Origin: Thermoplasmata archaeon
GTDB lineage: Archaea; Thermoplasmatota; Thermoplasmata; Thermoplasmatales; GCA-001856825
NCBI GenBank assembly: GCA_021797855.1
Contig: JAJZYX010000002.1
Coordinates: forward strand, 1 to 64,000
Direction: 5' to 3'
Length of the DNA: 64,000 nt
The position numbers were made by a program, and so were the translations under genes. Of the stretch, positions 1 to 64,000 are shown one piece after another. A model generated the notes under the pieces. The model saw only the letters and a program-made list of their open reading frames with translations. It searched no databases and was not told where the DNA came from. Numbering within the stretch: position 1 is the stretch's first letter; each line of letters starts with the position of its first letter.

Positions 1-500
1 ATAGAACGTTTTTTCAGATAGCATTTAAACCTCATTTATGAGATGGGTATAAATGTTGTTTATGTTTTAGTGTAATTAATAAAGTTAGGCTCATTTTTGC
101 AATATTCCTAAAACAAATTTAGGTATGATGCAATAACAGAAAATAAACAAGTCTCAGTATAACTCTTTCATTACGCCTATTTACTTAATGATAAATGTTC
201 AGACACCCAAGGCAGGTAATATTCTTTGGCTCAACCCTTCCACTCTGCAGACGATATTTACCAAGCTCATAGATAATTAGGAATCCGGTGGTATCGCCAA
301 ATTATTTATTCTTAGCTGAAAGCCTATTCATAATTAATGGGTCTACAACAGTTATTTACATCTTCAAATGTCACGATTCTTAGTGGAATCATCTTCAATA
401 GAGTCTGTTTAGATGGTTCATCGGAATATGGGACCGTCACGGATTTCATCTTCCCTAAATCATGGAAATTCATTTATTCGCCTAAATCTATAGAGCTTAT
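1..500. other. AT-rich non-coding left edge
   Basis: No open frame with convincing coding character is visible on either strand in these 500 bases, and I see no tRNA or rRNA motif. The right end carries the promoter region of the downstream permease: an A/T-rich TATA-like stretch near 469-478 lies about 27 bases before its ATG, which fits a leaderless archaeal transcript. The rest is unassigned. Confidence 0.6.
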
Positions 501-2114
501 ATGAGTTCAGTTGCCGCTTCGGCGAAAACTACTTACAAAAGGGACCTCAGTCTTTTCAACCTTGTGATGCTGAATTCAATGGGGATGATTGGATCCGGAT
601 GGCTTTTCGCCTCTCTCTACGCGGTGGGCTATGCCGGCCCTATCGGCGCTATCCTCTCCTGGATACTGGCAGGCATTTTCGTGGTGTTCATTGCAGTGAA
701 TTTTATGGAAGTTTCCACGATGTTCCCGTTGGCCGGAGGATCTACCCCATTGTCAGAACTGTCATTCGGTAAAATGACTGCCTTCCTTTCTGGATGGTCT
801 GCCTGGCTTTCGGACATTATGACCCCCACTATAGAAGCAATAGCCCTTGTTACCTATTCGTCATTCTATCTGAAGAATGTGATCAATCCCACGACAGGAG
901 CCCTAGAACCCCTCGGTTATCTTATAGCAGCTATTGCAATGCTCCTGATTTTCGTGGTGAACATGCAGAAAGTAAAGATCTTCGGGAATATTACTAGCGC
1001 TGTGATGATATGGAAATGGGCTGTTCCCATACTTGCGGGAGTTACGATATTAACTCTTACATTCAAGCCCACAAACTTCGTTGCCTTTGGGGCATTTACA
1101 GGTTCAGGCCCAAGTGGAATTTTTGATGCCCTCGTTCTCGGAGGAATCATATTCTCTTTCGAGGGCTTCAGGGCAGCAGTCAACATGGCGGGGGAATCAA
1201 AAAAGAAGGACTACGTTTGGAAATCAGTCATCATAGCAATAGTCGCTGTCATCCTTCTCTATCTTCTTCTACAGACGGCGTTCATTAGTGGAATAAACTG
1301 GGCTGCACAGGGTATTACGCCCGGAAACTGGGGAAACCTTAGCTCCGGCGGGTATATAACTGGTCCTTTTGCCCAAGAGGCAGCAGCCATAGGCCTTGGA
1401 TGGCTTGTGGTAATACTTCTAATAGATGCGATAATTTCTCCAGCAGGAGCTGGAATTTCCTACGCAGCTTATCCAGCCAGGATATTCCAGTCTATGGCAG
1501 AGTATGGCTACGCACCCAAGGTGTTTGCCAAACTTAATCCAAAGTCCCATATACCTTTAAATGCGCTGATACTGGGAACTATCCTTGGATTCGCATTCCT
1601 GTACGAATTTCCCTCGTGGCATCTGTTGGTAGGGATACTAACGTCCACGCTCGTAGTTGCATACGTCATAGGACCAGCTTCCATAAACATATTCAGGAAG
1701 ACCGCACCCGACAGGGAAAGACTATTCAGGCTCCCTGGGGCAAAGATTTTTGCCCCAATAGGGTTCATCGTTTCATTCTTCATCATATACTGGTCTACCT
1801 TCCCCCTAAGTCTTGAGGTATCTGTCGTCATTCTGGTCGGCTTGGTGATGTACTTCTACTTCCACCTGAAGAACGGATATTCAAAGAAACACGTCACCTC
1901 CGGCATGTGGCTAGTGGCAGGACTGATAATAATTCCAATAGAATCCTACATCGGACCAGCAAGCTACGGAGGGCTGAACATAGTGCCGTTTGGCTGGGAC
2001 TTCCTGATGATAGCGGTGACAGGCATCTTGCTGTACTTATGGAGCCAATATTCTGGCTGGAAGACAGAGTCACTTGAAAATTACTTGAAGGAGCAGGAGG
2101 CCGGAGTAGAGTAG
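501..2114 (+). CDS. APC-superfamily amino acid permease (12+ TM segments)
   Basis: A polytopic inner-membrane carrier expected to import an amino acid or related amine by proton or sodium coupling. The 537-residue protein is mostly hydrophobic. The first helix holds the glycine-rich motif SMGMIGSGWLF, the usual APC substrate/ion-binding break in TM1, and TM2 to TM12 follow at regular spacing. A cytoplasmic N-terminus of about 16 residues and a charged C-tail are present. The ATG at 501 starts the open frame and has an A/T-rich box about 27 bases upstream. A T-rich stretch follows the stop. Substrate cannot be assigned. The next gene is an unrelated hydrolase with its own promoter, so this is probably a single-gene transcript. 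Confidence 0.9.
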   Translation: MSSVAASAKTTYKRDLSLFNLVMLNSMGMIGSGWLFASLYAVGYAGPIGAILSWILAGIFVVFIAVNFMEVSTMFPLAGGSTPLSELSFGKMTAFLSGWSAWLSDIMTPTIEAIALVTYSSFYLKNVINPTTGALEPLGYLIAAIAMLLIFVVNMQKVKIFGNITSAVMIWKWAVPILAGVTILTLTFKPTNFVAFGAFTGSGPSGIFDALVLGGIIFSFEGFRAAVNMAGESKKKDYVWKSVIIAIVAVILLYLLLQTAFISGINWAAQGITPGNWGNLSSGGYITGPFAQEAAAIGLGWLVVILLIDAIISPAGAGISYAAYPARIFQSMAEYGYAPKVFAKLNPKSHIPLNALILGTILGFAFLYEFPSWHLLVGILTSTLVVAYVIGPASINIFRKTAPDRERLFRLPGAKIFAPIGFIVSFFIIYWSTFPLSLEVSVVILVGLVMYFYFHLKNGYSKKHVTSGMWLVAGLIIIPIESYIGPASYGGLNIVPFGWDFLMIAVTGILLYLWSQYSGWKTESLENYLKEQEAGVE

Positions 2115-2128
2115 GCTCCTTCCTCCGA

Positions 2129-2144
2129 TTTTTTTATTTTTTAT
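2129..2144 (+). terminator. Poly-T terminator after the permease
   Basis: Two T-runs broken by a single A directly follow the permease stop codon. This matches archaeal intrinsic termination, which needs a T-tract rather than a stable hairpin. No strong hairpin is seen in front of it. Confidence 0.5.
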
Positions 2145-2167
2145 TACTTTCTCATCTGTACGGCTGA

Positions 2168-2178
2168 AGATAAATACC
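2168..2178 (+). promoter_or_regulatory. TATA box of the fumarylacetoacetase-family gene
   Basis: The sequence agataaatacc is centred about 32 bases upstream of the ATG at 2205. This predicts a transcript with a leader of only a few bases. Confidence 0.5.
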
Positions 2179-2204
2179 TTGAAAGCACTTAGGCACCGAT
2201 TGCA

Positions 2205-3053
2205 ATGGAACTCCAACGGTTGAAGATCGGCAGGAGAGTAGTCTTGGTTGTCAGGGTAGATGGGAACTACGTATCGGTTGATGAGCTATTGAAAAAGGAT
2301 ATCGGGTCAGTAGAGATAGACAAAATCTTTGACCTAGAGGAGAAAATAAGGGGAGAAATTTCAAGAAAGAACTATTCTTATGTGAAATTTGACAACTTTA
2401 CCTATGCTCCCGCAGTTGGCTATCCTGGAAAGCTGATCTTTGTAGGCCTGAATTATCGCTCGCATGTAGCAGAAACAGAAAGGAAGATACCGGAGCATCC
2501 AGTGCTTTTCAGTAAATTCCCAAATGCCCTCGCAGGTCATTTGGAAAATATCACGATCCCAGAGGAAGGGCTCAAGGTAGACTATGAAGGGGAACTTGGA
2601 GTAATCATCGGAAAGCATGCGAAGGACGTAGGCGACGACTACGAGAAGTACATATTCGGTTACTTCATTGGCAACGATGTTTCTTCGAGGGAGCTTCAGT
2701 ACAGGACCTCTCAGTATCTTCTAGGGAAAACACTTGACGGCTTCTTCCCAAATGGACCTTCAATCGTTACAAGGGACGAAATTGCTGACCCCCAGAATCT
2801 TCGGATAAGGACAAAGGTCAACGGTTCAACTAGACAGGATTCAAGCACGGAGAATATGATCTTTCCCATAGGGAAGCTGGTTTCGTATATATCCCACTAC
2901 TTTACTCTGGAACCGGGGGACATCATATCGACGGGCACTCCGGAGGGAGTTATCATGGGAATGAAGGATAAGGAATCCGCCTGGCTTAAGAAGGGGGACG
3001 TTGTAGAAGTAAGCATAGAAGGCCTTGGGACGCTTAGGAATGCCTTTGTCTGA
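2205..3053 (+). CDS. Fumarylacetoacetate hydrolase (FAH) family protein
   Basis: A cytoplasmic, divalent-metal-dependent hydrolase, isomerase or decarboxylase of the FAH fold. Members act on 2-hydroxyhepta-2,4-diene-dioates, acylpyruvates or oxaloacetate, and the exact substrate is not readable here. The 282-residue protein has a short variable N-terminal domain (about residues 1-75) and then the catalytic fold. It begins with KLIFVGLNYRSH, continues with the metal-binding acidic cluster DYEGELGVIIG, and has FIGNDVSSRELQ, GKTLDGFFPNGP and a C-terminal STGTPEGV loop. All are standard in the family, and the length is normal. It is monocistronic: a TATA box lies upstream and the 5S rRNA gene starts 55 bases downstream. 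Confidence 0.85.
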   Translation: MELQRLKIGRRVVLVVRVDGNYVSVDELLKKDIGSVEIDKIFDLEEKIRGEISRKNYSYVKFDNFTYAPAVGYPGKLIFVGLNYRSHVAETERKIPEHPVLFSKFPNALAGHLENITIPEEGLKVDYEGELGVIIGKHAKDVGDDYEKYIFGYFIGNDVSSRELQYRTSQYLLGKTLDGFFPNGPSIVTRDEIADPQNLRIRTKVNGSTRQDSSTENMIFPIGKLVSYISHYFTLEPGDIISTGTPEGVIMGMKDKESAWLKKGDVVEVSIEGLGTLRNAFV

Positions 3054-3076
3054 GCAGAGGAAGGTGGACGAAGAAA

Positions 3077-3087
3077 GGATAAAATAG
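3077..3087 (+). promoter_or_regulatory. TATA box of the 5S rRNA gene
   Basis: The box ggataaaatag is centred about 26 bases before the predicted 5S start at 3108. This is the normal archaeal spacing and shows that the 5S gene has its own promoter. Confidence 0.55.
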
Positions 3088-3107
3088 TGCCTCCCAATTC
3101 CTAGGAG

Positions 3108-3230
3108 GTTGACGGCCATAGCGACGGGGAAACACCCGGTCTCATTCCGAACCCGAAGGTTAAGCCCGTCCGCGTTCCGCACGCGTACTGTGTTCCGCGA
3201 GGGCATGGGAAATGCGGTTCGCCGTCTCCA
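3108..3230 (+). rRNA. rrf: 5S ribosomal RNA
   Basis: Recognised from the conserved internal core: a block reading GGGGAAACACCCGG, then TTCCGAACCCGAAGGTTAAG, then the GTACTG / CCGCGAGGG / ATGGGAAATGCGG helix D-E region. The terminal helix pairs gacggc (3111-3116) with gccgtc (3221-3226). The length of about 123 nt matches Thermoplasma 5S. The exact ends are estimated by comparison with the remembered T. acidophilum sequence. No 16S or 23S gene lies next to it: an FAH-family gene is upstream and a HAD gene downstream. This agrees with the known unlinked rRNA genes of Thermoplasma. The gene has its own TATA box. Confidence 0.93.
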
Positions 3231-3241
3231 TCTCATGTCAA

Positions 3242-3251
3242 ATTCTTATAG
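3242..3251 (+). promoter_or_regulatory. TATA box before the HAD-radB operon
   Basis: The box attcttatag is centred 25 bases upstream of the ATG at 3272. This supports that ATG, rather than the more distant in-frame ATG at 3212 (inside the 5S gene), as the start of a leaderless message. Confidence 0.5.
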
Positions 3252-3271
3252 GAAGTAATTATGCCATACCA

Positions 3272-3889
3272 ATGCGACCGACGCTCATTGCTTTTGACGT
3301 TGACGGCGTTCTCCTGGCACCGAAGAGCAGCTGGAACACCATACACAACTACTTCGGCGTCAAAAACGACGAGTCACTTCGTGCATTCCTCAATGGGGAA
3401 ATAGATTATCAAGAGTTCATCGATAGGGACGTGAATCTCTGGATAGATAAGAGAGGGAAGATAACTAGAGAAGATTTTTCAGTAATAGCGGAAAAAATCA
3501 CTCCTAACCCGAACTTTGAGCACCTCAGTTCATTTTTAAAGACCTTCGACGGTGAAAAGATAGCCGTATCTGGAGGAATAGATGTCATAGTCTCAAAGGT
3601 TAAGGAATACTTCGAGCTTGACGAGGTATATTCCAACCGTCTCGTGTTCAGGGATGGCGTTCTCGTAGGTGGGAAGGCCGTGGTAAACCCCCACCAGAAG
3701 GGCCTTTTCCTCGAAAAATACAAGGGACATAGGGTTTCAGTAGGCGATTCGGAGTGGGACAAGGATATGTTCAGGAATTCTGATTATTCCATCCTCTTCA
3801 ACGCCGATTCAGATTTAGAATTTGTCGACTGCATCATCAGAGGGAATGATCTTAGAGATCTAGCCAATGTCCTCAAAGACCTGAAATGA
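3272..3889 (+). CDS. HAD-superfamily phosphatase (phosphoserine phosphatase-like)
   Basis: A soluble Mg-dependent phosphohydrolase of about 205 residues. The nucleophile motif I, AFDVDGV, sits at residues 7-13 (DxD with the first Asp as nucleophile). The helical cap follows at about 20-90, the motif II Ser/Thr region at AVSGG, and the motif III/IV acidic pair at VGDSEWDKDMF. The cap layout and the 'GDSEWD' motif resemble SerB-type enzymes, but a substrate is not provable. The start at 3272 is chosen because the protein then begins directly at the family core and has a TATA box 25 bases upstream; the in-frame ATG at 3212 lies in 5S rRNA. Its stop overlaps the radB start (ATGA), so the two are translationally coupled. 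Confidence 0.85.
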   Translation: MRPTLIAFDVDGVLLAPKSSWNTIHNYFGVKNDESLRAFLNGEIDYQEFIDRDVNLWIDKRGKITREDFSVIAEKITPNPNFEHLSSFLKTFDGEKIAVSGGIDVIVSKVKEYFELDEVYSNRLVFRDGVLVGGKAVVNPHQKGLFLEKYKGHRVSVGDSEWDKDMFRNSDYSILFNADSDLEFVDCIIRGNDLRDLANVLKDLK

Positions 3890-4554
3890 GCGGCAGAGTT
3901 TCCACGGGACTCAAGAGGCTTGACCAGTGTCTTGAAGGAGGATATGAAAGCGGGATTGTGACCGAAATTTATGGAGAACCTGGCTCAGGCAAGACCAACC
4001 TGGTCCTCTTTTCCTCGCTCTATTCCTCTCGGATGGGGAAGGTCATATTCATAGATACAGAGGGCGTTTCCACCGAACGGATATCGCAGATGGAAAGGAG
4101 CGATTCAGTACTTTCAAACATCAAATTCTTCCGGATAAGGAGCTACGAAGAACAGCTTGAGTCTGTTCCTAAGATTCTCAACCTTGTCAGATCGATGAAT
4201 GACGTCGTCCTTCTCGTATTCGACACAATAACAATCCACTACAGGGCTGAGAGGGAGATAAGGTCAGAACTGAGGAGAAAGACATCGAATACGCTCATAA
4301 CGCAAATTGAAATGCTCAACAACATCGCAGCCTCCAAGGACATTCCAGTGATCATTGTGAACCAGGTGTATATGGACAAGACAACAGGAGAAGTCCAGCC
4401 TGTAGGAGGGAGTGCGCTCTCTCACGCGGCAAAGGCCATATTCAAGATTCAGAAACTTAGTGGCGGAAAGAGGGAACTCGTGGTTGTGAAACACAGAAGC
4501 CTTCCTGAAGACTTGAAATGTTCTTTCTCCATCACAGACACCGGAATTGAATAG
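3886..4554 (+). CDS. radB: RadB, archaeal RecA-family recombination mediator
   Basis: A RadA paralogue that binds ATP and single-stranded DNA and helps homologous recombination. At 222 residues it is a bare RecA core without the N-terminal helix-hairpin-helix domain of RadA, as is usual for RadB. The Walker A motif GEPGSGKT is at residues 30-37, the Walker B-like strand LLVFDTITIHY near residues 108-118, and there is a conserved IPVIIVNQVY strand and the L2-like GGSALSHAAK segment. It overlaps the HAD gene upstream by four bases (ATGA) and is followed 32 bases later by fen, so replication/repair proteins are grouped here. Confidence 0.93.
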   Translation: MSGRVSTGLKRLDQCLEGGYESGIVTEIYGEPGSGKTNLVLFSSLYSSRMGKVIFIDTEGVSTERISQMERSDSVLSNIKFFRIRSYEEQLESVPKILNLVRSMNDVVLLVFDTITIHYRAEREIRSELRRKTSNTLITQIEMLNNIAASKDIPVIIVNQVYMDKTTGEVQPVGGSALSHAAKAIFKIQKLSGGKRELVVVKHRSLPEDLKCSFSITDTGIE

Positions 4555-4586
4555 GTTTTTTAGCTTGGTTTGATTATATAAATAGG

Positions 4587-5597
4587 ATGGGAGTCGACAT
4601 TTCATCTTTGCTTGAGTCGAATGAGGTTGACCTTAAGGCCATAAAGGGAAGAATGGTCGCGGTGGACGCATTCAACGTCATTTATCAGTTCCTAAGCAAC
4701 ATCAGGGAATATGACGGAAGCCCTTTGAAGGACAAACAGGGTAGGGTAACATCTCATCTTTCCGGCCTTTTTTACAGGAATGTCAGCCTTCTTGAGGAAG
4801 GTCTTATCCCAGTATACGTCTTTGACGGCAAACCGCCCGCACTAAAGGAGAAGACGATCAAGGAGAGAATAGCTCTGAAGGAGAAGGCGGAGGAGGAGTA
4901 CCGACTCTCTCTTGCGATGGGAGACTATGAGAAGGCAAAGAGCTTTGCCTCTAGGACTTCAAGATTGACCCAAGAAATGGTCACTGAATCTAAGGCACTT
5001 CTCAACTCGTTAGGTATCGCAGTAATAGACGCCCCATCTGAAGGAGAAGCAGAGGCCTCCTATATGTGCAGCATAGGGCTCGTATACTCTGCAGTATCTC
5101 AGGATTACGATTCAATCCTTTTTGGGTCACCGCGCCTGATTAGGAACCTGACTGTCACGGGAAAGAGGCGTTACGGAAGGACCGGCAGGGTGGTGGATGT
5201 CAAACCGGAAATGATATCCAGCGATGACGTACTGAGAAAACTTGGGATCACGAGGGAACAGCTTGTAGATATCGGGATCCTAGTGGGAACTGACTTCAAT
5301 GATGGTATAAAGGGGATCGGCCCGAAGAAAGCATTCCAGCTCATAAAAAAATACGGGTCAATCAAAAATGTCCCTAACATAAATGTAGAAAACTATGATG
5401 AAATTCGAGATATATTTCTCAATCCGACTGTGTCAAATCCAGGGAAGATTACTGCTCCGGAACTAAACGAGGACAATGTCAGGGAGATCCTTGTGGTGAA
5501 CCACGATTTCTCTGAAGAGAGGGTGACTTCCGCCCTGAGGAGGGCGAGGGAGGCACGGAAACAAGGGGTGCAGAGGAGCATTGACTCTTTCTTCTAA
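4587..5597 (+). CDS. fen: Flap endonuclease 1 (FEN1)
   Basis: A structure-specific 5'-nuclease that removes RNA-primed flaps during Okazaki fragment maturation and acts in base excision repair. The 336 residues are normal for the family. The invariant N-terminus MGVDIS places Gly2 at the active site. Metal ligands are visible as Asp27 (AVDAFN), the VFDGKPP Asp, the GEAEAS acidic pair, SQDYDS and VGTDFNDG, followed by the helix-hairpin-helix GIKGIGPKKAF. The last eight residues QRSIDSFF are a textbook PCNA-interacting peptide. The dTMP kinase gene overlaps its 3' end by 17 bases, inside the PIP-box codons. Confidence 0.97.
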   Translation: MGVDISSLLESNEVDLKAIKGRMVAVDAFNVIYQFLSNIREYDGSPLKDKQGRVTSHLSGLFYRNVSLLEEGLIPVYVFDGKPPALKEKTIKERIALKEKAEEEYRLSLAMGDYEKAKSFASRTSRLTQEMVTESKALLNSLGIAVIDAPSEGEAEASYMCSIGLVYSAVSQDYDSILFGSPRLIRNLTVTGKRRYGRTGRVVDVKPEMISSDDVLRKLGITREQLVDIGILVGTDFNDGIKGIGPKKAFQLIKKYGSIKNVPNINVENYDEIRDIFLNPTVSNPGKITAPELNEDNVREILVVNHDFSEERVTSALRRAREARKQGVQRSIDSFF

Positions 5598-6180
5598 CAT
5601 CTATCTTGCCATCGAGGGAATTGATGGGACTGGAAAGACATTTGTCGCAAGGCACATAGTCGAGAAATTCGGCTTCAAGCTCCTTCGAGAGCCCTCGCCC
5701 GGGAGGATAGGCTCGCTGATAAGCGAGACGAAATGGGACCCGGTCACTGACTTCTTTCTCTTCATGGCCGACAGGTCCGCGATGCTACGAGACCTTCAGA
5801 GGGACAGGAGAGTTGTTTCGGATCGGTCCCTCTATTCCAGCTACGCCTATCAGGGGTATCATCTCACTAAATATTTCGGAGGGGAGGACAACTACTTCAG
5901 ATTCTTCATGGAAGCTGCAAGGCTTCTTCCGGCCCTTCCGACTCACATCTTCGTGCTGTACTGCGACGTCGACATCGCTCTTGGAAGAGTGCGAGAAAGG
6001 GGTGCTCCGTCAAGGTTCGAAGAGCGCGACTACCTTGAAAGCGTTCAGAAACTGTACTTTGGCCTCAAGGGAAGGGTAGGGAATGTCAAATACATTGACA
6101 GCAATGGGACTCTAGACGAGCTGTACGGGGAAGTGGACAAGGAACTCACAGAGTTGTTACGACAGGTCCATCCTCCCTGA
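5581..6180 (+). CDS. tmk: Thymidylate kinase
   Basis: Phosphorylates dTMP to dTDP with ATP in the cytoplasm. The P-loop is GIDGTGKT near residues 13-20. The dTMP-binding DR motif is seen as SDRSLYSSYAYQG, followed by a LID-like arginine-rich segment RVRERGAPSRFEERDYLE. The length of 199 residues is normal. No ATG is available in frame before the P-loop, so the start is read as TTG at 5581, inside the last codons of fen; this makes the two genes translationally coupled. The 3' end overlaps the convergent map gene by 35 bases. Confidence 0.92.
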   Translation: MTLSSNIYLAIEGIDGTGKTFVARHIVEKFGFKLLREPSPGRIGSLISETKWDPVTDFFLFMADRSAMLRDLQRDRRVVSDRSLYSSYAYQGYHLTKYFGGEDNYFRFFMEAARLLPALPTHIFVLYCDVDIALGRVRERGAPSRFEERDYLESVQKLYFGLKGRVGNVKYIDSNGTLDELYGEVDKELTELLRQVHPP

Positions 6181-7009
6181 GGAATATTGAATGCTCGGTT
6201 TGCGAGACCATCTCCCCCTTGTTCTCTTTAAGAACGGGGTAAAAATATAAGAATTTCTTCTTTTGCGCCTCCCTGATGACTGAATCATAATTGCTTAAGA
6301 TTCTGGCCGCATCCCTCGTTGAGAATGGGAGTCCCCTTGAAACTTTGCGAAGATTCTTCATTGATTCATCAGAATCCTCCTTCAGGCATATCATAATGTT
6401 CCCGAATTCTAGACCTTTGACCTTCCCCTTTCCGGTGGTCGCGAAGGGCTCAATTGCAAATGTCATCCCCGGATATAGCTTGACTCTCGACCCGTCGTCG
6501 TAGTTAGGGAAGGATGTGCCGGCGTGAAGAACGTATTTCTCAATTGTGTGACCGGTCAGGTTATAAATGGGATTGAAGCCATATTTCTTTATAGTAGCCT
6601 CAATCTCTCTCCCGATTTCAGACGTCAAAACTCCAACCTTCACTTTTCTGATCGCATTTTCGACTGCTTCCTCTGAGGCCCTTATCAGGTTTGACCACTT
6701 ATTCGTAGTGACCTCCTTCGTAACGGCTGTATCGGCGAGGCAGCCGTTGATTTCTGCACCCAAGTCCAACTTCACCAGGTCACCCTGCTGGAATTTCGTG
6801 TCCGTGTCCGGGGCTGGAGTAAAATGAGCGGCTTCATTGTTGATGGAGAGGTTTACGGGGAATCCGATATTGGCTCCCTGACTTCTTATGAAATCTTCGA
6901 GGTAATCTGCAAGCTTCCTCAGTTCGAACCCCTCCTCGATCATCTTGTACCCTTCCTGCCTGGCCTTGGAAGCTATTTTCCCAGACTGAACATAATCATC
7001 GAATTCCAT
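6146..7009 (-). CDS. map: Methionine aminopeptidase, type II
   Basis: Removes the initiator methionine from nascent proteins. The 287-residue pita-bread fold shows all metal ligands: the Asp of KLDLGAEING, the Asp of CLADTAV, the His of LTGHTIEKY, the Glu of FAIEPFAT and the Glu of TEHSIFL. The substrate His lies in AAHFTPAP. The insert that distinguishes type II enzymes, as in other archaea, is present between the last His and Glu. It starts inside the 3' end of the YrdC-domain gene (14-base overlap), so the two form an operon. Its 3' end is convergent with tmk. Confidence 0.95.
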   Translation of the reverse strand: MEFDDYVQSGKIASKARQEGYKMIEEGFELRKLADYLEDFIRSQGANIGFPVNLSINNEAAHFTPAPDTDTKFQQGDLVKLDLGAEINGCLADTAVTKEVTTNKWSNLIRASEEAVENAIRKVKVGVLTSEIGREIEATIKKYGFNPIYNLTGHTIEKYVLHAGTSFPNYDDGSRVKLYPGMTFAIEPFATTGKGKVKGLEFGNIMICLKEDSDESMKNLRKVSRGLPFSTRDAARILSNYDSVIREAQKKKFLYFYPVLKENKGEMVSQTEHSIFLREDGPVVTTL

Positions 7010-7592
7010 TCTCCGCCTCCTTTATTGATTTGAGTGTAATAGGACCCTCCCTTAACATTTTCTTTGAGGTGTAATCGTATATTGTCGAAGGGATACCCTT
7101 CAGCTCACCGCCATTGACATACAGCCTGATTCTCTCGCCGAACTGCTTCATTATTTCCCCGAGCTCTGAGGATGACCTGAATCCTCTTATATTAGCTCCA
7201 ACCAGAGTAATCGGCCCCACTCTTCTTATGATTTCCCTCACTAGCAGGCTTGACGAGATTCTAGCCGCAATTCTACCGTTCACAACCCAGTGTGCCTCAG
7301 TCTTAGATTTGAGAATGAGTGTCAATGGTCCTGGCATCAGTTTCCTAACGATATTCTTTGCACCCTCGTCCATGACGCAGAATTTCTCCATGTCCCTGAT
7401 TCCGTAAAAACCTATTGGACTGGCGCTCTGCATCCTCACTCCCTTAAGTCTGTAGACCGCGTCAAATCCCGATTTACTGCTTATGGGGACCGCAAGGGCA
7501 TATAGCGTCTCCGTGGGAATTACCACTGGCCCTTCCCTCATAGCGTCGACAATTTTCTGGATGTTGGCAATATCTGCCTTTATAACGGTCAT
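6996..7592 (-). CDS. YrdC/Sua5-type threonylcarbamoyl-AMP synthase (short form)
   Basis: Expected to make the L-threonylcarbamoyl-adenylate used for t6A37 in ANN-decoding tRNAs. The 198-residue protein is one YrdC domain without the C-terminal Sua5 domain. PTETLYALAVP near residue 26 is the conserved nucleotide/bicarbonate-binding entry, followed by YRLKGVR and IAARISSS. Two usual signatures are weak: the KxRP loop reads LKGVRMQS, and the S/TxN loop near residue 134 reads LVGANIRG. The assignment to the YrdC fold is firm, but exact activity is inferred. It is transcribed with map, overlapping by 14 bases. Confidence 0.82.
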   Translation of the reverse strand: MTVIKADIANIQKIVDAMREGPVVIPTETLYALAVPISSKSGFDAVYRLKGVRMQSASPIGFYGIRDMEKFCVMDEGAKNIVRKLMPGPLTLILKSKTEAHWVVNGRIAARISSSLLVREIIRRVGPITLVGANIRGFRSSSELGEIMKQFGERIRLYVNGGELKGIPSTIYDYTSKKMLREGPITLKSIKEAENGIR

Positions 7593-7634
7593 TTGTTAAC
7601 CATAACCTCTTTTGTTAAATAAAGTAAACACCTG

Positions 7635-8246
7635 TCAGATGTGGAAAAAGAGTATCGCGCCTGATAGTATGTATTGCACCGCAAAGCCGGCCACCAGGAT
7701 ACCGAAAACTCTGGTCAGAGCCCTTGCTCCCTTTTCTTTTATGATGTCATAGATGTAGAAGCTAGCTAGGAAGAGGATGAAAGTTATTACGGAAACTACC
7801 ACAACTCCTAATATTACTAGAACGGGGTTGTAGTCGTGCATAAGAAGAATGACCAAGGAGATTGCTCCCGGACCTGCCAGAAGAGGAGTGCCTAGAGGGA
7901 CTATCCCAACATCCCTTCTGATGGGGGTATCAACGCTCTGGCCCTTCTTTCCAGAAGGCTTGTCCCCTTCAGTCACCATTTCCACGCTCGTAAGCAGTAT
8001 CAGGATCCCACCTGCAATCTCAAGTGCAGCGATGGATATTCCAAAATACATGAGGATATACTCCCCCACAAATGCAAAGAAAATCAGTATGAGAAAACTG
8101 GATATCGTTGCATCGTTTGCCATTCTCTTTCTATCCTTTGGAGTTTCCTCTTTGGCGTATGCTATGTACATAATCATAGCAGCGAACGGGTCAACGACAA
8201 CGAATAATTCTATAGTTAAATGCACGAAATCTGAAAGATAAACCAT
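7635..8246 (-). CDS. MarC/UPF0056-family integral membrane protein
   Basis: A six-helix membrane protein of unknown transport function; the family includes bacterial MarC. The opening FVHLTIELFVVVDPFAAM (the family's conserved 'DP' helix) and the centre GVPLGTPLLAGPGAIS (a repeat of the GP motif) are diagnostic. The start is set at 8246 because the family begins at this first helix and the resulting 203 residues match the usual length. An upstream in-frame ATG at 8336 would add 30 non-conserved residues. It stands alone, 42 bases upstream of the YrdC gene on the same strand. Confidence 0.85.
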   Translation of the reverse strand: MVYLSDFVHLTIELFVVVDPFAAMIMYIAYAKEETPKDRKRMANDATISSFLILIFFAFVGEYILMYFGISIAALEIAGGILILLTSVEMVTEGDKPSGKKGQSVDTPIRRDVGIVPLGTPLLAGPGAISLVILLMHDYNPVLVILGVVVVSVITFILFLASFYIYDIIKEKGARALTRVFGILVAGFAVQYILSGAILFFHI

Positions 8247-8470
8247 CTTCGGGCTGTTATGACATCCTAGATATTTATCTTTATTCAGGCGGCAAGACGC
8301 TATGAGGTCTAGAAATGTGACAAGGTCTATCTTCATATATGTCCACCAAAGGTTAAGAAAGAGGTGGGAGGATCGGAAAATTTGGCATAGGCTCTGTGTG
8401 AATAAGCGGCATGGTCTTCGAATGAACTATAACTAAGAAAGATTGATAAAATAGGATACTTTAGACCCTT

Positions 8471-9565
8471 GTGCTGACCCTCGTTCGATATTCAGAAATA
8501 GGCACCAAGGGGGACAACAGGAACTACTTCGAGGAACTGCTGTCCAGGAACATAATGGCAAAACTGAATGAAAACTCCATAAGAGGAACAGTAAGGACAG
8601 AAGAGTCGAGACTCATAGTCGAGACTGACGTGAGGGTCGACCACATACTTTCAAAGGTATTCGGAATCTCCTCTTTCTCCTTAGTGGAACGGGTGAATTC
8701 AAGTGTCGAGGAGATCGAAGACAGGATATCACGTGTGGTGGTTAAGGGAAGATTCAGGATAACGGTAAATAGGCGCGACAAGAATTTCCCTCTGACGTCA
8801 CAGCAATTTTCAGCCAGACTGGGTGAAATAGTGCTTAATTTCAACCCAGAGGCAAAGGTTGATCTATTCAACTTCGAAAAAAACATAGGGGTTGACATAG
8901 GGTCTAAGTTTTCCTACATATATGACGAAATAGTTCAGGGACCAGGTGGAATGCCTGTGAGGTCTCAGGGAAAGGGGGTGGCCCTGATATCTGCTGGAAT
9001 AGATTCTCCGGTAGCTGCGTACATGATGCTAAAGAGAGGTATGGAACTGAACCTCATACACTACTTCCAGAGTTCCAGGACCCTGGAGAAGGTATTCAGG
9101 AACAAGGAGCTGCTTGAGCAGTACTCGCCTTATCCCATAGAAATAAAGATAATGGATCACAGAAAGATGATAGGCAAAACGGTTATGGAGCTCAGGAAGG
9201 CGAACGAACAGAGATGGACCTGCATATTCTGCAAGAGGGAGATGTACAGGGAAGGAGAAAAGTATGCGCGGGAGATAGGTGGAAAGGCCATTATAACGGG
9301 AGAAGACCTTGGTCAGGTGGCTAGCCAAACTCTTGACAATCTAAACACAATAGAGGAGAAAGTCAACATCCCGATATTCAGACCGCTGATCGGATTTGAC
9401 AAGATCGAGATTGAAAAACTGTCAGAAAAAATTGGAGCTTTCGATATATTCCTTTCTGACACGTCCTCCTGTGACTGCTATTTTCTGCCTCCCAGACCTA
9501 GGACGAAGAGCACTCCTGAAGAGATGGACGCTGTAGAGCTAAAAATCCTCGGTAGATCTGGATGA
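8471..9565 (+). CDS. thiI: tRNA 4-thiouridine synthase ThiI (THUMP + PP-loop)
   Basis: Adenylates and thiolates U8 of tRNA. The 364 residues hold an N-terminal ferredoxin-like/THUMP region (about 1-160) and a PP-loop ATPase domain with LISAGIDSPVAAYMM near residue 175. A conserved Cys pair is seen in TCIFCKREMYR and further cysteines in TSSCDCYFLP, as in archaeal forms that lack the rhodanese domain. The start codon is GTG. It overlaps rnz by four bases (ATGA) and opens a four-gene operon of tRNA maturation and DNA repair genes. Confidence 0.93.
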   Translation: MLTLVRYSEIGTKGDNRNYFEELLSRNIMAKLNENSIRGTVRTEESRLIVETDVRVDHILSKVFGISSFSLVERVNSSVEEIEDRISRVVVKGRFRITVNRRDKNFPLTSQQFSARLGEIVLNFNPEAKVDLFNFEKNIGVDIGSKFSYIYDEIVQGPGGMPVRSQGKGVALISAGIDSPVAAYMMLKRGMELNLIHYFQSSRTLEKVFRNKELLEQYSPYPIEIKIMDHRKMIGKTVMELRKANEQRWTCIFCKREMYREGEKYAREIGGKAIITGEDLGQVASQTLDNLNTIEEKVNIPIFRPLIGFDKIEIEKLSEKIGAFDIFLSDTSSCDCYFLPPRPRTKSTPEEMDAVELKILGRSG

Positions 9566-10476
9566 TCTCATCTATCAGACTCTACTTTCTAGGTACCGGG
9601 GGGTCCTGGCCCACACCGCAGAGAAACACGTTGAGCATAGGTATAAGGATAAATGACGAAGCCATTCTTTTCGACTGTGGGGAGAGCACACAGACTTCAC
9701 TTATGAAGAGCTCATTATCCCTAATGAAGATAAAGAGGATATTCATCACTCATTTCCATGGAGACCACTTTCTCGGGCTACCCGGACTTATTCAGACTAT
9801 GAGCTTCTACGGGAGAACTGACCAACTCGAGATATACGGCCCCATAGGAGCCTCCTCTGTCCTTGGAAACCTTCTATCACTTGGCTATTACTCACTGAAC
9901 TTCGAAATCAGGATCGAGGAGCTCAGGGGCTCCGGTTCCGTCGACTTCGGGGAATATTCCGTCGCTTATGCTCAGGCGAACCACACGATTCCGGCGCTTA
10001 GTTTTTCCCTGGTAGAGAAGGATTATGCGAAGCTTGAGGAGTCGAAGATTAAAGAGCTCAAGGTACCGAGACGCCTGCTGGAGAAGATCAGAAGGGAGGG
10101 AAGCGCACTCGTTGACGGAAGAACAATCAGAATAGAGGATATTTCCGGAGGGGTAAGAAAGGGAAGGAAAGTCTCTTACTCAGGGGATACCCGAAGGGAT
10201 GCGAACCTTCTGGAGTTATTTCGGAACTCTACCGTCCTCATACATGAATCCACGGGAGAGAGGGGCAACGAGAGCAAAGTGATTTCGTACGGCCACTCAA
10301 CCGGAATGGATGCAGCGCTGCAAGCCAGGAATTCAAACTCCAAGAAACTTGTTCTCGTCCATTTCAGTCCCAGGTACAACGACATCAATCCGATCTTGGA
10401 AGAGGCCAGGTCTGTTTTCAGTAACGTCGTTGCCGCAGAAGAGCTGATGGAGATGGAAGTAGGAATCAATGATTGA
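9562..10476 (+). CDS. rnz: tRNase Z (tRNA 3'-endonuclease)
   Basis: A metallo-beta-lactamase-fold nuclease that trims tRNA 3' trailers. The short form of 304 residues is typical for archaea. Motif I GTGGSWPTP lies at the N-terminus, the zinc motif HFHGDHFLGLPGL at about residue 67, SYSGDTRRD carries the later Asp ligand, and ATGHSTG-like YGHSTGMDAA with VHFSPRY supplies the last histidines. The flexible exosite arm lies near residues 150-180. It is coupled to thiI upstream (ATGA) and overlaps the fused repair gene downstream by eight bases. Confidence 0.95.
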   Translation: MISSIRLYFLGTGGSWPTPQRNTLSIGIRINDEAILFDCGESTQTSLMKSSLSLMKIKRIFITHFHGDHFLGLPGLIQTMSFYGRTDQLEIYGPIGASSVLGNLLSLGYYSLNFEIRIEELRGSGSVDFGEYSVAYAQANHTIPALSFSLVEKDYAKLEESKIKELKVPRRLLEKIRREGSALVDGRTIRIEDISGGVRKGRKVSYSGDTRRDANLLELFRNSTVLIHESTGERGNESKVISYGHSTGMDAALQARNSNSKKLVLVHFSPRYNDINPILEEARSVFSNVVAAEELMEMEVGIND

Positions 10477-11368
10477 ACATCCAAACATTTACGAAGAGTT
10501 CGGCAACCTCGTAAAGCAAATTCCGAGTGGGAGCGTGTCCAGCTACGGAGATGTGGCTGTACAGCTTGGGGATGCAGCTGCATCAAGGGCAGTAGCTGAA
10601 ATGGTTAATGAACTCACTGATGCAGATGCCATTCCTGTTCACAGGGTGGTTCCTGCTGACGGAAGTTTGGGTGGACATAACAGCACCCAAGGAATAAGGA
10701 GAAAAACTAGAAAATTGATGCAGGAGGGGGTCAGAATCTCCCAAGGGAGGATTGAAAACTTTGAAAAAATAAGGTTTACAGAATTCAAGTCAAGGTTCCC
10801 TTTGCTTCAGTTCAGGGAAGCGGCAAAGAGGATAAGTCTTGCGGGAAAGATGGATTATGGTGATTCGATAAGGGCAATGGACATATCTTATTCGGGAAGG
10901 ACGGGGATTGGAGTTGCAGTAGATTTTTATGATGATTCAAGGTTTGAGATTGTGGTCAAGAATGTCAAAGCACCTTACATTCCCAATTATCTCTATCTTC
11001 GGGAGGGGGAGATTTATGAGTCCCTTGTGAGGAAGGGGATGCTTAACGTGATAGACGGGAACGGAATTATCCACAGGGACGGCAGAGGGGTAGCAACGCT
11101 GGTTGGTGCTTCGAGACAAGTGGCCACTGTGGGAATAGCCAAGAGCCTACTGATCGGAGAGGAAAGAAATGGCTACATCTTTTATCGTGGAAGGAAGATT
11201 GGAAAGAAGTTAGATAAGTTCTTTGTTTCTAAGGGATTCGGAGTTGAAATTGAGGAATGCCTGAGACTTCTGATAAGGGAAGGTCATTTCCCTCAAACAA
11301 AATGGGCCGACAAACTCTCAAGGAGATATAGGGATGAAATACTGCTTGCTAAATATAGCGTTCGATAA
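10469..11368 (+). CDS. Fused alkyltransferase-like domain / endonuclease V
   Basis: Two DNA-repair domains in one 299-residue chain. Residues about 1-95 match the DNA-binding half of O6-alkylguanine-DNA alkyltransferase: IPSGSVSSYGDVA, the arginine finger in ASRAVAEM, and the active-site strand. Residues about 110-299 are endonuclease V, which nicks near deaminated bases such as hypoxanthine: MDISYSG with the first Asp, PYIPNYLYLREGE with the wedge and Glu, DGNGIIHRDGRGVATLVG with the second Asp, and VGIAKSLL. The alkyltransferase motif usually reads PCHRV; here it is PVHRVV (codon gtt), so the acceptor cysteine is missing. An AGT-endoV fusion is known from Ferroplasma. The N-domain may only sense lesions, as alkyltransferase-like proteins do. 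It overlaps truA by 35 bases. Confidence 0.9.
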   Translation: MIEHPNIYEEFGNLVKQIPSGSVSSYGDVAVQLGDAAASRAVAEMVNELTDADAIPVHRVVPADGSLGGHNSTQGIRRKTRKLMQEGVRISQGRIENFEKIRFTEFKSRFPLLQFREAAKRISLAGKMDYGDSIRAMDISYSGRTGIGVAVDFYDDSRFEIVVKNVKAPYIPNYLYLREGEIYESLVRKGMLNVIDGNGIIHRDGRGVATLVGASRQVATVGIAKSLLIGEERNGYIFYRGRKIGKKLDKFFVSKGFGVEIEECLRLLIREGHFPQTKWADKLSRRYRDEILLAKYSVR

Positions 11369-12107
11369 CACTTTTCATGGATTCCAGTATCAACCCAAGT
11401 TAAGAACGGTGCAGGGAGAACTTCTCAAGGCCCTCTCTCCGATAGGCATTGAGAGGGTGTATGGGTCCTCCAGGACGGATTCGCATGTGAGGGCTTCGTC
11501 GTCCATCATAGAGGTGGAGTATGATGACCCTCTGAAGGTGTGTAAAATTGTGGATTCCCTGGAAGGAATCGCAGTACTGGGTTACTTCGAGACCGACAAA
11601 TTTATCAATATAAGAAAGTCACTTTCGAAGGAATATATATACTTCTGTGACAAGTCCCTCGATCGCCAGAGTTTGATGGAAACGATAACAGAATTTCTTG
11701 GGGGGAAAATGGAATGCTTCTCTCGAGACCCTGCAAAGAAGGTGGTACTGACCGGAATCAGATTCTATGTAGGAAAATCATTCACGATCCTCCTCTTCGA
11801 GGGGCGTTCATTTTCCTGGAACTTTGTTCGGATATCCGCAGAAACTATAATCAAACGGGTGGAAGGGAAAATACCGGATGAAGAGTGGTCAGAGCTTCTT
11901 AGCTGCAAAAGGAGGGCAAGGTTTAAGGGGAGTGCAGAGAACCTCATATTGTTCAAAACCAAGGCACCTTTCGAATTCAGCCAATACAAATCCAGGAACA
12001 TAAACAAGATTAGGTCCAGAATTTTCCAGGATTTCTACTGGTTAGTTGGTGTAAACGCAGAGGTCAAGGACATAGTTGAATCCGCAGGCTTCCTTGGCAA
12101 GGGATGA
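11334..12107 (+). CDS. truA: tRNA pseudouridine synthase TruA
   Basis: Isomerises uridines in the anticodon arm (positions 38-40). The catalytic Asp49 lies in SSRTDSHVRA, corresponding to the family GRTD-x-GVHA; the flanking residues are divergent but the RTD core is intact. The start of the chain, with GFQYQPKLRTVQGEL, matches the TruA fold, and FSWNFVR near residue 160 corresponds to the second conserved block. At 257 residues the length is normal. It begins 35 bases inside the endonuclease V gene and is probably the last gene of the thiI operon. Confidence 0.9.
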   Translation: MKYCLLNIAFDNTFHGFQYQPKLRTVQGELLKALSPIGIERVYGSSRTDSHVRASSSIIEVEYDDPLKVCKIVDSLEGIAVLGYFETDKFINIRKSLSKEYIYFCDKSLDRQSLMETITEFLGGKMECFSRDPAKKVVLTGIRFYVGKSFTILLFEGRSFSWNFVRISAETIIKRVEGKIPDEEWSELLSCKRRARFKGSAENLILFKTKAPFEFSQYKSRNINKIRSRIFQDFYWLVGVNAEVKDIVESAGFLGKG

Positions 12108-12109
12108 GG

Positions 12110-12724
12110 TTATTTGGAGAGCAGGGCCAGATCGTCCGCAATGTTTCTCAGCTTAAGACCCTTTGACTTCGCAAAGTCTGCCGCTGCATCGGTCCAGTCA
12201 TAGTTATCTACCAAAATCAACGGATCGTCGGCTAACTTAGGCCAGACGGTATTCAACTCGAAGGTCACGTTCTCGTACGAGTGATCAGAATCGTGGAAGA
12301 AAACGTCAAGCTTAGGAATTGATTGCAGAACTACTTTCAGCTTTGAAGATGATGTCCCCTTCACATATTCAAGATTCGACTTCAACTCCTTAGGGATTAT
12401 GAACCCCACCTCCCTGTCACCCTTCCCGTAAGGCATTCCCGGATCTATGCTGATAAGCCTTCCCTCGCCATTCATTGCTGATAGGATGCTAGTGGTGGAT
12501 ACCCCCGGTCCCATCCCTGTCTCGATCACGACTTGGGGCTTCCTCTCCCTGATTACAGAAAATATGGCCCTGACCTCATCCTTCGATATCTGCCAGTACC
12601 TTCCGGTCTTCAGGACGCTTCTTTCATAGTCAACCACCGCCTTGCTCTCCCTCAAGAATGCTCTGACTTCCGAAATTCTAACCCCCTTCTTCTCGAAATA
12701 ATCCCAGAATTCCTTGTTCAGCAT
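12110..12724 (-). CDS. Class I SAM-dependent methyltransferase (Methyltransf_24-like)
   Basis: A 204-residue Rossmann methyltransferase. Motif I is VVIETGMGPGVST, the acidic end of strand 2 is LISIDPGMP, and DVFFHDSDHSYENV is the O-methyltransferase-like acidic loop, followed by LILVDNYDW. Similar proteins modify small hydroxylated molecules or sugars, and the substrate is unknown here. The start is placed at 12724 because the conserved part begins there; an in-frame ATG at 12772 would add 16 residues and would reach into the promoter region of the divergent glycosyltransferase. It is convergent with truA, two bases away. Confidence 0.75.
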   Translation of the reverse strand: MLNKEFWDYFEKKGVRISEVRAFLRESKAVVDYERSVLKTGRYWQISKDEVRAIFSVIRERKPQVVIETGMGPGVSTTSILSAMNGEGRLISIDPGMPYGKGDREVGFIIPKELKSNLEYVKGTSSSKLKVVLQSIPKLDVFFHDSDHSYENVTFELNTVWPKLADDPLILVDNYDWTDAAADFAKSKGLKLRNIADDLALLSK

Positions 12725-12782
12725 AACCTCCCCTTGAAATGGTGATATATAACATTTGTATTGTTTCCGCATTTAGGGAAAC

Positions 12783-12794
12783 TTTTAATAAATA
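12783..12794 (+). promoter_or_regulatory. TATA box of the glycosyltransferase gene
   Basis: The box ttttaataaata is centred about 23 bases before the ATG at 12811. It supports that ATG over the in-frame ATG at 12739 and predicts a leaderless message. Confidence 0.5.
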
Positions 12795-12810
12795 TCACAC
12801 TTTAAACAGG

Positions 12811-14175
12811 ATGAAAGTTTGCATTAACAGCCAGACGCCAGTGGTAAGATTCAAAATCAGTTATGGTGATCTTTTGGATAAATATGGAGATTTGCCTGAT
12901 CCGTTGGATTTAGGAGAGCTCGAAGAGGGAATAGACTACGAATTCACGCCTGGAGGTGTCACCAATATGCTTTACCCGGCGGTAAACAATATGCTTACCA
13001 GCGGTTTCCTTGAAAAGGTTGTATGGGTCTCGCTTGGCGTGAACTATCCTCCAAGACTCTCCACAGGAAACCTTACCATTTCCCACGTGGAGATTGAGGA
13101 AAGAGTCCTCAGGAATTATACAACGTTCAAAGAGGGATTGTGGTCGGAGATTCACGGAATAGGAAAGTCAAAATTCAAGCAGGATGAGTTCAACGCATAC
13201 GCAATATATAACTGGGAAAACGCGAAGAAAATGTTCGAATACATGAGCGATACAGACCTTTTCTACGTTCAGGATTTCCAGTTGCTTATGACTGGCACCT
13301 TCATCGGCCCATCCGCACCCGCAGTACTTCGATGGCACATTCCATTCGTTCCCGAAAAGATGGGAACGTTCGCAAGGAGGGTCGTGATAAAGGGAATGGA
13401 GAGTTTCGATGCGGTCGTGGTGAGCACCAGGAGGGATCTGGAAGGGCTCATAAAATCGGACTATAGGGGGAGAGCATATCAACTCTACCCTTACATAGAC
13501 GAGAATGAGTGGAAGGATGCTCCACCACCGCATGAATTGGAAAAGCTCAAGGAAAAGATAGGTCTCAGACCAGACGAGAGACTGGTAACAGTAGTAGCGA
13601 GAATGGACAGAATAAAGTCGCAGGATATCGCCATAAAGGCATTCGCGTTGGCATCCAAGAGGGAGAAATTGAAGCTGGCTCTTGTTGGTGACGGAAGCTT
13701 TTCGTCATCCTCCAAAGGGGGTCTAAGCGTAGGGAAGGGAAGAGCTTGGAGAGCTGAACTTGAAAGACTAGTCAAGGAGCTTGGACTTGAGGACAAGGTA
13801 ATTTTCCTTGGACATTCCCCAAAAGAAGAGCTAAGGGCCGCGTATTACCTATCATCTGTGGTGGTGCTTTCCTCATCTTTGGAAGGGTTCGGAATAACCG
13901 TCCTCGAAGCCTGGGCTAGCAAGAAACCAGTAGTGGTGAGTTCTGGGTGCGGAGTAAGTGAGTTAGTAGTCAACGATTCTAACGGTTATGTTTTTCAGCC
14001 TGGTGACTTTGAAACCGCGAGCCAAATGATCCTGAAAGCAATTGGGAGTGCTTCAGACCGCCTAGGAGAGAATGGATTCGAAAGTTCAAAGCAGTGCTTC
14101 CTCACTACGGCAATAGAAAGGGAGAAAAAGATCTTTGAAGAAGTGGGAAGGGAATTCAAGCTAGACCAAGAATGA
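12811..14175 (+). CDS. GT4-family glycosyltransferase
   Basis: A 454-residue GT-B retaining glycosyltransferase that moves a nucleotide-activated sugar to an acceptor such as a lipid, glycan or trehalose-type sugar. The C-terminal donor-binding half is clear: VTVVARMDRIKSQDIAIKAF, KLALVGDGS, then VIFLGHSPKEELRAAYYLS and the nucleotide-sugar motif SSLEGFGITVLEAWASKKP with its conserved Glu residues. The N-terminal half, with SHVEIEERVL, is lineage-specific. The start at 12811 follows the TATA box. It is a single gene next to a divergent methyltransferase, which may act on the same glycan, but that is a guess. Confidence 0.85.
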   Translation: MKVCINSQTPVVRFKISYGDLLDKYGDLPDPLDLGELEEGIDYEFTPGGVTNMLYPAVNNMLTSGFLEKVVWVSLGVNYPPRLSTGNLTISHVEIEERVLRNYTTFKEGLWSEIHGIGKSKFKQDEFNAYAIYNWENAKKMFEYMSDTDLFYVQDFQLLMTGTFIGPSAPAVLRWHIPFVPEKMGTFARRVVIKGMESFDAVVVSTRRDLEGLIKSDYRGRAYQLYPYIDENEWKDAPPPHELEKLKEKIGLRPDERLVTVVARMDRIKSQDIAIKAFALASKREKLKLALVGDGSFSSSSKGGLSVGKGRAWRAELERLVKELGLEDKVIFLGHSPKEELRAAYYLSSVVVLSSSLEGFGITVLEAWASKKPVVVSSGCGVSELVVNDSNGYVFQPGDFETASQMILKAIGSASDRLGENGFESSKQCFLTTAIEREKKIFEEVGREFKLDQE

Positions 14176-14208
14176 TGATGGAACTCTCTTTAGCAGTGAC
14201 CTAGACTG

Positions 14209-15372
14209 TCACTCAAGTGCTATCTTCAGGTCCTCTATCAGATCCTCTTTATCCTCGACCCCGACAGACATCCTCACTAGTCCCTCTGAGATTCCCGCTT
14301 CCTTTCGCTCCTCCTGGCTAAGGCTGAGATGTGATGTCTCCGCGGGAAGCGTGAAGAGCGATTCCACGCCGCCCAGACTAGGAGCGTAAGAGAATATCTT
14401 GAGTTTTTTGGCCATCTCTTTAGCAGATTTTAACCCACCAGAAAGTTCGAAAGAAACCATCCCACCGAAACCTCTCAAATTTCTCTTTGCAATTCCGTTG
14501 TATTCTGATACTTCCAACCCGGGATAAAGGACTTTTGAAACCCTCTTGTTCTCTGCCAGGAACTTGGCTACCTCAAGTCCGTTCTCATTATGAGCTTTCA
14601 TCCTGAGTCCTAGCGTTTTTATCCCCCTGAGACCAAGGTAAGCCTGGATGGGATCGGGCGAGGTACCTAGCATCTTTCTCTTGGCCCATACCGACTCCAT
14701 TTCCTTCTTGTCGAATCCGGCCAATCCAAGCAGGATATCGCTGTGGCCGCCTATGTATTTTGTCCCGCTATGAAGGGTAAAGGAAGCTCCAAATCTTGAA
14801 GGGTTCTGATTATACGGGGAGGCAAAGGTTGCGTCAACTATGAGAGGGATTTCCGCTTCACGGGACATCTTTCCAAGAAGTTCAAGGTCACAGACTCCAA
14901 GAGTAGGATTGACAACCGATTCAGTGTATATGGCGGCATAATTATCCAGTTTCACTTCCCCAGAGTTGAGCTGGTCAAGTTTAACAAAATCAACTCCTAT
15001 ACCGATAGAAGGGAGGAATCTAGAGAAGAATATAAAGGTCTCACCGTACAGTTCCTTCACCGACACCAATTTGTCTCCTTTCCTTAGGACTGAAAGAACT
15101 GTAGAAGTAATTGCCCCCATTCCTGTTGAGAAAGAGAGTGATTCCTCGACCAAGTCCAAAGAGGCATATTTTCTTTCTAGAGCCTCTAGAGTGGGATTGC
15201 CCCATCTGGTGTACATAAATGGTTTACCCCTTGTATGATCTGTATATGCCGAGGGATTGGGATTCGGGTTGTAAAATGTTGATGTCTCGAATATCGGTGT
15301 CGTCACATTACCTACCGTCGCGTCCCTGAACTCCCCTGCTTGAACTGCCCTAGTGTTGAAGCCTGTCTCCAT
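14209..15372 (-). CDS. Cys/Met metabolism PLP enzyme (cystathionine gamma-synthase/lyase type)
   Basis: A fold-type I PLP enzyme of 387 residues for sulfur amino acid metabolism. The N-terminal PIFETSTFY and YTRWGNPT motifs, the SFSTGMGAI phosphate-binding loop, VDATFASP with the pyridine-pairing Asp, and the Schiff-base Lys in LHSGTKYIGGHSD are all present. These motifs are shared by cystathionine gamma-synthase, gamma-lyase, beta-lyase and methionine gamma-lyase, and the sequence alone does not separate them. It is a single gene with its 5' end in a 259-base promoter region shared with the divergent thioesterase. Confidence 0.9.
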   Translation of the reverse strand: METGFNTRAVQAGEFRDATVGNVTTPIFETSTFYNPNPNPSAYTDHTRGKPFMYTRWGNPTLEALERKYASLDLVEESLSFSTGMGAITSTVLSVLRKGDKLVSVKELYGETFIFFSRFLPSIGIGVDFVKLDQLNSGEVKLDNYAAIYTESVVNPTLGVCDLELLGKMSREAEIPLIVDATFASPYNQNPSRFGASFTLHSGTKYIGGHSDILLGLAGFDKKEMESVWAKRKMLGTSPDPIQAYLGLRGIKTLGLRMKAHNENGLEVAKFLAENKRVSKVLYPGLEVSEYNGIAKRNLRGFGGMVSFELSGGLKSAKEMAKKLKIFSYAPSLGGVESLFTLPAETSHLSLSQEERKEAGISEGLVRMSVGVEDKEDLIEDLKIALE

Positions 15373-15601
15373 GGTATATGAAACTCAAAACTGATATTTA
15401 ATGGTGAACACTTAGGCGATTTTATTGGAACGTAACGTGGAATGCACAGGTGACTAATGAGGGAAGTATAGGACGAATAAATTCAGACCTTACCATGATG
15501 TCGATGAACGGAAATAATTCCTCTATTGCGACCTCACAACACATCCTTACATCACCTTTGAATCCATAATGGTTCAACGTGACCCTCCTATCTTTCAAAA
15601 T

Positions 15602-15612
15602 ACCTAAATATC
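15602..15612 (+). promoter_or_regulatory. TATA-like box of the thioesterase gene
   Basis: The sequence acctaaatatc is centred about 25 bases upstream of the ATG at 15632, the usual spacing for a leaderless archaeal message. Confidence 0.45.
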
Positions 15613-15631
15613 TTCCAACGCTCTCGCAACG

Positions 15632-16060
15632 ATGACAGACTCTAATGATAAGAATCACTTTAGCATGGAGTACGTGGTAGCTTGGGTCGACACTGACGCC
15701 CTCGGTATCGTACACTTTTCGAATTACTTTAGGTTATGCGAAAGAACTGAACAACTTTTCTTTGAATCGAAGGGGCTCTACGGACGAAACAAAGTCTTCC
15801 TCCCCAGAGTCCACGCCTCGTGCGATTACCTGTACCCAATGCGCTTTAGACAAAGAGCAAGAGTGGAGATGTCCTTAAAAGAAGTCGGAAAGAGGAGCTT
15901 AACATTTGAGTATACTATAGTCAATGAATCTGAAGGAAAGGTTAGTGCGAAGTGCCGTATCGTCGTCGCTTCCGTAGAAGAAAATATGCGACCTGTGGAA
16001 ATTGACGAAGACATGAAGAAAAGTCTGAGAGAGATATTAAATCCAGAAGTGGTAAATTGA
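15632..16060 (+). CDS. Hotdog-fold acyl-CoA thioesterase (4HBT/YbgC type)
   Basis: A 142-residue single hotdog domain that hydrolyses acyl-CoA thioesters. The family signature is clear: WVDTDALGIVHFSNYFRLCERT contains the D-x-x-G-x-V-x-x-x-x-Y active-site arrangement of 4-hydroxybenzoyl-CoA thioesterases, with the catalytic Asp. It continues with HASCDYLYPMRF and RSLTFEYTIV strands. Acyl preference is unknown. It is a monocistronic gene with its own TATA box. Confidence 0.85.
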   Translation: MTDSNDKNHFSMEYVVAWVDTDALGIVHFSNYFRLCERTEQLFFESKGLYGRNKVFLPRVHASCDYLYPMRFRQRARVEMSLKEVGKRSLTFEYTIVNESEGKVSAKCRIVVASVEENMRPVEIDEDMKKSLREILNPEVVN

Positions 16061-16459
16061 ATGTGAATGGCATCTAGGACTTTCAGCCGTCTATCTCTAT
16101 AGAAGGTACAGTAACCTACATTTAAAACGATGTAACCTATTTGAAAAGCAGGAATGTGCAGAATGGCAAATATGGTAGTCTGAGACGTATCACCATCGCG
16201 GGTACTCTCTTATAGCATGTCTGTGACCTGGTAAAATTCAGCGATGAAGACGAATTAGATAACACCAATTGAATAATGATGTCCCTAAGCGATACGGGAT
16301 TTTTATTCAATGTCCTTCCTAGGCTTCTCTAATCTCACACACGTGTTAAGGCAGTGGGGACGCATCCTTCTGTCAATCCAAAACAACGGAAGAAAATTCT
16401 TCAAAATCTCTTATTGGTGCTTTTGACCTCGTGGAAACCAGTACAACAAACTTCACTAT
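16061..16459. other. Intergenic region of about 400 bases
   Basis: Between the thioesterase gene and the 3' end of a permease gene on the opposite strand. Only short open frames of ordinary shadow type are seen, and I recognise no tRNA, SRP RNA or RNase P RNA motif. It probably holds terminators for both flanking genes, but no clear hairpin or T-tract stands out. Confidence 0.5.
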
Positions 16460-17758
16460 TTACTTCCTCCTTAATTTTACGTAGAAGTATACCCCGGAAA
16501 CGACGACCCCGACGACGGTCAAAATTGTCACAATTACGGGCGAAGTCAGAATGAGCAAGACGCCCAAGACAACAAATATGATTGATGTTACTAGGAAAAT
16601 AATTGTACCGCCACGCACCCTGAACGGTATTTCTGATCCTTGTAACTTTCTGTGATGCCAGAGTGCACTATATGCCACGAAAGCATACATGAAAGAATCA
16701 AATAGCGCCGCAATAAGCACTGGCACTTGGAAACTCTTGGTTGCATAAACGAGTACCGAAATAGTTAGTGCTATGACATAAAGAAAGATGAGGGACGCTG
16801 TGGGGGTGAAGAATCTCGAATTGATCTTTCCCAAGAATGAAGGAAGTGTCCCTTCCCTTCCTAGTGCATATATAAGTCTCGAAGTACCCAGTATCCCGGC
16901 ATTGAAAGTGCCGAAACTCATCACAGCACTGACTAGTGCGACCACAACGGCGGAATCCTTATTGAGCATGTATTTCCCAAGGACAATCTGTGGCACCGGA
17001 GACGAGACTACAAGATCGATAGGAACCCTAGTGAAAATTGCCGACGAGACAAACATGAATATTATTCCCAGCATGACTATAGCAATGGGCATAGCTTTGG
17101 GAATTCCTCTCTTAAAGTCAAGTGCTTCTTCTCCCAATGTTGTAACCCTCCCGAATCCAAGGAAGAAATAGACTCCTACAGCAGCTGCAGTAAGAGAATC
17201 CACCACATTGACGCTACCCCCGGTATTCACATTTACGTGGGGGGTGAGCAAGGCAACAATTGATATTGCTATGAGAGAAAGTGCTATGAAGAAAGTAATC
17301 CCCATCTGGAAATTCCCGGAAACCTCTACGCCTACAGCATTTATCACCACTATTACCGTTAACGAGATCACTGACCAAAGTATTGATGGGAGAAGGGGAA
17401 TGAGAAAATGCAGAACATTACCAAGCACATACGCTTCTACCCCTGCAGCACCCAGAATGATGATAGTCCACATAAAAGAAAGGGTAACGGATATGACGTT
17501 CCCCATTGGCCTCTTGAGGAACACACGATTTCCTGCAGCAGATGGGTAAATGCTCACAAGTTCTCCATATGAAAGCGCAGCTGCAGTAGCGAGAACAGTT
17601 GATATTACAACTGCCAATAGCATGCTTGGGAAATTGGACGTGTAAGTTTCCATGATTATAATGCTCAGAAATACGGATGCAGCTAACGGGGTTCCCATTG
17701 TCACAGCGACTAACCTAGTAAATTTCAGACTCCGCTTAAGATTAGGTGCTATTCCCAT
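16460..17758 (-). CDS. APC-superfamily amino acid permease, last gene of the SCP2 operon
   Basis: A 12-TM carrier of about 432 residues. TM1 contains VAVTMGTPLAASVF, and later YFFLGFGRVTTLGEE is the TM6/loop region typical of AA-permease_2 transporters. The second half has FNAGILGTSRLIYALGREG, a common APC motif. The start is set at 17758, where its ATG overlaps the preceding TGA (TGATG), the same coupling seen one gene upstream; an in-frame ATG at 17767 is the alternative. Its place behind a saccharopine-dehydrogenase-like gene and three SCP2-like genes suggests that it carries a substrate related to that pathway. Confidence 0.88.
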   Translation of the reverse strand: MGIAPNLKRSLKFTRLVAVTMGTPLAASVFLSIIIMETYTSNFPSMLLAVVISTVLATAAALSYGELVSIYPSAAGNRVFLKRPMGNVISVTLSFMWTIIILGAAGVEAYVLGNVLHFLIPLLPSILWSVISLTVIVVINAVGVEVSGNFQMGITFFIALSLIAISIVALLTPHVNVNTGGSVNVVDSLTAAAVGVYFFLGFGRVTTLGEEALDFKRGIPKAMPIAIVMLGIIFMFVSSAIFTRVPIDLVVSSPVPQIVLGKYMLNKDSAVVVALVSAVMSFGTFNAGILGTSRLIYALGREGTLPSFLGKINSRFFTPTASLIFLYVIALTISVLVYATKSFQVPVLIAALFDSFMYAFVAYSALWHHRKLQGSEIPFRVRGGTIIFLVTSIIFVVLGVLLILTSPVIVTILTVVGVVVSGVYFYVKLRRK

Positions 17759-18117
17759 CACCTCCATAGGAGCCTGGCAATGGCATCAAGCACAATCTGA
17801 TCTCTTTCGGAGCCATACGTTTCTACAACGCCATCCAGGTAGAGATGGGCTATCTTTTCCTGTCCTTTGAACATTCTGATCAGGGTATCGGATTCCCCTA
17901 TTACCTTGACTTTCCCATCATCTATGGATTCTGCTTTCATAATGCCTGTAATCTTTCCCTCGTTCACGGAGAGTATGAAACCTGCATTTAAGTCCTTGCC
18001 CCATATGTTGACGACAGAGCTCCACTTCTTTATTAGCTTTTGTACCTTTTCATTGGTGTTAACGTCAGCGGTAAACTTCTCTATATTTTCCCTCAGTTCT
18101 GAAATTTTATCAATCAT
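17758..18117 (-). CDS. SCP2-like lipid-binding domain protein, copy 3
   Basis: A soluble 119-residue protein. The central part ESDTLIRMFKGQEKIAHLYL DG and the following VETYG repeat the pattern of the two preceding genes: a helix followed by KG, then a strand and a G-turn, then a long C-terminal helix. This is the SCP2 sterol-carrier fold as I recognise it from the pattern 'hhhKG...hhhDGxhxhxG'. It is shorter at the N-terminus than the other two copies. It is coupled by TGATG junctions to the genes on both sides. A hydrophobic ligand is expected, but archaea lack sterols, so the real ligand is open. Confidence 0.6.
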   Translation of the reverse strand: MIDKISELRENIEKFTADVNTNEKVQKLIKKWSSVVNIWGKDLNAGFILSVNEGKITGIMKAESIDDGKVKVIGESDTLIRMFKGQEKIAHLYLDGVVETYGSERDQIVLDAIARLLWR

Positions 18118-18548
18118 CAGACGACACCACTTGCAATTCTTGCAAGGTCCTCTGCTGCGAGAACGTATCTGGACAGCCGTGCGATGTCTCCTGTCACCTT
18201 AAGGTCCCCCTTCAACATTGAATTTATAAGACTTGTCTTCCCTTCCATCAAATTCTCCCAGGTAGAAGCCCTACCGCTTATCAGGTACTCATCAAGCGTG
18301 ATGTCTTCTGAGTCCTTAATTTCGATACCATTACATCTTCCATCTTTCAGAACCATTTTCACAACCATTTTCATTCCTGCCTTCACGTTATAGGAATCCT
18401 TATCCCCAATTATAGAGAAGGTGATGCTCCACTTCCACCCTTTACCGTCTTTTCTATATTTCTCGTCTTCGTTTATCTTCCTGCAAAATTCTGTGAACCA
18501 CTCGCCCGAAAATTTCGCCTTCACAGGTACCCCTCTCCAGCTGCCCAC
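18117..18548 (-). CDS. SCP2-like lipid-binding domain protein, copy 2
   Basis: A 143-residue soluble protein. Near the C-terminus TWENLMEGKTSLINSMLKG followed by DLKVTGDIARL matches the SCP2 ligand-tunnel region (helix, G, strand, G, final helix) and is the best SCP2 match of the three copies. The N-terminal part GEWFTEFCRKIN reads like the first SCP2 helix. It overlaps the upstream copy by 28 bases and shares one base with the downstream copy (TGATG). Function is inferred only as binding of a hydrophobic or acyl ligand. Confidence 0.65.
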   Translation of the reverse strand: MGSWRGVPVKAKFSGEWFTEFCRKINEDEKYRKDGKGWKWSITFSIIGDKDSYNVKAGMKMVVKMVLKDGRCNGIEIKDSEDITLDEYLISGRASTWENLMEGKTSLINSMLKGDLKVTGDIARLSRYVLAAEDLARIASGVV

Positions 18549-18979
18549 TTCTGAAACTGAATTTTGGTGGGAAGTACTGATTCACTGCATACCTTCCTGA
18601 TGATAACCTCCATTCTATCTGATGCCGCCTGGATCTGTAATGCCTTTTTCATTGGACCCTTAAATTCCAACGTTCCGTCTATCACAAGGGATACAAAGCT
18701 GTCATCTCCCTTCAGAAGACGAATGAGAGTATCGTAGTCATTCACGTAATAGATTATTTCCGCCTCCTTCTCTTTCTTAGCAAGTTTCTTCTTCGGGACC
18801 AGGAAGAATTCCTCAATTTCCCCATCCGTGGTTTTCTGCCATACCCCTATCTTGAGATCTTTAAGATAGATGAGCTCTGTAGTGGTATAGGACCCCCTGC
18901 CAAATTCTCTGAAAGATTTATCGCTGTTGAGCGTGTCTTTCAGATACTTGAAAAATTCTGACGTCCCGAATCGCAACAT
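18521..18979 (-). CDS. SCP2-like lipid-binding domain protein, copy 1
   Basis: A 152-residue soluble protein. The segment YDTLIRLLKGDDSFVSLVI then DGTLEFKGPM aligns with the equivalent segment of copy 3, which shows that the genes are paralogues of the SCP2 type. It carries a lysine-rich loop KKKLAKKEKEAE near the middle. It begins three bases after the dehydrogenase-like gene stop and overlaps copy 2 by 28 bases, so the proteins are likely to be made in similar amounts and may form a hetero-complex. The ligand is unknown. Confidence 0.62.
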   Translation of the reverse strand: MLRFGTSEFFKYLKDTLNSDKSFREFGRGSYTTTELIYLKDLKIGVWQKTTDGEIEEFFLVPKKKLAKKEKEAEIIYYVNDYDTLIRLLKGDDSFVSLVIDGTLEFKGPMKKALQIQAASDRMEVIIRKVCSESVLPTKIQFQKWAAGEGYL

Positions 18980-18982
18980 GAT

Positions 18983-20128
18983 TCAAAATTCCTCTATTTC
19001 TACATATTTCTTTACAATAATTTTCCTTTTTCTCAGTTCTTTAAACAGGAAATCAGGCTCAATGATTCCTTCTGGAGCATAGATACCGTTCTTCAGAGGA
19101 TGAGTCTCTGCAAGATATCTGGCACCAATGGCCGCTGGTATCCCCGTCAGTCTCTTCATTCTATCTACGCCTGCATACCGTACCGTCATTCTTTTCCCTT
19201 TCTTCTTTCCTTTAACTTCGACCCAGAATGCTGACTTGTCCACCCCTCCGGCTTTGAATTGGTCAAGCGTATCATGAACAAAAGCAACAAGAAATTCCCT
19301 GGTTGATATTCTGGTTCCTTCTACTTCTACATACTTGTTTTCTGTGAGCCCTATGTCCGCAAATTGAGAAACTAGATGATTCTGCCAGTCAGGTATCAGC
19401 GCTCCTCTTACAGTCACTGTTTCAACTCCCTTGAGGAACCTGGGTATGGTTATGGGCTCCGGATGACCCGTAAAGTAGGTGTCCACCTTATTGATCGGAT
19501 CTGGAAAGTCGATTTCCCTATGGAACTGTCTTGCCGGCACTTTTACCAATTCTCCGTTGAGAAACATTGGTACATCCCCAGTAACTGCGTGAAAGGTATG
19601 CTCTATGACGGCTTTACCTGCTGAATCGGCTGCACTTCCTACCCACGCGATATTTATTTCCTTGACACTATCCATCTGGTCATATCCATCCCTAGCACAG
19701 ACGTTAGTGATACCTGGGGTCCATCCCATTCCTACTATGATGCGCGCATTTACTTTTATATCTTTTTTACTGGCTATAAATACATCAGATGTAACGTCGT
19801 AGTCATCACAAATGTCCACGTAACCTACATCAACTGTCTTTACTATATCTGTGATTTTCTTCTCGAACCGGTAGAACGGTCCCACAGTATTAACGATAAC
19901 ATCTGCTCCCTGTACTGCTTTTGCTAATTCCCGATTGTTGTTTACGTCAATCCTGAGGCCCTTTGCTCTTATTCCTTTCTTCTTAAGCGTTGAAATTGTG
20001 CTTTCGATTGACTTTTCGCTTATGTCGCCTACGACCAGTTCGTCAGCGCCATAGGAACCCAGGTCTTCAACAACCGAGGAACCCATGTCACCCGCTCCGC
20101 CTAGTACGAGAAATGATTTTGGCATCAT
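18983..20128 (-). CDS. Saccharopine dehydrogenase-family NAD(P)-dependent protein
   Basis: A Rossmann-fold protein of about 381 residues. The dinucleotide-binding loop LVLGGAGDMGSSVVEDL lies at the N-terminus, the second strand ends in VVGDIS, and AKAVQGADVIVNTVGPF is the family signature, followed by YVDICDD. Saccharopine dehydrogenase-like proteins include lysine-pathway enzymes and also trans-acting enoyl reductases and carboxynorspermidine dehydrogenases. The start is placed at the ATG pair 20128/20125, which lies about 25 bases after a TATA box; 20137 is possible. It is the first gene of a five-gene operon with three SCP2-like proteins and a permease, an unusual set for lysine synthesis. 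Confidence 0.8.
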   Translation of the reverse strand: MMPKSFLVLGGAGDMGSSVVEDLGSYGADELVVGDISEKSIESTISTLKKKGIRAKGLRIDVNNNRELAKAVQGADVIVNTVGPFYRFEKKITDIVKTVDVGYVDICDDYDVTSDVFIASKKDIKVNARIIVGMGWTPGITNVCARDGYDQMDSVKEINIAWVGSAADSAGKAVIEHTFHAVTGDVPMFLNGELVKVPARQFHREIDFPDPINKVDTYFTGHPEPITIPRFLKGVETVTVRGALIPDWQNHLVSQFADIGLTENKYVEVEGTRISTREFLVAFVHDTLDQFKAGGVDKSAFWVEVKGKKKGKRMTVRYAGVDRMKRLTGIPAAIGARYLAETHPLKNGIYAPEGIIEPDFLFKELRKRKIIVKKYVEIEEF

Positions 20129-20146
20129 TTGAATCATAGAATTTCC

Positions 20147-20157
20147 AATATTTAAGA
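20147..20157 (-). promoter_or_regulatory. TATA box of the saccharopine-dehydrogenase/SCP2 operon
   Basis: Read on the minus strand, cttaaatattg is centred about 25 bases before the ATG pair at 20128/20125. This predicts one leaderless message for all five downstream genes. Confidence 0.5.
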
Positions 20158-20378
20158 ATTCCTCGGATTATACGTCATTTCTGCTACTTCAGAGATGGAA
20201 GATTTGGCTACAAATGTGAAATGCTTTAAATCTGAGCTGAAAAAATTACAAAGTTTCCGATCAAATTTTTCGGAAATGCCTAAGAAAAATCTACGTACCA
20301 ATCTAATGAAGAATTCAGTGGATTGGAATTATTTTAAAGGGGTTTCCAAAATAATCGAGAAGTGTAGAGTAGATTTGG

Positions 20379-21602
20379 CTAGGCCCAAGATTCACCTTGG
20401 GAGGCCATTTCCTTACTTGCCTGCTGATTACTGATCATACTCCTCTGTCTTTTGACCCATATATTGTATAGAGATTTCTGATGCGCCTTTTCTTCTAAAG
20501 ACCTACCGAGTTCTGCATCCAACCCTTCAAGATACTCATAGAATTCCCTGATTGTCGAGTCTTCTGGAGTGTGTTGACTCTCAAGAACTTTCATGATACG
20601 AGAGAATCTTGTAAATACTTCTTCCTGTATGACTGATACTTTAGATCTATAATTTTCATAAGCATCTGGAGAGCCTTCGAACAATTTCAGATGTTGTAAT
20701 TCTGCTTTTTCCCAAAATCCCTTTTCCTTCAAGGGAGAACTGAGAATCACACCATTTTTGAAAATTATTGGCCTGTAGAGTGAGACACAAGGGCTGCTCG
20801 TATATGTGGTCCAAACAGTGATAAAATCCTTTCTTAACTCAGCGACAAAAGAGTTTACCGTTTGATCCCTCCTAGAGAGGAATCCGCCGTGCATGCATAT
20901 GTCCTTGTTGTTTCCGTTCTTGGGATGAATGAATCCCTCGTGGTGCGACTTCATTATTCCTATGATGTCGCGGACATCTCCGGTCTTCTCTATCAAAGAG
21001 AAAGTCTTCTTTTGCCTGATATATCCTTTTCCTAGTGTGGTATAAAAATAGTTCAGTCCGTACCTTTTCACAGATGGGAAATTTGATATCGACCCGAAAT
21101 TCTTGATTTCCTTTACTTCGTGCTCTCTCCCCTCTGTTTCTAGGATAAATGCCTCATTCATGTCAGTAATTAAGAAGGAATTGTCATAATACAAACCTGT
21201 TGTATGACTGTTTGACCCGCCTATGCCATATGATTCAACATATTCCCTCATAACTTCAGTAGCATGACGGGCTGATTTCCCTTTCTCGAGTCCCAATCTC
21301 AGAAGGTCCATGCCAAGAAGGCTCCTAGTCTTTTTCTTGCTCCTTGAGAAAATTGCCTCATTACCAATTGCGACCCCCTTCTCGCTTACCCCCATTTCAG
21401 CCCCCCACATCCAGTAAGGCCTGGATATGATCACAGCGTTAGCTGGAGCGTTAAAATCCACCTGGATGTATGTTGCATTTACCTTATCCTGAAAGTCAAT
21501 TCTTGGGTAATATTCTACATACTGTGCTTCCGAAGGTTCCCGATCACTATTTTTGGCGAAATATGTCGAGGTCTTGTTTATTTTGCAGATTGTGTCACAC
21601 AT
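20379..21602 (-). CDS. Peptidase C69 / secernin-like dipeptidase (Ntn hydrolase)
   Basis: A 407-residue N-terminal nucleophile hydrolase. The chain begins MCDTIC, so Cys2 becomes the N-terminal nucleophile after methionine removal. It continues with FAKNSDREPSEAQ, the strongly conserved 'NSDR' block of the C69/secernin family, and later GVAIGNEAIF and GLEKGKSARHA, also typical. C69 members are dipeptidases or amide hydrolases; secernins have no proven peptidase role. It is convergent with nothing and divergent from the GPH symporter, 92 bases away, so it may belong to the neighbouring uptake locus. Confidence 0.85.
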   Translation of the reverse strand: MCDTICKINKTSTYFAKNSDREPSEAQYVEYYPRIDFQDKVNATYIQVDFNAPANAVIISRPYWMWGAEMGVSEKGVAIGNEAIFSRSKKKTRSLLGMDLLRLGLEKGKSARHATEVMREYVESYGIGGSNSHTTGLYYDNSFLITDMNEAFILETEGREHEVKEIKNFGSISNFPSVKRYGLNYFYTTLGKGYIRQKKTFSLIEKTGDVRDIIGIMKSHHEGFIHPKNGNNKDICMHGGFLSRRDQTVNSFVAELRKDFITVWTTYTSSPCVSLYRPIIFKNGVILSSPLKEKGFWEKAELQHLKLFEGSPDAYENYRSKVSVIQEEVFTRFSRIMKVLESQHTPEDSTIREFYEYLEGLDAELGRSLEEKAHQKSLYNIWVKRQRSMISNQQASKEMASQGESWA

Positions 21603-21694
21603 TTGTATTCAGATACCAATAAGTGAAATTCCCGTATTTAATTCCTGTGAAAAAATAGAATATTAGTTATACATGTAAATGATGATTAGTTAAT

Positions 21695-23023
21695 ATGGCT
21701 AAATTGCCGATTTCTAAAAAAATTACCTACGGCATTGGTCAGCTTTCCTATAATACGCCTGCATTCTTCCTTTCGGCCTATATCTACATCTTCTACTCCC
21801 CCCTACAGGGCAGAGCTTTGCTTTCTGCCTATGTAGTAGGCATTTCTGTTTTCCTTGGAACTTTAGTCCAAGCACTTGCCAATCCATTTATCGGGAACTG
21901 GAGCGACAAGTCCACTTACAGGATGGGGAGGAGGAAATTCTTCCTACTGACTGGCTTTATTCCCCTTTCAATCTTTTTCGCCCTTATTTGGGCCCCGTTC
22001 ACTACAGGCATAAGTCTTGCAATCCTGCTTACTTTCTACTTACTGGCTTACAACTTTTTGTTTGCATACGTCGTACTGCCATATCTTTCATTGATCCCTG
22101 AGCTTACTACTGACTCCCATGACAGGGTTGTTCTGACTACGATTTCTGCCTATTTTGGAATATTCGGGATAATCCTTGCATCCGTTCTTCCACTAATCCT
22201 CTTTATCTTGAAGTTCAGCTATACCTTTGTTGGTACCGTTATTGCCGTAATAATGCTAGCTTCTCTTCTCACGGTTATTGTAAGCATCAAGGAGAACCCA
22301 ACAGGTCAGATTGTCCCGAAAAAATACTCAATAGCGATGGCATTCGTGCAGACGTTTAAGAACAAGACATTTGACAGGTACATAATTGCTTATCTTTTCT
22401 TTCAATTTGGTTTTTACTTTTTCCTATCCTCACTGGGGTATTTCGTCGAGAGAATTGTCCTCCCGGGAAATCCAAGTTACAATAGTTATGTCGGTTTGTT
22501 TACGCTAGTCGCTGTACTCGCTACCATAATTTTTTCACCTCTTATGGTGAGATTTTCAAGGAAAAATGGAGAAAAGAATGCATTTATCATATTCACAGCT
22601 CTCCTAGGGGTCGCAATGATTCTCACGTTCTTCGTTGGATTCATACACGTAATAAGCAACCTACTCCAAATGGCCTTGATTATGGTATTCTCTGGACTGG
22701 GTCTCACATCCTATTTCATCCTACCAAATGCAATTGTTTCCGAGATAATCGATGAGGATGAGGTCCTGACGGGCTATAGGAGGGAGGGCATGTATTTTGG
22801 TGTCCAAGGACTGCTGGAGAGAATCCCGTCTGGTCTATCTGGGTTTGTGCTGGGGTTATGGATAACTTACATTTACGCGCCAACTGACAATCCATTGTAC
22901 ATAAGGGCTTTGGCTCTTATAGGGGGGGCATTTACCATCGCAACCGCAATAACATTCCTATTCGTTCCGTTAAAACAAGGTATAAAAGCAAAGGGGATGA
23001 GTGAGGCGGGAAGTGGCAGGTAA
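21695..23023 (+). CDS. GPH-family sugar:cation symporter (MFS fold, MelB-like)
   Basis: A 442-residue, 12-TM transporter. The GPH signature is visible: IGNWSDKSTYRMGRRKFFLL (the D-x-T-x-x-x-x-G-R-R-R-P-F loop after TM2) and the central DEDEVLTGYRREGMYFG, the conserved loop in the second half of the family. Such carriers import glycosides, pentosides, hexuronides or disaccharides with a cation. It overlaps the PHP-domain gene by 23 bases, so these are co-expressed. It is the entry point of the carbohydrate locus extending to about 31 kb. Confidence 0.9.
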   Translation: MAKLPISKKITYGIGQLSYNTPAFFLSAYIYIFYSPLQGRALLSAYVVGISVFLGTLVQALANPFIGNWSDKSTYRMGRRKFFLLTGFIPLSIFFALIWAPFTTGISLAILLTFYLLAYNFLFAYVVLPYLSLIPELTTDSHDRVVLTTISAYFGIFGIILASVLPLILFILKFSYTFVGTVIAVIMLASLLTVIVSIKENPTGQIVPKKYSIAMAFVQTFKNKTFDRYIIAYLFFQFGFYFFLSSLGYFVERIVLPGNPSYNSYVGLFTLVAVLATIIFSPLMVRFSRKNGEKNAFIIFTALLGVAMILTFFVGFIHVISNLLQMALIMVFSGLGLTSYFILPNAIVSEIIDEDEVLTGYRREGMYFGVQGLLERIPSGLSGFVLGLWITYIYAPTDNPLYIRALALIGGAFTIATAITFLFVPLKQGIKAKGMSEAGSGR

Positions 23024-23927
23024 GGTAACCTACTTACAGGCACATTGCCATTCAAGATATTCAATCAATAGGCTGAGTGGAGAAGGTGTATTCAACAAGA
23101 TCATTTGGCCTATAGAACGGCAATTCTTGAGAATCTTGATGAGCAGTCCTGAGCATCTAAAAAAGTTAGCCGAAAAGAATGGTATAAGATTCGTGGCAGT
23201 GACAGATCATAACACCCTCCCCCCAATAGCTGAGGAAGATGATACCCTAATAGCAAGCGAGGAGTGGGGTCAGACAAAAGGTCACGCAAACTTCATCAGC
23301 TTAGGCAAACCAATCGATCCGGAGTGCGGTTTCTTCAAAAATAAGGCCCCCGAAAACCCCAAAAATTTCTTTGAAGCGACCTCCGATGCTAAAAAACAGG
23401 GTGCTTTCGTTTCTATAAACCATCCATTCAAGAGAGACGCATGGCTATGGGGAGACGAAAGTTACAATCTTGCCAATGCGCTAGAAATATGGAATGGTGA
23501 ATGGAATGAAGAAAATCTCAGAGCACTGCGGCTTTGGCAGGAGCTGCTGGTGAAAGGGTCAAGAATATGGTGCTTCTCCGGTAATGATTTCCACGTGAAC
23601 CATCTCTACAAAATAAATTCTCAGGTGATTGCTCTTATGAGTGCCACCAACAAGATTTCCCTTTTGGAAAACCTCAAGGATGGTAGATTTTCAATTGCAA
23701 GGGATGTCCATAGTCCAGTTGTATTTCTATTAGACAATTTATATTACAAAATCGAAAATTATACCGATAACCTTAATCTTCGAACTGTGTCAGCGACCCG
23801 TTCTTTAGAAGAAAGCAATCCAAATAATGAAGGTCGGATTGAAACTAGACCCGATGACAAATTTATCAGACTAGAGCTCTGGAAGGAGAATCTTCCGTTA
23901 AGCTTTACTAATCCGATCTTTCTCTGA
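23001..23927 (+). CDS. PHP-domain metal-dependent hydrolase
   Basis: A 308-residue protein with a PHP fold. The first metal motif is QAHCHSRYS at the N-terminus, the second is AVTDHNTLP near residue 72, and a later metal-ligand histidine is seen in SINHPFKRDAW and FSGNDFHVNH. PHP proteins are phosphoesterases, such as histidinol phosphatase and nucleoside 3',5'-phosphatases. The start is GTG at 23001 inside the symporter gene (alternative GTG 23013). The tight coupling to a sugar symporter suggests a phosphosugar or signalling substrate, which is inference. The last 30 bases overlap the convergent glycosidase-like gene. Confidence 0.82.
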   Translation: MRREVAGKVTYLQAHCHSRYSINRLSGEGVFNKIIWPIERQFLRILMSSPEHLKKLAEKNGIRFVAVTDHNTLPPIAEEDDTLIASEEWGQTKGHANFISLGKPIDPECGFFKNKAPENPKNFFEATSDAKKQGAFVSINHPFKRDAWLWGDESYNLANALEIWNGEWNEENLRALRLWQELLVKGSRIWCFSGNDFHVNHLYKINSQVIALMSATNKISLLENLKDGRFSIARDVHSPVVFLLDNLYYKIENYTDNLNLRTVSATRSLEESNPNNEGRIETRPDDKFIRLELWKENLPLSFTNPIFL

Positions 23928-25505
23928 CCAATTTATCAGCGATTGTACGAGAAACGCAGAGGAGCCTGGAAAATGAATACCAGTCGCACATTTACCTGTC
24001 GTTTCATCTATTGTCTCACAACTGATCCCGCCATCCAACGGTATCCCTTTAATCAGAGACTGATCTGCATAACCTGATAAGATCTCCGTAGCGTATTCGT
24101 GCATCCACGGATGTCTGACGTGCCTGTTTCCGTAACCTCTAAACCTTCCCTCAATCCTGAAATAGTTCTTATCTGATTTGATCCAGTTGAGTGTATTTCT
24201 CATCACCTCCGAGTCTTTTTTTATGAAGCCTAAATAAGGGAGGAGCAGAAGAGAACCAGTGGGATCATCATAGAATTCGTAATTTCCATTCAGGTCAGAC
24301 GAGTAACAGAACATGCCTTCTTTAACCATCTCTCTCATTGTATCCTCTCTAATCTTGTTAGAGTATTCCAGATAAGACCTGTCCAAAGTAGTTTCGCTAA
24401 TTTTAGAACCGTACTTTCTGATCGAGTACCAAAGAGCAACATTGTCGAATGTTACATATGGGTAAGTTACAGGGTCATCGGAACTGTTGAGATAGGTACT
24501 AAAAAGATTGAATCTGTCGCTCTTTCTCGCTACCAGAATGTCCATTAGTTCATTCGCTAATACAATGGACCTTTCTGGATCTATGATTTTATAATGTACC
24601 GCCCTCTCCAAGATTAGGAAGTAAAAAGACAGCTCATCTAGCTCAAACCCATCATATAGAATCCTCCCGTCCAGATAAAGAGCGTGTATGCCTTTATTTT
24701 TCCAGTACTTGTTTAGCAGAAGACTTATCAGTTCCTTTCCCCTGTTATTATCATATTTCTCGATAACAGGAAGAGTCCAGAAAATGAAGTCCCTTGCCCA
24801 GAATCCTCCTGAAACGTAATATTTAGGGCTTTTGGATGCCATTATACAGTTATCCTCTTGATCAATGCAAATTGAGTTCGAGTAAAACAGTGAAACAAAT
24901 ATATTGTCTCTTAAGAGCTTCCATTCTGTCTCTTCAAACCTACTTAGAAATTTTTCTGTTTCCGTTTGCAGGCTTTGCTCCCCCAACCTGGCGAGGTGTA
25001 TACTGTTCAATATCGCTCGATCTGGTGTGTCTCCGATTCCGATAAAACAACCGTTGTCGGTTTCCTTGAAGGCAATTGAAGGAAGATGCTTTCCCACGGA
25101 TGCATAATATGCAGGTAAATCTGACCAATTCGTTCGCAAGATTTCTACGTGTCTTTGGATTTCCCAGAATATTTTGGAATAGGCCTCCACCTTTAATCCC
25201 TTACTGATACGTTTCCCAGCGTAAAAGCCAGGTTTTCGAGGTGGTATAACGATTTTTACGTCCTTCTCCTTTGATGATAGACCTATCCATCCTTCGCCGC
25301 TGAAGTCTTCTTCAGACAAAAAGTTGTTTATCTTAAAACATACGAGACATGATTCCGAGCAGAGTGGAAAGCAGACTTCTAAGACATTCCTCCTTATTAA
25401 TATGGAAAGGAAATAATTCCCAGAAATTCTATAATTCTGCTCTCTAACTTCTTTTGGGGAAGTTATTAATAACCCTTTGTTCGTTGTACCAAGGTCAGAT
25501 TTCAA
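23898..25505 (-). CDS. Probable (alpha/alpha)6-barrel glycosidase
   Basis: A 535-residue cytoplasmic protein without a signal peptide. The second half reads as an alpha/alpha-toroid glycosidase: YVSGGFWARDFIFWTLPVI (an 'R-D' substrate-site motif), DGFELDELSFYFLILE, YVTFDNVALWYSI and HPWMHEYATEIL, spaced as in GH15/GH63/GH125-type enzymes. I cannot fix a family. The N-terminal 150 residues look like a beta-rich domain. The start is TTG at 25505, eleven bases inside the 3' end of the nitrilase-like gene; no ATG is available near it. The neighbours make a role in breaking down an imported oligosaccharide likely. Confidence 0.6.
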   Translation of the reverse strand: MKSDLGTTNKGLLITSPKEVREQNYRISGNYFLSILIRRNVLEVCFPLCSESCLVCFKINNFLSEEDFSGEGWIGLSSKEKDVKIVIPPRKPGFYAGKRISKGLKVEAYSKIFWEIQRHVEILRTNWSDLPAYYASVGKHLPSIAFKETDNGCFIGIGDTPDRAILNSIHLARLGEQSLQTETEKFLSRFEETEWKLLRDNIFVSLFYSNSICIDQEDNCIMASKSPKYYVSGGFWARDFIFWTLPVIEKYDNNRGKELISLLLNKYWKNKGIHALYLDGRILYDGFELDELSFYFLILERAVHYKIIDPERSIVLANELMDILVARKSDRFNLFSTYLNSSDDPVTYPYVTFDNVALWYSIRKYGSKISETTLDRSYLEYSNKIREDTMREMVKEGMFCYSSDLNGNYEFYDDPTGSLLLLPYLGFIKKDSEVMRNTLNWIKSDKNYFRIEGRFRGYGNRHVRHPWMHEYATEILSGYADQSLIKGIPLDGGISCETIDETTGKCATGIHFPGSSAFLVQSLINWSEKDRISKA

Positions 25506-26481
25506 GCTCTACAACACCTTCGTCAAATGCCAATTCTCTGTCAATAACGGTGCTCCTTTCTACATACTCGGTCGGATCGAATTCCTCTATGCCTAAAATC
25601 GAATGGAAGCCGGTAGAAGGCTGATTTCCGATATATGACATTTTGGTATCTCCCATTTCTGCTTTCTTTGTTATGCTTGATTGGCCCTCAAACCTGATTT
25701 CCATCAAATTTCCTACCATCATTGGATTGATTACATTCTTGACCCGCTCAATTCTCTGATTGATATAGTACGCTGAATCCATCCATTCTTCTGGCTGCCA
25801 TCTTCCATTACTAAGGATTGAATTCCACTTTCCTGGGTTTGCATCTGGCTGAATTATTATCTCAGCCTTTTCAAGCCTCGAAATATATTGTGGAGTAAAG
25901 GCATCCATACTTATAGCTATACCAATTTTCCTTCCTTCGATTTCAAAAGTTGAAACATCCGAGATATTTCCAGGAGAAATTCCCAAGTTAATTTCCATGG
26001 GAGTCAAAAAAACCTTATCTTGACGGAAAATGAGCTTACCAGAGGGATTAAAGACGAAAGCACTGTTGTTCACCTTAAAACTGTCTGGCTCCCATTGTTT
26101 TTCTCCCTTTCTAAATCTGGACATGTTGTTGCACGCAACGGTGTATACCCCATACTTTGCTGATAGGGACGAGAACGTGTCATAAAAGTAATTCACGAAT
26201 CTATCAGTAAGGGAAAGAAAGATTGCAGACACAAAATTTTCAATTTCATTATTTTTAGCAATTGCATCTATTCTCTCCTGGTCTTTAGAATAGAGAAGTT
26301 GGATGGCCTCCGAAGTGGTGCTTGCTCTTATTCCAAAAAATGCAACTAGAAGACCTACGTCTTCTGGGAATATCAAAGTGTCTCCCTTGTTACACTTCCT
26401 ATAGAATTTCTCGACGTGTGAGCGGAAGTTACCAGTAAAGTCGCTTTCTTCAATTTTGAACTGCACGCCAAGAAATCTCAT
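25495..26481 (-). CDS. Nitrilase-superfamily protein with Ser at the catalytic Cys position
   Basis: A 328-residue carbon-nitrogen hydrolase fold. The catalytic Glu40 is visible in LIFPEDVG and the Lys in RQDKVFLTP. The position of the nucleophile, normally in the G-x-x-I-C-x-D motif, reads GIAISMDAF with Ser191 (codon agt, 25909-25911). The protein could use serine, could be a binding protein, or could work in a different way. The start at 26481 is favoured because a TATA-like box at 26501-26511 lies 25 bases upstream; 26496 is the alternative. It precedes and overlaps the barrel glycosidase by eleven bases and is part of the sugar locus. Confidence 0.78.
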   Translation of the reverse strand: MRFLGVQFKIEESDFTGNFRSHVEKFYRKCNKGDTLIFPEDVGLLVAFFGIRASTTSEAIQLLYSKDQERIDAIAKNNEIENFVSAIFLSLTDRFVNYFYDTFSSLSAKYGVYTVACNNMSRFRKGEKQWEPDSFKVNNSAFVFNPSGKLIFRQDKVFLTPMEINLGISPGNISDVSTFEIEGRKIGIAISMDAFTPQYISRLEKAEIIIQPDANPGKWNSILSNGRWQPEEWMDSAYYINQRIERVKNVINPMMVGNLMEIRFEGQSSITKKAEMGDTKMSYIGNQPSTGFHSILGIEEFDPTEYVERSTVIDRELAFDEGVVELEI

Positions 26482-26500
26482 AGGGATTGTATCCATAAGC

Positions 26501-26511
26501 GTCTAAAAATC
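26501..26511 (-). promoter_or_regulatory. TATA box of the nitrilase-like/glycosidase pair
   Basis: On the minus strand, gatttttagac is centred 25 bases before the ATG at 26481. The kinase gene on the other strand uses a separate box at 26533-26544, so the two units are divergently transcribed from one short region. Confidence 0.45.
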
Positions 26512-26532
26512 TTTCTTTTTCATTGTGGATGG

Positions 26533-26544
26533 GTATATAAAATT
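26533..26544 (+). promoter_or_regulatory. TATA box of the BadF-type kinase gene
   Basis: The sequence gtatataaaatt is a strong archaeal TATA match, centred about 41 bases before the ATG at 26579. It predicts a short leader of about 15 bases containing aaggga-like purines. Confidence 0.5.
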
Positions 26545-26578
26545 AAAGAGATGGAATGGATTATCTCAAGGGATTCTT

Positions 26579-27601
26579 ATGATTATAGCCGTTGATGGAG
26601 GTGCAACAAAAACTCTTGGCCTAGTTTTCGACCCAAATGATCTGAAAGTCAAAGGATTAGGGCTTGCCGGCCCAACCAACCTTACTACGGTTTCCAAGAG
26701 GGAAATAGTTTCAAATTTGGAAAAAGTCATACTTGAATCTTGCCAGAGCGCGCGCATTGATGTTGGAGAATTGGAGAGAGGCCTCTTTGGTATAGCAGGA
26801 GTCGGAGATTCAGAAAAAACCACAAGATTTGGTAAAGAGACCGTCTCAAGACTAACTGGGAGACACGATTTCCAGGTGATTAATGATGGCCTCCCAGCCT
26901 ATGTAATGGCCAATCTTTATAATGACGGAGTTGTGTTTGCAGCCGGAACAGGAAGTGTCTGTTTCTTCAAAAGGGGGAAGAGAATAGAGAGGAAAGGTGG
27001 CTGGGGTTGGTTTTCAGGTGATGATGGATCGGCTTCCTGGATCGCCAAGAGGGGACTTAACTTAGCAACTAAGGAATTCGATGGCATACTTAAACAGAGA
27101 CTTCTTTCCAAAGAGGTTGAGGACTATTTTAATTGCGGATTCAGGGATGCCATATCTCTTGCTGAGACGAAGACTGACAAGAGATTCATTTCAGGGTTTG
27201 CCCCAAGCGTCACAAAATTGGCATCTCATGGATACCTGCCAGCTATTTCTATAATGGAGGAGTCCGCCGAATATGTTTCATCTTTAATAAATTCTTTAGT
27301 CTCGAAATTTTCTGGATCTCCGAGAATTTCAATAGTTGGTGGAACAATGATGGCAGGGAATTTCTATATAGATATGATAAGAAAAAAAATTGGTCACAAA
27401 TTGAACATTTACTACGGATATCAGGTTGCTTCAGGAGGATTGCTGCATCTCATGAACGAGATGGGGCACAGACCAACTTTTGAATTGCGGGATTCGATTC
27501 TCGCGCAAATCGATGAATTGCTGTACAGGAAAAGCAAGAGAGAGATTAGACTGTTCTTGAATTTCGACAAGGAATGGAAAACTCTGCATACCGGGTTATG
27601 A
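26579..27601 (+). CDS. BadF/BadG-type sugar kinase (GlcNAc kinase-like)
   Basis: A 340-residue ASKHA-fold ATPase. The phosphate-1 motif AVDGGATKTLGLVF opens the chain, GIAGVGDSE follows, FQVINDGLPAYVMA carries the catalytic Asp region, and FAAGTGSVCFF is the phosphate-2 loop; GWGWFSGDDGSASWIAKRGL is the signature shared with N-acetylglucosamine and glucosamine kinases of this family. The start at 26579 brings the ATP motif directly to the N-terminus, as in the family; an in-frame start at 26525 would sit in the promoter. With the SIS-domain gene next door it fits amino-sugar phosphorylation. Confidence 0.85.
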   Translation: MIIAVDGGATKTLGLVFDPNDLKVKGLGLAGPTNLTTVSKREIVSNLEKVILESCQSARIDVGELERGLFGIAGVGDSEKTTRFGKETVSRLTGRHDFQVINDGLPAYVMANLYNDGVVFAAGTGSVCFFKRGKRIERKGGWGWFSGDDGSASWIAKRGLNLATKEFDGILKQRLLSKEVEDYFNCGFRDAISLAETKTDKRFISGFAPSVTKLASHGYLPAISIMEESAEYVSSLINSLVSKFSGSPRISIVGGTMMAGNFYIDMIRKKIGHKLNIYYGYQVASGGLLHLMNEMGHRPTFELRDSILAQIDELLYRKSKREIRLFLNFDKEWKTLHTGL

Positions 27602-27632
27602 GTTGAGCTTTGCTTACCCTTATAAGGTAAGG

Positions 27633-28601
27633 CTAATAGACCACCTTAGATAACCTGGAAGGCTTGTCGGGATTATAACCTAGCCTTGTGGCATTGAAGT
27701 ATGAAAGCAACTGGAAAAATACAAGCATAATTATAGAGCTGCTCACCTCATCATGCATGTCCAGGAGATACTTCTTCTCCAGAAATTCCGTTACATCAAC
27801 CACCTGACCTGAATATTCCCTTATACTCTTTTCCACTTCCCGGTCTGAATTTAACATGAACACTGCACAGTTCTTGCCAAGCATCTGTTTCGGGCCGTGA
27901 AGGAATTCTCTTGTCGGGTAAGCGACAGACAGGGAGCCACTCGTTTCAGTAAGTTTAAGTGACGATTCTAGGGCAATTGGATATAGGAGCCCAGATCCGA
28001 GAAAGATAGAGTTAGAATATTGATTGGAAACAACTTCTATGACGAAATCAGGTCTCTCTATAATTGAGTCAACACCTTTCTCGGCTTTTATCAGGGAGCT
28101 TGTTAGTTTGTCTCTTTGCGAATGATATGATATGAATAATGAAGTAAGGAGTTGGGCAAGGTGGGATTTCGTTGCAGGTATGGATTTTTCCTCCCCGACG
28201 TTCGTGAGAATAGTGACATCCGAAGCTAATTCTAGTTTTGAATCTGGAGTATTTGTTATCGCAACAACCCTTGATTTGAGGGACCTAATGTACTCTGCAG
28301 CCCTAATGGCATCTACGCTATTGCCTGACTGGCTGAATATCACCGCTGTCTCATTCACCCCCCTTCCTTTTATCATCAATCTTGCTTCACTTGCAAATAT
28401 AGGGATTGAATTTAACCCATTCCTGTTGAGGAGAATTGATAGATAGACCGCAGCGTTATAGCTCGATCCGCTCCCTAGTGAGTAGATAACGCCTGACTCA
28501 TTTAAAATATTCAAAACGGATTCCTTTACAATAAAGTCCCTTGTCCTATATTGTTCCAATATTGATGGTTCTTCATAAATTTCATCCAGCATAAGAGACA
28601 T
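27633..28601 (-). CDS. SIS-domain phosphosugar isomerase/deaminase
   Basis: A protein of about 322 residues with two SIS domains. The opening MLDEIYEEPSILEQ resembles the isomerase half of GlmS. YSLGSGSSYNAAV and FSQSGNSVDAIRA are the phosphosugar-binding Ser/Thr loops of SIS 1; EKSIPATKSHLAQL is the second conserved region; GPKQMLGKNCAVF lies in SIS 2. There is no glutaminase domain, so it should interconvert or deaminate an amino-sugar phosphate. Archaeal GlmD enzymes of chitin catabolism have this layout. The start at 28601 has a GGAGGT site nine bases upstream. Confidence 0.85.
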   Translation of the reverse strand: MSLMLDEIYEEPSILEQYRTRDFIVKESVLNILNESGVIYSLGSGSSYNAAVYLSILLNRNGLNSIPIFASEARLMIKGRGVNETAVIFSQSGNSVDAIRAAEYIRSLKSRVVAITNTPDSKLELASDVTILTNVGEEKSIPATKSHLAQLLTSLFISYHSQRDKLTSSLIKAEKGVDSIIERPDFVIEVVSNQYSNSIFLGSGLLYPIALESSLKLTETSGSLSVAYPTREFLHGPKQMLGKNCAVFMLNSDREVEKSIREYSGQVVDVTEFLEKKYLLDMHDEVSSSIIMLVFFQLLSYFNATRLGYNPDKPSRLSKVVY

Positions 28602-28682
28602 ATACACTCGACCTCCCCTTCAAATAAATTCTTTTTCTTGACGCTATAGAACTGTGAAATCTTAATTTGTTCGGTTCTTTTT

Positions 28683-30125
28683 TCATTTCCTCTTTCGCTC
28701 CACCGGCTGACCCTTGCATATCCTTTCATATATTTCCGCTGACTTCCTCTTCTCTCTCCTTTTTGTCTCGTAGTCCACCTCATATAATCCGAATCTCATT
28801 GAGAATCCCTTTGCCCATTCAAAATTGTCAAGGAGGGACCAGTGGAAGTATCCCTTCACTGGAATCTTATCAATCAAGATTGCTTTAGATAGCTCAGTCA
28901 GGTGATCGATTATGAAATCGCCTCTTTTTTCGTCCCTGGAATCTGCTATCCCATTCTCGAGGATGTATATTACTCTCCCGTATTTTTCATAGATCCATTT
29001 CAGAACATGTCTCATTCCCGGAGCAAAAATGTCCCACTGAAAATCACTACAATTATCACATGGCAAAATTCTCATGGGAAGCGCGCCCGCGTATCTTCCT
29101 TCTTGAAAATACTCGACTCTCAATCTTGAGTAATAGTCAATTCCTACATAGTCGGCTCCACCGAAGTTTGGAATTTTCTCATCTGGCTCCCCCGAGAGAT
29201 TATTGTCAAATTTTCCTTCCACAGCAGCGTTCAGTATCCATTCGTTGTTTAGATACCTAGCAGTGTTGGCAATCTCCAGATCTCGTGGGTCTTGGCTTTT
29301 TGGTTCAAAGTAAGGAGGTGCGGTTCCGATCCCTGTTTCCCTTCCTGTATTGCTTTTCAAAATTTTGTATGCGAGGTTATGTGCGAAGGCTAAGTTCCTT
29401 TCTACCTTGAACCCCAACGGAACATCTTCAAGCCCTGGCGGGAATCCCGATGAGGGGCCAAAGATATACCCATTAGTCGCAATAACTTCAGGCTCATTTA
29501 TCGTTTCCCAGCAGTCTACCTTCCTGCCTAACGTTTGAGAAATGAAGTATGAGTACTTAGCAAATTCCTCCACAGTTCTGATGTCTAGCCATCCCTTTTC
29601 TTCGGTATTTTCAGTATCCATATGGCATTTGTCTGGCCTATGAAGCCATAGAGGAAGCGGCCAGTGGTATAGTGTCATGAAGACTTTCAATCCCATAGAA
29701 TGGGCATAATCTATCATTTTTCCGTAGTGCTCCAGGGCATCCTTGTCAGCAAGCGATTTGAGCTGCCTCAAAGAATTGGGAGATTGCTCGAAACGTAAAG
29801 GTTCGCCCTTCTCATTTCTAATGAAATTTCCGTCAGATGAGAATGTTGGTTCTTTGAAAATTCTTCCCCATTCTATGCTCATTCTAATGGCGTTGGTTCC
29901 TAGAGACCTAGCGCGGCGCATGTCTTCCTCATAAAGGTCCCAGAATCCGTCTCCATTCTGTGGCTTATCCCCAGACACCAAGCCTTCCCGGGCAATTTCC
30001 TCGCTGTTAGCCCATAGGTACCAGTCTGTTCCCTCACAGACAGAATCTTCGGAAATTCCCATTTCTGTTTGAAAGGCTGATAAGGCAGTCCCCCAAATGA
30101 ATCCGTCGGGAAACTTGAGTTGCAT
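28683..30125 (-). CDS. Glycoside hydrolase family 1 beta-glycosidase
   Basis: A 480-residue retaining beta-glycosidase on the TIM barrel of clan GH-A. The N-terminus FPDGFIWGTALSAFQTE is diagnostic for GH1. The acid/base Glu lies in WETINEPEV, the nucleophile Glu in YILENGIAD, and the C-terminal WSLLDNFEWAKGF supplies the aglycone and sugar-binding tryptophans. There is no signal peptide, so it acts on imported beta-linked oligosaccharides. Length and layout resemble archaeal S-glycosidases such as those of Sulfolobus and Thermoplasma. It is transcribed in the same direction as the SIS-domain gene, which follows 81 bases downstream. Confidence 0.95.
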   Translation of the reverse strand: MQLKFPDGFIWGTALSAFQTEMGISEDSVCEGTDWYLWANSEEIAREGLVSGDKPQNGDGFWDLYEEDMRRARSLGTNAIRMSIEWGRIFKEPTFSSDGNFIRNEKGEPLRFEQSPNSLRQLKSLADKDALEHYGKMIDYAHSMGLKVFMTLYHWPLPLWLHRPDKCHMDTENTEEKGWLDIRTVEEFAKYSYFISQTLGRKVDCWETINEPEVIATNGYIFGPSSGFPPGLEDVPLGFKVERNLAFAHNLAYKILKSNTGRETGIGTAPPYFEPKSQDPRDLEIANTARYLNNEWILNAAVEGKFDNNLSGEPDEKIPNFGGADYVGIDYYSRLRVEYFQEGRYAGALPMRILPCDNCSDFQWDIFAPGMRHVLKWIYEKYGRVIYILENGIADSRDEKRGDFIIDHLTELSKAILIDKIPVKGYFHWSLLDNFEWAKGFSMRFGLYEVDYETKRREKRKSAEIYERICKGQPVERKRK

Positions 30126-30208
30126 GCTGGCTTATTTGTTCTGATAATATGAAGTTGCTTCCCCGTAGTGGTCACACTATATTTCCCATGGAAATGAATC
30201 GAACCAAA

Positions 30209-30219
30209 ATCTTAAATGA
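30209..30219 (+). promoter_or_regulatory. TATA box of the PIG-L deacetylase gene
   Basis: The box atcttaaatga is centred 26 bases before the ATG at 30240. It overlaps the in-frame ATG at 30216, which argues that translation starts at 30240 on a leaderless message. Confidence 0.5.
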
Positions 30220-30239
30220 AGTTAACATTACCAACTAGT

Positions 30240-30992
30240 ATGGATTTTTCGGAATTCCTGGAGGGGATTGAGCTCAACCAGCTCCGCAGAGACGTCCTTT
30301 TGAAATCCAAGAGGATTATCTCGTTTGCACCTCATCCCGATGACAATGAACTAATCGCAGGTGGCTTCATATATCGAAAAATTAGAGAAGGAGCATCGTT
30401 TCTACTAGTTGTCGTAAGTGATGGAGGGAAAGGTAGCAGAACTGTGGACGAAAGGAAACTGATAAGGATAAGAAAGAAAGAACAGAAAGATGCATTAGCA
30501 ATCCTGGGTTCAAAAAATGTTAAGTTTCTCGGCTATAAAGATTCTGAAGTCCCTCTCCCGTCTCTTCTGAGGGGGGACATAATAAAAATCCTTCGAGATT
30601 TCAAGCCTGATCTCGTAATAACGGTCGATCCTTTCCTCCCGTATGAAGTACACCCTGACCACGTTAATACTGGTCTTGCCGTGCTGCAAGCAGTTCTCTT
30701 TTCTGAATTCCCGAATATTGGGGAGGGAAAACCAGTTAACAGACCAAACGTAGCTCTTGGCTTTACCTTCAACCCTAACGTGATTCTTGACTGCTCAGAA
30801 AATATGGATAAAAAAATTGAATCGTTAAAATGTCACAATTCGCAATTCCCACACGATTCTTCATTGGAGACTCTTAAAGCAGTTTCAGCCCTTTATGGGA
30901 ACAGAATAGGTGTTGGATACGGGGAACCATTCAGGGTCCTAATGCCCAATGAGTTGCACATAAACGTTCTTGGGGGAATGATTCCTCGGTGA
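30240..30992 (+). CDS. PIG-L/LmbE-family zinc deacetylase
   Basis: A 250-residue zinc-dependent N-deacetylase. The motif AHPDDE appears as FAPHPDDNELIAGG, with the metal-binding His, the catalytic Asp and the following Asp; the third ligand is in VHPDHVNTG. VVVSDGGKG is the second conserved loop. Family members deacetylate N-acetylglucosamine conjugates, including diacetylchitobiose in Thermococcales. The last position of the first motif is Asn rather than Glu by simple alignment, with Glu one residue later. The start at 30240 is chosen from the promoter position. It completes the possible amino-sugar pathway in this locus. Confidence 0.87.
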   Translation: MDFSEFLEGIELNQLRRDVLLKSKRIISFAPHPDDNELIAGGFIYRKIREGASFLLVVVSDGGKGSRTVDERKLIRIRKKEQKDALAILGSKNVKFLGYKDSEVPLPSLLRGDIIKILRDFKPDLVITVDPFLPYEVHPDHVNTGLAVLQAVLFSEFPNIGEGKPVNRPNVALGFTFNPNVILDCSENMDKKIESLKCHNSQFPHDSSLETLKAVSALYGNRIGVGYGEPFRVLMPNELHINVLGGMIPR

Positions 30993-31035
30993 CTTATTAG
31001 CTAGTCACGAGGTTGTATCATAGAGGTCATTCATC

Positions 31036-32224
31036 GGACTATTTTTGAGAGGAGACTGCGTTACAAAGTATGTGTAGGTCACGGGTACCTCTTGCTGAAC
31101 ATTTCCTTCAACTCGTCCCTGCATTTAAAATATCCGTTAAGGACTCTATGAGAATACTTCTCATTGAGTTCCGCCACCCTCAGATAAACGATCTTGAGCG
31201 CTGATTCCTCTGTTGGAAAGGAATCTATCACCTTTATGCGTCTTCTCACCTCCTTGTTCATCCTCTCTATGATGTTGTTGCTGTGTATTGATCTCCTTAT
31301 TGCCTGAGGGTACTGGAAGTAGGTGAACAGGTAGTTCACCTTCTTCTCCAGGTTGTATATCTGTCTTGGATACTTCTTGCTCCACTGCGATTTGAACATG
31401 CTGAGCCTGGCCAGTGCATCTTCCCTCGTGTCAGCCGTGAATACCCCTTCAGCTCCCTGTCTATCTGCAATTTATCTGATTCTCTGACCTCAGATTCAAG
31501 GTTCCTTGATGCATGTACTGTGCAGAGCTGGAAATCCGCCCTTGGGAATACTCGTCTCACTTCCTCATCAAGTTTCGGCAATCCGTCCGCTATGAACAGC
31601 AAGGGCTCCCTCACTCCCCTGTTGTAGAGATCATCTATCACCGCCGTATATGACAGATGGGATTCCTTAGATGCCAGATAGAATCCCAGTATCTCATATT
31701 CACCAGATTCCCTGATGCCCATTGCCAACAGTATTGGTTCCTTCTCCACTGTATCTCTCCTCAGGAAGAAAAATAGGGCATCAAGGAATATGGCGATGTA
31801 TCGAGATTCGAGAGGCCTGCTCTGGAATCTCTTTATTTTACATGGCATCCTTGATTCTGGAAATAGAGGACCTGGAGTAACGGTTCTGGAATATCTCTTC
31901 CAGTATCTCTGATGCCTTCCTTGTTGAAACTCCCTTTGAGTACGGGGAGATTATCAGTTCGTCCAGCCCTATGGATCTGCCGTAAGGGTCAAGTGCAGCA
32001 GACCTGAATCTCCCTTCCCTGTCCCTGGGAACGGTGAGATCGTCTATCTCCCCGAACTTCGTCTTCGCCTTCCTCTCATAGAAACCGTTCCTTAAACCTC
32101 CATGCTCCTCTATGAACACATCCCTCTCCGTGTTCATGAGGCTCTCAAGGTATTCCTTCACTGCATATTCTACAGCAGAAAAGATTTTTGAGTGGCTAAA
32201 ACGCTGTCTACAGAAAAATCAGCG
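31036..32224 (-). mobile_element. Decayed IS256/Mutator-type insertion sequence
   Basis: About 1.2 kb containing a broken transposase on the minus strand. Near each end lie imperfect inverted sequences: ctatttttgagaggagactg at about 31039-31058 and, on the other strand, ctgatttttctgtagacagc at 32222-32203. I read these as degenerate terminal inverted repeats. No target-site duplication could be recognised. The right end falls on the last codons of the adjacent membrane-protein gene, whose stop codon is inside the proposed repeat. Confidence 0.6.
31079..32161 (-). pseudogene. IS256/MULE-type transposase, two frameshifts
   Basis: Three consecutive minus-strand frames together give one DDE transposase. 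Frame 1 (32161 to 31838) has FIEEHGGLRNGFYERK and GLDELIISPYSKGVSTRKASEI. Frame 2 (31848 to about 31444) has AIFLDALFFF, LFIADGLPKLDEEVRRVFP with a catalytic Asp, and FQLCTVHASRNLE. Frame 3 (to 31079) has SIHSNNIIERMNKEVRRRIK with the catalytic Glu. The second break lies at a G-run (31444-31447): adding one base restores LKGVFTADTREDALARL across the junction. The first break is near 31840, where frame 1 ends in a stop. Both need single-base changes, so the gene is recently inactivated or the sequence has errors at these places. Confidence 0.85.
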
Positions 32225-32620
32225 TGTTTTCGATAGCACGATTCCACAGACTACTGCCATCAGCATCGGCACCACAATCAAGACCAAATATATGAGGGAC
32301 AGCGGAAAAGGAATGTATTCCCCACCGTAAACAATTATCGTCCTTGTAGCATCGTATAGGACAGCTATAGGTATAAGTCCCGTAACGATTATCACCACAC
32401 TCCCTAACGGATTTCCTCGTCCCCCTCCCAAGACTGCCAGCCCTGTAAGTATTCCCACACCCGCCATGAGCATAGGTAGAGAATCATAAAATGCAGCAGC
32501 AATGAAGGCTGATGAAGAAAAATTAATCGTAAACGCAAGGGTCAAGACACCCACAAGCAGGTCCAATGCCGAAGCTGCGAGGCCTAACGCCACGGCACTT
32601 TTATGTCCAGCATTCACCAA
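32219..32620 (-). CDS. Four-TM membrane protein of unknown function, abutting the IS
   Basis: A 133-residue hydrophobic protein with about four membrane helices (around residues 8-30, 38-60, 70-92 and 103-128) and short loops. I recognise no family. The stop codon TGA lies at the very end of the proposed insertion sequence, so the C-terminus may have been cut or replaced by the insertion. The gene is divergent from the 144-residue membrane protein, 108 bases away. Confidence 0.55.
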   Translation of the reverse strand: MVNAGHKSAVALGLAASALDLLVGVLTLAFTINFSSSAFIAAAFYDSLPMLMAGVGILTGLAVLGGGRGNPLGSVVIIVTGLIPIAVLYDATRTIIVYGGEYIPFPLSLIYLVLIVVPMLMAVVCGIVLSKTR

Positions 32621-32728
32621 TGAGAAATCTTCGACCTTACTTAAGGGGTGGTTTTACGGTTTTTAAGTAATACTAACTTATTTAAGGCAGACTAAATTTC
32701 TAAAGGCGATGGATAGTGAAGGTTCTCA

Positions 32729-33163
32729 ATGACCCCAAAATTCATTAAAATTTCCAGATACCTTCTGATGGCCATTCTTCTGCTCTTGGTAATACAATAC
32801 ATACTAGGTATGGTAGTGAACATATATGCTCTACCCCCTTATACCCCTTCCAACTTAGGTGTTCATTACGTTTTCGGCTACGTAGTGGCACTTGTTGGAC
32901 TTATAACACTCGTTTTCGTTGCCTTTTCAGGAAAATTAGGTGCGATTTCTTTTTCCGCCATAGGTTTCATATCCATCGTAATTGCGGGAGAATCAGGAAG
33001 AGGGTTTGCATTCCTCTCACAGCACGCCGGAATATACTCGCTATCCATGGCTCTTTCCTGGCTCCTATCATTCAGCTCTTATTTCATTAGCCTGCATTTA
33101 TTATCTATCTATTCCCAAAAGAGCATTACTACGGGCGAGAGATTAGATCGCCATGGAATCTGA
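32729..33163 (+). CDS. Membrane protein of unknown function (144 aa)
   Basis: A hydrophobic protein with about four helices, starting with a basic N-terminus PKFIKISRYLL. The second part includes the HYVFGYVVALVGL and HAGIYSLSMALSWLL helices with histidines at membrane borders. The His-rich helices recall heme- or quinone-associated proteins, but no signature is present. Its last 11 bases overlap the start of the next membrane-protein gene, so the two form a pair. Confidence 0.6.
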   Translation: MTPKFIKISRYLLMAILLLLVIQYILGMVVNIYALPPYTPSNLGVHYVFGYVVALVGLITLVFVAFSGKLGAISFSAIGFISIVIAGESGRGFAFLSQHAGIYSLSMALSWLLSFSSYFISLHLLSIYSQKSITTGERLDRHGI

Positions 33164-33773
33164 TGCAAATAGGTCTTTATGGGATAGCCTAAAGAGAGGA
33201 ACAAGACTGGGAATATACCTGATTCTTTTGATTTCTACGGGCTTCTTCGGAATAGTGGTAGGATATATTATCTACCTAGAGGCGACTAATAGCCCTGTTC
33301 CGGTGTTGTCGGATTTCCCTCCCTTTATAGCAAGCCTGTTGATAATTGGCGTCTCTTCCGTTATTGTTTCTGTATACATGTTGTCTATGAAGAGGTCCTC
33401 GCGCTCAGACGTTCTCGGCGCACTTTGGATTCTGGCTCTTCTTCCGATGTCAGTTTCACTCTTCAATGACTATACTTCTGTAGATTTGCTTCCAATGGTG
33501 CTGATAGTAGTTTCAGCAATATTGTTATGGAAGGGAAACAGGAACATGAAGTGGTTTTTACCAACTGGCATTATAATAGCAGCATGGTTTTTATTTGATC
33601 CCCTCAATCACACTGTTGATTATATTTTGCTTTCGACTGGTATGTCTGGGCTCGGGATCGTCAAAGAGGGAGCACAGCTTGCACTTCAACGTGCTTTCTA
33701 TGACTGGTTGAGGATGTCGTTTTTCCTTGCCATCTACGTTGCAACTTTGCGTTACAAACCTTCACGTCCCTGA
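33153..33773 (+). CDS. Membrane protein of unknown function (206 aa)
   Basis: About five to six membrane helices: residues near 17-42, 57-80, 88-105, 112-127, 133-150 and 186-201. The N-terminal 14 residues are polar and predicted cytoplasmic. No family was recognised. It starts inside the 3' end of the 144-residue membrane-protein gene (11-base overlap), and the two products probably act together. Confidence 0.6.
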   Translation: MESDANRSLWDSLKRGTRLGIYLILLISTGFFGIVVGYIIYLEATNSPVPVLSDFPPFIASLLIIGVSSVIVSVYMLSMKRSSRSDVLGALWILALLPMSVSLFNDYTSVDLLPMVLIVVSAILLWKGNRNMKWFLPTGIIIAAWFLFDPLNHTVDYILLSTGMSGLGIVKEGAQLALQRAFYDWLRMSFFLAIYVATLRYKPSRP

Positions 33774-33953
33774 GTTCGATTAAATCTTCTGGTCTGTGAG
33801 TCCGATGCTGGAAGGCAGGTTGACTGAGCTCATTGTTTATTAAATGGAAAAATATTTAGAGCGAAAAATAATATTATTGTTTATAGACCTATTCTTACCA
33901 CAAAGTGTTAAGATACCTATAAATAATGCTTAGAACATTATATTCAAAACTAT

Positions 33954-34463
33954 ATGAGCGATAACGATGAAAGAATGCTTGGGATGATTCTGTACACCGC
34001 AATTTCTCCAGATTACCTCCTCAGGTCTATTGTTTTTACTGACAGGCGTGTTATTGAGATACCTCTTTTGAAGTTGAGTGAGTTTATGGGAAGGGCCGGA
34101 CAATTACCGTCAGTTGTGGCTTACCTTCTTGAGGCTGCAAATCCGGGGATGTTCATGGGTCTTGGAACAATAGTCGGGGTGAAGATGTGGAAGGATCTCA
34201 AGAAGAATACAGAAGGGAAGAAATCTGTAGTTGTAACCGATATACCACTTTCGCAACAGATGGCCAGCGTTGGTATAAGGGAACTTCCATACGAGAAGAT
34301 AAATGTAGTGAAAATCAAGAAAGTACCGTTGAGCGAAGATGCATACCTCAATCTGGGAGCTGGTTTCATACACAGTAAGAACATAGTGTTCAAGGGGAAT
34401 GAAATAGATGATGTGAGGGGGTTGATCGAGAAAACTCCTCTTTCCTCAAAAATTCAGCTTTGA
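33954..34463 (+). CDS. Hypothetical protein, possibly PH-like
   Basis: A 169-residue protein that I cannot assign. The N-terminal part LRSIVFTDRRVIEIP resembles the 'lhlTdrRll' strand of short bacterial pleckstrin-homology-like domains, and the C-terminal part ELPYEKINVVKIKKVPLSEDAYLNLG repeats such a beta pattern. Between them is a hydrophobic helix rich in Gly and Met (PGMFMGLGTIVGV). A TATA-like ctataaataat lies near 33916-33926. It stands alone between unrelated genes. Confidence 0.55.
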   Translation: MSDNDERMLGMILYTAISPDYLLRSIVFTDRRVIEIPLLKLSEFMGRAGQLPSVVAYLLEAANPGMFMGLGTIVGVKMWKDLKKNTEGKKSVVVTDIPLSQQMASVGIRELPYEKINVVKIKKVPLSEDAYLNLGAGFIHSKNIVFKGNEIDDVRGLIEKTPLSSKIQL

Positions 34464-34685
34464 ACGAGTATGAAAATTGCCGCATTCAGTAAAATATTTC
34501 TTGCAGCAAACAGAAGACATTCCAGCATCTTTGCCCGTCCATGAGTTCGGTAATTCATCGGAATGCTAGCTAAAGAATGCTTTCAGGAGGAATCCCACGT
34601 CTATTACTAAAATCCACCAACACTAAATTTCCACCACGGCATTTTGCTAACCCTCGGGCAATCATAATATACTTTCCATCCATAT

Positions 34686-35375
34686 TTGGCGGTGGAAAAA
34701 CCTTCATTCTTCAAGAAATTCATCAGCGTCGGGGAAAGGAATATATTGAGCAAGTTCACCGTATTTCCAGATCTCGGAACGGAAGTTGCAGATTTCCTGG
34801 TAAAGATGATGCAGAGCGATATTAAGGAAATGGACGTGCTGAATGAAAAGGTGAAGATGAAGGAAAAGGAGGGGGATGATCTTTCCGAAAATTTCAGCGT
34901 CCTGATCACAAGAGGGGCAATAAATCCGAGCTTGATCGACAATCTTCTCTTACTCGTGAACAGGCTAGATGACATTATAGATAGGTCATATTACCTGAGC
35001 AGGGAAATTAAGAGAATGAACCTTGGCTATCTGCAGAGCAATGGGAACCTCGGGAAGGTCCTTGAGTCCCCCTACAAGATGTTTGTCCACATGCTGACCT
35101 CTGGTAAGGACGCCTTTGCCGCGCTGAAGGGAATGCTAACGGAATCTGATATGGGCAAGATCAACGAATACAAGAAGAAGATAGAGATCATAGAGGAAGC
35201 AGTGGACGATATGAAAGATTCTGTTTTGGATGACACATACAAGAACGCAGACAAGATGAACTACATAGTCTTCAACCATGTGACTAGCATGGTCCACAAG
35301 ATTGACGACATGGTTGACGATTGCGAGGACGCAGCAGACCTTATTCTTTCAATCTATAAATCACTGACAGGATAG
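34686..35375 (+). CDS. DUF47 / PhoU-like regulator of a PiT transporter
   Basis: A helical protein of 229 residues in the DUF47 (PhoU-related) family. The chain is an antiparallel helical bundle with many charged heptads, including the conserved GDDLSENFSVLITRGAINP region, DNLLLLVNRLDDIIDRSYYLSR, and the C-terminal MNYIVFNHVTSMVHKIDDMVDDCEDAADLI, with the acid-rich E/D-x-x-x-D iron-binding pattern. The start is TTG at 34686 (GTG at 34692 possible). The phosphate permease gene starts one base after its stop, a conserved pairing in archaea and bacteria that points to control of phosphate uptake. Confidence 0.85.
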   Translation: MAVEKPSFFKKFISVGERNILSKFTVFPDLGTEVADFLVKMMQSDIKEMDVLNEKVKMKEKEGDDLSENFSVLITRGAINPSLIDNLLLLVNRLDDIIDRSYYLSREIKRMNLGYLQSNGNLGKVLESPYKMFVHMLTSGKDAFAALKGMLTESDMGKINEYKKKIEIIEEAVDDMKDSVLDDTYKNADKMNYIVFNHVTSMVHKIDDMVDDCEDAADLILSIYKSLTG

Positions 35376-35376
35376 C

Positions 35377-36276
35377 ATGCAGCTATTCCTGATAACTGTT
35401 TTGCTAGGGGCAATACTGACTATCCTAGTCTCAGGAAACAATCTGTCTGTTTCAGTTGGGACAATAGTGGGAGCAAGGATTATTGGGAGATGGACTGGTG
35501 TTTTGATAGGCGTCTTTGGTTATATTTCCGGACTTTTGCTTGAGGGAGAAAGCCTGAGGTATGCAGCAACTGCCCTCCTGCCCCATTCCTACTATTTCAT
35601 TTCAATAGCACTCCTCATATCCATTACAGCATTCATAATTGCCACACTGTTAAGGGCACCGCTGTCACTGACAATGGTACTTGTAGGCTCCAGCATCGGC
35701 ATTTCAATTCACGCCGGCAGGATACCTGATCAGGGCCTATTGCTGCTCATCGTTGCAATGTGGATAATCTCCCCTGTCCTGTCAATAGCAATTTCCTACC
35801 TCTCCAATAAGGTCTTGATTAGGAATCCTCCCAAGGACATATGGAAGACTGCAATCTCCATGAAGGGATTGCTCGTGGTTGCATCGTTCTTCACGTCATT
35901 CACCCTGGGAGCAAACACCCTTGGATTCATACTGAATCTACTGGGAGGAGGTTCAGTCGTCTTGACTGTAATGGTGGTCGGAATAATCATCGGCTCTGTA
36001 TTCCTGAGCAAGGGGGTCATAAAGAGGGTCGGAGAGGAAATGTACGGCATGCGATATTCTAGTGCAACAATCTCCCTATTGAGCAGTGCAATTCTTGTTG
36101 AGGTTGCAACTATACTGGGTGTCCCATTATCCAACAGCCAGGCCCTGTCTGCAGGCGTAGTAGGCAGTGGTCTCTCCTACACCTTTAAGGCAATCAACAT
36201 AAGACCATTCCTCTTGATTGTAGCAACTTGGATAATCTCAACTTTCCTAGGATTTTTCCTTGGATACATAATTTGA
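35377..36276 (+). CDS. PiT-family inorganic phosphate transporter
   Basis: A 299-residue, roughly eight- to ten-helix permease for phosphate. The two inverted repeats carry the family motif: GNNLSVSVGTIVGARIIGRW near residue 20 and LSNSQALSAGVVGSGLSY near residue 245, corresponding to the N/D-x-x-N-x-x-G-T-x-V-G-A motif of PiT proteins. The hydrophilic middle loop of bacterial PiT is very short. It is shorter than E. coli PitA but normal for archaeal forms. It follows the DUF47 gene directly (one-base gap) and is expected to be co-regulated with it. Confidence 0.88.
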   Translation: MQLFLITVLLGAILTILVSGNNLSVSVGTIVGARIIGRWTGVLIGVFGYISGLLLEGESLRYAATALLPHSYYFISIALLISITAFIIATLLRAPLSLTMVLVGSSIGISIHAGRIPDQGLLLLIVAMWIISPVLSIAISYLSNKVLIRNPPKDIWKTAISMKGLLVVASFFTSFTLGANTLGFILNLLGGGSVVLTVMVVGIIIGSVFLSKGVIKRVGEEMYGMRYSSATISLLSSAILVEVATILGVPLSNSQALSAGVVGSGLSYTFKAINIRPFLLIVATWIISTFLGFFLGYII

Positions 36277-36409
36277 AAAATTAGAACACTGAGGGAGCAG
36301 TGGAATAGGTTTCCTTTACATTCATCATGAATCCGATGATACCCGGGACAAATAAATTTGGAAATAGATTATGAAGAAATCACAATTCTGAGCAAAAAAA
36401 TGAAAATCT

Positions 36410-36895
36410 TTATGGCGGTTTCAACAGGTGTTGCGGCACAGCCTCAATTGCAGTTAGTGCGGCCAGGACCGAAGAAATTATCAGGCCAACCCAGAACAAT
36501 ATTAGAATCACTGTCCAGAACGTGGATACCTTGTCTCTTGAGGGAAGCAGATCGTATATAAGGGTGGCAGGGAAGGTAAACATGCCTGTGAGACCTAGGG
36601 AGAGGTACAAACCAAGCATTGCGATCGGACTTGACGTCATCTTGTCCAAATACGCGTTTACTCCGTAGTAAATTGCAATAAGTCCAGAAAAGAGGGCAAG
36701 GACGCCTGAAAATTGAAGTTTCTGCCTCAGGATTATAGAAGAAGAAACTGAAACAAGAATTATACCGAACAGCAAGTAAGGATCGTAGAAAAGAATGTTA
36801 TAGCTCCCGGGCAGAGGCCACGTCATCTCCCCGAATATCCCCATTATAACTATAATTGCCCCAAGAATGCCCAAAACGAAGGCTCCAGGCCGCAT
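36410..36895 (-). CDS. Membrane protein of unknown function (161 aa)
   Basis: A hydrophobic protein with about five helices and no recognised family. Its start lies 98 bases inside the 3' part of the other membrane-protein frame on the same strand. In its own frame a TAG stop is found 18 bases before the ATG. Either two genes overlap deeply, or a single larger membrane protein has been split by a frameshift between about 36895 and 36915. The product of the second case would have about seven helices. Confidence 0.5.
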   Translation of the reverse strand: MRPGAFVLGILGAIIVIMGIFGEMTWPLPGSYNILFYDPYLLFGIILVSVSSSIILRQKLQFSGVLALFSGLIAIYYGVNAYLDKMTSSPIAMLGLYLSLGLTGMFTFPATLIYDLLPSRDKVSTFWTVILILFWVGLIISSVLAALTAIEAVPQHLLKPP

Positions 36896-37106
36896 TATAG
36901 TCTCTACGTCCTAATCCATTCCTGTAGTAAAGGTAAGCGTATGCTGTAAGGTATATCGATACCACCCCTACCAGCGATAGCGTGAACAGTTCGAAAGCCA
37001 GATCATCAATGAAAACCACGGGAAAGAGAATATTTAGCTCTATAAAAGCTTTTAAAAGGACCAAGAGGAATAGTTCGCCCTGTGAAAAATCCGCATTCCA
37101 GTCCAT
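36798..37106 (-). CDS. Membrane protein, possibly the 5' half of a frameshifted gene
   Basis: The first 70 residues hold two membrane helices (around 11-31 and 44-64), while the last 30 residues, which overlap the next frame, are polar and look unnatural (SLRFGHSWGNYSYNGDIRGD). That change of character at the overlap supports a frameshift. The start has ccgggg directly before the ATG. The sequence cctatccggggatg at the start occurs again, exactly, at another small frame near 52.85 kb. Confidence 0.4.
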   Translation of the reverse strand: MDWNADFSQGELFLLVLLKAFIELNILFPVVFIDDLAFELFTLSLVGVVSIYLTAYAYLYYRNGLGRRDYNAAWSLRFGHSWGNYSYNGDIRGDDVASAREL

Positions 37107-37223
37107 CCCCGGATAGGCCAGGGTCTGGCAGTCCCAATATGTATCGGACTTTCCAACAGTTCTTAATATCCAGGATGTTGCTTGTGCCTCGGTCTTCGTT
37201 CCTTATTTTAAGAGTTTCCTCAG

Positions 37224-38087
37224 TTACTTCTTGTCTGCTTCCCTGGTGCTCGTCTTTAGCACAGAATCTATGAAAACTATCTCGTCAGGGGTCCACCATT
37301 TCTGTACCCCTCCAGCATCCGTGAATTTGTTAAGGAAATCTTAAACATCGCCTTCTTCAACCATCTTGAGTCTAATACAGCCATGGGGAAGTGGTAGGCG
37401 TTCTCCTTTCTGTACATATCCTTATCAGGGAAGAGCAAAGGAGAGCTCCTGTTCAGATTCTCCCGTGATCCAATCCTCTACCCAAGATACTCGTTCAGAT
37501 ACGTTGTTCCCTCCTTTCCAAAAAATGTGAAATACTTGTGCATTCCTCATTTCTTGATTTACCACGATCTGGCATAGAACATTCTCAAAACCTACTGTCC
37601 TTCCAATCACAGATATATCCACAATGTCTGATAATTTCAGCCCGTCCGTCCCTGTGTGGTTGCCGAGTGTTTCGGGCCTGAGACCCGCGAATGCCATGAG
37701 AGATATTGCGACCTTTGTCCTTGGATTCGCGTTCCTGAGAATTGCTGCTAGCTCGCTCCTTTCTGGTATCCTTTCGTTCTCTACCGTAAGGTTCCTGTTC
37801 TCGTTCTTTATGTTAATTTCCAGCCTGATGAGGATTTTATTGAATTTCAAGTAAGATGAAACAGACTTCAGGGAGGTTGAGATGTATGATCCCGCCTTAC
37901 CTTCTTTTTTCATCTTTCTTATCTGGTCCGAGACCTTCTCCTTGAATTTGGCGTAATCATCCGCAGCCTGCTTCAATATGGATCTCGGGTCCTCATGAAG
38001 CCATTCCAGCCAAAGGCCAATGTTTCTCAAATAATAATCAGCGGTAACATCCGACTTGGCCTTCAGGTTCTCATACCAGTCATTCAC
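37224..38087 (-). pseudogene. Tyrosine recombinase (archaeal integrase) remnant
   Basis: The intact N-terminal portion (38087 to 37425, 220 residues) has the helical core-binding domain, with a YYLRNIGLWLEWL helix, and the first part of the catalytic domain: AISLMAFAGLRPETLGN with the first catalytic Arg, and the D-G-L-K-L-S-D region. The frame then ends early in SEQELSFALP. A second frame continues naturally with SSPLLFPDKDMYRKENAYHF, and a third, with an internal stop, ends at 37224. The catalytic His-x-x-Arg and Tyr are not found. It lies 99 bases downstream of the 3' end of tRNA-Cys, a classic integration site. I interpret this as a dead integrase of an old element. Confidence 0.75.
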
Positions 38088-38186
38088 TTACTTGCTTTTC
38101 GACAAGAGTGCCCTATGACGGGTATTCGGATGGATTTGGGTACATAAAGTTTCTTTGTTCAAGTTTTTTCTTACTCAATGGGGTAA

Positions 38187-38257
38187 GGGTAGGTGGGGAT
38201 TCGAACCCCAATAGTCGGGATCTGCAGTCCCGTGCATAGCCACTCTGCCACCTACCC
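38187..38257 (-). tRNA. tRNA-Cys (GCA anticodon)
   Basis: Read on the minus strand, the gene folds perfectly: acceptor stem gggtagg/cctaccc, D-stem gca/tgc, anticodon stem cggga/tcccg with loop ctgcaga (anticodon GCA), and T-stem tgggg/cccca with loop ttcgaat. It is 71 nt with no intron and no encoded CCA. The 5' end overlaps the last six bases of the tRNA-guanine transglycosylase gene, which runs in the same direction, so the tRNA is probably cut from a joint transcript. An integrase remnant lies just beyond its 3' end. Confidence 0.97.
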
Positions 38258-39331
38258 GGTACTGTCGTTATAAAGTTCAGAGTTATTGAGTTTACTGAAC
38301 TTTTTTGCTATTACCCTCGCCCCTTCTCTATTTTCTCTCACCAGATTCACGAATCTCTTCATGAAATCAAGGTTGTGAACAGTGACTAGGTACTGGAACG
38401 ATGGGTCCTCGTTCTTGTGAAGTTCCCTCAGCATTGACCTATTGTAATTACTGCAAGCTTCACACGAGCATCTAGGTTCTATCGGCTGGAAATCTAGAAT
38501 ATGCTTTGCGTTCTTCAAATTTATGGGCCCTTCGCTTGTAAGAGCAAACCCGTGCCTGGCATTCCTGGTGGGATAAGTGGAATCAAATATGCCGATTCCT
38601 GCATCAGAATATTCCACTATCGAAACCGGGTCTCCCACCCCCATGAGGTATACGGGATAATCTCCAGGTATTAGGGGCAGGGTCTTTGACAGAGCCAAAT
38701 CCGTCAGCTCTTTCGGTTCACCTATCTTCAGTCCTCCAATTGCAAATCCGTCAAATTCAAGAGACGTCATCAATCTAGCACTTTCCCTTCTCAGTTCTGG
38801 GTCAAATCCTCCCTGTATTATTCCAAACTTCTTCTGGCCGGGGTTCTTCAAAGAAGAGAATACCTTCCCCCACTCGTATGTCCTCTTTACTGACACTCTG
38901 TACCTACCTTGCTCAGCCCCGTAAGGTGGGCAGTCATCAAGCATCATCGCCACGTCAGACCTTATCTTCCGCTGGATTTCCGAGCTGATCTCTGGTGTGA
39001 CCTTTACTGCCTTCCCGGACTTCCTGTCCCTGAACAGTATTCCATCCTCCTCTATCTTCACCAGTTCTTTCCTCAGTATCTGGAATCCCCCTGAGTCCGT
39101 GAAGTAGCTTCCCCTGAAGCCAGTATACCCATTTATCCCCCCGACCTTTTCTAGAATTTCGAGTCCGGGGGAAATTGTCAAATGAACGGAATTTGAGATT
39201 AGTGCCTCCACCCCTGCTTCGTTTATCTTTTGCATTGGGACAGCTTTTACGAAACCTCTTGTCGCGACAGGCAGGAATAGCGGAAGCTCCAAGCTCCCCC
39301 TGGAAAGATGCAATTCTGAATTCTTGTGCAC
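38252..39331 (-). CDS. tgt: tRNA-guanine transglycosylase, bacterial type
   Basis: Exchanges guanine in tRNA for a 7-deazaguanine base. The 359-residue chain is one TIM barrel without the archaeal C-terminal PUA domains. Features: general-base Asp79 in TDSGGFQ, MMLDDCPPYGA with Asp132 and Cys134 as in preQ1-using bacterial enzymes, GIIQGGFDPELR, AIGGLKIGEP, the nucleophile region GIFDSTYPTRNARHGFALT, and the zinc site CSCEAC plus a later His in VTVHN. Typical archaeal ArcTGT proteins are longer and place preQ0 at position 15. This one looks like the anticodon-type enzyme, although specificity cannot be proven by reading. The start is GTG. The stop codon lies within the acceptor stem of tRNA-Cys. 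Confidence 0.9.
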   Translation of the reverse strand: MHKNSELHLSRGSLELPLFLPVATRGFVKAVPMQKINEAGVEALISNSVHLTISPGLEILEKVGGINGYTGFRGSYFTDSGGFQILRKELVKIEEDGILFRDRKSGKAVKVTPEISSEIQRKIRSDVAMMLDDCPPYGAEQGRYRVSVKRTYEWGKVFSSLKNPGQKKFGIIQGGFDPELRRESARLMTSLEFDGFAIGGLKIGEPKELTDLALSKTLPLIPGDYPVYLMGVGDPVSIVEYSDAGIGIFDSTYPTRNARHGFALTSEGPINLKNAKHILDFQPIEPRCSCEACSNYNRSMLRELHKNEDPSFQYLVTVHNLDFMKRFVNLVRENREGARVIAKKFSKLNNSELYNDSTG

Positions 39332-39362
39332 TTATTCCAGATTCTCTCTTAATAAAATACCT

Positions 39363-39905
39363 TTACATCCTGCTGACTTCTGAAAAGCATCTCTCACAGT
39401 AATACTTGCCGGCAGTGTAAATCAGGTTGTCGGAGAATTCGTTGCATGAATCGCATATGCCATGAATCCCCTTCACAATCCCCTGACCCGTATTGGTCAG
39501 GATTCCTCTGGTAATCTCTATCAGACCCGGCGATATCCTGACTATGTCGTTCTCCGTCAGGATTCCCACTATCTTGTCACCCGCAACCACCGGAAGCCTC
39601 CTTATCCTCTTCTTCCACATCAGCTCTGCAGCTGTTTCCAGAGGTGAATCAGCCTCGACATGGATCAGCGGAGTGCTCATTATCTCGCTGAGCTTCCTTT
39701 CTCCAGCCGCTATTCCATTTGCTGCGACTTTTGTCACTATGTCCCTCTCCGTGACTATTCCAACTACCTCCCCATCCTGTTCTATCAGGAGGGAACTTAT
39801 CCCCTTTGTCTTCATTAGCATCGCACCCTCCTCCGCTGTCATGGTTGCCTTTGCTCTTATGGGGTTGCGAGACATCACCTCTGATACTCTAATCATGCCC
39901 ATCAT
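39363..39905 (-). CDS. CBS-domain pair with C-terminal zinc ribbon
   Basis: A 180-residue protein. Two CBS domains (about residues 8-62 and 73-125), with VVGIVTERDIVTKV and IVGILTENDIVRI, the standard nucleotide-binding strand endings, are followed by a zinc ribbon GICDSCNEFSDN...YYCERCF (CxxC...CxxC). CBS pairs bind AMP, ATP or SAM. This CBS-Zn layout is common in archaea with unknown target. It overlaps the upstream 77-residue gene by four bases (ATGA), so the two are co-translated. It lies 31 bases upstream of the tgt gene in the same direction. Confidence 0.88.
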   Translation of the reverse strand: MMGMIRVSEVMSRNPIRAKATMTAEEGAMLMKTKGISSLLIEQDGEVVGIVTERDIVTKVAANGIAAGERKLSEIMSTPLIHVEADSPLETAAELMWKKRIRRLPVVAGDKIVGILTENDIVRISPGLIEITRGILTNTGQGIVKGIHGICDSCNEFSDNLIYTAGKYYCERCFSEVSRM

Positions 39906-40135
39906 TTCACCTTAAGCAATGTTCTTCCACCTTCCACGACCTGGAACGGCCTCTTCACCTTTGTAATCTCTTCAATAATCTTGATCCTCTTGTCCATATA
40001 TTCCCTGAGTTTCTCCGGATCCCCTTTTCCGAATTCCATTATCTTGCCTGCGTCTATGTACAGGTAAGCCTCCATCTTTACCTTGAACGACTTGTCAGGG
40101 TCCAGAGTCTCCAGTTCGATCTTCGTCACACCCAT
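39902..40135 (-). CDS. Small conserved-looking protein, unknown (77 aa)
   Basis: A short charged protein with predicted strand-helix-helix-strand structure: a first strand TKIELETL, a lysine-rich centre DPEKLREYMDKRIKIIEEITK and a last strand FQVVEGGRTLLKVK. I do not recognise a family. It is the first gene of a unit with the CBS/zinc-ribbon protein (ATGA overlap), which suggests that the two act together. It is divergent from the DUF72 gene, 78 bases away. Confidence 0.65.
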   Translation of the reverse strand: MGVTKIELETLDPDKSFKVKMEAYLYIDAGKIMEFGKGDPEKLREYMDKRIKIIEEITKVKRPFQVVEGGRTLLKVK

Positions 40136-40183
40136 AATAACGATAGGCTGGAATAAAAGTTTTCCGAAGGTGTACTGGAAAGA

Positions 40184-40194
40184 TTTTATTTAAA
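40184..40194 (+). promoter_or_regulatory. TATA box of the DUF72 gene
   Basis: The box ttttatttaaa is centred 25 bases upstream of the ATG at 40214, which predicts a leaderless message. Confidence 0.5.
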
Positions 40195-40213
40195 ATTCTA
40201 TTATATAAATGAA

Positions 40214-41056
40214 ATGCTCTACTTAGGGTGTTCAGGTTTCCAGTACCCGGACTGGAAGGAGACATTCTACCCCAAGGGGATGGAGGAAAGCAAATACCTG
40301 CTTTACTACTATAGGTTCTTCAATTCTGTGGAAATTGATTCCACGTACTATTCATTTCCAAGTGAAAAGACGGTATCCGCATGGATTACCAAACTGCAGG
40401 GGAAGGAAGACTTTGTCTATTCGCTCAAATTTCCCAGGGATGTCACTCACGATCCAGACGGGATAACCAAGAAGTCAATTGATACAGCCGGCGAATTCGT
40501 GAAAAAGGTTATAGTACCGATCAAGGGGGCAGGCCTTCTCGGATCTGCCCTCCTACAGCTCTCCCCTTTCCTGGACCCGATGAAGGATCCTGATCTTCTC
40601 CTCAGGTTGCAGGACCTTCTGGCTTCCATAGATTCTGGCACCAAGCTTTCAGTAGAGATAAGAAACAGGAATTTCTTGAATGAGAGCGTGCTGCCTAAGT
40701 TCCTCGGTATTTTACGGAAGTACAATGTGGCCCTCGTGAGCGTAGATTCCCCAGGCCTTCCGTTTTTTTATTATCAGACTGCATCCTTCTCATACGTCCG
40801 ATTCCACGGAAGGAACAGCGACCTCTGGTTCGGGAAGGGGGATCTGAAGGGGAGGCTAAACAAGTATGATTACCTCTACACCGAAGATGAGCTAAGACCG
40901 TGGGTCGAGAGAGTTAGAACAATGGGTGACGAGGTATACATATATTTCAATAACCACGCACAGGCGAAAGCGGCCATAAATGCTGCAGAGTTCCAGAAGT
41001 ATCTGGGGATAAAGATAGTGAGGAAAGAGAGCCAGACCAACCTGAATGCATTTTAA
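40214..41056 (+). CDS. DUF72-family TIM-barrel protein
   Basis: A 280-residue protein of the widespread DUF72 (YecE) family. The opening LGCSGFQYPDWKETFYPKGM and NSVEIDSTYYSFPSEKTVSAW are the family's diagnostic blocks, followed by FVYSLKFPRDVTHD and, near the C-terminus, YVRFHGRNSDLWFG and VYIYFNNHAQAKAAINA. The fold is TIM-barrel-like with a possible metal or phosphate site, and the biochemical role is unknown. The argS gene follows 21 bases downstream, so co-transcription is possible. Confidence 0.9.
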   Translation: MLYLGCSGFQYPDWKETFYPKGMEESKYLLYYYRFFNSVEIDSTYYSFPSEKTVSAWITKLQGKEDFVYSLKFPRDVTHDPDGITKKSIDTAGEFVKKVIVPIKGAGLLGSALLQLSPFLDPMKDPDLLLRLQDLLASIDSGTKLSVEIRNRNFLNESVLPKFLGILRKYNVALVSVDSPGLPFFYYQTASFSYVRFHGRNSDLWFGKGDLKGRLNKYDYLYTEDELRPWVERVRTMGDEVYIYFNNHAQAKAAINAAEFQKYLGIKIVRKESQTNLNAF

Positions 41057-41077
41057 CATGCACGGATTATCTCCTGG

Positions 41078-42676
41078 ATGAAACCGTATCAGAAGTTCGA
41101 TCTCCTCTCAAGGGAGAGAATGGATTCATATCTCGGGAAGCGGGGAATAAAAGGTAGCTATAGGGCTTACAGACCCCAGAAGGGATACGGCGATATCACG
41201 TTCGATTTCCAGAGGGAAGCGGTGACCCTTGATCCCGCAGAAATTGAGGCGCTCAGCGATAGATACCTCACTTTCTCGGCTTACGGGAAATTTGTCAACG
41301 TACGTTACAGCACTCATGAGTTTTCTAGGGCGGTGCTGGAGAGTGCCTTGAGCGGGGAACTTTTTGATTTCGGGAGAAGAAGGGAGAAGATACTTGTGGA
41401 ACACACAAGTGCAAATCCTACCGGACCACTGCACATAGGGAGGGTAAGGAATTCCATCATTGGGGACACCCTGGCACGAATGCTTTCCAGGTACGGCTAT
41501 CATGTTACCACAGAGTACTACGTTAACGACATAGGTACACAGGTCGAAGCACTCCTGCTTGGTACGGAGTTGTTTGGTACTGATAATTATACGGAGTCCT
41601 ACAGGAAGATATACGAGAATTTTGATACTTATAAGGCCAAGGTTGAGGAGTACATGGTCAGGGCAGAGTCTGGAGATGATGAGTTCCTCAACTCGTCAAG
41701 AAAGCGACTGGAGAAATTCCTGGAGGATGTTCTCATAGACCTCAGGAGGCTCTCAATACGATTCGACCTGTTCGTTTGGGAGAGCGAGTTCATTCTCAAC
41801 GGTTCAGTGAAGAGCATAATCGATAAGCTGTCGCCACTCATTAGGGACGACAACGGCGCAAAATACATTGAGTCTGGATCGGAGAAGATGTACCTCGTGA
41901 GATCTAACGGAACGACAGTTTATTTCACCAGGGACATCGCCCATCATCTCAAGAAGTCTTTGGAATACGACGATTCCATTACCGTACTGGGGGAGGATCA
42001 CAAGTCATACTTCAAGAAACTTGAATACGCAATGGATGTACTCGGGGTCCACAATGTGAGGGCCCTTTTCTATTCCTACATATCCACGAAGGAGGGGAAA
42101 ATGAGCACCAGGAGGGGAAATGTCGTATATGTAAGGGACTTCATTGACGAAGCTGTAGAGAGGGCAAGGGAGGAGATACTGAAGAGGAGGACAGACCTTG
42201 GGGAGAATGAGATCGAGGAAATCTCGAACAAGATTGGGACGGCTGCAGTGAGGTACCATATAATCAAGTACTCCCCAGACAAGCCTGTGACCTTTGACTG
42301 GAAGGAGGCCCTAAACTTCGACGGCGATGCGGCTCCGTTCGTCATGTATTCCTACGCTAGGGCAAAATCAATACTTTCGAAGGTTAGCCAGGAGTCTGAG
42401 ATCGTATGGAAATTCAACGATGCCGAGGGAGCCCTCCTGAAGCAAATTTCGCTATATCCAGAGGTACTGGAGGATGCCGTGGTTCATTCAAGGCCAGACA
42501 AGTTAGCGAGGTTCTCCTACGACCTGGCTAGCTCATTCAATCAGTTCTACCGAGACTGCCCGGTTCTGGACAGCGGGGACGACACTCAGCGGAGAATAGA
42601 GATCGTACGGACGTTCACAAAAACGATGGAAGAATTGTTTCAGATGCTTGGTATACAAGCATCTGACAAAATATAA
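41078..42676 (+). CDS. argS: Arginyl-tRNA synthetase
   Basis: Charges tRNA-Arg. The 532-residue class Ia enzyme has an N-terminal additional domain (about 1-100), then SANPTGPLHIGRVRNSIIGD with the HIGH-type motif, YYVNDIGTQ, the KMSKS-like loop KMSTRRGNVVYV, and the C-terminal helical anticodon-binding domain including YSYARAKSILSKVSQ and LASSFNQFYRDCPV, the conserved arginine-recognition region. The start is the ATG at 41078. It is convergent with the large surface-protein gene, with only 16 bases between the stops. Confidence 0.96.
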   Translation: MKPYQKFDLLSRERMDSYLGKRGIKGSYRAYRPQKGYGDITFDFQREAVTLDPAEIEALSDRYLTFSAYGKFVNVRYSTHEFSRAVLESALSGELFDFGRRREKILVEHTSANPTGPLHIGRVRNSIIGDTLARMLSRYGYHVTTEYYVNDIGTQVEALLLGTELFGTDNYTESYRKIYENFDTYKAKVEEYMVRAESGDDEFLNSSRKRLEKFLEDVLIDLRRLSIRFDLFVWESEFILNGSVKSIIDKLSPLIRDDNGAKYIESGSEKMYLVRSNGTTVYFTRDIAHHLKKSLEYDDSITVLGEDHKSYFKKLEYAMDVLGVHNVRALFYSYISTKEGKMSTRRGNVVYVRDFIDEAVERAREEILKRRTDLGENEIEEISNKIGTAAVRYHIIKYSPDKPVTFDWKEALNFDGDAAPFVMYSYARAKSILSKVSQESEIVWKFNDAEGALLKQISLYPEVLEDAVVHSRPDKLARFSYDLASSFNQFYRDCPVLDSGDDTQRRIEIVRTFTKTMEELFQMLGIQASDKI

Positions 42677-42692
42677 AGAGGAAATAAAGATT

Positions 42693-45587
42693 CTAGACCT
42701 TCAACTGCTTCTTCGGTTGCTTTGGCTCCTTTGGCCTCTTCCTCCTCACAGTCACGTCATAGTATATGAACGACAGTACGCCTATCGCCACTATTATTCC
42801 TCCCACAAGGGCAGGAAGCTTCCAGGCTGCCTGAGCAACAGAGATTGCCTTCGTTACCGAGGTATTCGTTGTGAAGAACGCAGGTTCATTGAGGGCATGA
42901 ACGGTAATCACCATAGAATAGCTTCCGGAGCTCGGAGGAACGAAAGTTATGGAGGCATTGTAGGACTGGTTTGATGAAAGATTTGTGAATGTCTGATTCT
43001 TTACGATCTTTGACCCGATCTTCACGGTGACATAGTAGCTGGATGCAGTGTGAATCCCAACGTTCTTGATGACCAGCTTGAGAATTGATGATGAACCCTC
43101 CACGTATGTCTTGGGGTATGTGACGTTCGTTATCTCCAGTTCCGGCCCGACCGCCCCGACGCTGAGGCTCTGCGACATGGTGTTTGTGTTGTTCGACTGG
43201 TCTGTTGCCTTCAGTTTTATTTCAAATATGCCGTACTGCAGGAACGCTACTGTGAGCGTTGAATTGTTTGACGATGCAAAATAGACCTTGTAATCTACCC
43301 CGTTCTTTGCAACAGTGCCATTGGAGAACGAGAAGTACCAGGTGTAGGAGACTATGTGACCGCCATCAGGTGCTGATGTCTTTGACCCGTTGAGGGATAC
43401 GTTCTGATACTGCCTAGCGGAAGAGATTACTTTCCCTGATGTGATGTTGTATATCTGGAATGCAACTATTGGAGGCGTTGTGTCGTTGACATGAATAGAA
43501 ATGCTCACATTGAAACTGTTCCCGACCCCATTCATAACCGTCGCATAAGCGTGTTCCACTGTTGAATTGAATGTCGGAGTGTTGAAAGAGTAGGACACGT
43601 TCGTTCCCGTTTCTGAGGAACCAGCGATCTTCCAGTTCACAGATATGGGAATTCCTGTTGACTTCCCGGATGGGAGAAGGTCCTTGGATTTGATGGAGTT
43701 GAAGTAGACTGTCTGGGTCTGGTTTACGTATAGCACATAGGAAGCAGATGTGGAAGTGGTTGCATTGAGCCTGATGTGACCGTTCTGGATTACCTGGAGG
43801 CTGAACAGGGGGTCCATTGCGTCGCCTATGATGGTGAAATTCGTCTGGTTGGTGACACCGCTTGAACTCCTTACTGTTAGAGATATGGAATGTGAACCAC
43901 TTGTGAAGTTGTAGCTGATGTTGTATCCGTACATTGGAAGCCCGTCTATGCTCCACGTAAAGTTCATCTGCTGGTAATTGTCCATCCCGAGCACGGAATC
44001 GTAAGGCACCCTGCTAGCATTTAAAGTGACTTGCTTCCCAACGGGAACAAGCAAGGTGAAATTCGAAGATGTGTTAGACGAGATCGTAGGTTCAAAGTAA
44101 CCACTCCAGGTGGCGGAAATCTGGCTCAGCTTCAGAAGCGGTTTCTGCTGTGGCGCTATGTTGATTGTGATGAACCCGTTTATGCTGCTGTTCGTTATAG
44201 TTATCGTACCAGAAAAACCTGAGACCGTGGCGACGCTAGAGTTTATTATGTTGGACCTCTGGTAGGGCGAGGGGATGCTCAGCTTGGTTATATAGGTCAG
44301 TGCAGTGAGATTGTCATTGTTCTGGTTTATGTAGACCCTGATGCTGCTATAGCTCTGGACCTTCACATTAGGCTGTGAATATGTTGCAGTGTAGTTGAAC
44401 GTGAAACTACCTCCTGATGCGGTGAAAGTTGTATGCATACCTGTGGAGTTGTAGGAGTAATTGTTGTAAAGCACCGTGTTAGCGGTTGTGTAAGGGACTG
44501 TGACGTTCAGTACGCTCCAGAGTTCCCCCGCACTGAGGCCGTCCAATTTCAACTGCTCATAGAGCGAGCCTGCGTTAGAATAGGGAAGGAATGGGAGAGT
44601 GGTTGCGTTATTAAGGGTCACTCCACCGCTGATTGTCAGATTTTGGAAATTGGACCCAAAGGTTATGGACTGAGTTTCCACGACCTTGGACGGAGTGAGC
44701 TCAACCGTCTGATAATATGCGCTTCCCCCGGGGGACGTTGTGACAGTTAGGGCTTCTGGCAGATAGCCAGGTGAAGAGATTATTAGGCCGTACGTGCCTG
44801 GCGCCAGGGATAGGTAGTAATATCCGTTAGTGAATTCATCGGATGCCAAAAGGCTCCCGTTCTGATATATTGATACTTCAACCAGGTTGACGAACTTGCC
44901 ACTTGTAGACGTAACAGTTCCCTGGACGTTCTGTGAAGAACTGACGTTTGCAACTACGCTGTTGTTCTTCGAAGAGGATACGCCGGTGAGATACTCAGAA
45001 TAGAATGCCTTTGATGTTGAGTTGTATTCCACTGTAAGCGTCTGTGACTCTGCCACCGTGGTGACGGCAAATCCTGAGTTAGGATTGGAGGAGTTAACCT
45101 TCGTGGCCATCAGTTCCAGGCCATTTGGCAGCGTCAGATAGACTGAAGATATCTGGGACTGCACCACTCCCTTTACCGTTACATACACGTAGGCGTTCGC
45201 AATAGAATAGCCGACGCTGATTGTCTTTGCCACCGACCCATCAATGTACGCAGTTCCATTGCTTTGCACATTTACGCTCGCATGGAATGCATTATAGACG
45301 ATGGATGATGACGAGATCTGACTTGGAATATAAATCACATACTGCCCGGGATACACCTGGAACGCAACGTTTGGATTTGAAACGCTGCTTGCCAAAACAA
45401 CCCCGTTCGCGCTCTCCAGCTGGACGCTGACTCCGCTTGCCGGGGACTGTCCGTTCCCCAGCACTTCGAAACTAAATGTTACCTTCTCCGCTCCTTGAAC
45501 TTGGCCGAGTGCCGCTCCCAAGAGTCCTCCCATTAACATAATGGTGATGACGAACAGAGCTGCTGTTTTTCCAGATTTCTTTAGCAT
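42693..45587 (-). CDS. Large secreted, membrane-anchored surface protein
   Basis: A 964-residue extracellular protein. It has a positively charged N-terminus and hydrophobic signal segment (about 1-32), and near the C-terminus a membrane helix (about 925-945) followed by a basic tail of lysines and prolines. The outer part is beta-rich and full of Asn-x-Ser/Thr sites. One carboxypeptidase-regulatory-like repeat reads VQGTVTSTSGKFVNLVEVS ending in APGTYGLII. PKD-like segments lie in the middle, and a CARDB-like domain (ELEITNVTYPKTYVEGSSSI) precedes the anchor. It may be a cell-surface glycoprotein. The gene stands alone, divergent from htpX. Confidence 0.85.
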   Translation of the reverse strand: MLKKSGKTAALFVITIMLMGGLLGAALGQVQGAEKVTFSFEVLGNGQSPASGVSVQLESANGVVLASSVSNPNVAFQVYPGQYVIYIPSQISSSSIVYNAFHASVNVQSNGTAYIDGSVAKTISVGYSIANAYVYVTVKGVVQSQISSVYLTLPNGLELMATKVNSSNPNSGFAVTTVAESQTLTVEYNSTSKAFYSEYLTGVSSSKNNSVVANVSSSQNVQGTVTSTSGKFVNLVEVSIYQNGSLLASDEFTNGYYYLSLAPGTYGLIISSPGYLPEALTVTTSPGGSAYYQTVELTPSKVVETQSITFGSNFQNLTISGGVTLNNATTLPFLPYSNAGSLYEQLKLDGLSAGELWSVLNVTVPYTTANTVLYNNYSYNSTGMHTTFTASGGSFTFNYTATYSQPNVKVQSYSSIRVYINQNNDNLTALTYITKLSIPSPYQRSNIINSSVATVSGFSGTITITNSSINGFITINIAPQQKPLLKLSQISATWSGYFEPTISSNTSSNFTLLVPVGKQVTLNASRVPYDSVLGMDNYQQMNFTWSIDGLPMYGYNISYNFTSGSHSISLTVRSSSGVTNQTNFTIIGDAMDPLFSLQVIQNGHIRLNATTSTSASYVLYVNQTQTVYFNSIKSKDLLPSGKSTGIPISVNWKIAGSSETGTNVSYSFNTPTFNSTVEHAYATVMNGVGNSFNVSISIHVNDTTPPIVAFQIYNITSGKVISSARQYQNVSLNGSKTSAPDGGHIVSYTWYFSFSNGTVAKNGVDYKVYFASSNNSTLTVAFLQYGIFEIKLKATDQSNNTNTMSQSLSVGAVGPELEITNVTYPKTYVEGSSSILKLVIKNVGIHTASSYYVTVKIGSKIVKNQTFTNLSSNQSYNASITFVPPSSGSYSMVITVHALNEPAFFTTNTSVTKAISVAQAAWKLPALVGGIIVAIGVLSFIYYDVTVRRKRPKEPKQPKKQLKV

Positions 45588-45701
45588 CTTGGTATTACCC
45601 CCTAAAGATGTCTGGTAATTATAATTACTATTAAACAGTTGTTATGATTTTTCCTTGCTGGAAAAATATATCTTATCATTATTATATCTAATATAAAAAG
45701 T

Positions 45702-46589
45702 ATGTCGAAAACGGTTAAATTTCAAATTTTAATTCCCTGGTTAATGAGCGGACTAAGATTATTGGTAGCGTTTCTCTTCCTGTTTGCGATATTCACTCTT
45801 GCAGGCCTGATCATAGGATACATTGTCGGCAACGCTTTGGTATGGATGGTAGTCTTCATAGCATTCGCAGGGTTCATGAATATCTTCTCATATTTCTTCT
45901 CCTACAAAATCGTGTTGTGGAGCTACCACGCGAAGACCCTTCAGGAGAGTGACGACCCAAGGCTCTTCTCAATGGTGAGAGACGTTTCCCAGAATGCAGG
46001 GATAGCCATGCCCAAGATCGCTATCGCTGACATTCCCGTTCCGAATGCATTTGCCACTGGGAGAAGCAGGAAGAGATCGTACATTGTTTTCACAAGACCG
46101 ATCTTGAGCCTCCTGAATGAGAAGGAACTCAGGGGAGTTATAGGACACGAATTAGGCCACGTAAAGCACAACGACATACTTGTGGTCACTGTGGCCGCGA
46201 CAATTGCATCTGCTCTTATGTTGGGCGCTAGGATATTCGGATTCAATGCCCTTTTCGGAGGAAGGAGGAGTGGCCAGGACTTTATCGTTATGGCAGTGCT
46301 GCTTGTGGCGGCGATAGGAGCACTTATGCTTCAACTCGCCATTTCGAGACAGAGGGAGCTCTATGCGGATGAGCACGGGGCACGGGTGAACAACTCATCA
46401 GAAGGACTGATAAATGCACTGACCAAACTGGAAGGGTGGAACAACAGTAGACCCATGCAGAATGCAAACCCTGCAACCTCCAGCCTATTCATCGTCAATC
46501 CCCTCGGAAGCGTTAATGTCAGGAAGCTCTTCTCCACACACCCCCCTACAGAAATTAGGATCAAGAAGCTGAGGGAGCTAGGAATCTGA
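45702..46589 (+). CDS. htpX: HtpX-type M48 membrane zinc peptidase
   Basis: Degrades damaged membrane proteins. Two N-terminal membrane helices (about 17-40 and 45-70) lead into the M48 domain: ADIPVPNAFATGRSR, the zinc motif VIGHELGHVKHNDI (HExxH form) near residue 148, two further helices, then RQRELYADEHGAR with the third zinc ligand Glu. The C-terminal FSTHPPTEIRIKKLREL is typical. The 295 residues match the family. Its 3' end overlaps the convergent CDF transporter gene by twelve bases. Confidence 0.95.
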   Translation: MSKTVKFQILIPWLMSGLRLLVAFLFLFAIFTLAGLIIGYIVGNALVWMVVFIAFAGFMNIFSYFFSYKIVLWSYHAKTLQESDDPRLFSMVRDVSQNAGIAMPKIAIADIPVPNAFATGRSRKRSYIVFTRPILSLLNEKELRGVIGHELGHVKHNDILVVTVAATIASALMLGARIFGFNALFGGRRSGQDFIVMAVLLVAAIGALMLQLAISRQRELYADEHGARVNNSSEGLINALTKLEGWNNSRPMQNANPATSSLFIVNPLGSVNVRKLFSTHPPTEIRIKKLRELGI

Positions 46590-47534
46590 TCTTTCCGTAT
46601 CTTTCTCTTCAGTTTTTCTCTCTTCCGCTTCCACATAAATCCTGTCAACAAATGGTACCGAAGCCTTAATGGATGATTCTATCTCATCAATGACCTTTTC
46701 TATCTCCTCCGTGCTTAGGCCGTCTTTGAAATTCAGGTCCATAGCTAGAAATATCTTTTCTGGTCCCTGATAGATGGCACGAACGTCCAGGATTCTGTTC
46801 ACAAACCTGTTGGATTTGAGTATTTCTTCTATCTTCCTTTGATCTGCCTTTGAGATTCCCTCCCCTATGAGAAGGTTCTTGCTCTTTCTTGAAAGGTAAA
46901 GGCCGGAGAACATCATTATGATTCCAATGACTATTGAAGAAGATGCATCAAAGACCTTGTTACCCGTCACCAACGAGAGTGTTATGCCAACGAAGGCAGT
47001 TGCAACCCCGGCTAAAGCGGCAGTATCCTCCACTAGTGCGGTAAGAAGGACTGTATCCCTGAAGTCTCTTATGAACGAGAAAGGATCACCTCCCCCCTGC
47101 TTCCTGTATTTGGATATGAAGAACCTTGATGATATCAGAAGGACGTAACCGTCAATGGCACTGGAGAATGCGAGGACGATGTACGCAGATATCGGGTCCT
47201 CTATCCTGTACGTAGAAGTGAGCTTGATTATCCCTTCCGCGAACGTGAGAACTCCGGAGATGCCGAATACTAGTACCGCAACAACGAACGACCAAAAGAA
47301 TTGCTCCCTCCCCCTTCCGAACGGAAATTTTGAGGGGTCCTTCTTTGCGCTTAGATTGTAGCCAATGAGAAGAAGGAACTGGTTCATGGTATCAGAAGAA
47401 GAATGAATAGCTTCAGCAAGCATTGCCGCACTGCCGCTAAGTATCGCAGCCGCATACTTGGCAATGGCTATGAGAAAGTCTCCGAGCAGTGCTCTCGTTA
47501 CGACATTTTTTGTCGTTGTCTTAGCTATGGGCAT
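46578..47534 (-). CDS. Cation diffusion facilitator (CDF) metal exporter
   Basis: A 318-residue protein with six membrane helices and a cytoplasmic C-terminal dimerisation domain. TM2 has AEAIHSSSDTMNQ (the HxxxD half of the metal site), and TM5 begins with VEDTAALAGV (the second metal half, D-x-x-x, with E-D). FPFGRGREQFFWSF is the conserved loop after TM2. The C-terminal domain holds FVNRILDVRAIYQGPEKIFLAMDLNF. Zinc, manganese or iron export is possible. It is convergent with htpX and 54 bases beyond the EF-1beta gene. Confidence 0.92.
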   Translation of the reverse strand: MPIAKTTTKNVVTRALLGDFLIAIAKYAAAILSGSAAMLAEAIHSSSDTMNQFLLLIGYNLSAKKDPSKFPFGRGREQFFWSFVVAVLVFGISGVLTFAEGIIKLTSTYRIEDPISAYIVLAFSSAIDGYVLLISSRFFISKYRKQGGGDPFSFIRDFRDTVLLTALVEDTAALAGVATAFVGITLSLVTGNKVFDASSSIVIGIIMMFSGLYLSRKSKNLLIGEGISKADQRKIEEILKSNRFVNRILDVRAIYQGPEKIFLAMDLNFKDGLSTEEIEKVIDEIESSIKASVPFVDRIYVEAEERKTEEKDTERSDS

Positions 47535-47588
47535 CCTCTTCTTCAGTGGTACTCCTACAGTTTCGAATATTTAAATAACCCGTCAAAA

Positions 47589-47858
47589 TTACGAGATGAG
47601 GGAGACTTCCTCTACCTCAACCTCACCCACGCCATCTAACGACCTTATCTTCTGTTCTACGCTGTCTACAACTCCACCCTCATCACTCAGGATGACTATG
47701 ATCCTTAGCACCTTAATTCCGAATGCCAGTTCCTCTACGGTGCTCTTCCCAAGGGTGAACGTTTTTGACAGTTCATCTTTCAGTTTCCTTTCCATGGACG
47801 ATATATCCTTGCTTTCGTCTGAAGGCATTACCTTGAAAGATACTGCAACCTTTCCCAA
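47589..47858 (-). CDS. ef1b: Translation elongation factor aEF-1beta
   Basis: The GDP/GTP exchange factor for aEF-1alpha. The protein is about 89 residues from the TTG start. KVAVSFKVMPSD is the family's first strand, STVEELAFGIKVLRIIVILSDE its conserved core, and VEQKIRSLDGVGEVEVEEVSLI its last part. An ATG at 47882 is in frame but would place eight extra residues inside the zinc-ribbon gene; starting at TTG 47858, two bases after that gene's stop, gives the usual length of 88-90 residues. It is the last gene of the translation operon. Confidence 0.92.
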   Translation of the reverse strand: MGKVAVSFKVMPSDESKDISSMERKLKDELSKTFTLGKSTVEELAFGIKVLRIIVILSDEGGVVDSVEQKIRSLDGVGEVEVEEVSLIS

Positions 47859-47860
47859 TC

Positions 47861-48034
47861 CTATGGCCCCCTGAAACCACATTTAGGGCACACATAAGGG
47901 ACAGAAAGTTCCCTGCAGTTGTTGCACCTGCTTATTGTTTCCTGGCCGCAGGAAGGACACTTGAACGTAGTTGCTCCCCTCTCCTGAAGGCCTGTTCCGC
48001 ATGACGTACAGAACTCGAGCGCGTTGACTTCCAT
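47861..48034 (-). CDS. Zinc-ribbon RNA-binding protein (57 aa)
   Basis: A small protein with four CxxC knuckles: [24 protein letters not shown] and VCPKCGFRG. The cysteines form two zinc ribbons, as in the archaeal Zn-ribbon protein usually found directly upstream of aEF-1beta (DUF1610-type). It starts at the ATG at 48034 and stops at 47861, two bases ahead of the EF-1beta start; aIF5B ends 47 bases upstream. Role in translation is inferred only from its position and zinc fold. Confidence 0.85.
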
Positions 48035-48081
48035 GAGGGATGCGTATGCCTTCAGGCATAAAAAGTCTGTCGGTTCCAGAT

Positions 48082-49812
48082 TCAGCTTCCCCAGAAAGGA
48101 TTCGTTTTCCTTCTTATGTTCCTGATTTCATCCATTATCATGTTCTCGTCTGTCGTGAGCTCTTCATCCTTCAGGAGCCTGAAATCCCTCTCCCCTATGT
48201 CTGAATAGAGGATGTCCCCTTCCCTTATCTGCCTGCCGATTGTTATTCCATCCATTGCAATCGCAACTTCCTCTCCTTGTTTCGCCTCGTCCAGTGATTG
48301 CTCTCCACTGCGTATGCTCTTTACATTACCGACGTTTGATCCGTCCGTCTTCATCAGAGGTGTCTTCGTGCTAAGCCTCCCTCCCAGAATACGGACCCCA
48401 AATATGGCTGGCTTAGAGACCCTGAACACGTTCCCTTCCATTACCAGCAGTTTGCAAGGAAATGTCATCGACTTCCGCTTTTCCTCAAGCTGTTTTAGTT
48501 TTATTTCCTCCCTTGCTCTTACCAAATCGTCCTTGATGGAATATATGATCTTGTTCTCTATTACCCTCACTTCAGGAATGCCTGACACCTCCACCGGTAC
48601 GTTGAATGCCACTATAATTCTGTCCTCCGGCAGGGTATTAGTTGAAGCATCCGTAAAATCCCTTTTGGATACCGGTCCAACCTCCGCTTTTTTTATCGGA
48701 ATGTTGATCCTTCCCAGTTCATAGACCAGCGCTTCAAGACCTCCAACTGTGTCGGCCTTGGCAACGATCCCCTCAGCTGAAGGCTTGAATGAGCTCTTTA
48801 TTGCTTCCTCTATTGTCTTCTTCAGAGTAATCAGGTCACCCATCGCCGCTTTGAACGGACTCCCGGGTATGACCCCTCCTTCACCTTGGAACAGTATCCT
48901 TATCCCTGAGGCTGCCCTGACTTCAGAGACCGGCAGGAACCTGTCCCTCGGATCCCTTATCTCGTCCAGGGGCTTCGGCTTGAAGATTCCCTTTACCTTA
49001 AGCGCCTTGATTCCGTTGACAGTCCCCGTTAGGACGGTTTCCCCCCGCTTGATTATGCCACTGTATAGAATCGCATCAGATACCTCTCCCATTCCCTTTT
49101 CCTCTCTGACTTCCAGAATCGTCCCCTCTGCCGTTTCATCCTCGTTCCTGAGTTGCAGTTCCAGAAAGGTCTGGGCCAAGCCAGCCAGGACCATCAGAAG
49201 GTCCGGGACGCCGTAGCCGGTCTTTGCTGACAACGGGACAATGGCAACATTTCTCGTAAAGTCCGATATCCTGTCGTATCGGTCTGCGCTGAACCCCTCC
49301 CTGTAGAGCTGGGAGGAAAGCTGTAATAGTTTATTGTCAAGCTCGTCCATCCTTGATACGTCAATTTTGCCCACGGATTGCAGAAAGGCACCCCTCATTC
49401 CGGAAAACCCCTCGATGAGGTCGACCTTGTTGGCAGCTACTACGAACGGAGTTTTGAACCTCTTCAGCACCTCCAGAGATTCCTTGGTCTGGGGCATAAT
49501 TCCCTCCCTCACGTCAATAACAAGGACAGCAATATCTGCGATTGAGCCACCCCTGATCCTTAGACTGGAGAATGATTCATGCCCCGGAGTATCTATAAAA
49601 AGCAACCCAGGTATCTTGAATGCCCTGTTCCCTATTATGTCCTTGCAGATCCTTATTATTTCCTGAATCGGTACCTCTGTTGCCCCTATATGCTGGGTGA
49701 TCCCGCCAGCTTCCCTGGCTGCGACCACCCCACCCCTGATGTTGTCTAGAAGCGAAGTCTTGCCGTGATCAACGTGACCGAGAACCCCCACAATAGGTTG
49801 CCTGACCCACAT
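48082..49812 (-). CDS. infB: Translation initiation factor aIF5B
   Basis: A GTPase that joins the ribosomal subunits. The 576 residues are normal for archaea. GTPase motifs: [12 protein letters not shown] (P-loop, residues 12-23), the switch [23 protein letters not shown] and NKVDL. Domains II to IV follow, with [14 protein letters not shown] (domain II), [12 protein letters not shown] (domain III) and a C-terminal domain around [23 protein letters not shown]. The bacterial extension is absent. It follows ndk with six bases between them and belongs to the ribosomal protein operon. Confidence 0.96.
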
Positions 49813-49818
49813 CGGAAA

Positions 49819-50259
49819 TCACAGCCAATCCTTATCTGCCCTCTCGTAGCTCATTATCTCTTTTTCTTCAAAAAATATTGGTATCTCGTAGTTTGCAGAC
49901 TCCTCAGAATCGCTTGCATGAATAAGGTTAAAGTCTATACCTGTTGAATAGTCTCCGCGGATTGTGCCGGGTTCGGCCTTTGCACCGTTGGTGGCCCCGA
50001 CAAGCTTTCTCACGATTTCAATGCAGTTATTGCCTTCAACCACTATCGCAACGATCGGGGCTGATGTGATGTACTTCAACAGCGAGTCGTAGAAAGGTTT
50101 TCCCTTGTGGATTGCGTAATGCCTCTCCGCCCTCTCACTGTCGAGCTTGATCATTCTGAGGGCAACAATCTTCAGGCCCTTGTCCTCAATCCTTGAAATT
50201 ATTGCCCCTACCTTAGATCGAACAACACCGTCTGGCTTTATAAGCACCAGAGTTCTCAA
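49819..50259 (-). CDS. ndk: Nucleoside diphosphate kinase
   Basis: Balances NTP and dNTP pools by phosphate transfer. The 146 residues include LVLIKPDGVVRSKVG, HYAIHKGKPFYDSL, and VGATNGAKAEPGTIRGDY; the phosphorylated His lies in NLIHASDSEESA, the universal active-site motif. Its position between rpl24e and infB is a conserved archaeal arrangement. Eleven bases separate it from the L24e gene upstream. Confidence 0.97.
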   Translation of the reverse strand: MRTLVLIKPDGVVRSKVGAIISRIEDKGLKIVALRMIKLDSERAERHYAIHKGKPFYDSLLKYITSAPIVAIVVEGNNCIEIVRKLVGATNGAKAEPGTIRGDYSTGIDFNLIHASDSEESANYEIPIFFEEKEIMSYERADKDWL

Positions 50260-50270
50260 GCCTGATCGCC

Positions 50271-50558
50271 TCAGCTCAGTTTGGGAGGCTCCAGCTGTTC
50301 CCCTTGCTGCTTGTTTTGTCCAGCTTCATCAGCCGAGGACTTCTGTGGCATCTCCTTGGAAAATTTGACCCTCTGAGATTTTTCCTCCCTTCCCGCGGCC
50401 GTCCAGGTTACCCTCCTCGGCTCCCTGTGAAGCTTTAGATAATTCTTCTCGCACTTGGACTTGTCGAAATAGAGGATGGAACCATCCCTCCTTACATACA
50501 TCTTTCCGGTTCCATACTCGATCTTTGAACCGCAGAATGAACAATACCTGTTTTCCAT
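50271..50558 (-). CDS. rpl24e: Ribosomal protein L24e
   Basis: A large-subunit zinc-ribbon protein. The N-terminus RYCSFCGSKIEYGTGKMYVR and LYFDKSKCEKNYLKL supply the four cysteines (CxxC and C, with one more in the first strand), followed by an RVTWTA segment. It carries an unusually long, charged C-terminal tail of about 35 residues ending in QQGEQLEPPKLS. The start is set at 50558, where gaggtga precedes the ATG by five bases; an in-frame ATG at 50567 overlaps the preceding stop. Confidence 0.93.
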   Translation of the reverse strand: MENRYCSFCGSKIEYGTGKMYVRRDGSILYFDKSKCEKNYLKLHREPRRVTWTAAGREEKSQRVKFSKEMPQKSSADEAGQNKQQGEQLEPPKLS

Positions 50559-50563
50559 GGGTG

Positions 50564-50776
50564 TCACCTCACCGATAGCTTTCTTGCTTCTCTTGCAGTT
50601 TCCTTGAGCATCAGGATGTCACCAACCCTGACCGGGCCCATGACGTTCCTGGTAAGGACCCTCCCCTGATCGCTCCCCGCAAGCACCTTAATTTTCACCT
50701 GCGTGGCTTCGCCTGCCATCCCAGTCCTACCGATGAGCTCTACAACCTCGCAAGGAATGGCGTCGTTCTCTGCCAT
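50564..50776 (-). CDS. rps28e: Ribosomal protein S28e
   Basis: A 70-residue OB-fold protein of the small subunit. [22 protein letters not shown] and [23 protein letters not shown] are the strongly conserved core, and the chain ends in ARKLSVR with the basic tail. It lies between the L7Ae gene (13 bases upstream) and the L24e gene, in the order found in many archaea. Confidence 0.96.
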
Positions 50777-50789
50777 ATTAAATCACTCT

Positions 50790-51158
50790 CTACTTCTTTA
50801 TTTCCTTGAACTTCTCTGTCAATTCCGTAAGAAGCTGCTTTCCGTTTCCTGGATCGACTATGGCGACGGTAGCTGAGCTCTTCAACTTAACCTTTTGCCC
50901 TAGCTCCTCCTTCTTCTGTACGTAAAAGTAGGGTATCCCCTTCTCCTCGCACAGGAGCGGTATGTGCAGAACCACTTCTGGGGGCTGTATGTCCTCTGCT
51001 ATTATTACTACCTTCGCCTCTCCCCTCTCCACAACCTTCGTAACTTCATTGGTGCCCTTCCTAACTTTTCCGGTTTCCGACGAAACTTCTGCCAGCTGCA
51101 GAGCCTTTGTCCTTAAGTCATCCGGTGTCTGGAATCTTACATAACTTGTTTCTGCCAT
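50790..51158 (-). CDS. rpl7ae: Ribosomal protein L7Ae (kink-turn-binding)
   Basis: Binds kink-turns in 23S rRNA, C/D and H/ACA guide RNAs and RNase P. The 122 residues include KVRKGTNEVTKVVERGEAK (with the conserved GTNEV RNA-contact motif), VVIIAEDIQPPEVVLHIP and LCEEKGIPYFYV, all invariant in the family. It is the first gene of the translation operon; a TATA-like stretch (on the minus strand gtttttatattc) lies near 51211-51222. The second of two adjacent ATGs is taken as the start. Confidence 0.97.
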   Translation of the reverse strand: MAETSYVRFQTPDDLRTKALQLAEVSSETGKVRKGTNEVTKVVERGEAKVVIIAEDIQPPEVVLHIPLLCEEKGIPYFYVQKKEELGQKVKLKSSATVAIVDPGNGKQLLTELTEKFKEIKK

Positions 51159-51284
51159 CATCTTACCTCCTTCACCTTTCGGTCATTGGTTCTTAGGTAG
51201 TTGATGAGAATATAAAAACTTTGAGCGATACTTCATCAAGCAACAAGACCAACCCCAATCTGCGGTCTCTTCATCCCAGACTTC

Positions 51285-52199
51285 CTACGGAGTAACCGTA
51301 TAAGCCGTATCAGTGGCCAATTGAATCTCGTATGAAACCACCTGGCCGGAGTATTCGAGATAGATTGTGTAGTTTCCCGGAAGGAGGTAGAAAATATATT
51401 GTCCATTGCCGGGTATGGTCAAGTTGACGTCGGAGACTATGAGCTGGCCTGAAGATTGAAGGTTTTTCACGTTCAGGGTGAGCGATAGAGGGGGTGTGTT
51501 GTATATGTTGACCGTGTTGCTTTTCATGAATACCAGGGAAGTGAAATTGCTGGTGAGGTTGTGGGAGAACGGGGCCCAGTTTGAGAGGGAGCCTGTCGGA
51601 TACCCGGTCGTACCGTAACTGAGATCTGAGAAGTTGAACGCTATTCCGGGGAGGGTTTTGTTGAACCCGTATATTTCCTCGTATACAGTCAAGCCACTGA
51701 ACGTATGATTACCCACTCTCTCGTTGGTCTCGACGGAGAAATAGTCCCCGCCAGTATAGGCAGTGAAAATGCTGTTATCAAATCTAAATTCAACTTTGCC
51801 CTGGCTTACGTTCATGGAAAGCTTGTGATTCCCGGGAACTATGCTTACCCAGTGGGGGTCAAAGATGTATTTAATGCTGCCATTCACGATTTCGGTGTAG
51901 GAATAGGTGCTGTAGAATTTCCCGTACAGCGAGGAGATCCCTATCTGATCATAGCTCTGGTTGCTATCCCATACCGATAGCACCACGTAGTAGATGTTTT
52001 CCCTGAGGTTCGGGCCGTTGCCAAAGTAAACGTCGGCGGAAATGGAGTTAGTAGACTTGGCCTGCCCTGAATAGACGGCCCCGAGGTAGACATGGCTTCC
52101 GTTGACCTTGTTCTGATCGCTTTGGTTCTCATAATAGACGTACAGTCCCAGACCCGCGATAACGATAATCACCACTACCAGGACCGTATAGGACCTCAT
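51285..52199 (-). CDS. Secreted or membrane-anchored protein, unknown (304 aa)
   Basis: A single N-terminal membrane helix (about residues 6-24) acts as signal anchor; the rest is outside the cell. The outer part is beta-rich, has many Asn-x-Ser/Thr sites, and includes a jelly-roll-like stretch with repeated Tyr/Asn strands. The C-terminal 60 residues, ending in LPGNYTIYLEYSGQ, resemble the PEGA/carboxypeptidase-regulatory repeats seen in the larger surface protein. No enzyme motif. It is divergent from queF and sits behind the translation operon promoter. Confidence 0.75.
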   Translation of the reverse strand: MRSYTVLVVVIIVIAGLGLYVYYENQSDQNKVNGSHVYLGAVYSGQAKSTNSISADVYFGNGPNLRENIYYVVLSVWDSNQSYDQIGISSLYGKFYSTYSYTEIVNGSIKYIFDPHWVSIVPGNHKLSMNVSQGKVEFRFDNSIFTAYTGGDYFSVETNERVGNHTFSGLTVYEEIYGFNKTLPGIAFNFSDLSYGTTGYPTGSLSNWAPFSHNLTSNFTSLVFMKSNTVNIYNTPPLSLTLNVKNLQSSGQLIVSDVNLTIPGNGQYIFYLLPGNYTIYLEYSGQVVSYEIQLATDTAYTVTP

Positions 52200-52313
52200 T
52201 GGTGGTGGGAATCATACGTTTTAAAAATACTTTTGCTACTGTCTCTCCGTTGGGGGAATGAGATTGCAAGAAACTCTGGGAACCTTGATTTAGAAGAAGA
52301 AGATACAGTCAGA

Positions 52314-52706
52314 GTGTCTGAATACGAGAACCTTCAGAAGGGGATAAGAGAGCTAGACCTAGGAAAGATCGACTCAGTTCAGTTCCCATACAGGGGGAGG
52401 AGGACGCACATAACGATAGAGACTGACGAGTTCACCTCCATCTGCCCGAAGACTGGACTTCCTGATTTCGGGAAGATTACAGTCCACTACCTTCCAGACA
52501 GGAAGATAGTGGAGTTAAAGTCATTCAAGCTCTACCTCCACAGATACAGGAATGTCGGTATATTCCAGGAAAACGCTGTAAACAAGATTCTCGATGACCT
52601 AGTTAGAAGCTGTTCACCCAAATTCATGACGGTGATAGGGGAGTTCAAGGCTAGGGGTGGACTGAAGACAAGGATTGTCGCAAGGTTCGAAAAGGTTAAG
52701 AGTTAA
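52314..52706 (+). CDS. queF: QueF, preQ0 (7-cyano-7-deazaguanine) reductase family
   Basis: A T-fold protein of about 130 residues. The nucleophile Cys44 is in TSICPKTGLPDFG, with the catalytic Asp51; the NADPH-binding motif of true QueF, E-L-K-S-F-K-L-Y, is present at residues 67-74, and RNVGIFQE follows with the conserved Glu but Gln where the bacterial enzymes have His. Bacterial QueF makes preQ1; the archaeal QueF-like variant, which makes archaeosine in tRNA, usually lacks the NADPH motif. Start: GTG at 52314 is favoured for length; TTG at 52233 would add 27 residues. The open frame runs upstream over the divergent secreted-protein gene. Confidence 0.85.
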   Translation: MSEYENLQKGIRELDLGKIDSVQFPYRGRRTHITIETDEFTSICPKTGLPDFGKITVHYLPDRKIVELKSFKLYLHRYRNVGIFQENAVNKILDDLVRSCSPKFMTVIGEFKARGGLKTRIVARFEKVKS

Positions 52707-52852
52707 CTATCCATCATATCACGTTCCCTATGGAATAGCTCTTGATTTGTGATAGGTGCTGGACGACGGGGAACTATAGGGATTTTTGGGCCCCTTGGTG
52801 AGTTAGGGCGTGTCGCCTGTCTATGAACCCAAGGCCAGAAAAAGTCCCACAT
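52703..52852 (-). CDS. Small Pro/Arg-rich open frame (49 aa)
   Basis: A frame in the gap between queF and ilvA. It begins MWDFFWPWVHRQ and is rich in Pro and Arg (RPNSPRGPKIPIVPRRPAP). The ATG is preceded by ccgggg. Its stop overlaps the queF stop by four bases, convergently. The aromatic N-terminus is unlike random coding, but no family is recognised and only conservation could prove it. A 7-bp hairpin, catcccc/ggggatg, spans its start region (52850-52875). Confidence 0.3.
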   Translation of the reverse strand: MWDFFWPWVHRQATRPNSPRGPKIPIVPRRPAPITNQELFHRERDMMDS

Positions 52853-52908
52853 CCCCGGATAGGTCAGAGGGGATGACAATGATTCTCCTTGTTAAATCCG
52901 GGGAACAC

Positions 52909-54147
52909 TCAGAATTTTGCCCCCCTTATGCTCACTATTGTGAATCCAAACTCGTCGAACTTCCTTCTGATCCTTGAGAGGTTCTCGTTCCCGTAGATCT
53001 TCAGCTTGACCGTCACCTTCTGCTTCCCGACACCAATGTCGTCGCCGAACAGCTCCGTCCGGAGTTCTTCTATGTTGAGCCTCATCTCAGAGAAGAGTTC
53101 TATCGCCTTCTTCATCTCGGAAGGGATATTGGCCACAATGAAACTCATAATGAATTCCCTCCCCGTTTCCAGCAGGTTCTTCTCTATTATCTGTGACAGG
53201 AGCGGCATATCGACGTTCCCCCCTGATATCAATGCAACCACCTTCTTTCCCTTGGCCTTAACCTTCCCCGTTATGAGTGCAGCAACTGATGCGGCGCCTG
53301 CGGGCTCTGAAACAATCTTCCCCCTCTCCAGAAGTGTGAACATGGCAGATGATATCTCCTCGTCGCTTACTGTTACTACTTCGTCTACATATTTTCTGGC
53401 TATATTCAGCGTGAATTCTGATGGTGACTTTATCGCTATCCCGTCTGCAATCGTTGCGACTGAATCAAGTTTCACCAACTTCCCCGTTTCAAGGGAATTT
53501 TTCATCGCAGCTGCCTTCTCTGCCTCCACGCCTATAACCTTCCCCTTGTAGCCCCTCTCCTTCAGGTAAGTCGCGATCCCTCCAATCAGACCTCCGCCCC
53601 CCACGGGGACGATTATGTAATCGAAATCCTGCATAACCTCAATTATCTCCAGACCTACCGTCCCCTGGCCGGCCACGACGTACCTGTTGTCAAACGCATG
53701 TGCGAACACCCTACCCTCTTCCTCTGATATCTTCCTTGCTCTTTCGGTGGCCTCGTCGAAGCTGTTGCCGTAGAGAAGCACCTTCGCCCCGAACTTCTGC
53801 GTCGCAATTATTTTGACTGGCGGTGCGAACTGGGGCATGACCACGAGAGAGTTGAGGCCGAGAAGGGATGAGGCCAAGGCGACACCCTGGGAATGGTTTC
53901 CTGCGCTTGCAGCGACCACGTCCCTCCTTTCCCTGCTTAACAGGTTGTATGCCCCCCTTATCTTGAACGATCCTCCCTTCTGAAGGTTCTCCAGTTTCAG
54001 GTATGCATCCGACCCGCTCAGTTCACTCACTGAGCTTGAACGCTCTAGAGGGGTGTTCTTCACAACCCCCTTAACGAGGTCATATGCTTCCTCGATGTCC
54101 TTCCATGTCACAGGCTCATAGTAATCCGGTGATATTCCCCTTGTCAT
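52909..54147 (-). CDS. ilvA: Threonine dehydratase (ammonia-lyase) with ACT domain
   Basis: A PLP fold-type II enzyme that turns threonine (or serine) into 2-oxobutyrate (or pyruvate) and ammonia. The PLP Lys is in GGSFKIRGAYN, the phosphate loop is VPVGGGGLIGG, and AASAGNHSQGVALA binds the substrate. The 412 residues include a C-terminal ACT domain (about 330-412, with MSFIVANIPSEMKKAIELF), the usual place for feedback regulation. It starts 32 bases inside fhs, so it is the last gene of the operon kbl-ftcD-fhs-ilvA. Confidence 0.92.
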   Translation of the reverse strand: MTRGISPDYYEPVTWKDIEEAYDLVKGVVKNTPLERSSSVSELSGSDAYLKLENLQKGGSFKIRGAYNLLSRERRDVVAASAGNHSQGVALASSLLGLNSLVVMPQFAPPVKIIATQKFGAKVLLYGNSFDEATERARKISEEEGRVFAHAFDNRYVVAGQGTVGLEIIEVMQDFDYIIVPVGGGGLIGGIATYLKERGYKGKVIGVEAEKAAAMKNSLETGKLVKLDSVATIADGIAIKSPSEFTLNIARKYVDEVVTVSDEEISSAMFTLLERGKIVSEPAGAASVAALITGKVKAKGKKVVALISGGNVDMPLLSQIIEKNLLETGREFIMSFIVANIPSEMKKAIELFSEMRLNIEELRTELFGDDIGVGKQKVTVKLKIYGNENLSRIRRKFDEFGFTIVSIRGAKF

Positions 54148-55777
54148 CTATGTTAACTTCCTCAGAGATGGGATGCTTTGGCAGACCTGGCATGGTCATC
54201 ATTTCACCGAGCAAAGGCACTGCGAAACCCACACCCGTAGAGAGCATTATGTCCTCTATGGTAATTGTGAAGCCTTTCGGCCATCCAAGCTTCGTCTGGT
54301 CGTCCGTTATGGAATATTGGGTTTTTGCCATGCACACGTCAAGGAAATCCAACTTCTCATCCCTTATTCTCTTCAGTACCCGCAAGGCCTTCTTAGAATA
54401 TTCAGTTTTTGATGCTCCATAAACTTTTAAGGCTATCTTATCGATCTTGTTCTTGACCTGCTCGTCCCTCTCATATGTGAAATTAATCTTCCTCTGTTCC
54501 TGTGATACCTTCTCGAGCATTTCCACAACGCCTCTAGCGAGGTCAGTGGCACCGTCTCCCCCCTTTGTATACCCTTCGTTTATCTCCATCCTGTAGCCTT
54601 TCTTCTGAACCTCTTCCCTAAGGAAATTAATCTCCTCCTCTGTATCTTCCTTGAACCTGTTTAGTGAAACGATCAATGGAAGTCCATATCTTTCAATGTT
54701 GGAGATGTGATAGAACAGGTTGTCAATTCCTTTCCGCATGAATTCCATTCCTCCGTTCTCCGATGGTTTCATTCCTCCGTTGTGCTTGATGGCCTTCACC
54801 GTCACCACAAGAACAACCAGGTCCAGATTGTACCCTGCCCTCCTCATCACTATGTCTATGAACTTCTGCATCCCCAGGTCGGAACCGAACCCTGCTTCCG
54901 TGATCACGTAGTCCGCAAGTTTGAGGGCGATCTTGTCTGCAATCACGCTGTTGTGTCCGTGGGCGATGTTGCCGAAGGGTCCAATGTGAACGAAACCTGG
55001 GACTCCCTCCGTTGTCTGAACCAGGTTTGGCTTGATCGCGTTTTTGAGCAGTGCTGCCATTGCACCCTGAGCCTTCAGGTCCCCTGCTGTCAGTCTCTTT
55101 CCGTCCCTTGTGTAACCAACGGTGATCTTCGACAGCATTTCCTTGAGGTCATTATAATTCTCTGCAAAGCCCATTATGGCCATTATCTCTGAAGCAGGAG
55201 TTATCAGGAATGAATCTTCAACCAGTGCTCCCCCCTGATCGCCCAACCCTACTACGATCTGTCTGAGCGACCGGTCGTTCATGTCAATGGTTCTCTTCCA
55301 CGTGATCCTCTTGGGGTCAAATCCAAGCTCGTTGCCCTGAAAAATGTGGTTGTTTATGAGCGCAGACAGAAGATTGTGAGCTGCCGAAATCGCTGGGAAG
55401 TCACCGGTGAAATTCAGATTGATCTCGTCTGCCGGGAGCAGCTGGCATTTCCCGCCACCCGTTCCTCCCCCCTTTATTCCGAAGTTTGGTCCAAGTGACG
55501 GTTCCCTTATGGTGACCATTGACCTCTTTCCAATCTTCTTCAATCCCTGGGCAAGACCTATGGTGGTTGTGGTTTTCCCCTCCCCGGCTGAAGTGGGGTT
55601 TATCGCTGTTACCAGGATAAGTTTTCCGTTCTTCCTCCCCGACAACCTGGCAAGAATGTTTGGGTCTACCTTAGCCATGTATTTCCCATACAAATCTAAT
55701 TCATCCTCGGCAATTCCAATATCTTTTGCAATTTCAGTAATATACCTCATTAGATCACCGTGGGTAATCAATTCCAC
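54116..55777 (-). CDS. fhs: Formate-tetrahydrofolate ligase
   Basis: Makes 10-formyl-THF from formate, ATP and THF. The 553-residue protein has the family P-loop NPTSAGEGKTTTTIGL near residue 62, then REPSLGPNFGIKGGGTGGG, and NLNFTGDFPAISAAHNLL, all invariant. The C-terminal half contains the folate-binding region around GYTKGGDGATDLA. It starts ten bases inside the ftcD gene and overlaps ilvA by 32 bases. Placed with ftcD, it links formimino and formate one-carbon units to the folate pool. Confidence 0.96.
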   Translation of the reverse strand: MELITHGDLMRYITEIAKDIGIAEDELDLYGKYMAKVDPNILARLSGRKNGKLILVTAINPTSAGEGKTTTTIGLAQGLKKIGKRSMVTIREPSLGPNFGIKGGGTGGGKCQLLPADEINLNFTGDFPAISAAHNLLSALINNHIFQGNELGFDPKRITWKRTIDMNDRSLRQIVVGLGDQGGALVEDSFLITPASEIMAIMGFAENYNDLKEMLSKITVGYTRDGKRLTAGDLKAQGAMAALLKNAIKPNLVQTTEGVPGFVHIGPFGNIAHGHNSVIADKIALKLADYVITEAGFGSDLGMQKFIDIVMRRAGYNLDLVVLVVTVKAIKHNGGMKPSENGGMEFMRKGIDNLFYHISNIERYGLPLIVSLNRFKEDTEEEINFLREEVQKKGYRMEINEGYTKGGDGATDLARGVVEMLEKVSQEQRKINFTYERDEQVKNKIDKIALKVYGASKTEYSKKALRVLKRIRDEKLDFLDVCMAKTQYSITDDQTKLGWPKGFTITIEDIMLSTGVGFAVPLLGEMMTMPGLPKHPISEEVNIDDKGNITGLL

Positions 55778-57279
55778 ATATTTTTGGTTATTTCCTCTGT
55801 CTTAGACCTCGTTTCCTCTACAAGTTCCTTCATCTTCCTCTCGTACTCTCCAACGAATTCCTGGTCTTTGATCATTCCTAGGTTTATCTTGACATTGTGC
55901 ATGGCCCCATACACTGCCGAGGAGATGAAGAGGGACGCACAGTAAACATCGGAAATCGCGTTTTTGTTCCCCTTTTCAATGAGTACAGGCAGGTATCCGA
56001 GCAAGGATGCTGCAATCTTGCCGGTCTCGTACGGCACCTGAGTAGCTTCCTTCAGCCTGGCCTGGATCATCCTTGACCTTTCCTCCTTCTCCTCTGGAGT
56101 TGATTTAGGCATTGAGAGCGATTTGGAGAGGTTATCGTACGCCCTTGTGTCTCGGTCCGCCTGCTGATACAGGCGCCAGACCGCCTCGCTTGCAACTTTT
56201 TGTATCGACCTCATCTCCTCTGAAACATCCTCATAACCTTTCTTTCCCGCGGTAAGGCCTGCTACCATTGAGATGAGCGCAGCTCCCATCGATCCTACCA
56301 TACCGCTGGCTGACCCTCCTCCCGGAGCAGGTCTGTCGCTAGCAAGATCACCAAGATACGTCCTCATGCTGTCCTTTGAGAATATCTCCAGAAGCTTCTT
56401 TTCAAGGACCTGGTTTTCAGAGAAATCCCTGTTCATCAAGTAAAACCTGTAGATCTCCTCCAGGGCCTGTAAGGGTATCATGCCCACAAGCTCCGATCTG
56501 CTAACTGGCAGCCCACGGGCTTGAGCTTCCCTCCTTACGAATTCAAACACCTCCGGCACTGGTGTTTCCTTATAGTTTACGAGGTTCATCGATACCTGCG
56601 TCTCCCTTGTCTCCTTCAGGTTGAAGCCTAGAGCTCTGACGTTACGGAGCCCACCAGTCCTTTCCCTCGTCCTTTTTGCTATTTCCTTCGTTGCCTTTAG
56701 ATCATCTGTCCTTAGATCGACGTTAAAAGCTATGAGAAACTCCCTTGCCCCTATTATCGTTGCTCCTGCTTTTCCAAGCTTTCTTGGACCAAAGTCTGGT
56801 GTGTATCTTTCATCGCCCACTATCGCAGCCTTCAGCTGCTCGTACTGGAACTTCTCGCTCCTTATGTCAGGCAGTTCCCTTCTTGAGGGTATTTTAGCAG
56901 CTTCAGAATAAAGGAATACCGGTATGCCCAATTCATTGCCGACTCTCTCCCCTAGCCGCCTCGCGAGATCAACACAGTAATCTATGGACGTGCCAAGCAT
57001 GGGGACAAACGGTACAACGTCAGTTGCACCGAATCTTGGGTGTTCCCCCCTGTGCGAATCAAGATCAATCAGTTCACTTGCCCTCTTAATAGACTCGAAC
57101 ATCGCATTAAGCATCGACTCCCCGTCACCAACCACTGTGATCACAGACCTGTTGTGATCAGGGTTCATTTCCACATCGATCACATCCACTGGATACTTCT
57201 TTATTGATTCTATTACGGACTCAATCTTGCTCCTGTCTTTCCCTTCACTGTAATTGGGTACACACTCCACATAATTCAT
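55768..57279 (-). CDS. ftcD: Glutamate formiminotransferase / formimino-THF cyclodeaminase
   Basis: A bifunctional enzyme of 503 residues that moves the formimino group from formiminoglutamate (or formiminoglycine) to THF and then removes ammonia to give methenyl-THF. The N-terminal transferase part (about 1-300) begins ECVPNYSEGKD and has DSHRGEHPRFGATDVVPFVP. The cyclodeaminase part (about 310-503) contains DRPAPGGGSASGMVG and LTAGKKGYEDV. Both domains are complete. It is 16 bases downstream of kbl and overlaps fhs by ten bases, so one-carbon release and use are co-expressed. Confidence 0.95.
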   Translation of the reverse strand: MNYVECVPNYSEGKDRSKIESVIESIKKYPVDVIDVEMNPDHNRSVITVVGDGESMLNAMFESIKRASELIDLDSHRGEHPRFGATDVVPFVPMLGTSIDYCVDLARRLGERVGNELGIPVFLYSEAAKIPSRRELPDIRSEKFQYEQLKAAIVGDERYTPDFGPRKLGKAGATIIGAREFLIAFNVDLRTDDLKATKEIAKRTRERTGGLRNVRALGFNLKETRETQVSMNLVNYKETPVPEVFEFVRREAQARGLPVSRSELVGMIPLQALEEIYRFYLMNRDFSENQVLEKKLLEIFSKDSMRTYLGDLASDRPAPGGGSASGMVGSMGAALISMVAGLTAGKKGYEDVSEEMRSIQKVASEAVWRLYQQADRDTRAYDNLSKSLSMPKSTPEEKEERSRMIQARLKEATQVPYETGKIAASLLGYLPVLIEKGNKNAISDVYCASLFISSAVYGAMHNVKINLGMIKDQEFVGEYERKMKELVEETRSKTEEITKNMWN

Positions 57280-57295
57280 AAGCTCACCACATCGG

Positions 57296-58474
57296 CTAAA
57301 TCAATTTCATCCTCTTACCAACTTCTTCGAACTTGTCTCCAGCATACTTTAGATCCTCTCTGGAATGGACTGCTGAAGGCATCAGCCTGATTCTTGCGGT
57401 CCCCTTTGGAACAGTTGGATATACAATAGGAGAGGCAAATACACCTTCGTTGTAAAGCTCCTTGCTGAGTTCTACTGTCTCTTTCTCCCCCCCTATTATC
57501 ACAGGCGTGATTGGCGTTTTGCTCCTGCCTGTATTGTACCCCAAGTTTCTCAGCTTCTCCTTGAGGAAATCAGAATTGTTCCATAGTTTCTTAAGGAGGG
57601 AATCATCCTTCTCCATTATCTCTATCCCTTTCATAACTGCAGCTATTTCACCAGGGTTCAATGCAGAACTGAACAGGAAAGGTCTCGCCTTTTGTTTGAG
57701 GTAGTCTATCAGTTCCCTGCTACCTGCAACAAAGCCTCCCATCACCCCTACCGCCTTTGAGAATGTTCCCATCTCAATGTCCACCTTCCCTACCAGGTTG
57801 AAATGGTCTACTATTCCCCTCCCATGATCACCGAGTACCCCCTCACCGTGCGCGTCATCCACATATATCATGGAATCATAACGTTCAGCAAGTTCGGCTT
57901 CTTCCCGCAAGGGTGCAATGTCACCATCCATGCTGAATACTCCGTCCGTGATGATAAGAGCCCTCTTCCCATTCTGTCTCTCGGCCTTAAGTTTCTCTTC
58001 AAGGTCAGATGCCGATATATGGGCAAAAACGATCCTCTTTGCAGAGCTGAGTCTCACTCCGTCGATTATGCTTGCGTGATTCAGCTCTTCACTGAATACG
58101 AGGTCATCTTTCCCCACAAGCGCAGGGATTGTTCCAATGTTCGCCAGGAGGCCTCCCTGGTACACCAGGGATGATTCCATGTGCTTGAATTGTGCAATCT
58201 TCTCCTCAAGCTTTAGGTGGATCTCCATGGTACCTGCAATGCTTCTTACGGCTCCAGCCCCAACACCGTAAGTATCGATCGCCTCGTGCATTGCCTTCTT
58301 GACATCCGGATTGTTTGCCAGCCCGAGATAGTTATTGGAACACAAGTTGAGTAATTTCTTCCCCTCTATCTTCACCCATGCACCCTGTGAAGTCTGGAGT
58401 GCCCGTATGGGAACATAACGGCCGGACTCTTTTAACAAGTTAATTTCTTCCTGTACCCAGTCCATTTTGCCCAT
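57296..58474 (-). CDS. kbl: 2-amino-3-ketobutyrate CoA ligase (glycine C-acetyltransferase)
   Basis: Cleaves 2-amino-3-oxobutyrate with CoA to glycine and acetyl-CoA. The alpha-oxoamine synthase fold of about 392 residues has NLCSNNYLGLANNPDVKKA, the substrate-binding GAGAVRSIAGT, VDDAHGEGVLGDHGRG with the PLP Asp, and the Schiff-base Lys in MGTFSKAVGVMGG. The related enzymes for biotin or heme synthesis look alike; the divergent threonine dehydrogenase gene makes the Kbl role the best reading. The start is placed at the ATG 58474 (58465 possible); the in-frame TTG at 58495 is less likely. Confidence 0.9.
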   Translation of the reverse strand: MGKMDWVQEEINLLKESGRYVPIRALQTSQGAWVKIEGKKLLNLCSNNYLGLANNPDVKKAMHEAIDTYGVGAGAVRSIAGTMEIHLKLEEKIAQFKHMESSLVYQGGLLANIGTIPALVGKDDLVFSEELNHASIIDGVRLSSAKRIVFAHISASDLEEKLKAERQNGKRALIITDGVFSMDGDIAPLREEAELAERYDSMIYVDDAHGEGVLGDHGRGIVDHFNLVGKVDIEMGTFSKAVGVMGGFVAGSRELIDYLKQKARPFLFSSALNPGEIAAVMKGIEIMEKDDSLLKKLWNNSDFLKEKLRNLGYNTGRSKTPITPVIIGGEKETVELSKELYNEGVFASPIVYPTVPKGTARIRLMPSAVHSREDLKYAGDKFEEVGKRMKLI

Positions 58475-58696
58475 GCCCAGAGATGTTCTCTGCAATCATA
58501 TAGTTTGCTTCGCCTCTTGACATCTCCAACCTACTGGCCGGAATTTGTCCTTGTCAGCTTCTTCTCCCTAAAGCGTATTGCGTTGATGCCGGACCCCCTA
58601 ACCACAAAAATGGATCTTGTTATGACTGTTGTATGGATCAACTAATCAGGGAAATTCTACGAAATATTTTTTATTTGCCCATAACTCTTTGTCTTT

Positions 58697-59626
58697 ATGA
58701 CCTTCGAAAAAATCCTGGTAACTGGCGCAGCCGGTCAAATCGGCAGTGAGCTAGTGCCGTTCCTCTCAGACCATTTTGGCAGCAGTAGGGTAATCCCGTC
58801 AGATGTAAGACCCAACACCAATGACCCCAGGTTCATTAGCCTTGATGTGACTGATAAGGGCGCAGTTGAGAAGGCAATAGACAAGTATCGCATAGACACA
58901 ATATTCCACCTTGCTGCCATTCTATCTGCTAACGGGGAGAAGAATCCGGAACTCGCATTCAAGGTCAACGTTGTCGGTCTTTACAACATATTTGAGGTTG
59001 CGGTTAGCAATAAGATAGGACTAGTAATGACCCCTAGTTCGATAGGCGTCTTTGGACCAGATACCCCAAAGGAAAACGTTCCGATTGAAACAATCACTAG
59101 GCCCGTTACCATGTATGGAGTTACAAAGCTCCTCGCAGAAACTTTGGGTTATTATTACCATTCCAGGTTTGGGTTAAACGCGAGGGGACTCAGGTTCCCC
59201 GGTCTGATCAGTTACAAGAACCCTCCTGGTGGTGGAACTACTGATTACTCAATAGAGATGATAGTAGAGGCTGTCAAGGGGCGGAGTTACAAATGCTTCC
59301 TTAGGGAAGACTCAAAACTTCCGATGATGTATATGCCGGATGCCCTCGATTCGCTTCTGAGACTTGCGGAGGCAGATGATTCTCGCTTGAAACATCGAAC
59401 TGACTTCAACGTCACCTCCTTTTCCATTACTCCCAAGGAACTAGAAATGGAACTCAGGGAATACTACCCCTCCTTCAGGGTGACTTACCAGCCAGATTTC
59501 AGACAGGCTATAGCGGATTCCTGGCCTGCTTCCCTAGACTCCTCTGCCGCGATCAATGAATGGGGATTTCACCCAAGATATGACTTGAAGTCGACAACAG
59601 CGGACATGATAGCACATTTGAAATGA
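58697..59626 (+). CDS. tdh: L-threonine 3-dehydrogenase (SDR/epimerase-type)
   Basis: Oxidises threonine to 2-amino-3-oxobutyrate with NAD. The 309-residue extended short-chain dehydrogenase has ILVTGAAGQIGSELVP at the N-terminus, FHLAAILSANGEKNP, TPSSIGVFGPDTP with the catalytic Ser/Thr, and YGVTKLLAE with the Tyr-x-x-x-Lys pair; RFPGLISYKNPPGGGTTDYS is the TDH-specific block also known from Thermoplasma volcanium. It is divergent from kbl, 222 bases away, and the two form the glycine-forming threonine pathway. Confidence 0.93.
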   Translation: MTFEKILVTGAAGQIGSELVPFLSDHFGSSRVIPSDVRPNTNDPRFISLDVTDKGAVEKAIDKYRIDTIFHLAAILSANGEKNPELAFKVNVVGLYNIFEVAVSNKIGLVMTPSSIGVFGPDTPKENVPIETITRPVTMYGVTKLLAETLGYYYHSRFGLNARGLRFPGLISYKNPPGGGTTDYSIEMIVEAVKGRSYKCFLREDSKLPMMYMPDALDSLLRLAEADDSRLKHRTDFNVTSFSITPKELEMELREYYPSFRVTYQPDFRQAIADSWPASLDSSAAINEWGFHPRYDLKSTTADMIAHLK

Positions 59627-59709
59627 CACCCTCTTTGTACCACGAGGGACCATTCCACTGGAAACAGTTCTCTAATCCTTAAGTACGCGTAACCCCTCCT
59701 TAATTTGGA

Positions 59710-60609
59710 ATGGAAAAAATAGTGGACGCAAATGATCTGGAAAGTATTCAAGAAAATTCACCATTTCTCATATTCATTCCTGATGAGATTCCAATCGCAA
59801 AACCAACCTACAGGGTTCCAGATGAGAAATGGGCTACCCTGAGATTTGAATGCTCTTTGGGAGGGGAGAGACTTAGGGTAAAAGAGTTCTTTCTTGATTG
59901 GTTCTATCCAGGGTTCCCGAAGAGTCTTATGGACTCCTTCATATCAACATATTCCGCAGTGGAAAGTTCCACGCTGAGAGACAGGGTAATCTTCTACGGG
60001 AAAAATTACAAGGGTAAGGAAGCCTCATCCTCGTTCTGCATGGGCACCCAAATTGAAATCGAAGGTGAGAGCAGGAAAAATGTTGTAAAGCTCAGTGAGA
60101 TGATGACTGCACCGTTCGTTGGTGAGAAATTCAGAAGGTACCCCTTTTTCAAGAGGTCGTTTTTCGCAAACGGAGGCAAACCGGAATGGTTTGAGGAGGC
60201 AAGGATCAGCAATCTCTCCTGGGGGGCCCTTGAAAGAGAGATATGTGGAGGCAGCCTTCTTTCGGATTCCCTAGGAATTTATAGGGATGCTGGTAGGATT
60301 GTTCAAATGATCCTTGTCCTTTCCGAAGATTACTACAAGCGTGCAGCCTGGGTTGACATTACAAACAAGGAAAGCAGACGGCCCCATCTGGTGTATGAGT
60401 TCAGGAAGGGTGGCAATTTTTTCGACGTATTCGAAGAAACCGATGTAGCCCTTGCATTCAGAGGGGACGCAGGACCCACCATAGCTAGGTCCGATTTGGG
60501 AAACTTCGTGGCTACTGTTTCTCTCACCCCTTTGTTCAAACTTCAAGATGCAAGGTCCACAGTGAAATCACTGATAGAAGGAGTCAGGGAATTAGAAACG
60601 TTTATCTGA
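59710..60609 (+). CDS. Unassigned cytoplasmic protein (299 aa)
   Basis: A soluble mixed alpha/beta protein that I do not recognise. It has conserved-looking acidic and aromatic stretches such as FFLDWFYPGFPKSLMDSF, GKPEWFEEARISNLSWGAL and ALAFRGDAGPTIARSDLGN. The size, the late Asp (GDAGPTIARSD) and the Gly-rich region recall nucleases of the NurA type, but the expected motifs cannot be matched with confidence. It starts at the ATG at 59710, 83 bases after tdh, and is followed 20 bases later by a CoA-binding-domain gene. Confidence 0.6.
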   Translation: MEKIVDANDLESIQENSPFLIFIPDEIPIAKPTYRVPDEKWATLRFECSLGGERLRVKEFFLDWFYPGFPKSLMDSFISTYSAVESSTLRDRVIFYGKNYKGKEASSSFCMGTQIEIEGESRKNVVKLSEMMTAPFVGEKFRRYPFFKRSFFANGGKPEWFEEARISNLSWGALEREICGGSLLSDSLGIYRDAGRIVQMILVLSEDYYKRAAWVDITNKESRRPHLVYEFRKGGNFFDVFEETDVALAFRGDAGPTIARSDLGNFVATVSLTPLFKLQDARSTVKSLIEGVRELETFI

Positions 60610-60629
60610 ATATCATTAATAGAGACAAT

Positions 60630-61046
60630 ATGATTCTAGATAGACCTGGGCAGATCAAAGAACTATTGGATAAGAGCAAGAATATTGCAGTTGTGGGAAT
60701 GTCGCCCAATCCTGATAGAGATTCAAACAAGGTTGGGAAATACCTAATAGACAAGGGGTACAACGTTATTCCAGTGAACCCGGTAGTTAAAGAGATTTAC
60801 GGAAGGAAGTCTTATCCCTCAATCTTAGACATTCCGAAGGACGTGAAGATTGACATAGTTGACGTATTCAGGAATCCCGAAGGTTCCAAGGAAGTTGTCC
60901 TGCAGGCACCCGATGTACACCCTCGGGCAGTGTGGCTTCAGCTAGGAGCCGAAAGTCCAGAAGTGATACAACTGGCACTTTCAAAAAACCTCGACGTAGT
61001 CTATGGAATTTGCATAATGCAAACACACCAAAAGATAGCTAATTAG
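60630..61046 (+). CDS. CoA-binding domain protein (YccU-like)
   Basis: A 138-residue Rossmann-type CoA-binding fold. NIAVVGMSPNPDRDSNKVGKYL is the nucleotide-binding loop of the family, followed by YNVIPVNPVVKEIYGRKSYPSI, KIDIVDVFRNPEG, and AVWLQLGAES; all are characteristic of the stand-alone domain. The catalytic acyl-CoA synthetase part is absent. The role is unknown, but such proteins are common in archaea. It lies 20 bases behind the unassigned 299-residue gene and may be co-transcribed with it. Confidence 0.9.
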   Translation: MILDRPGQIKELLDKSKNIAVVGMSPNPDRDSNKVGKYLIDKGYNVIPVNPVVKEIYGRKSYPSILDIPKDVKIDIVDVFRNPEGSKEVVLQAPDVHPRAVWLQLGAESPEVIQLALSKNLDVVYGICIMQTHQKIAN

Positions 61047-61153
61047 TCATGGGACGAGCCTCGCAAAAACATTAATATTCCATTGTTTTTATTAGATATT
61101 TGTTATAAAATTCATATTCCTCATCCCTGCCGTAATTTCAAAAATAGCGCTAA

Positions 61154-61165
61154 CTTTATATATTA
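61154..61165 (+). promoter_or_regulatory. TATA box of the HTa-like histone gene
   Basis: The sequence ctttatatatta is a strong match, centred 25 bases upstream of the ATG at 61184. It predicts a leaderless, highly expressed message. Confidence 0.6.
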
Positions 61166-61183
61166 AATGCATATAATCTAAAT

Positions 61184-61453
61184 ATGGTCGGAATAAACGA
61201 GATTGCCAGAGATGTGGCCAAGAGTTCCGGCGTATCAGTCAGAAGCGCGGAGTCAGTAATTAGGGGAACCTTCAAGGCTATCGTCACAAACATAAACAAG
61301 GGACAGAAGGTCAGAATTGCAGGGTTCGGGATCTTCTCCAGAAAACTTACGAAAGCAAGGAATGCAAAGAACCCAAGGACAAAACAGATAATAAAGGTCC
61401 CCGCGAAGAACAAGGTGCACTTCAGTGCATCCTCAAAGATAAAGTACAAGTAG
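61184..61453 (+). CDS. HU-family DNA-binding protein (HTa-like chromatin protein)
   Basis: An abundant DNA-wrapping protein. The 89-residue chain has the HU fold: an N-terminal helical part starting MVGINEIARDVAKSSGVS, a core beta strand KVRIAGFGIFSRK, the arm with ARNAKNPRTKQIIKVPA that enters the minor groove, and a basic end FSASSKIKYK. Thermoplasma lacks archaeal histones and uses such a bacterial-type protein. It has its own strong TATA box and a T-rich stretch after the stop. It is a good marker for the order Thermoplasmatales. Confidence 0.96.
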   Translation: MVGINEIARDVAKSSGVSVRSAESVIRGTFKAIVTNINKGQKVRIAGFGIFSRKLTKARNAKNPRTKQIIKVPAKNKVHFSASSKIKYK

Positions 61454-61881
61454 ATTCTTCTTAATTTTTATTATTTTATTTTCATAACTCATCCTCAAAT
61501 CTTGGAAAAGCTTTCCATTAATTTGGAAGTATGATTTCTAAATTCCCGAAGTTCTGAGATTCATGCCAACTGAGCCCCCTCTAACGATAATTGGTTAGCT
61601 GTAGCAGCAACATTGTAGAATTTCTCATACCCAAGAGCATAAGCTGCAGGTCTTTAAAAGTCACACCATTCATGCTTCCCCCTTTCTTAATGATTAAATA
61701 CCAGAGGTTATTCTAATTTGAAGTCAAATTTCGGCAATAGGACGGGAGATTTGTGAAAAAAGCGGTGCGTAAGGCCTGCTTTGCTGTAGTGTAAATTTTA
61801 ATCGAAATTCATTGGCAAATTTCAATCATTGTTTCGTTGCTTCAGCCGTCTACTTGGTGAAATTTGACCGGAGGTGTTTTG
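61454..61881. other. Non-coding region before the accessory unit
   Basis: About 430 bases with T-rich termination signals just after the HU gene (61454-61490), and no supportable longer gene. Towards the right end lie a TATA-like gtaaattttaat near 61790-61801 and a ggaggtg site at 61870-61876 ahead of the 42-residue frame, which should be the control region of the accessory unit. Confidence 0.5.
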
Positions 61882-62010
61882 ATGCAATCGGTAGCTAAAC
61901 GAGATAATTTGAGTGAAGGATGGAAAGATGCGTTCGGAAAAATTCGTGAAGTCATAAGTTTGCTTGTGTTTTTTTGGTTGTTTTTAGTCGCAATGAAGGA
62001 GGGGTTTTGA
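61882..62010 (+). CDS. Small single-TM protein (42 aa)
   Basis: A short frame beginning MQSVAKRDNLSEGWKDAFGK and continuing into one membrane helix rich in Val, Leu, Phe and Trp, then AMKEGF. The ATG is preceded by GGAGGTG with six bases spacing, an excellent Shine-Dalgarno site. Its stop is four bases before the ATG of the 185-residue gene, whose own aaggagggg site lies inside the last codons of this one. No family is recognised. The basic N-terminus and single helix suggest a membrane anchor or pilot peptide for the proteins behind it. Confidence 0.55.
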   Translation: MQSVAKRDNLSEGWKDAFGKIREVISLLVFFWLFLVAMKEGF

Positions 62011-62014
62011 TCCT

Positions 62015-62572
62015 ATGGGCAAGTACTGGAAAATATTTGTGAAGGACAGAGACAATCTACGCATCGTGCTCAACAGCCTACTGATGAATCGGGAAGCGGA
62101 ACTCATTATAAGCAAAGTGGAAGGATTGTCTGTCCTTGTCGAACAAGGCGTGACCACTGATGAAATCGTTCGGTTCATCAGAGACGAATTCGGGAACTGG
62201 GTTGAGAACTGCTCGATGACATTCTCTTGGAGGGAAAACGTCTTCTTTTTCAGTAGTCCAAAGTTCATATTCGACTCTCCATTTCCCTTTCTGGTTGAGA
62301 CCTCTCTAGTCCTTGCGGAAGGGGATAGGATTCATGTGAAGACCGAGAGGTATCGTACTTTCAATCCAATAATGAATAGAAAATTGGGATCAAAGAAGGG
62401 TAAGATTCTGTACCGGATGAGGTTGTATACGCCAATTTTGCTCCGTGATTACTCCAATAGGGACGGGAGACAATCCCTGACCTTCAAGGGAAGATTCCCT
62501 CTCATATTGACGAGCTTTGAATTGTCTTCCATGATAAACGGAAGTGTTGCAAATGGACTACTGGCCATATGA
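62015..62572 (+). CDS. Unassigned 185-residue protein, partner of the HerA-like ATPase
   Basis: A soluble protein with a charged first half (FVKDRDNLRIVLNSLLMNRE, helical) and a beta-rich second half (FFFSSPKFIFDSPFPFLVET and ILYRMRLYTPILLRDYSNRD). There is no membrane segment and no motif that I know. A strong site aaggagggg lies directly upstream with normal spacing. Its last 20 bases overlap the start of the HerA-like gene, so the two proteins are made together. It might be an adaptor, regulator or nuclease subunit; none of this is shown by the sequence. Confidence 0.6.
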   Translation: MGKYWKIFVKDRDNLRIVLNSLLMNREAELIISKVEGLSVLVEQGVTTDEIVRFIRDEFGNWVENCSMTFSWRENVFFFSSPKFIFDSPFPFLVETSLVLAEGDRIHVKTERYRTFNPIMNRKLGSKKGKILYRMRLYTPILLRDYSNRDGRQSLTFKGRFPLILTSFELSSMINGSVANGLLAI

Positions 62573-64000
62573 ATCCGGACTCTTGTTCCCGCTGAGTCAG
62601 AAGAGGATCTACTTCCCTAGGGAGTTTCTCGAGAATCACTCCCTCGTCTTGGGGAAGACTGGGACGGGAAAATCCAATCTGCTCGTCCAACTGATCAGAC
62701 TGTACGAGGGAGAGGGTAAGACCGTTGTTGTTTTTGATCCCCACGGAGAGCTGTGGAAATACGGGAACCAATCTTCCTCCATTATCACCCTATCTCCTGT
62801 CGCTGGGGAAGAAACAGGATATCTCAAATTCAACATGATGTCAGTACTACCGTACCACAACGAAAAGGAACGGCTGATAAACGAGGAATTCGTCGTACAG
62901 ACACTCAAGGACATTTTCTCAAGTGAGTCGACGTTCTCCGTAGGAACGTGGGGACCCAGGATCGAGCTTGTTTTCACTGTTCTTACACGCCTACTGCTAA
63001 AGTACAAAATCAATCCCACGCTTCAGGATCTGACTGATCTTCTCCTTAACTATTACAAAAGGAAGGATTTTTCATCATCACTCAACCCTGAAGAGAAGAG
63101 TCAATTTTTCTCGATATTTAGCCAGGGCTATGATTTCATATCTTCGACCGTGAATAAGCTGCTTCCTCTGGTCTCAAATGAAGTCTCAAAGAAGCTTTTC
63201 TCTTCAAAGGAGGACTTCTTTGACATATCGAAATTGAGGAATACCCTCTACATTGAGCTGTCCGGAGAATATTCTCCTCCATCACTGTCTAGACCCTTTG
63301 CAATAATGCTTCTCTACAAGATATGGAACAACGTAGTGCTTAGAAGGATGAAGGATGTGGTGCTTGTGATGGACGAGTTCCAGACCATGTCACCGCACAT
63401 ATCTCAGAGAGTGGTCACTGAAGGCAGAAAATTTTCCCTGTGGGCAATCATGGCAACTCAGTCTCTTTCTAGCTTGGACCCTACCCTAGCTTCTACGATC
63501 AGGACTAATGTACACAACTTCTTCCTCTTCCAGATGTCAAACGAGGACCTTGTCATGTTCAGGCACTACGGCAAACCCCTAATGAATCCAGACTTTCACC
63601 ATTTTACCTGTCTCGTCCCCCGCTCCGGGGGGATTTTTTCTGGAATCTCTAGGCTTGCAACTCCAACGAGGGAATTTTCAGTGGCAACGGAGTTTTACGA
63701 CTTCGACCATACAGAATTTCTTCCTGACTGGGAGTTCCCCGAGACCATGGACCCCGTTCACCTTAGTCACCTTGTTTCCCTGGGACTCGCCACGGTCAAG
63801 GATGGAAACATACGTCTTGAAAGGGAATATTTTGAAAAGATAGGCTGCAGACGGAAGAGAGGCAACGAATCCATCTACCACAGATACCTTATTTCCAGGA
63901 CATATTTCTTCTTCAAGGGGAAGGGGTACGAAGTATATGAGGGACTGGAATTCAACGGACATAGGCCAGACCTGGTTCTAATCGCCAATGGAGAGAGAAT
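62553..64000 (+). CDS. HerA/VirD4-like ATPase with possible C-terminal nuclease (partial)
   Basis: An open frame running off the right edge; at least 482 residues are visible. It is a DNA-translocase type ATPase: Walker A GKTGTGKS at residues 34-41, FDPHGELW (the DPHGE signature of the HerA/DUF87 group), Walker B VVLVMDEFQTM with Asp274-Glu275, a sensor stretch AIMATQSLSSLDP and TNVHNFFLFQMSNED. Residues about 395-450 look like a winged helix. The end, RTYFFFKGKGYEVYEG with HRPDLVLIANGER, has the spacing of the first half of a PD-(D/E)XK nuclease core; the Glu-x-Lys part would be beyond the edge. The start ATG overlaps the 185-residue gene by 20 bases and has a ggaagtg site. Confidence 0.85.
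   Translation, partial: MDYWPYESGLLFPLSQKRIYFPREFLENHSLVLGKTGTGKSNLLVQLIRLYEGEGKTVVVFDPHGELWKYGNQSSSIITLSPVAGEETGYLKFNMMSVLPYHNEKERLINEEFVVQTLKDIFSSESTFSVGTWGPRIELVFTVLTRLLLKYKINPTLQDLTDLLLNYYKRKDFSSSLNPEEKSQFFSIFSQGYDFISSTVNKLLPLVSNEVSKKLFSSKEDFFDISKLRNTLYIELSGEYSPPSLSRPFAIMLLYKIWNNVVLRRMKDVVLVMDEFQTMSPHISQRVVTEGRKFSLWAIMATQSLSSLDPTLASTIRTNVHNFFLFQMSNEDLVMFRHYGKPLMNPDFHHFTCLVPRSGGIFSGISRLATPTREFSVATEFYDFDHTEFLPDWEFPETMDPVHLSHLVSLGLATVKDGNIRLEREYFEKIGCRRKRGNESIYHRYLISRTYFFFKGKGYEVYEGLEFNGHRPDLVLIANGER

Follow-up and report, generated by a model that had tools for sequence, protein, structure and literature searches.

What is a DNA motor with a nuclease-like C-terminus doing in the chromosome of an acid-loving Thermoplasmata archaeon? 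The 64,000-nucleotide stretch of DNA analysed here (the window) ends on the right in a small set of closely spaced genes, the last of which is cut by the edge, and an earlier sequence-only reading took this set for an undescribed mobile or defence module. The three ORFs on which that reading was based are present, all on the plus strand, and each of the Shine-Dalgarno sites that it listed is found (ggaggtg at 61870, aaggagggg at 61996 and ggaagtg at 62540). Its claim that the genes overlap holds for the 185-aa and ATPase genes, which share 20 nt, and not for the small ORF, which is separated from the 185-aa gene by 4 nt; in most of the sister species, the stop of the small ORF and the start of the 185-aa gene do overlap, as TGATG. 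Another 25 kb of the contig lie to the right of the window, and there the truncated ATPase gene is complete (Table 1).

Table 1. Features of the ATPase locus, in window coordinates; C7 denotes contig coordinates past the window edge.
Feature	Position	Strand	Length, residues or remarks
Structured leader RNA	61718..61884	+	P1 arms 61723-61733 / 61858-61868; hairpin P3 61762-61779
Short upstream ORF	61882..62010	+	42 aa from ATG; putative leader peptide or coupling ORF
Conserved partner protein gene	62015..62572	+	185 aa; predicted ferredoxin-like N-terminal domain
VirD4/TrwB/HerA-type coupling ATPase gene (predicted)	62553..64000 in the window, to C7:64202	+	549 aa; ATG at 62553, stop ends at C7:64202
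Winged-helix region (approximate)	63744..63857	+	ATPase residues ~398-435, 5' of the nuclease
MobC-like PD-(D/E)XK nuclease domain (predicted), start	63873..64000	+	ATPase residues ~441-531
Nuclease residues inside the window	H443 codon 63879; P472-D473 codons 63966-63971	+	
Nuclease residues past the window edge	C7:64008-64055		E486-x-E488, D491, K501
299-aa protein, possible accessory gene	59710..60609	+	near the ATPase gene here

The ATPase carries the Walker A motif GKTGTGKS and matches the Pfam domains DUF87 and TrwB_AAD_bind above the curated cut-offs, and both domains were matched by all 21 diverse homologues searched (E <= 0.001). The match to TrwB_AAD_bind (PF10412; 30.5-31.1 bits against a cut-off of 20.5) runs nearly end to end, and among proteins of solved structure, TrwB of R388 gives the best sequence match (E 2.3e-4). 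The models of CedD, HerA, VirB4 and TraD match far below their cut-offs, among them NCBIfam CedD (8.6e-8) and the HerA family model NF040819, which reaches 22.7 bits against a cut-off of 970, so that the protein falls outside this family; NF042943, the model for anti-phage HerA/MADS proteins, reaches 23 bits of the 800 required, and the PADLOC models of mad8 (MADS) and HerA match the ATPase part only (best 1.8e-17). Given the two Pfam domains, TrwB as the best match of solved structure and the sub-threshold scores of the other models, we assign the protein to the HerA-FtsK ATPases as a coupling-protein-like member. By inspection, only about 33 non-hydrophobic residues precede the Walker A motif, that is, the N-terminal transmembrane domain found in most coupling proteins is missing; this is not decisive because some coupling proteins also lack this domain (PMC7431656).

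The AlphaFold model of the whole protein, built with 7 close sequences, is poor (mean pLDDT 38.4), and the C-terminal domain alone is usable. This domain (residues 441-531) is modelled from the same seven close sequences as alpha-beta-beta-beta-alpha-beta, with pLDDT of 59-82, and the top Foldseek matches in the PDB are PD-(D/E)XK nucleases, namely, R2 endonuclease, Bax1, Hjc, AF1548, SfsA and McrC (best E 8.6e-3; several probabilities near 1). There is no PDB sequence match for the domain, and the Pfam scans of single members are weak (MTES_1575, 0.002; CoiA_nuc, 0.015 at best and in 3 of 38 nuclease domains). In the alignment of 45 homologues, H, D and E-x-E are invariant, and P (41/45), S (41/45), a further D (44/45), R (39/45) and K (41/45) are nearly so. 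To this extent the earlier description is borne out: a Thermoplasmatales gene unit that is conserved encodes a DNA motor of HerA/VirD4 type, with a PD-(D/E)XK-like nuclease at its C-terminus. The Glu-x-Lys expected at the C-terminus is absent: the domain has P-D-x12-E-x-E instead, with E-x-E in each of the 45 homologues. Because of this E-x-E without the usual E-x-K lysine, catalysis is unproven; the role of the missing lysine may fall to K501, on the helix that follows.

The same series of motifs, PHRL - PD - FEVER, is found in MobC of a CloDF13-like plasmid, which is typed MOBC (the CloDF13 record has no annotated mobC, and its place was taken by a plasmid region of 97% identity). In hhalign comparisons, the probability was 12% against one MobC, 67% against six diverse MobC (E 5.2e-5, 88 columns at about 13% identity, motifs in register) and 75% when class-level relatives were added. 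The score of 36.3 for MobC compares with 14.1 for Hjc and 25-26 for SfsA, the two other PD-(D/E)XK families used as controls, with at most about 18.5-19 for 35 unrelated families, and with at most 20.2 for 100 column shuffles. MobC thus appears to be the nearest relative of the nuclease among the families compared, through a link that is specific yet weak, so that membership in MOBC is unproven. The fold and the PD and E-x-E residues are those of MOBC, and neither a MobC profile nor Replic_Relax (PF13814) is matched above the cut-off: the latter has no match in the window genome or among the members, beyond 14 bits in one homologue. Probably, then, the domain works like MobC and is related to it. 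Like the MOBC relaxase TraX (PMC12857230), the protein seems to have a winged helix N-terminal to its nuclease. This region is modelled by AlphaFold, at low confidence, as H-E-E-H and aligns collinearly with the winged helix of MobC (profile probability 29%); it is clearer in the class-level relatives, which show an LTPRG-type wing motif.

The gene set is not a chance assembly. In all 13 loci of the family examined, the 185-aa and ATPase genes are syntenic, lie between core genes and overlap by 8-38 nt, and the dN/dS of the pair, 0.07-0.15 in two close species pairs (0.11-0.15 for the 185-aa protein), indicates purifying selection. The predicted 185-aa protein, a conserved partner with an overlapping gene, belongs to no known family, with no match above the cut-off in Pfam, NCBIfam, PHROGs or PADLOC and only chance-level matches to PDB sequences. 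In its model (pLDDT 62.6), the first 70 residues (73-87) form a confident beta-alpha-beta-beta-alpha-beta unit and the rest is weak; the model contains no membrane helix, and Foldseek returned generic ferredoxin-like folds only. The pair stays together throughout the family; outside it, the set is partly broken up, with a different small upstream partner or none. Family f2 and the Thermoplasma-like genus also have small overlapping upstream genes (218-221 aa and 206-208 aa, respectively). The hhalign comparisons did not support homology between the 185-aa protein and their products or the N-terminal domains of the class-level relatives (best score 27.0, for f2; controls up to 23).

To the right of the ATPase gene lie core genes including what we take to be queD and queC, named from their sequences; to the left of the set are a histone-like gene and a gene for a CoA-binding protein. 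Near the set there is no integrase, tRNA, toxin, virus gene or partner defence gene. In another family, the homologue of the 299-aa protein directly adjoins the ATPase gene at 15 loci. The ATPase gene of genus g16 is downstream of a gene for a TadC/FlaJ-like pilus membrane protein, an observation that is suggestive only.

At E <= 1e-3, the full ATPase protein matches 82 of the 117 genomes of the order Thermoplasmatales, four of them only at 1e-4, the level of general HerA-like ATPases, and the nuclease-domain profile matches 66; a homologue is thus present in about two thirds of the genomes. The homologues are 72-77% identical within the genus, 46-57% within the family and about 25-37% elsewhere. 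No homologue was found in family f3 or in genera g15, g18 and g27 of family f6, and the gene is absent from some complete genomes of the order. In other Thermoplasmata (f15), proteins of 1030-1160 aa combine a longer N-terminal part with the ATPase, the winged helix and the same nuclease, the nuclease region matching the profile of the order with 97% probability. Among the IMG/VR viral contigs, there is no match to the ATPase beyond generic HerA-like ATPases, and a tblastn search of plasmids with the nuclease domain of a homologue yielded nothing convincing.

Upstream of the operon, conserved blocks come after a TATA-like box, and the one at the 5' end pairs with the nucleotides that immediately precede the first Shine-Dalgarno site. 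The P1 arms form helices of 11.2 bp on average with their own partners, against 6.6 with arms of other genera, and the observed sum of pairing was reached in none of 5000 permutations and none of 2000 letter shuffles. In the leader alignment, 9 of 19 pairs have changed on both sides and 92.8% of cells pair, compared with 33-46% in slid controls. The covariation of 0.333 exceeds that of shuffled alignments (0.170; 0 of 500), in a test that is not wholly independent, the structure having been drawn from the same sequences; single-sequence folding is mildly better than that of shuffles (z -0.1 to -3.5). The operon is thus preceded by a predicted, conserved structured leader RNA with a covarying long-range helix that ends at the Shine-Dalgarno site. 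A covariance model of the leader finds one copy per genome in 12 genomes, solely at the ATPase operon, Rfam contains no match to it, and in the g2 genomes the 185-aa gene homologue is immediately preceded by an analogous helix. A regulator motif common to this operon and the secretion operon described below was sought and rejected, the conserved upstream block being unique to the ATPase operon. The short ORF, which from an alternative TTG start at 61864 would encode 48 aa, was previously read as a membrane peptide. It is hydrophobic in the window genome only: in eight sister species, ORFs of 46-50 aa at the same place contain no membrane segments, and a pN/pS of 1.1 and 1.6 in two close pairs reveals no amino-acid constraint. 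What is retained in the genus is place and length (42-50 aa), not sequence.

Contig C13 of the window genome carries one operon encoding a pilin, a channel-like protein, VirB4 and a second ATPase. The predicted pilin (114 aa) has a signal-peptide-like start and two further hydrophobic segments and matches Pfam T4SS_pilin at 2.8e-4, below the cut-off. The operon also encodes a multi-membrane protein (343 aa), a smaller protein (194 aa) that has membrane helices close to the N-terminus, the 524-aa VirB4/HerA ATPase and the second, HerA-type ATPase of 695 aa. The component set of the Ced and Ted systems (chromosomal pilin, VirB6-like channel and VirB4) is thus found in this operon and not among the window genes. 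The operon is syntenic in the family, in which the ATPase gene lies outside it, elsewhere on the same chromosome. Across the order, the pilin, channel and VirB4 profiles are matched side by side in 9 of 12 loci read; in 2 more loci, pilin and VirB4 are matched with a seven-helix protein between them. Genomes that we take, by inferred name, to be Thermoplasma, Ferroplasma and Aciduliprofundum are included in these loci. In two class-level relatives (L148 and L150), a VirB4 of 867-875 aa with AAA_10, a TraG P-loop and a weak PrgI-like start is encoded near the ATPase-nuclease gene on the same strand, and L148 also has a multi-membrane VirB6-like protein nearby. Ferroplasma-like and Aciduliprofundum-like genomes (names likewise inferred) keep the triad without the ATPase-nuclease protein, which is therefore not essential to the machine; coinciding losses of the ATPase and the channel were accordingly dropped from consideration, the triad being present in Ferroplasma-like genomes.

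For Cuniculiplasma, a report of 2016 noted components of a type IV secretion system (T4SS) and, at another locus, the VirD4-family ATPase arCOG04816 (PMC5155288). The position of this gene (CSP5_0791, 'TraG/TraD/VirD4 family ATPase') matches that of a homologue in our set (G047), so that by position it very probably belongs to the same family. The passages of that report on the ATPase and the T4SS mention them in passing, and discuss no nuclease domain, similarity to MobC or leader RNA. In acid-mine relatives, pili seen by cryo-EM reach other cells, and Ferroplasma has no pili genes (PMC3750248); that the Ferroplasma-like genomes are without the ATPase-nuclease is, alongside this, suggestive only.

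The domain architecture and its conservation, the synteny, the second operon and the RNA covariation are established at the level of sequence. The explanation that we favour, at somewhat better than even chances, is that the protein is a chromosomal VirD4/TrwB-type coupling protein with its own MobC-like DNA-processing nuclease, serving a chromosomal DNA-exchange machine. The nuclease would nick or trim double-stranded DNA, and the motor would pass the processed DNA to the type IV secretion-like apparatus of the cell itself, made up of pilin, VirB6/CedA-like channel and VirB4, in a direction of transfer that we infer. The 185-aa partner probably helps in docking or ring assembly, replacing the missing N-terminal domain, and the structured leader RNA probably controls translation. 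The proposal draws on the TrwB_AAD_bind match, the conserved nuclease residues, the specificity of the MobC similarity, the T4SS link and the MobB-MobC precedent; it is weakened by the sub-threshold MobC link, the missing lysine, the separate T4SS locus and the absence of the protein where the T4SS is kept.

A HerA-type core (DUF87), the logic of motor plus nuclease and a chromosomal, vertically inherited gene would also suit an enzyme of the HerA-NurA kind that resects DNA-break ends and is unrelated to transfer. We regard this as unlikely because separate HerA-sized ORFs of about 485-500 aa are matched in genomes of the order, the coupling-protein domain is matched almost in full, and the nuclease is MobC-like and does not have the RNase-H fold of NurA; moreover, the genes around it are core genes plus that of the 185-aa protein, with no NurA among them, and the gene lies beside VirB4 in two relatives and is missing from some complete genomes. 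An improbable alternative is that the protein acts on the import side, trimming or pulling in incoming DNA in recipients as CedB/CedD do in Sulfolobales, with its nuclease in a CoiA-like role. Ced is an importer (PMC11868833), and the CedD match, though far below its cut-off, and the weak CoiA_nuc matches point in this direction, whereas the VirB4 of the separate operon is the better counterpart of CedB/CedD, MobC and coupling proteins act in donors, and Ced has no VirD4.

Absence of the canonical E-x-K lysine from all 45 homologues would be expected if the C-terminal domain had lost catalysis and only bound DNA to target the motor. This is quite unlikely, given that the invariant D and E-x-E and the near-invariant K argue for retained chemistry, that MobC itself has E-x-E, and that a restriction-nuclease-type site in TraX has reportedly been confirmed by mutagenesis (PMC12857230). 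As to the anti-virus defence motor or mobile-element remnant of the sequence-only reading, motor-nuclease fusions do exist in defence, and the PADLOC matches to the ATPase part could be cited in its favour. Defence genes are patchy, however, whereas this gene occupies the same syntenic place in all 13 family loci and is present in most genomes of the order, with no partner defence gene, integrase or tRNA nearby and no specific relative in viral contigs. On the grounds of synteny, distribution and missing partners, we discarded the module, which is very unlikely.

The proposed coupling protein with its own nuclease has a precedent in MobB-MobC of CloDF13, in which a coupling ATPase works together with a winged-helix/PD-(D/E)XK E-x-E nuclease whose residues have the same order, H - PD - E-x-E. 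In CloDF13-type plasmids, the gene for the coupling protein MobB is next to that of MobC, and MobB takes part in relaxation (PMC7431656). The bacterial plasmids thus have two adjacent genes, whereas here there is one fused archaeal chromosomal protein with no known oriT. Ced of Sulfolobales and Ted of Thermoproteales share with the system proposed here a chromosomal VirB2-like pilin, VirB6-like channel and VirB4-like ATPase and vertical inheritance (PMC9905601, PMC11868833), but contain neither a fusion of VirD4 with a nuclease nor a recognised relaxase; the components are divergent, and are likened here by type rather than by direct sequence comparison. HerA-NurA also joins a HerA-type motor to a nuclease partner, of a different fold, and separate HerA-like genes exist in the genomes analysed here.

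Published accounts state that archaeal genomes and conjugative plasmids have no known homologue of a relaxase, the enzyme that nicks DNA ahead of transfer (PMC9905601, PMC12857230), and HerA-NurA has been proposed as the means of preparing DNA for transfer in archaea (PMC9905601). More tentatively, and with considerable doubt, we suggest that Thermoplasmatota possess a native, vertically inherited, conjugation-like chromosomal system that would combine a coupling protein and a MOBC-type relaxase in one polypeptide, the first archaeal relaxase-like enzyme, and would be switched by a new leader RNA in the I-plasma family. The fusion of a coupling ATPase with a MobC-like nuclease is a candidate for the DNA-cutting step that is missing from the known archaeal DNA-exchange systems, and, being conserved, it offers experiments a defined target in an order to which the cultivable Thermoplasma acidophilum belongs. 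If the proposal is true, chromosomal T4SS-like DNA exchange would extend well beyond the former Crenarchaeota.

The ATPase operon is preceded by a conserved leader RNA, present once per genome, and no match to this segment was found in Rfam. Alternatively, the segment could be an oriT-like inverted repeat close to the relaxase-like gene, that is, the ATPase gene with its MobC-like nuclease domain. A partial match to the leader RNA in another genome, G032, lies near a C-terminal ATPase fragment bearing a stop codon, possibly a decayed operon or an assembly fault. The 299-aa protein is represented in 54 of the 117 Thermoplasmatales genomes, and its gene directly adjoins that of the ATPase in 15 loci of family f6. 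In genus g16, the gene located directly 5' of the ATPase gene, at a distance of 39-40 nt, encodes a TadC/FlaJ-like pilus membrane protein.

Features and their coordinates
Feature	Location	Strand	Description
Leader RNA, conserved	window 61718-61884		long-range helix with covariation, its end at the Shine-Dalgarno site
Partial leader match	G032:C104:12998-13405		
299-aa protein	window 59710-60609		no match in Pfam or NCBIfam
TadC/FlaJ-like gene upstream of ATPase gene, g16	L049 7970-9634; L092 2581-4236		
Chromosomal T4SS-like operon	L071 (G000:C13) 326-6555	minus	pilin, channel, 194-aa membrane protein, VirB4, second ATPase
Pilin-profile proteins, G006	L213 9825-13998		

Elsewhere in Thermoplasmata, relatives of the ATPase (L145, L146, L147, L148, L150 and L152; 849-1157 aa) consist of an N-terminal domain, the ATPase, a winged helix and the same nuclease; two of them, L148 and L150, are adjoined by VirB4. 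The small pilin profile hits four large proteins in a row, each of 320-405 aa, in the Aciduliprofundum-like genome G006, where channel and VirB4 genes adjoin them. In the window's own genome, the T4SS-like operon is followed by a GINS-like gene and adjoined by topoisomerase VI genes, and its synteny is kept within the family.
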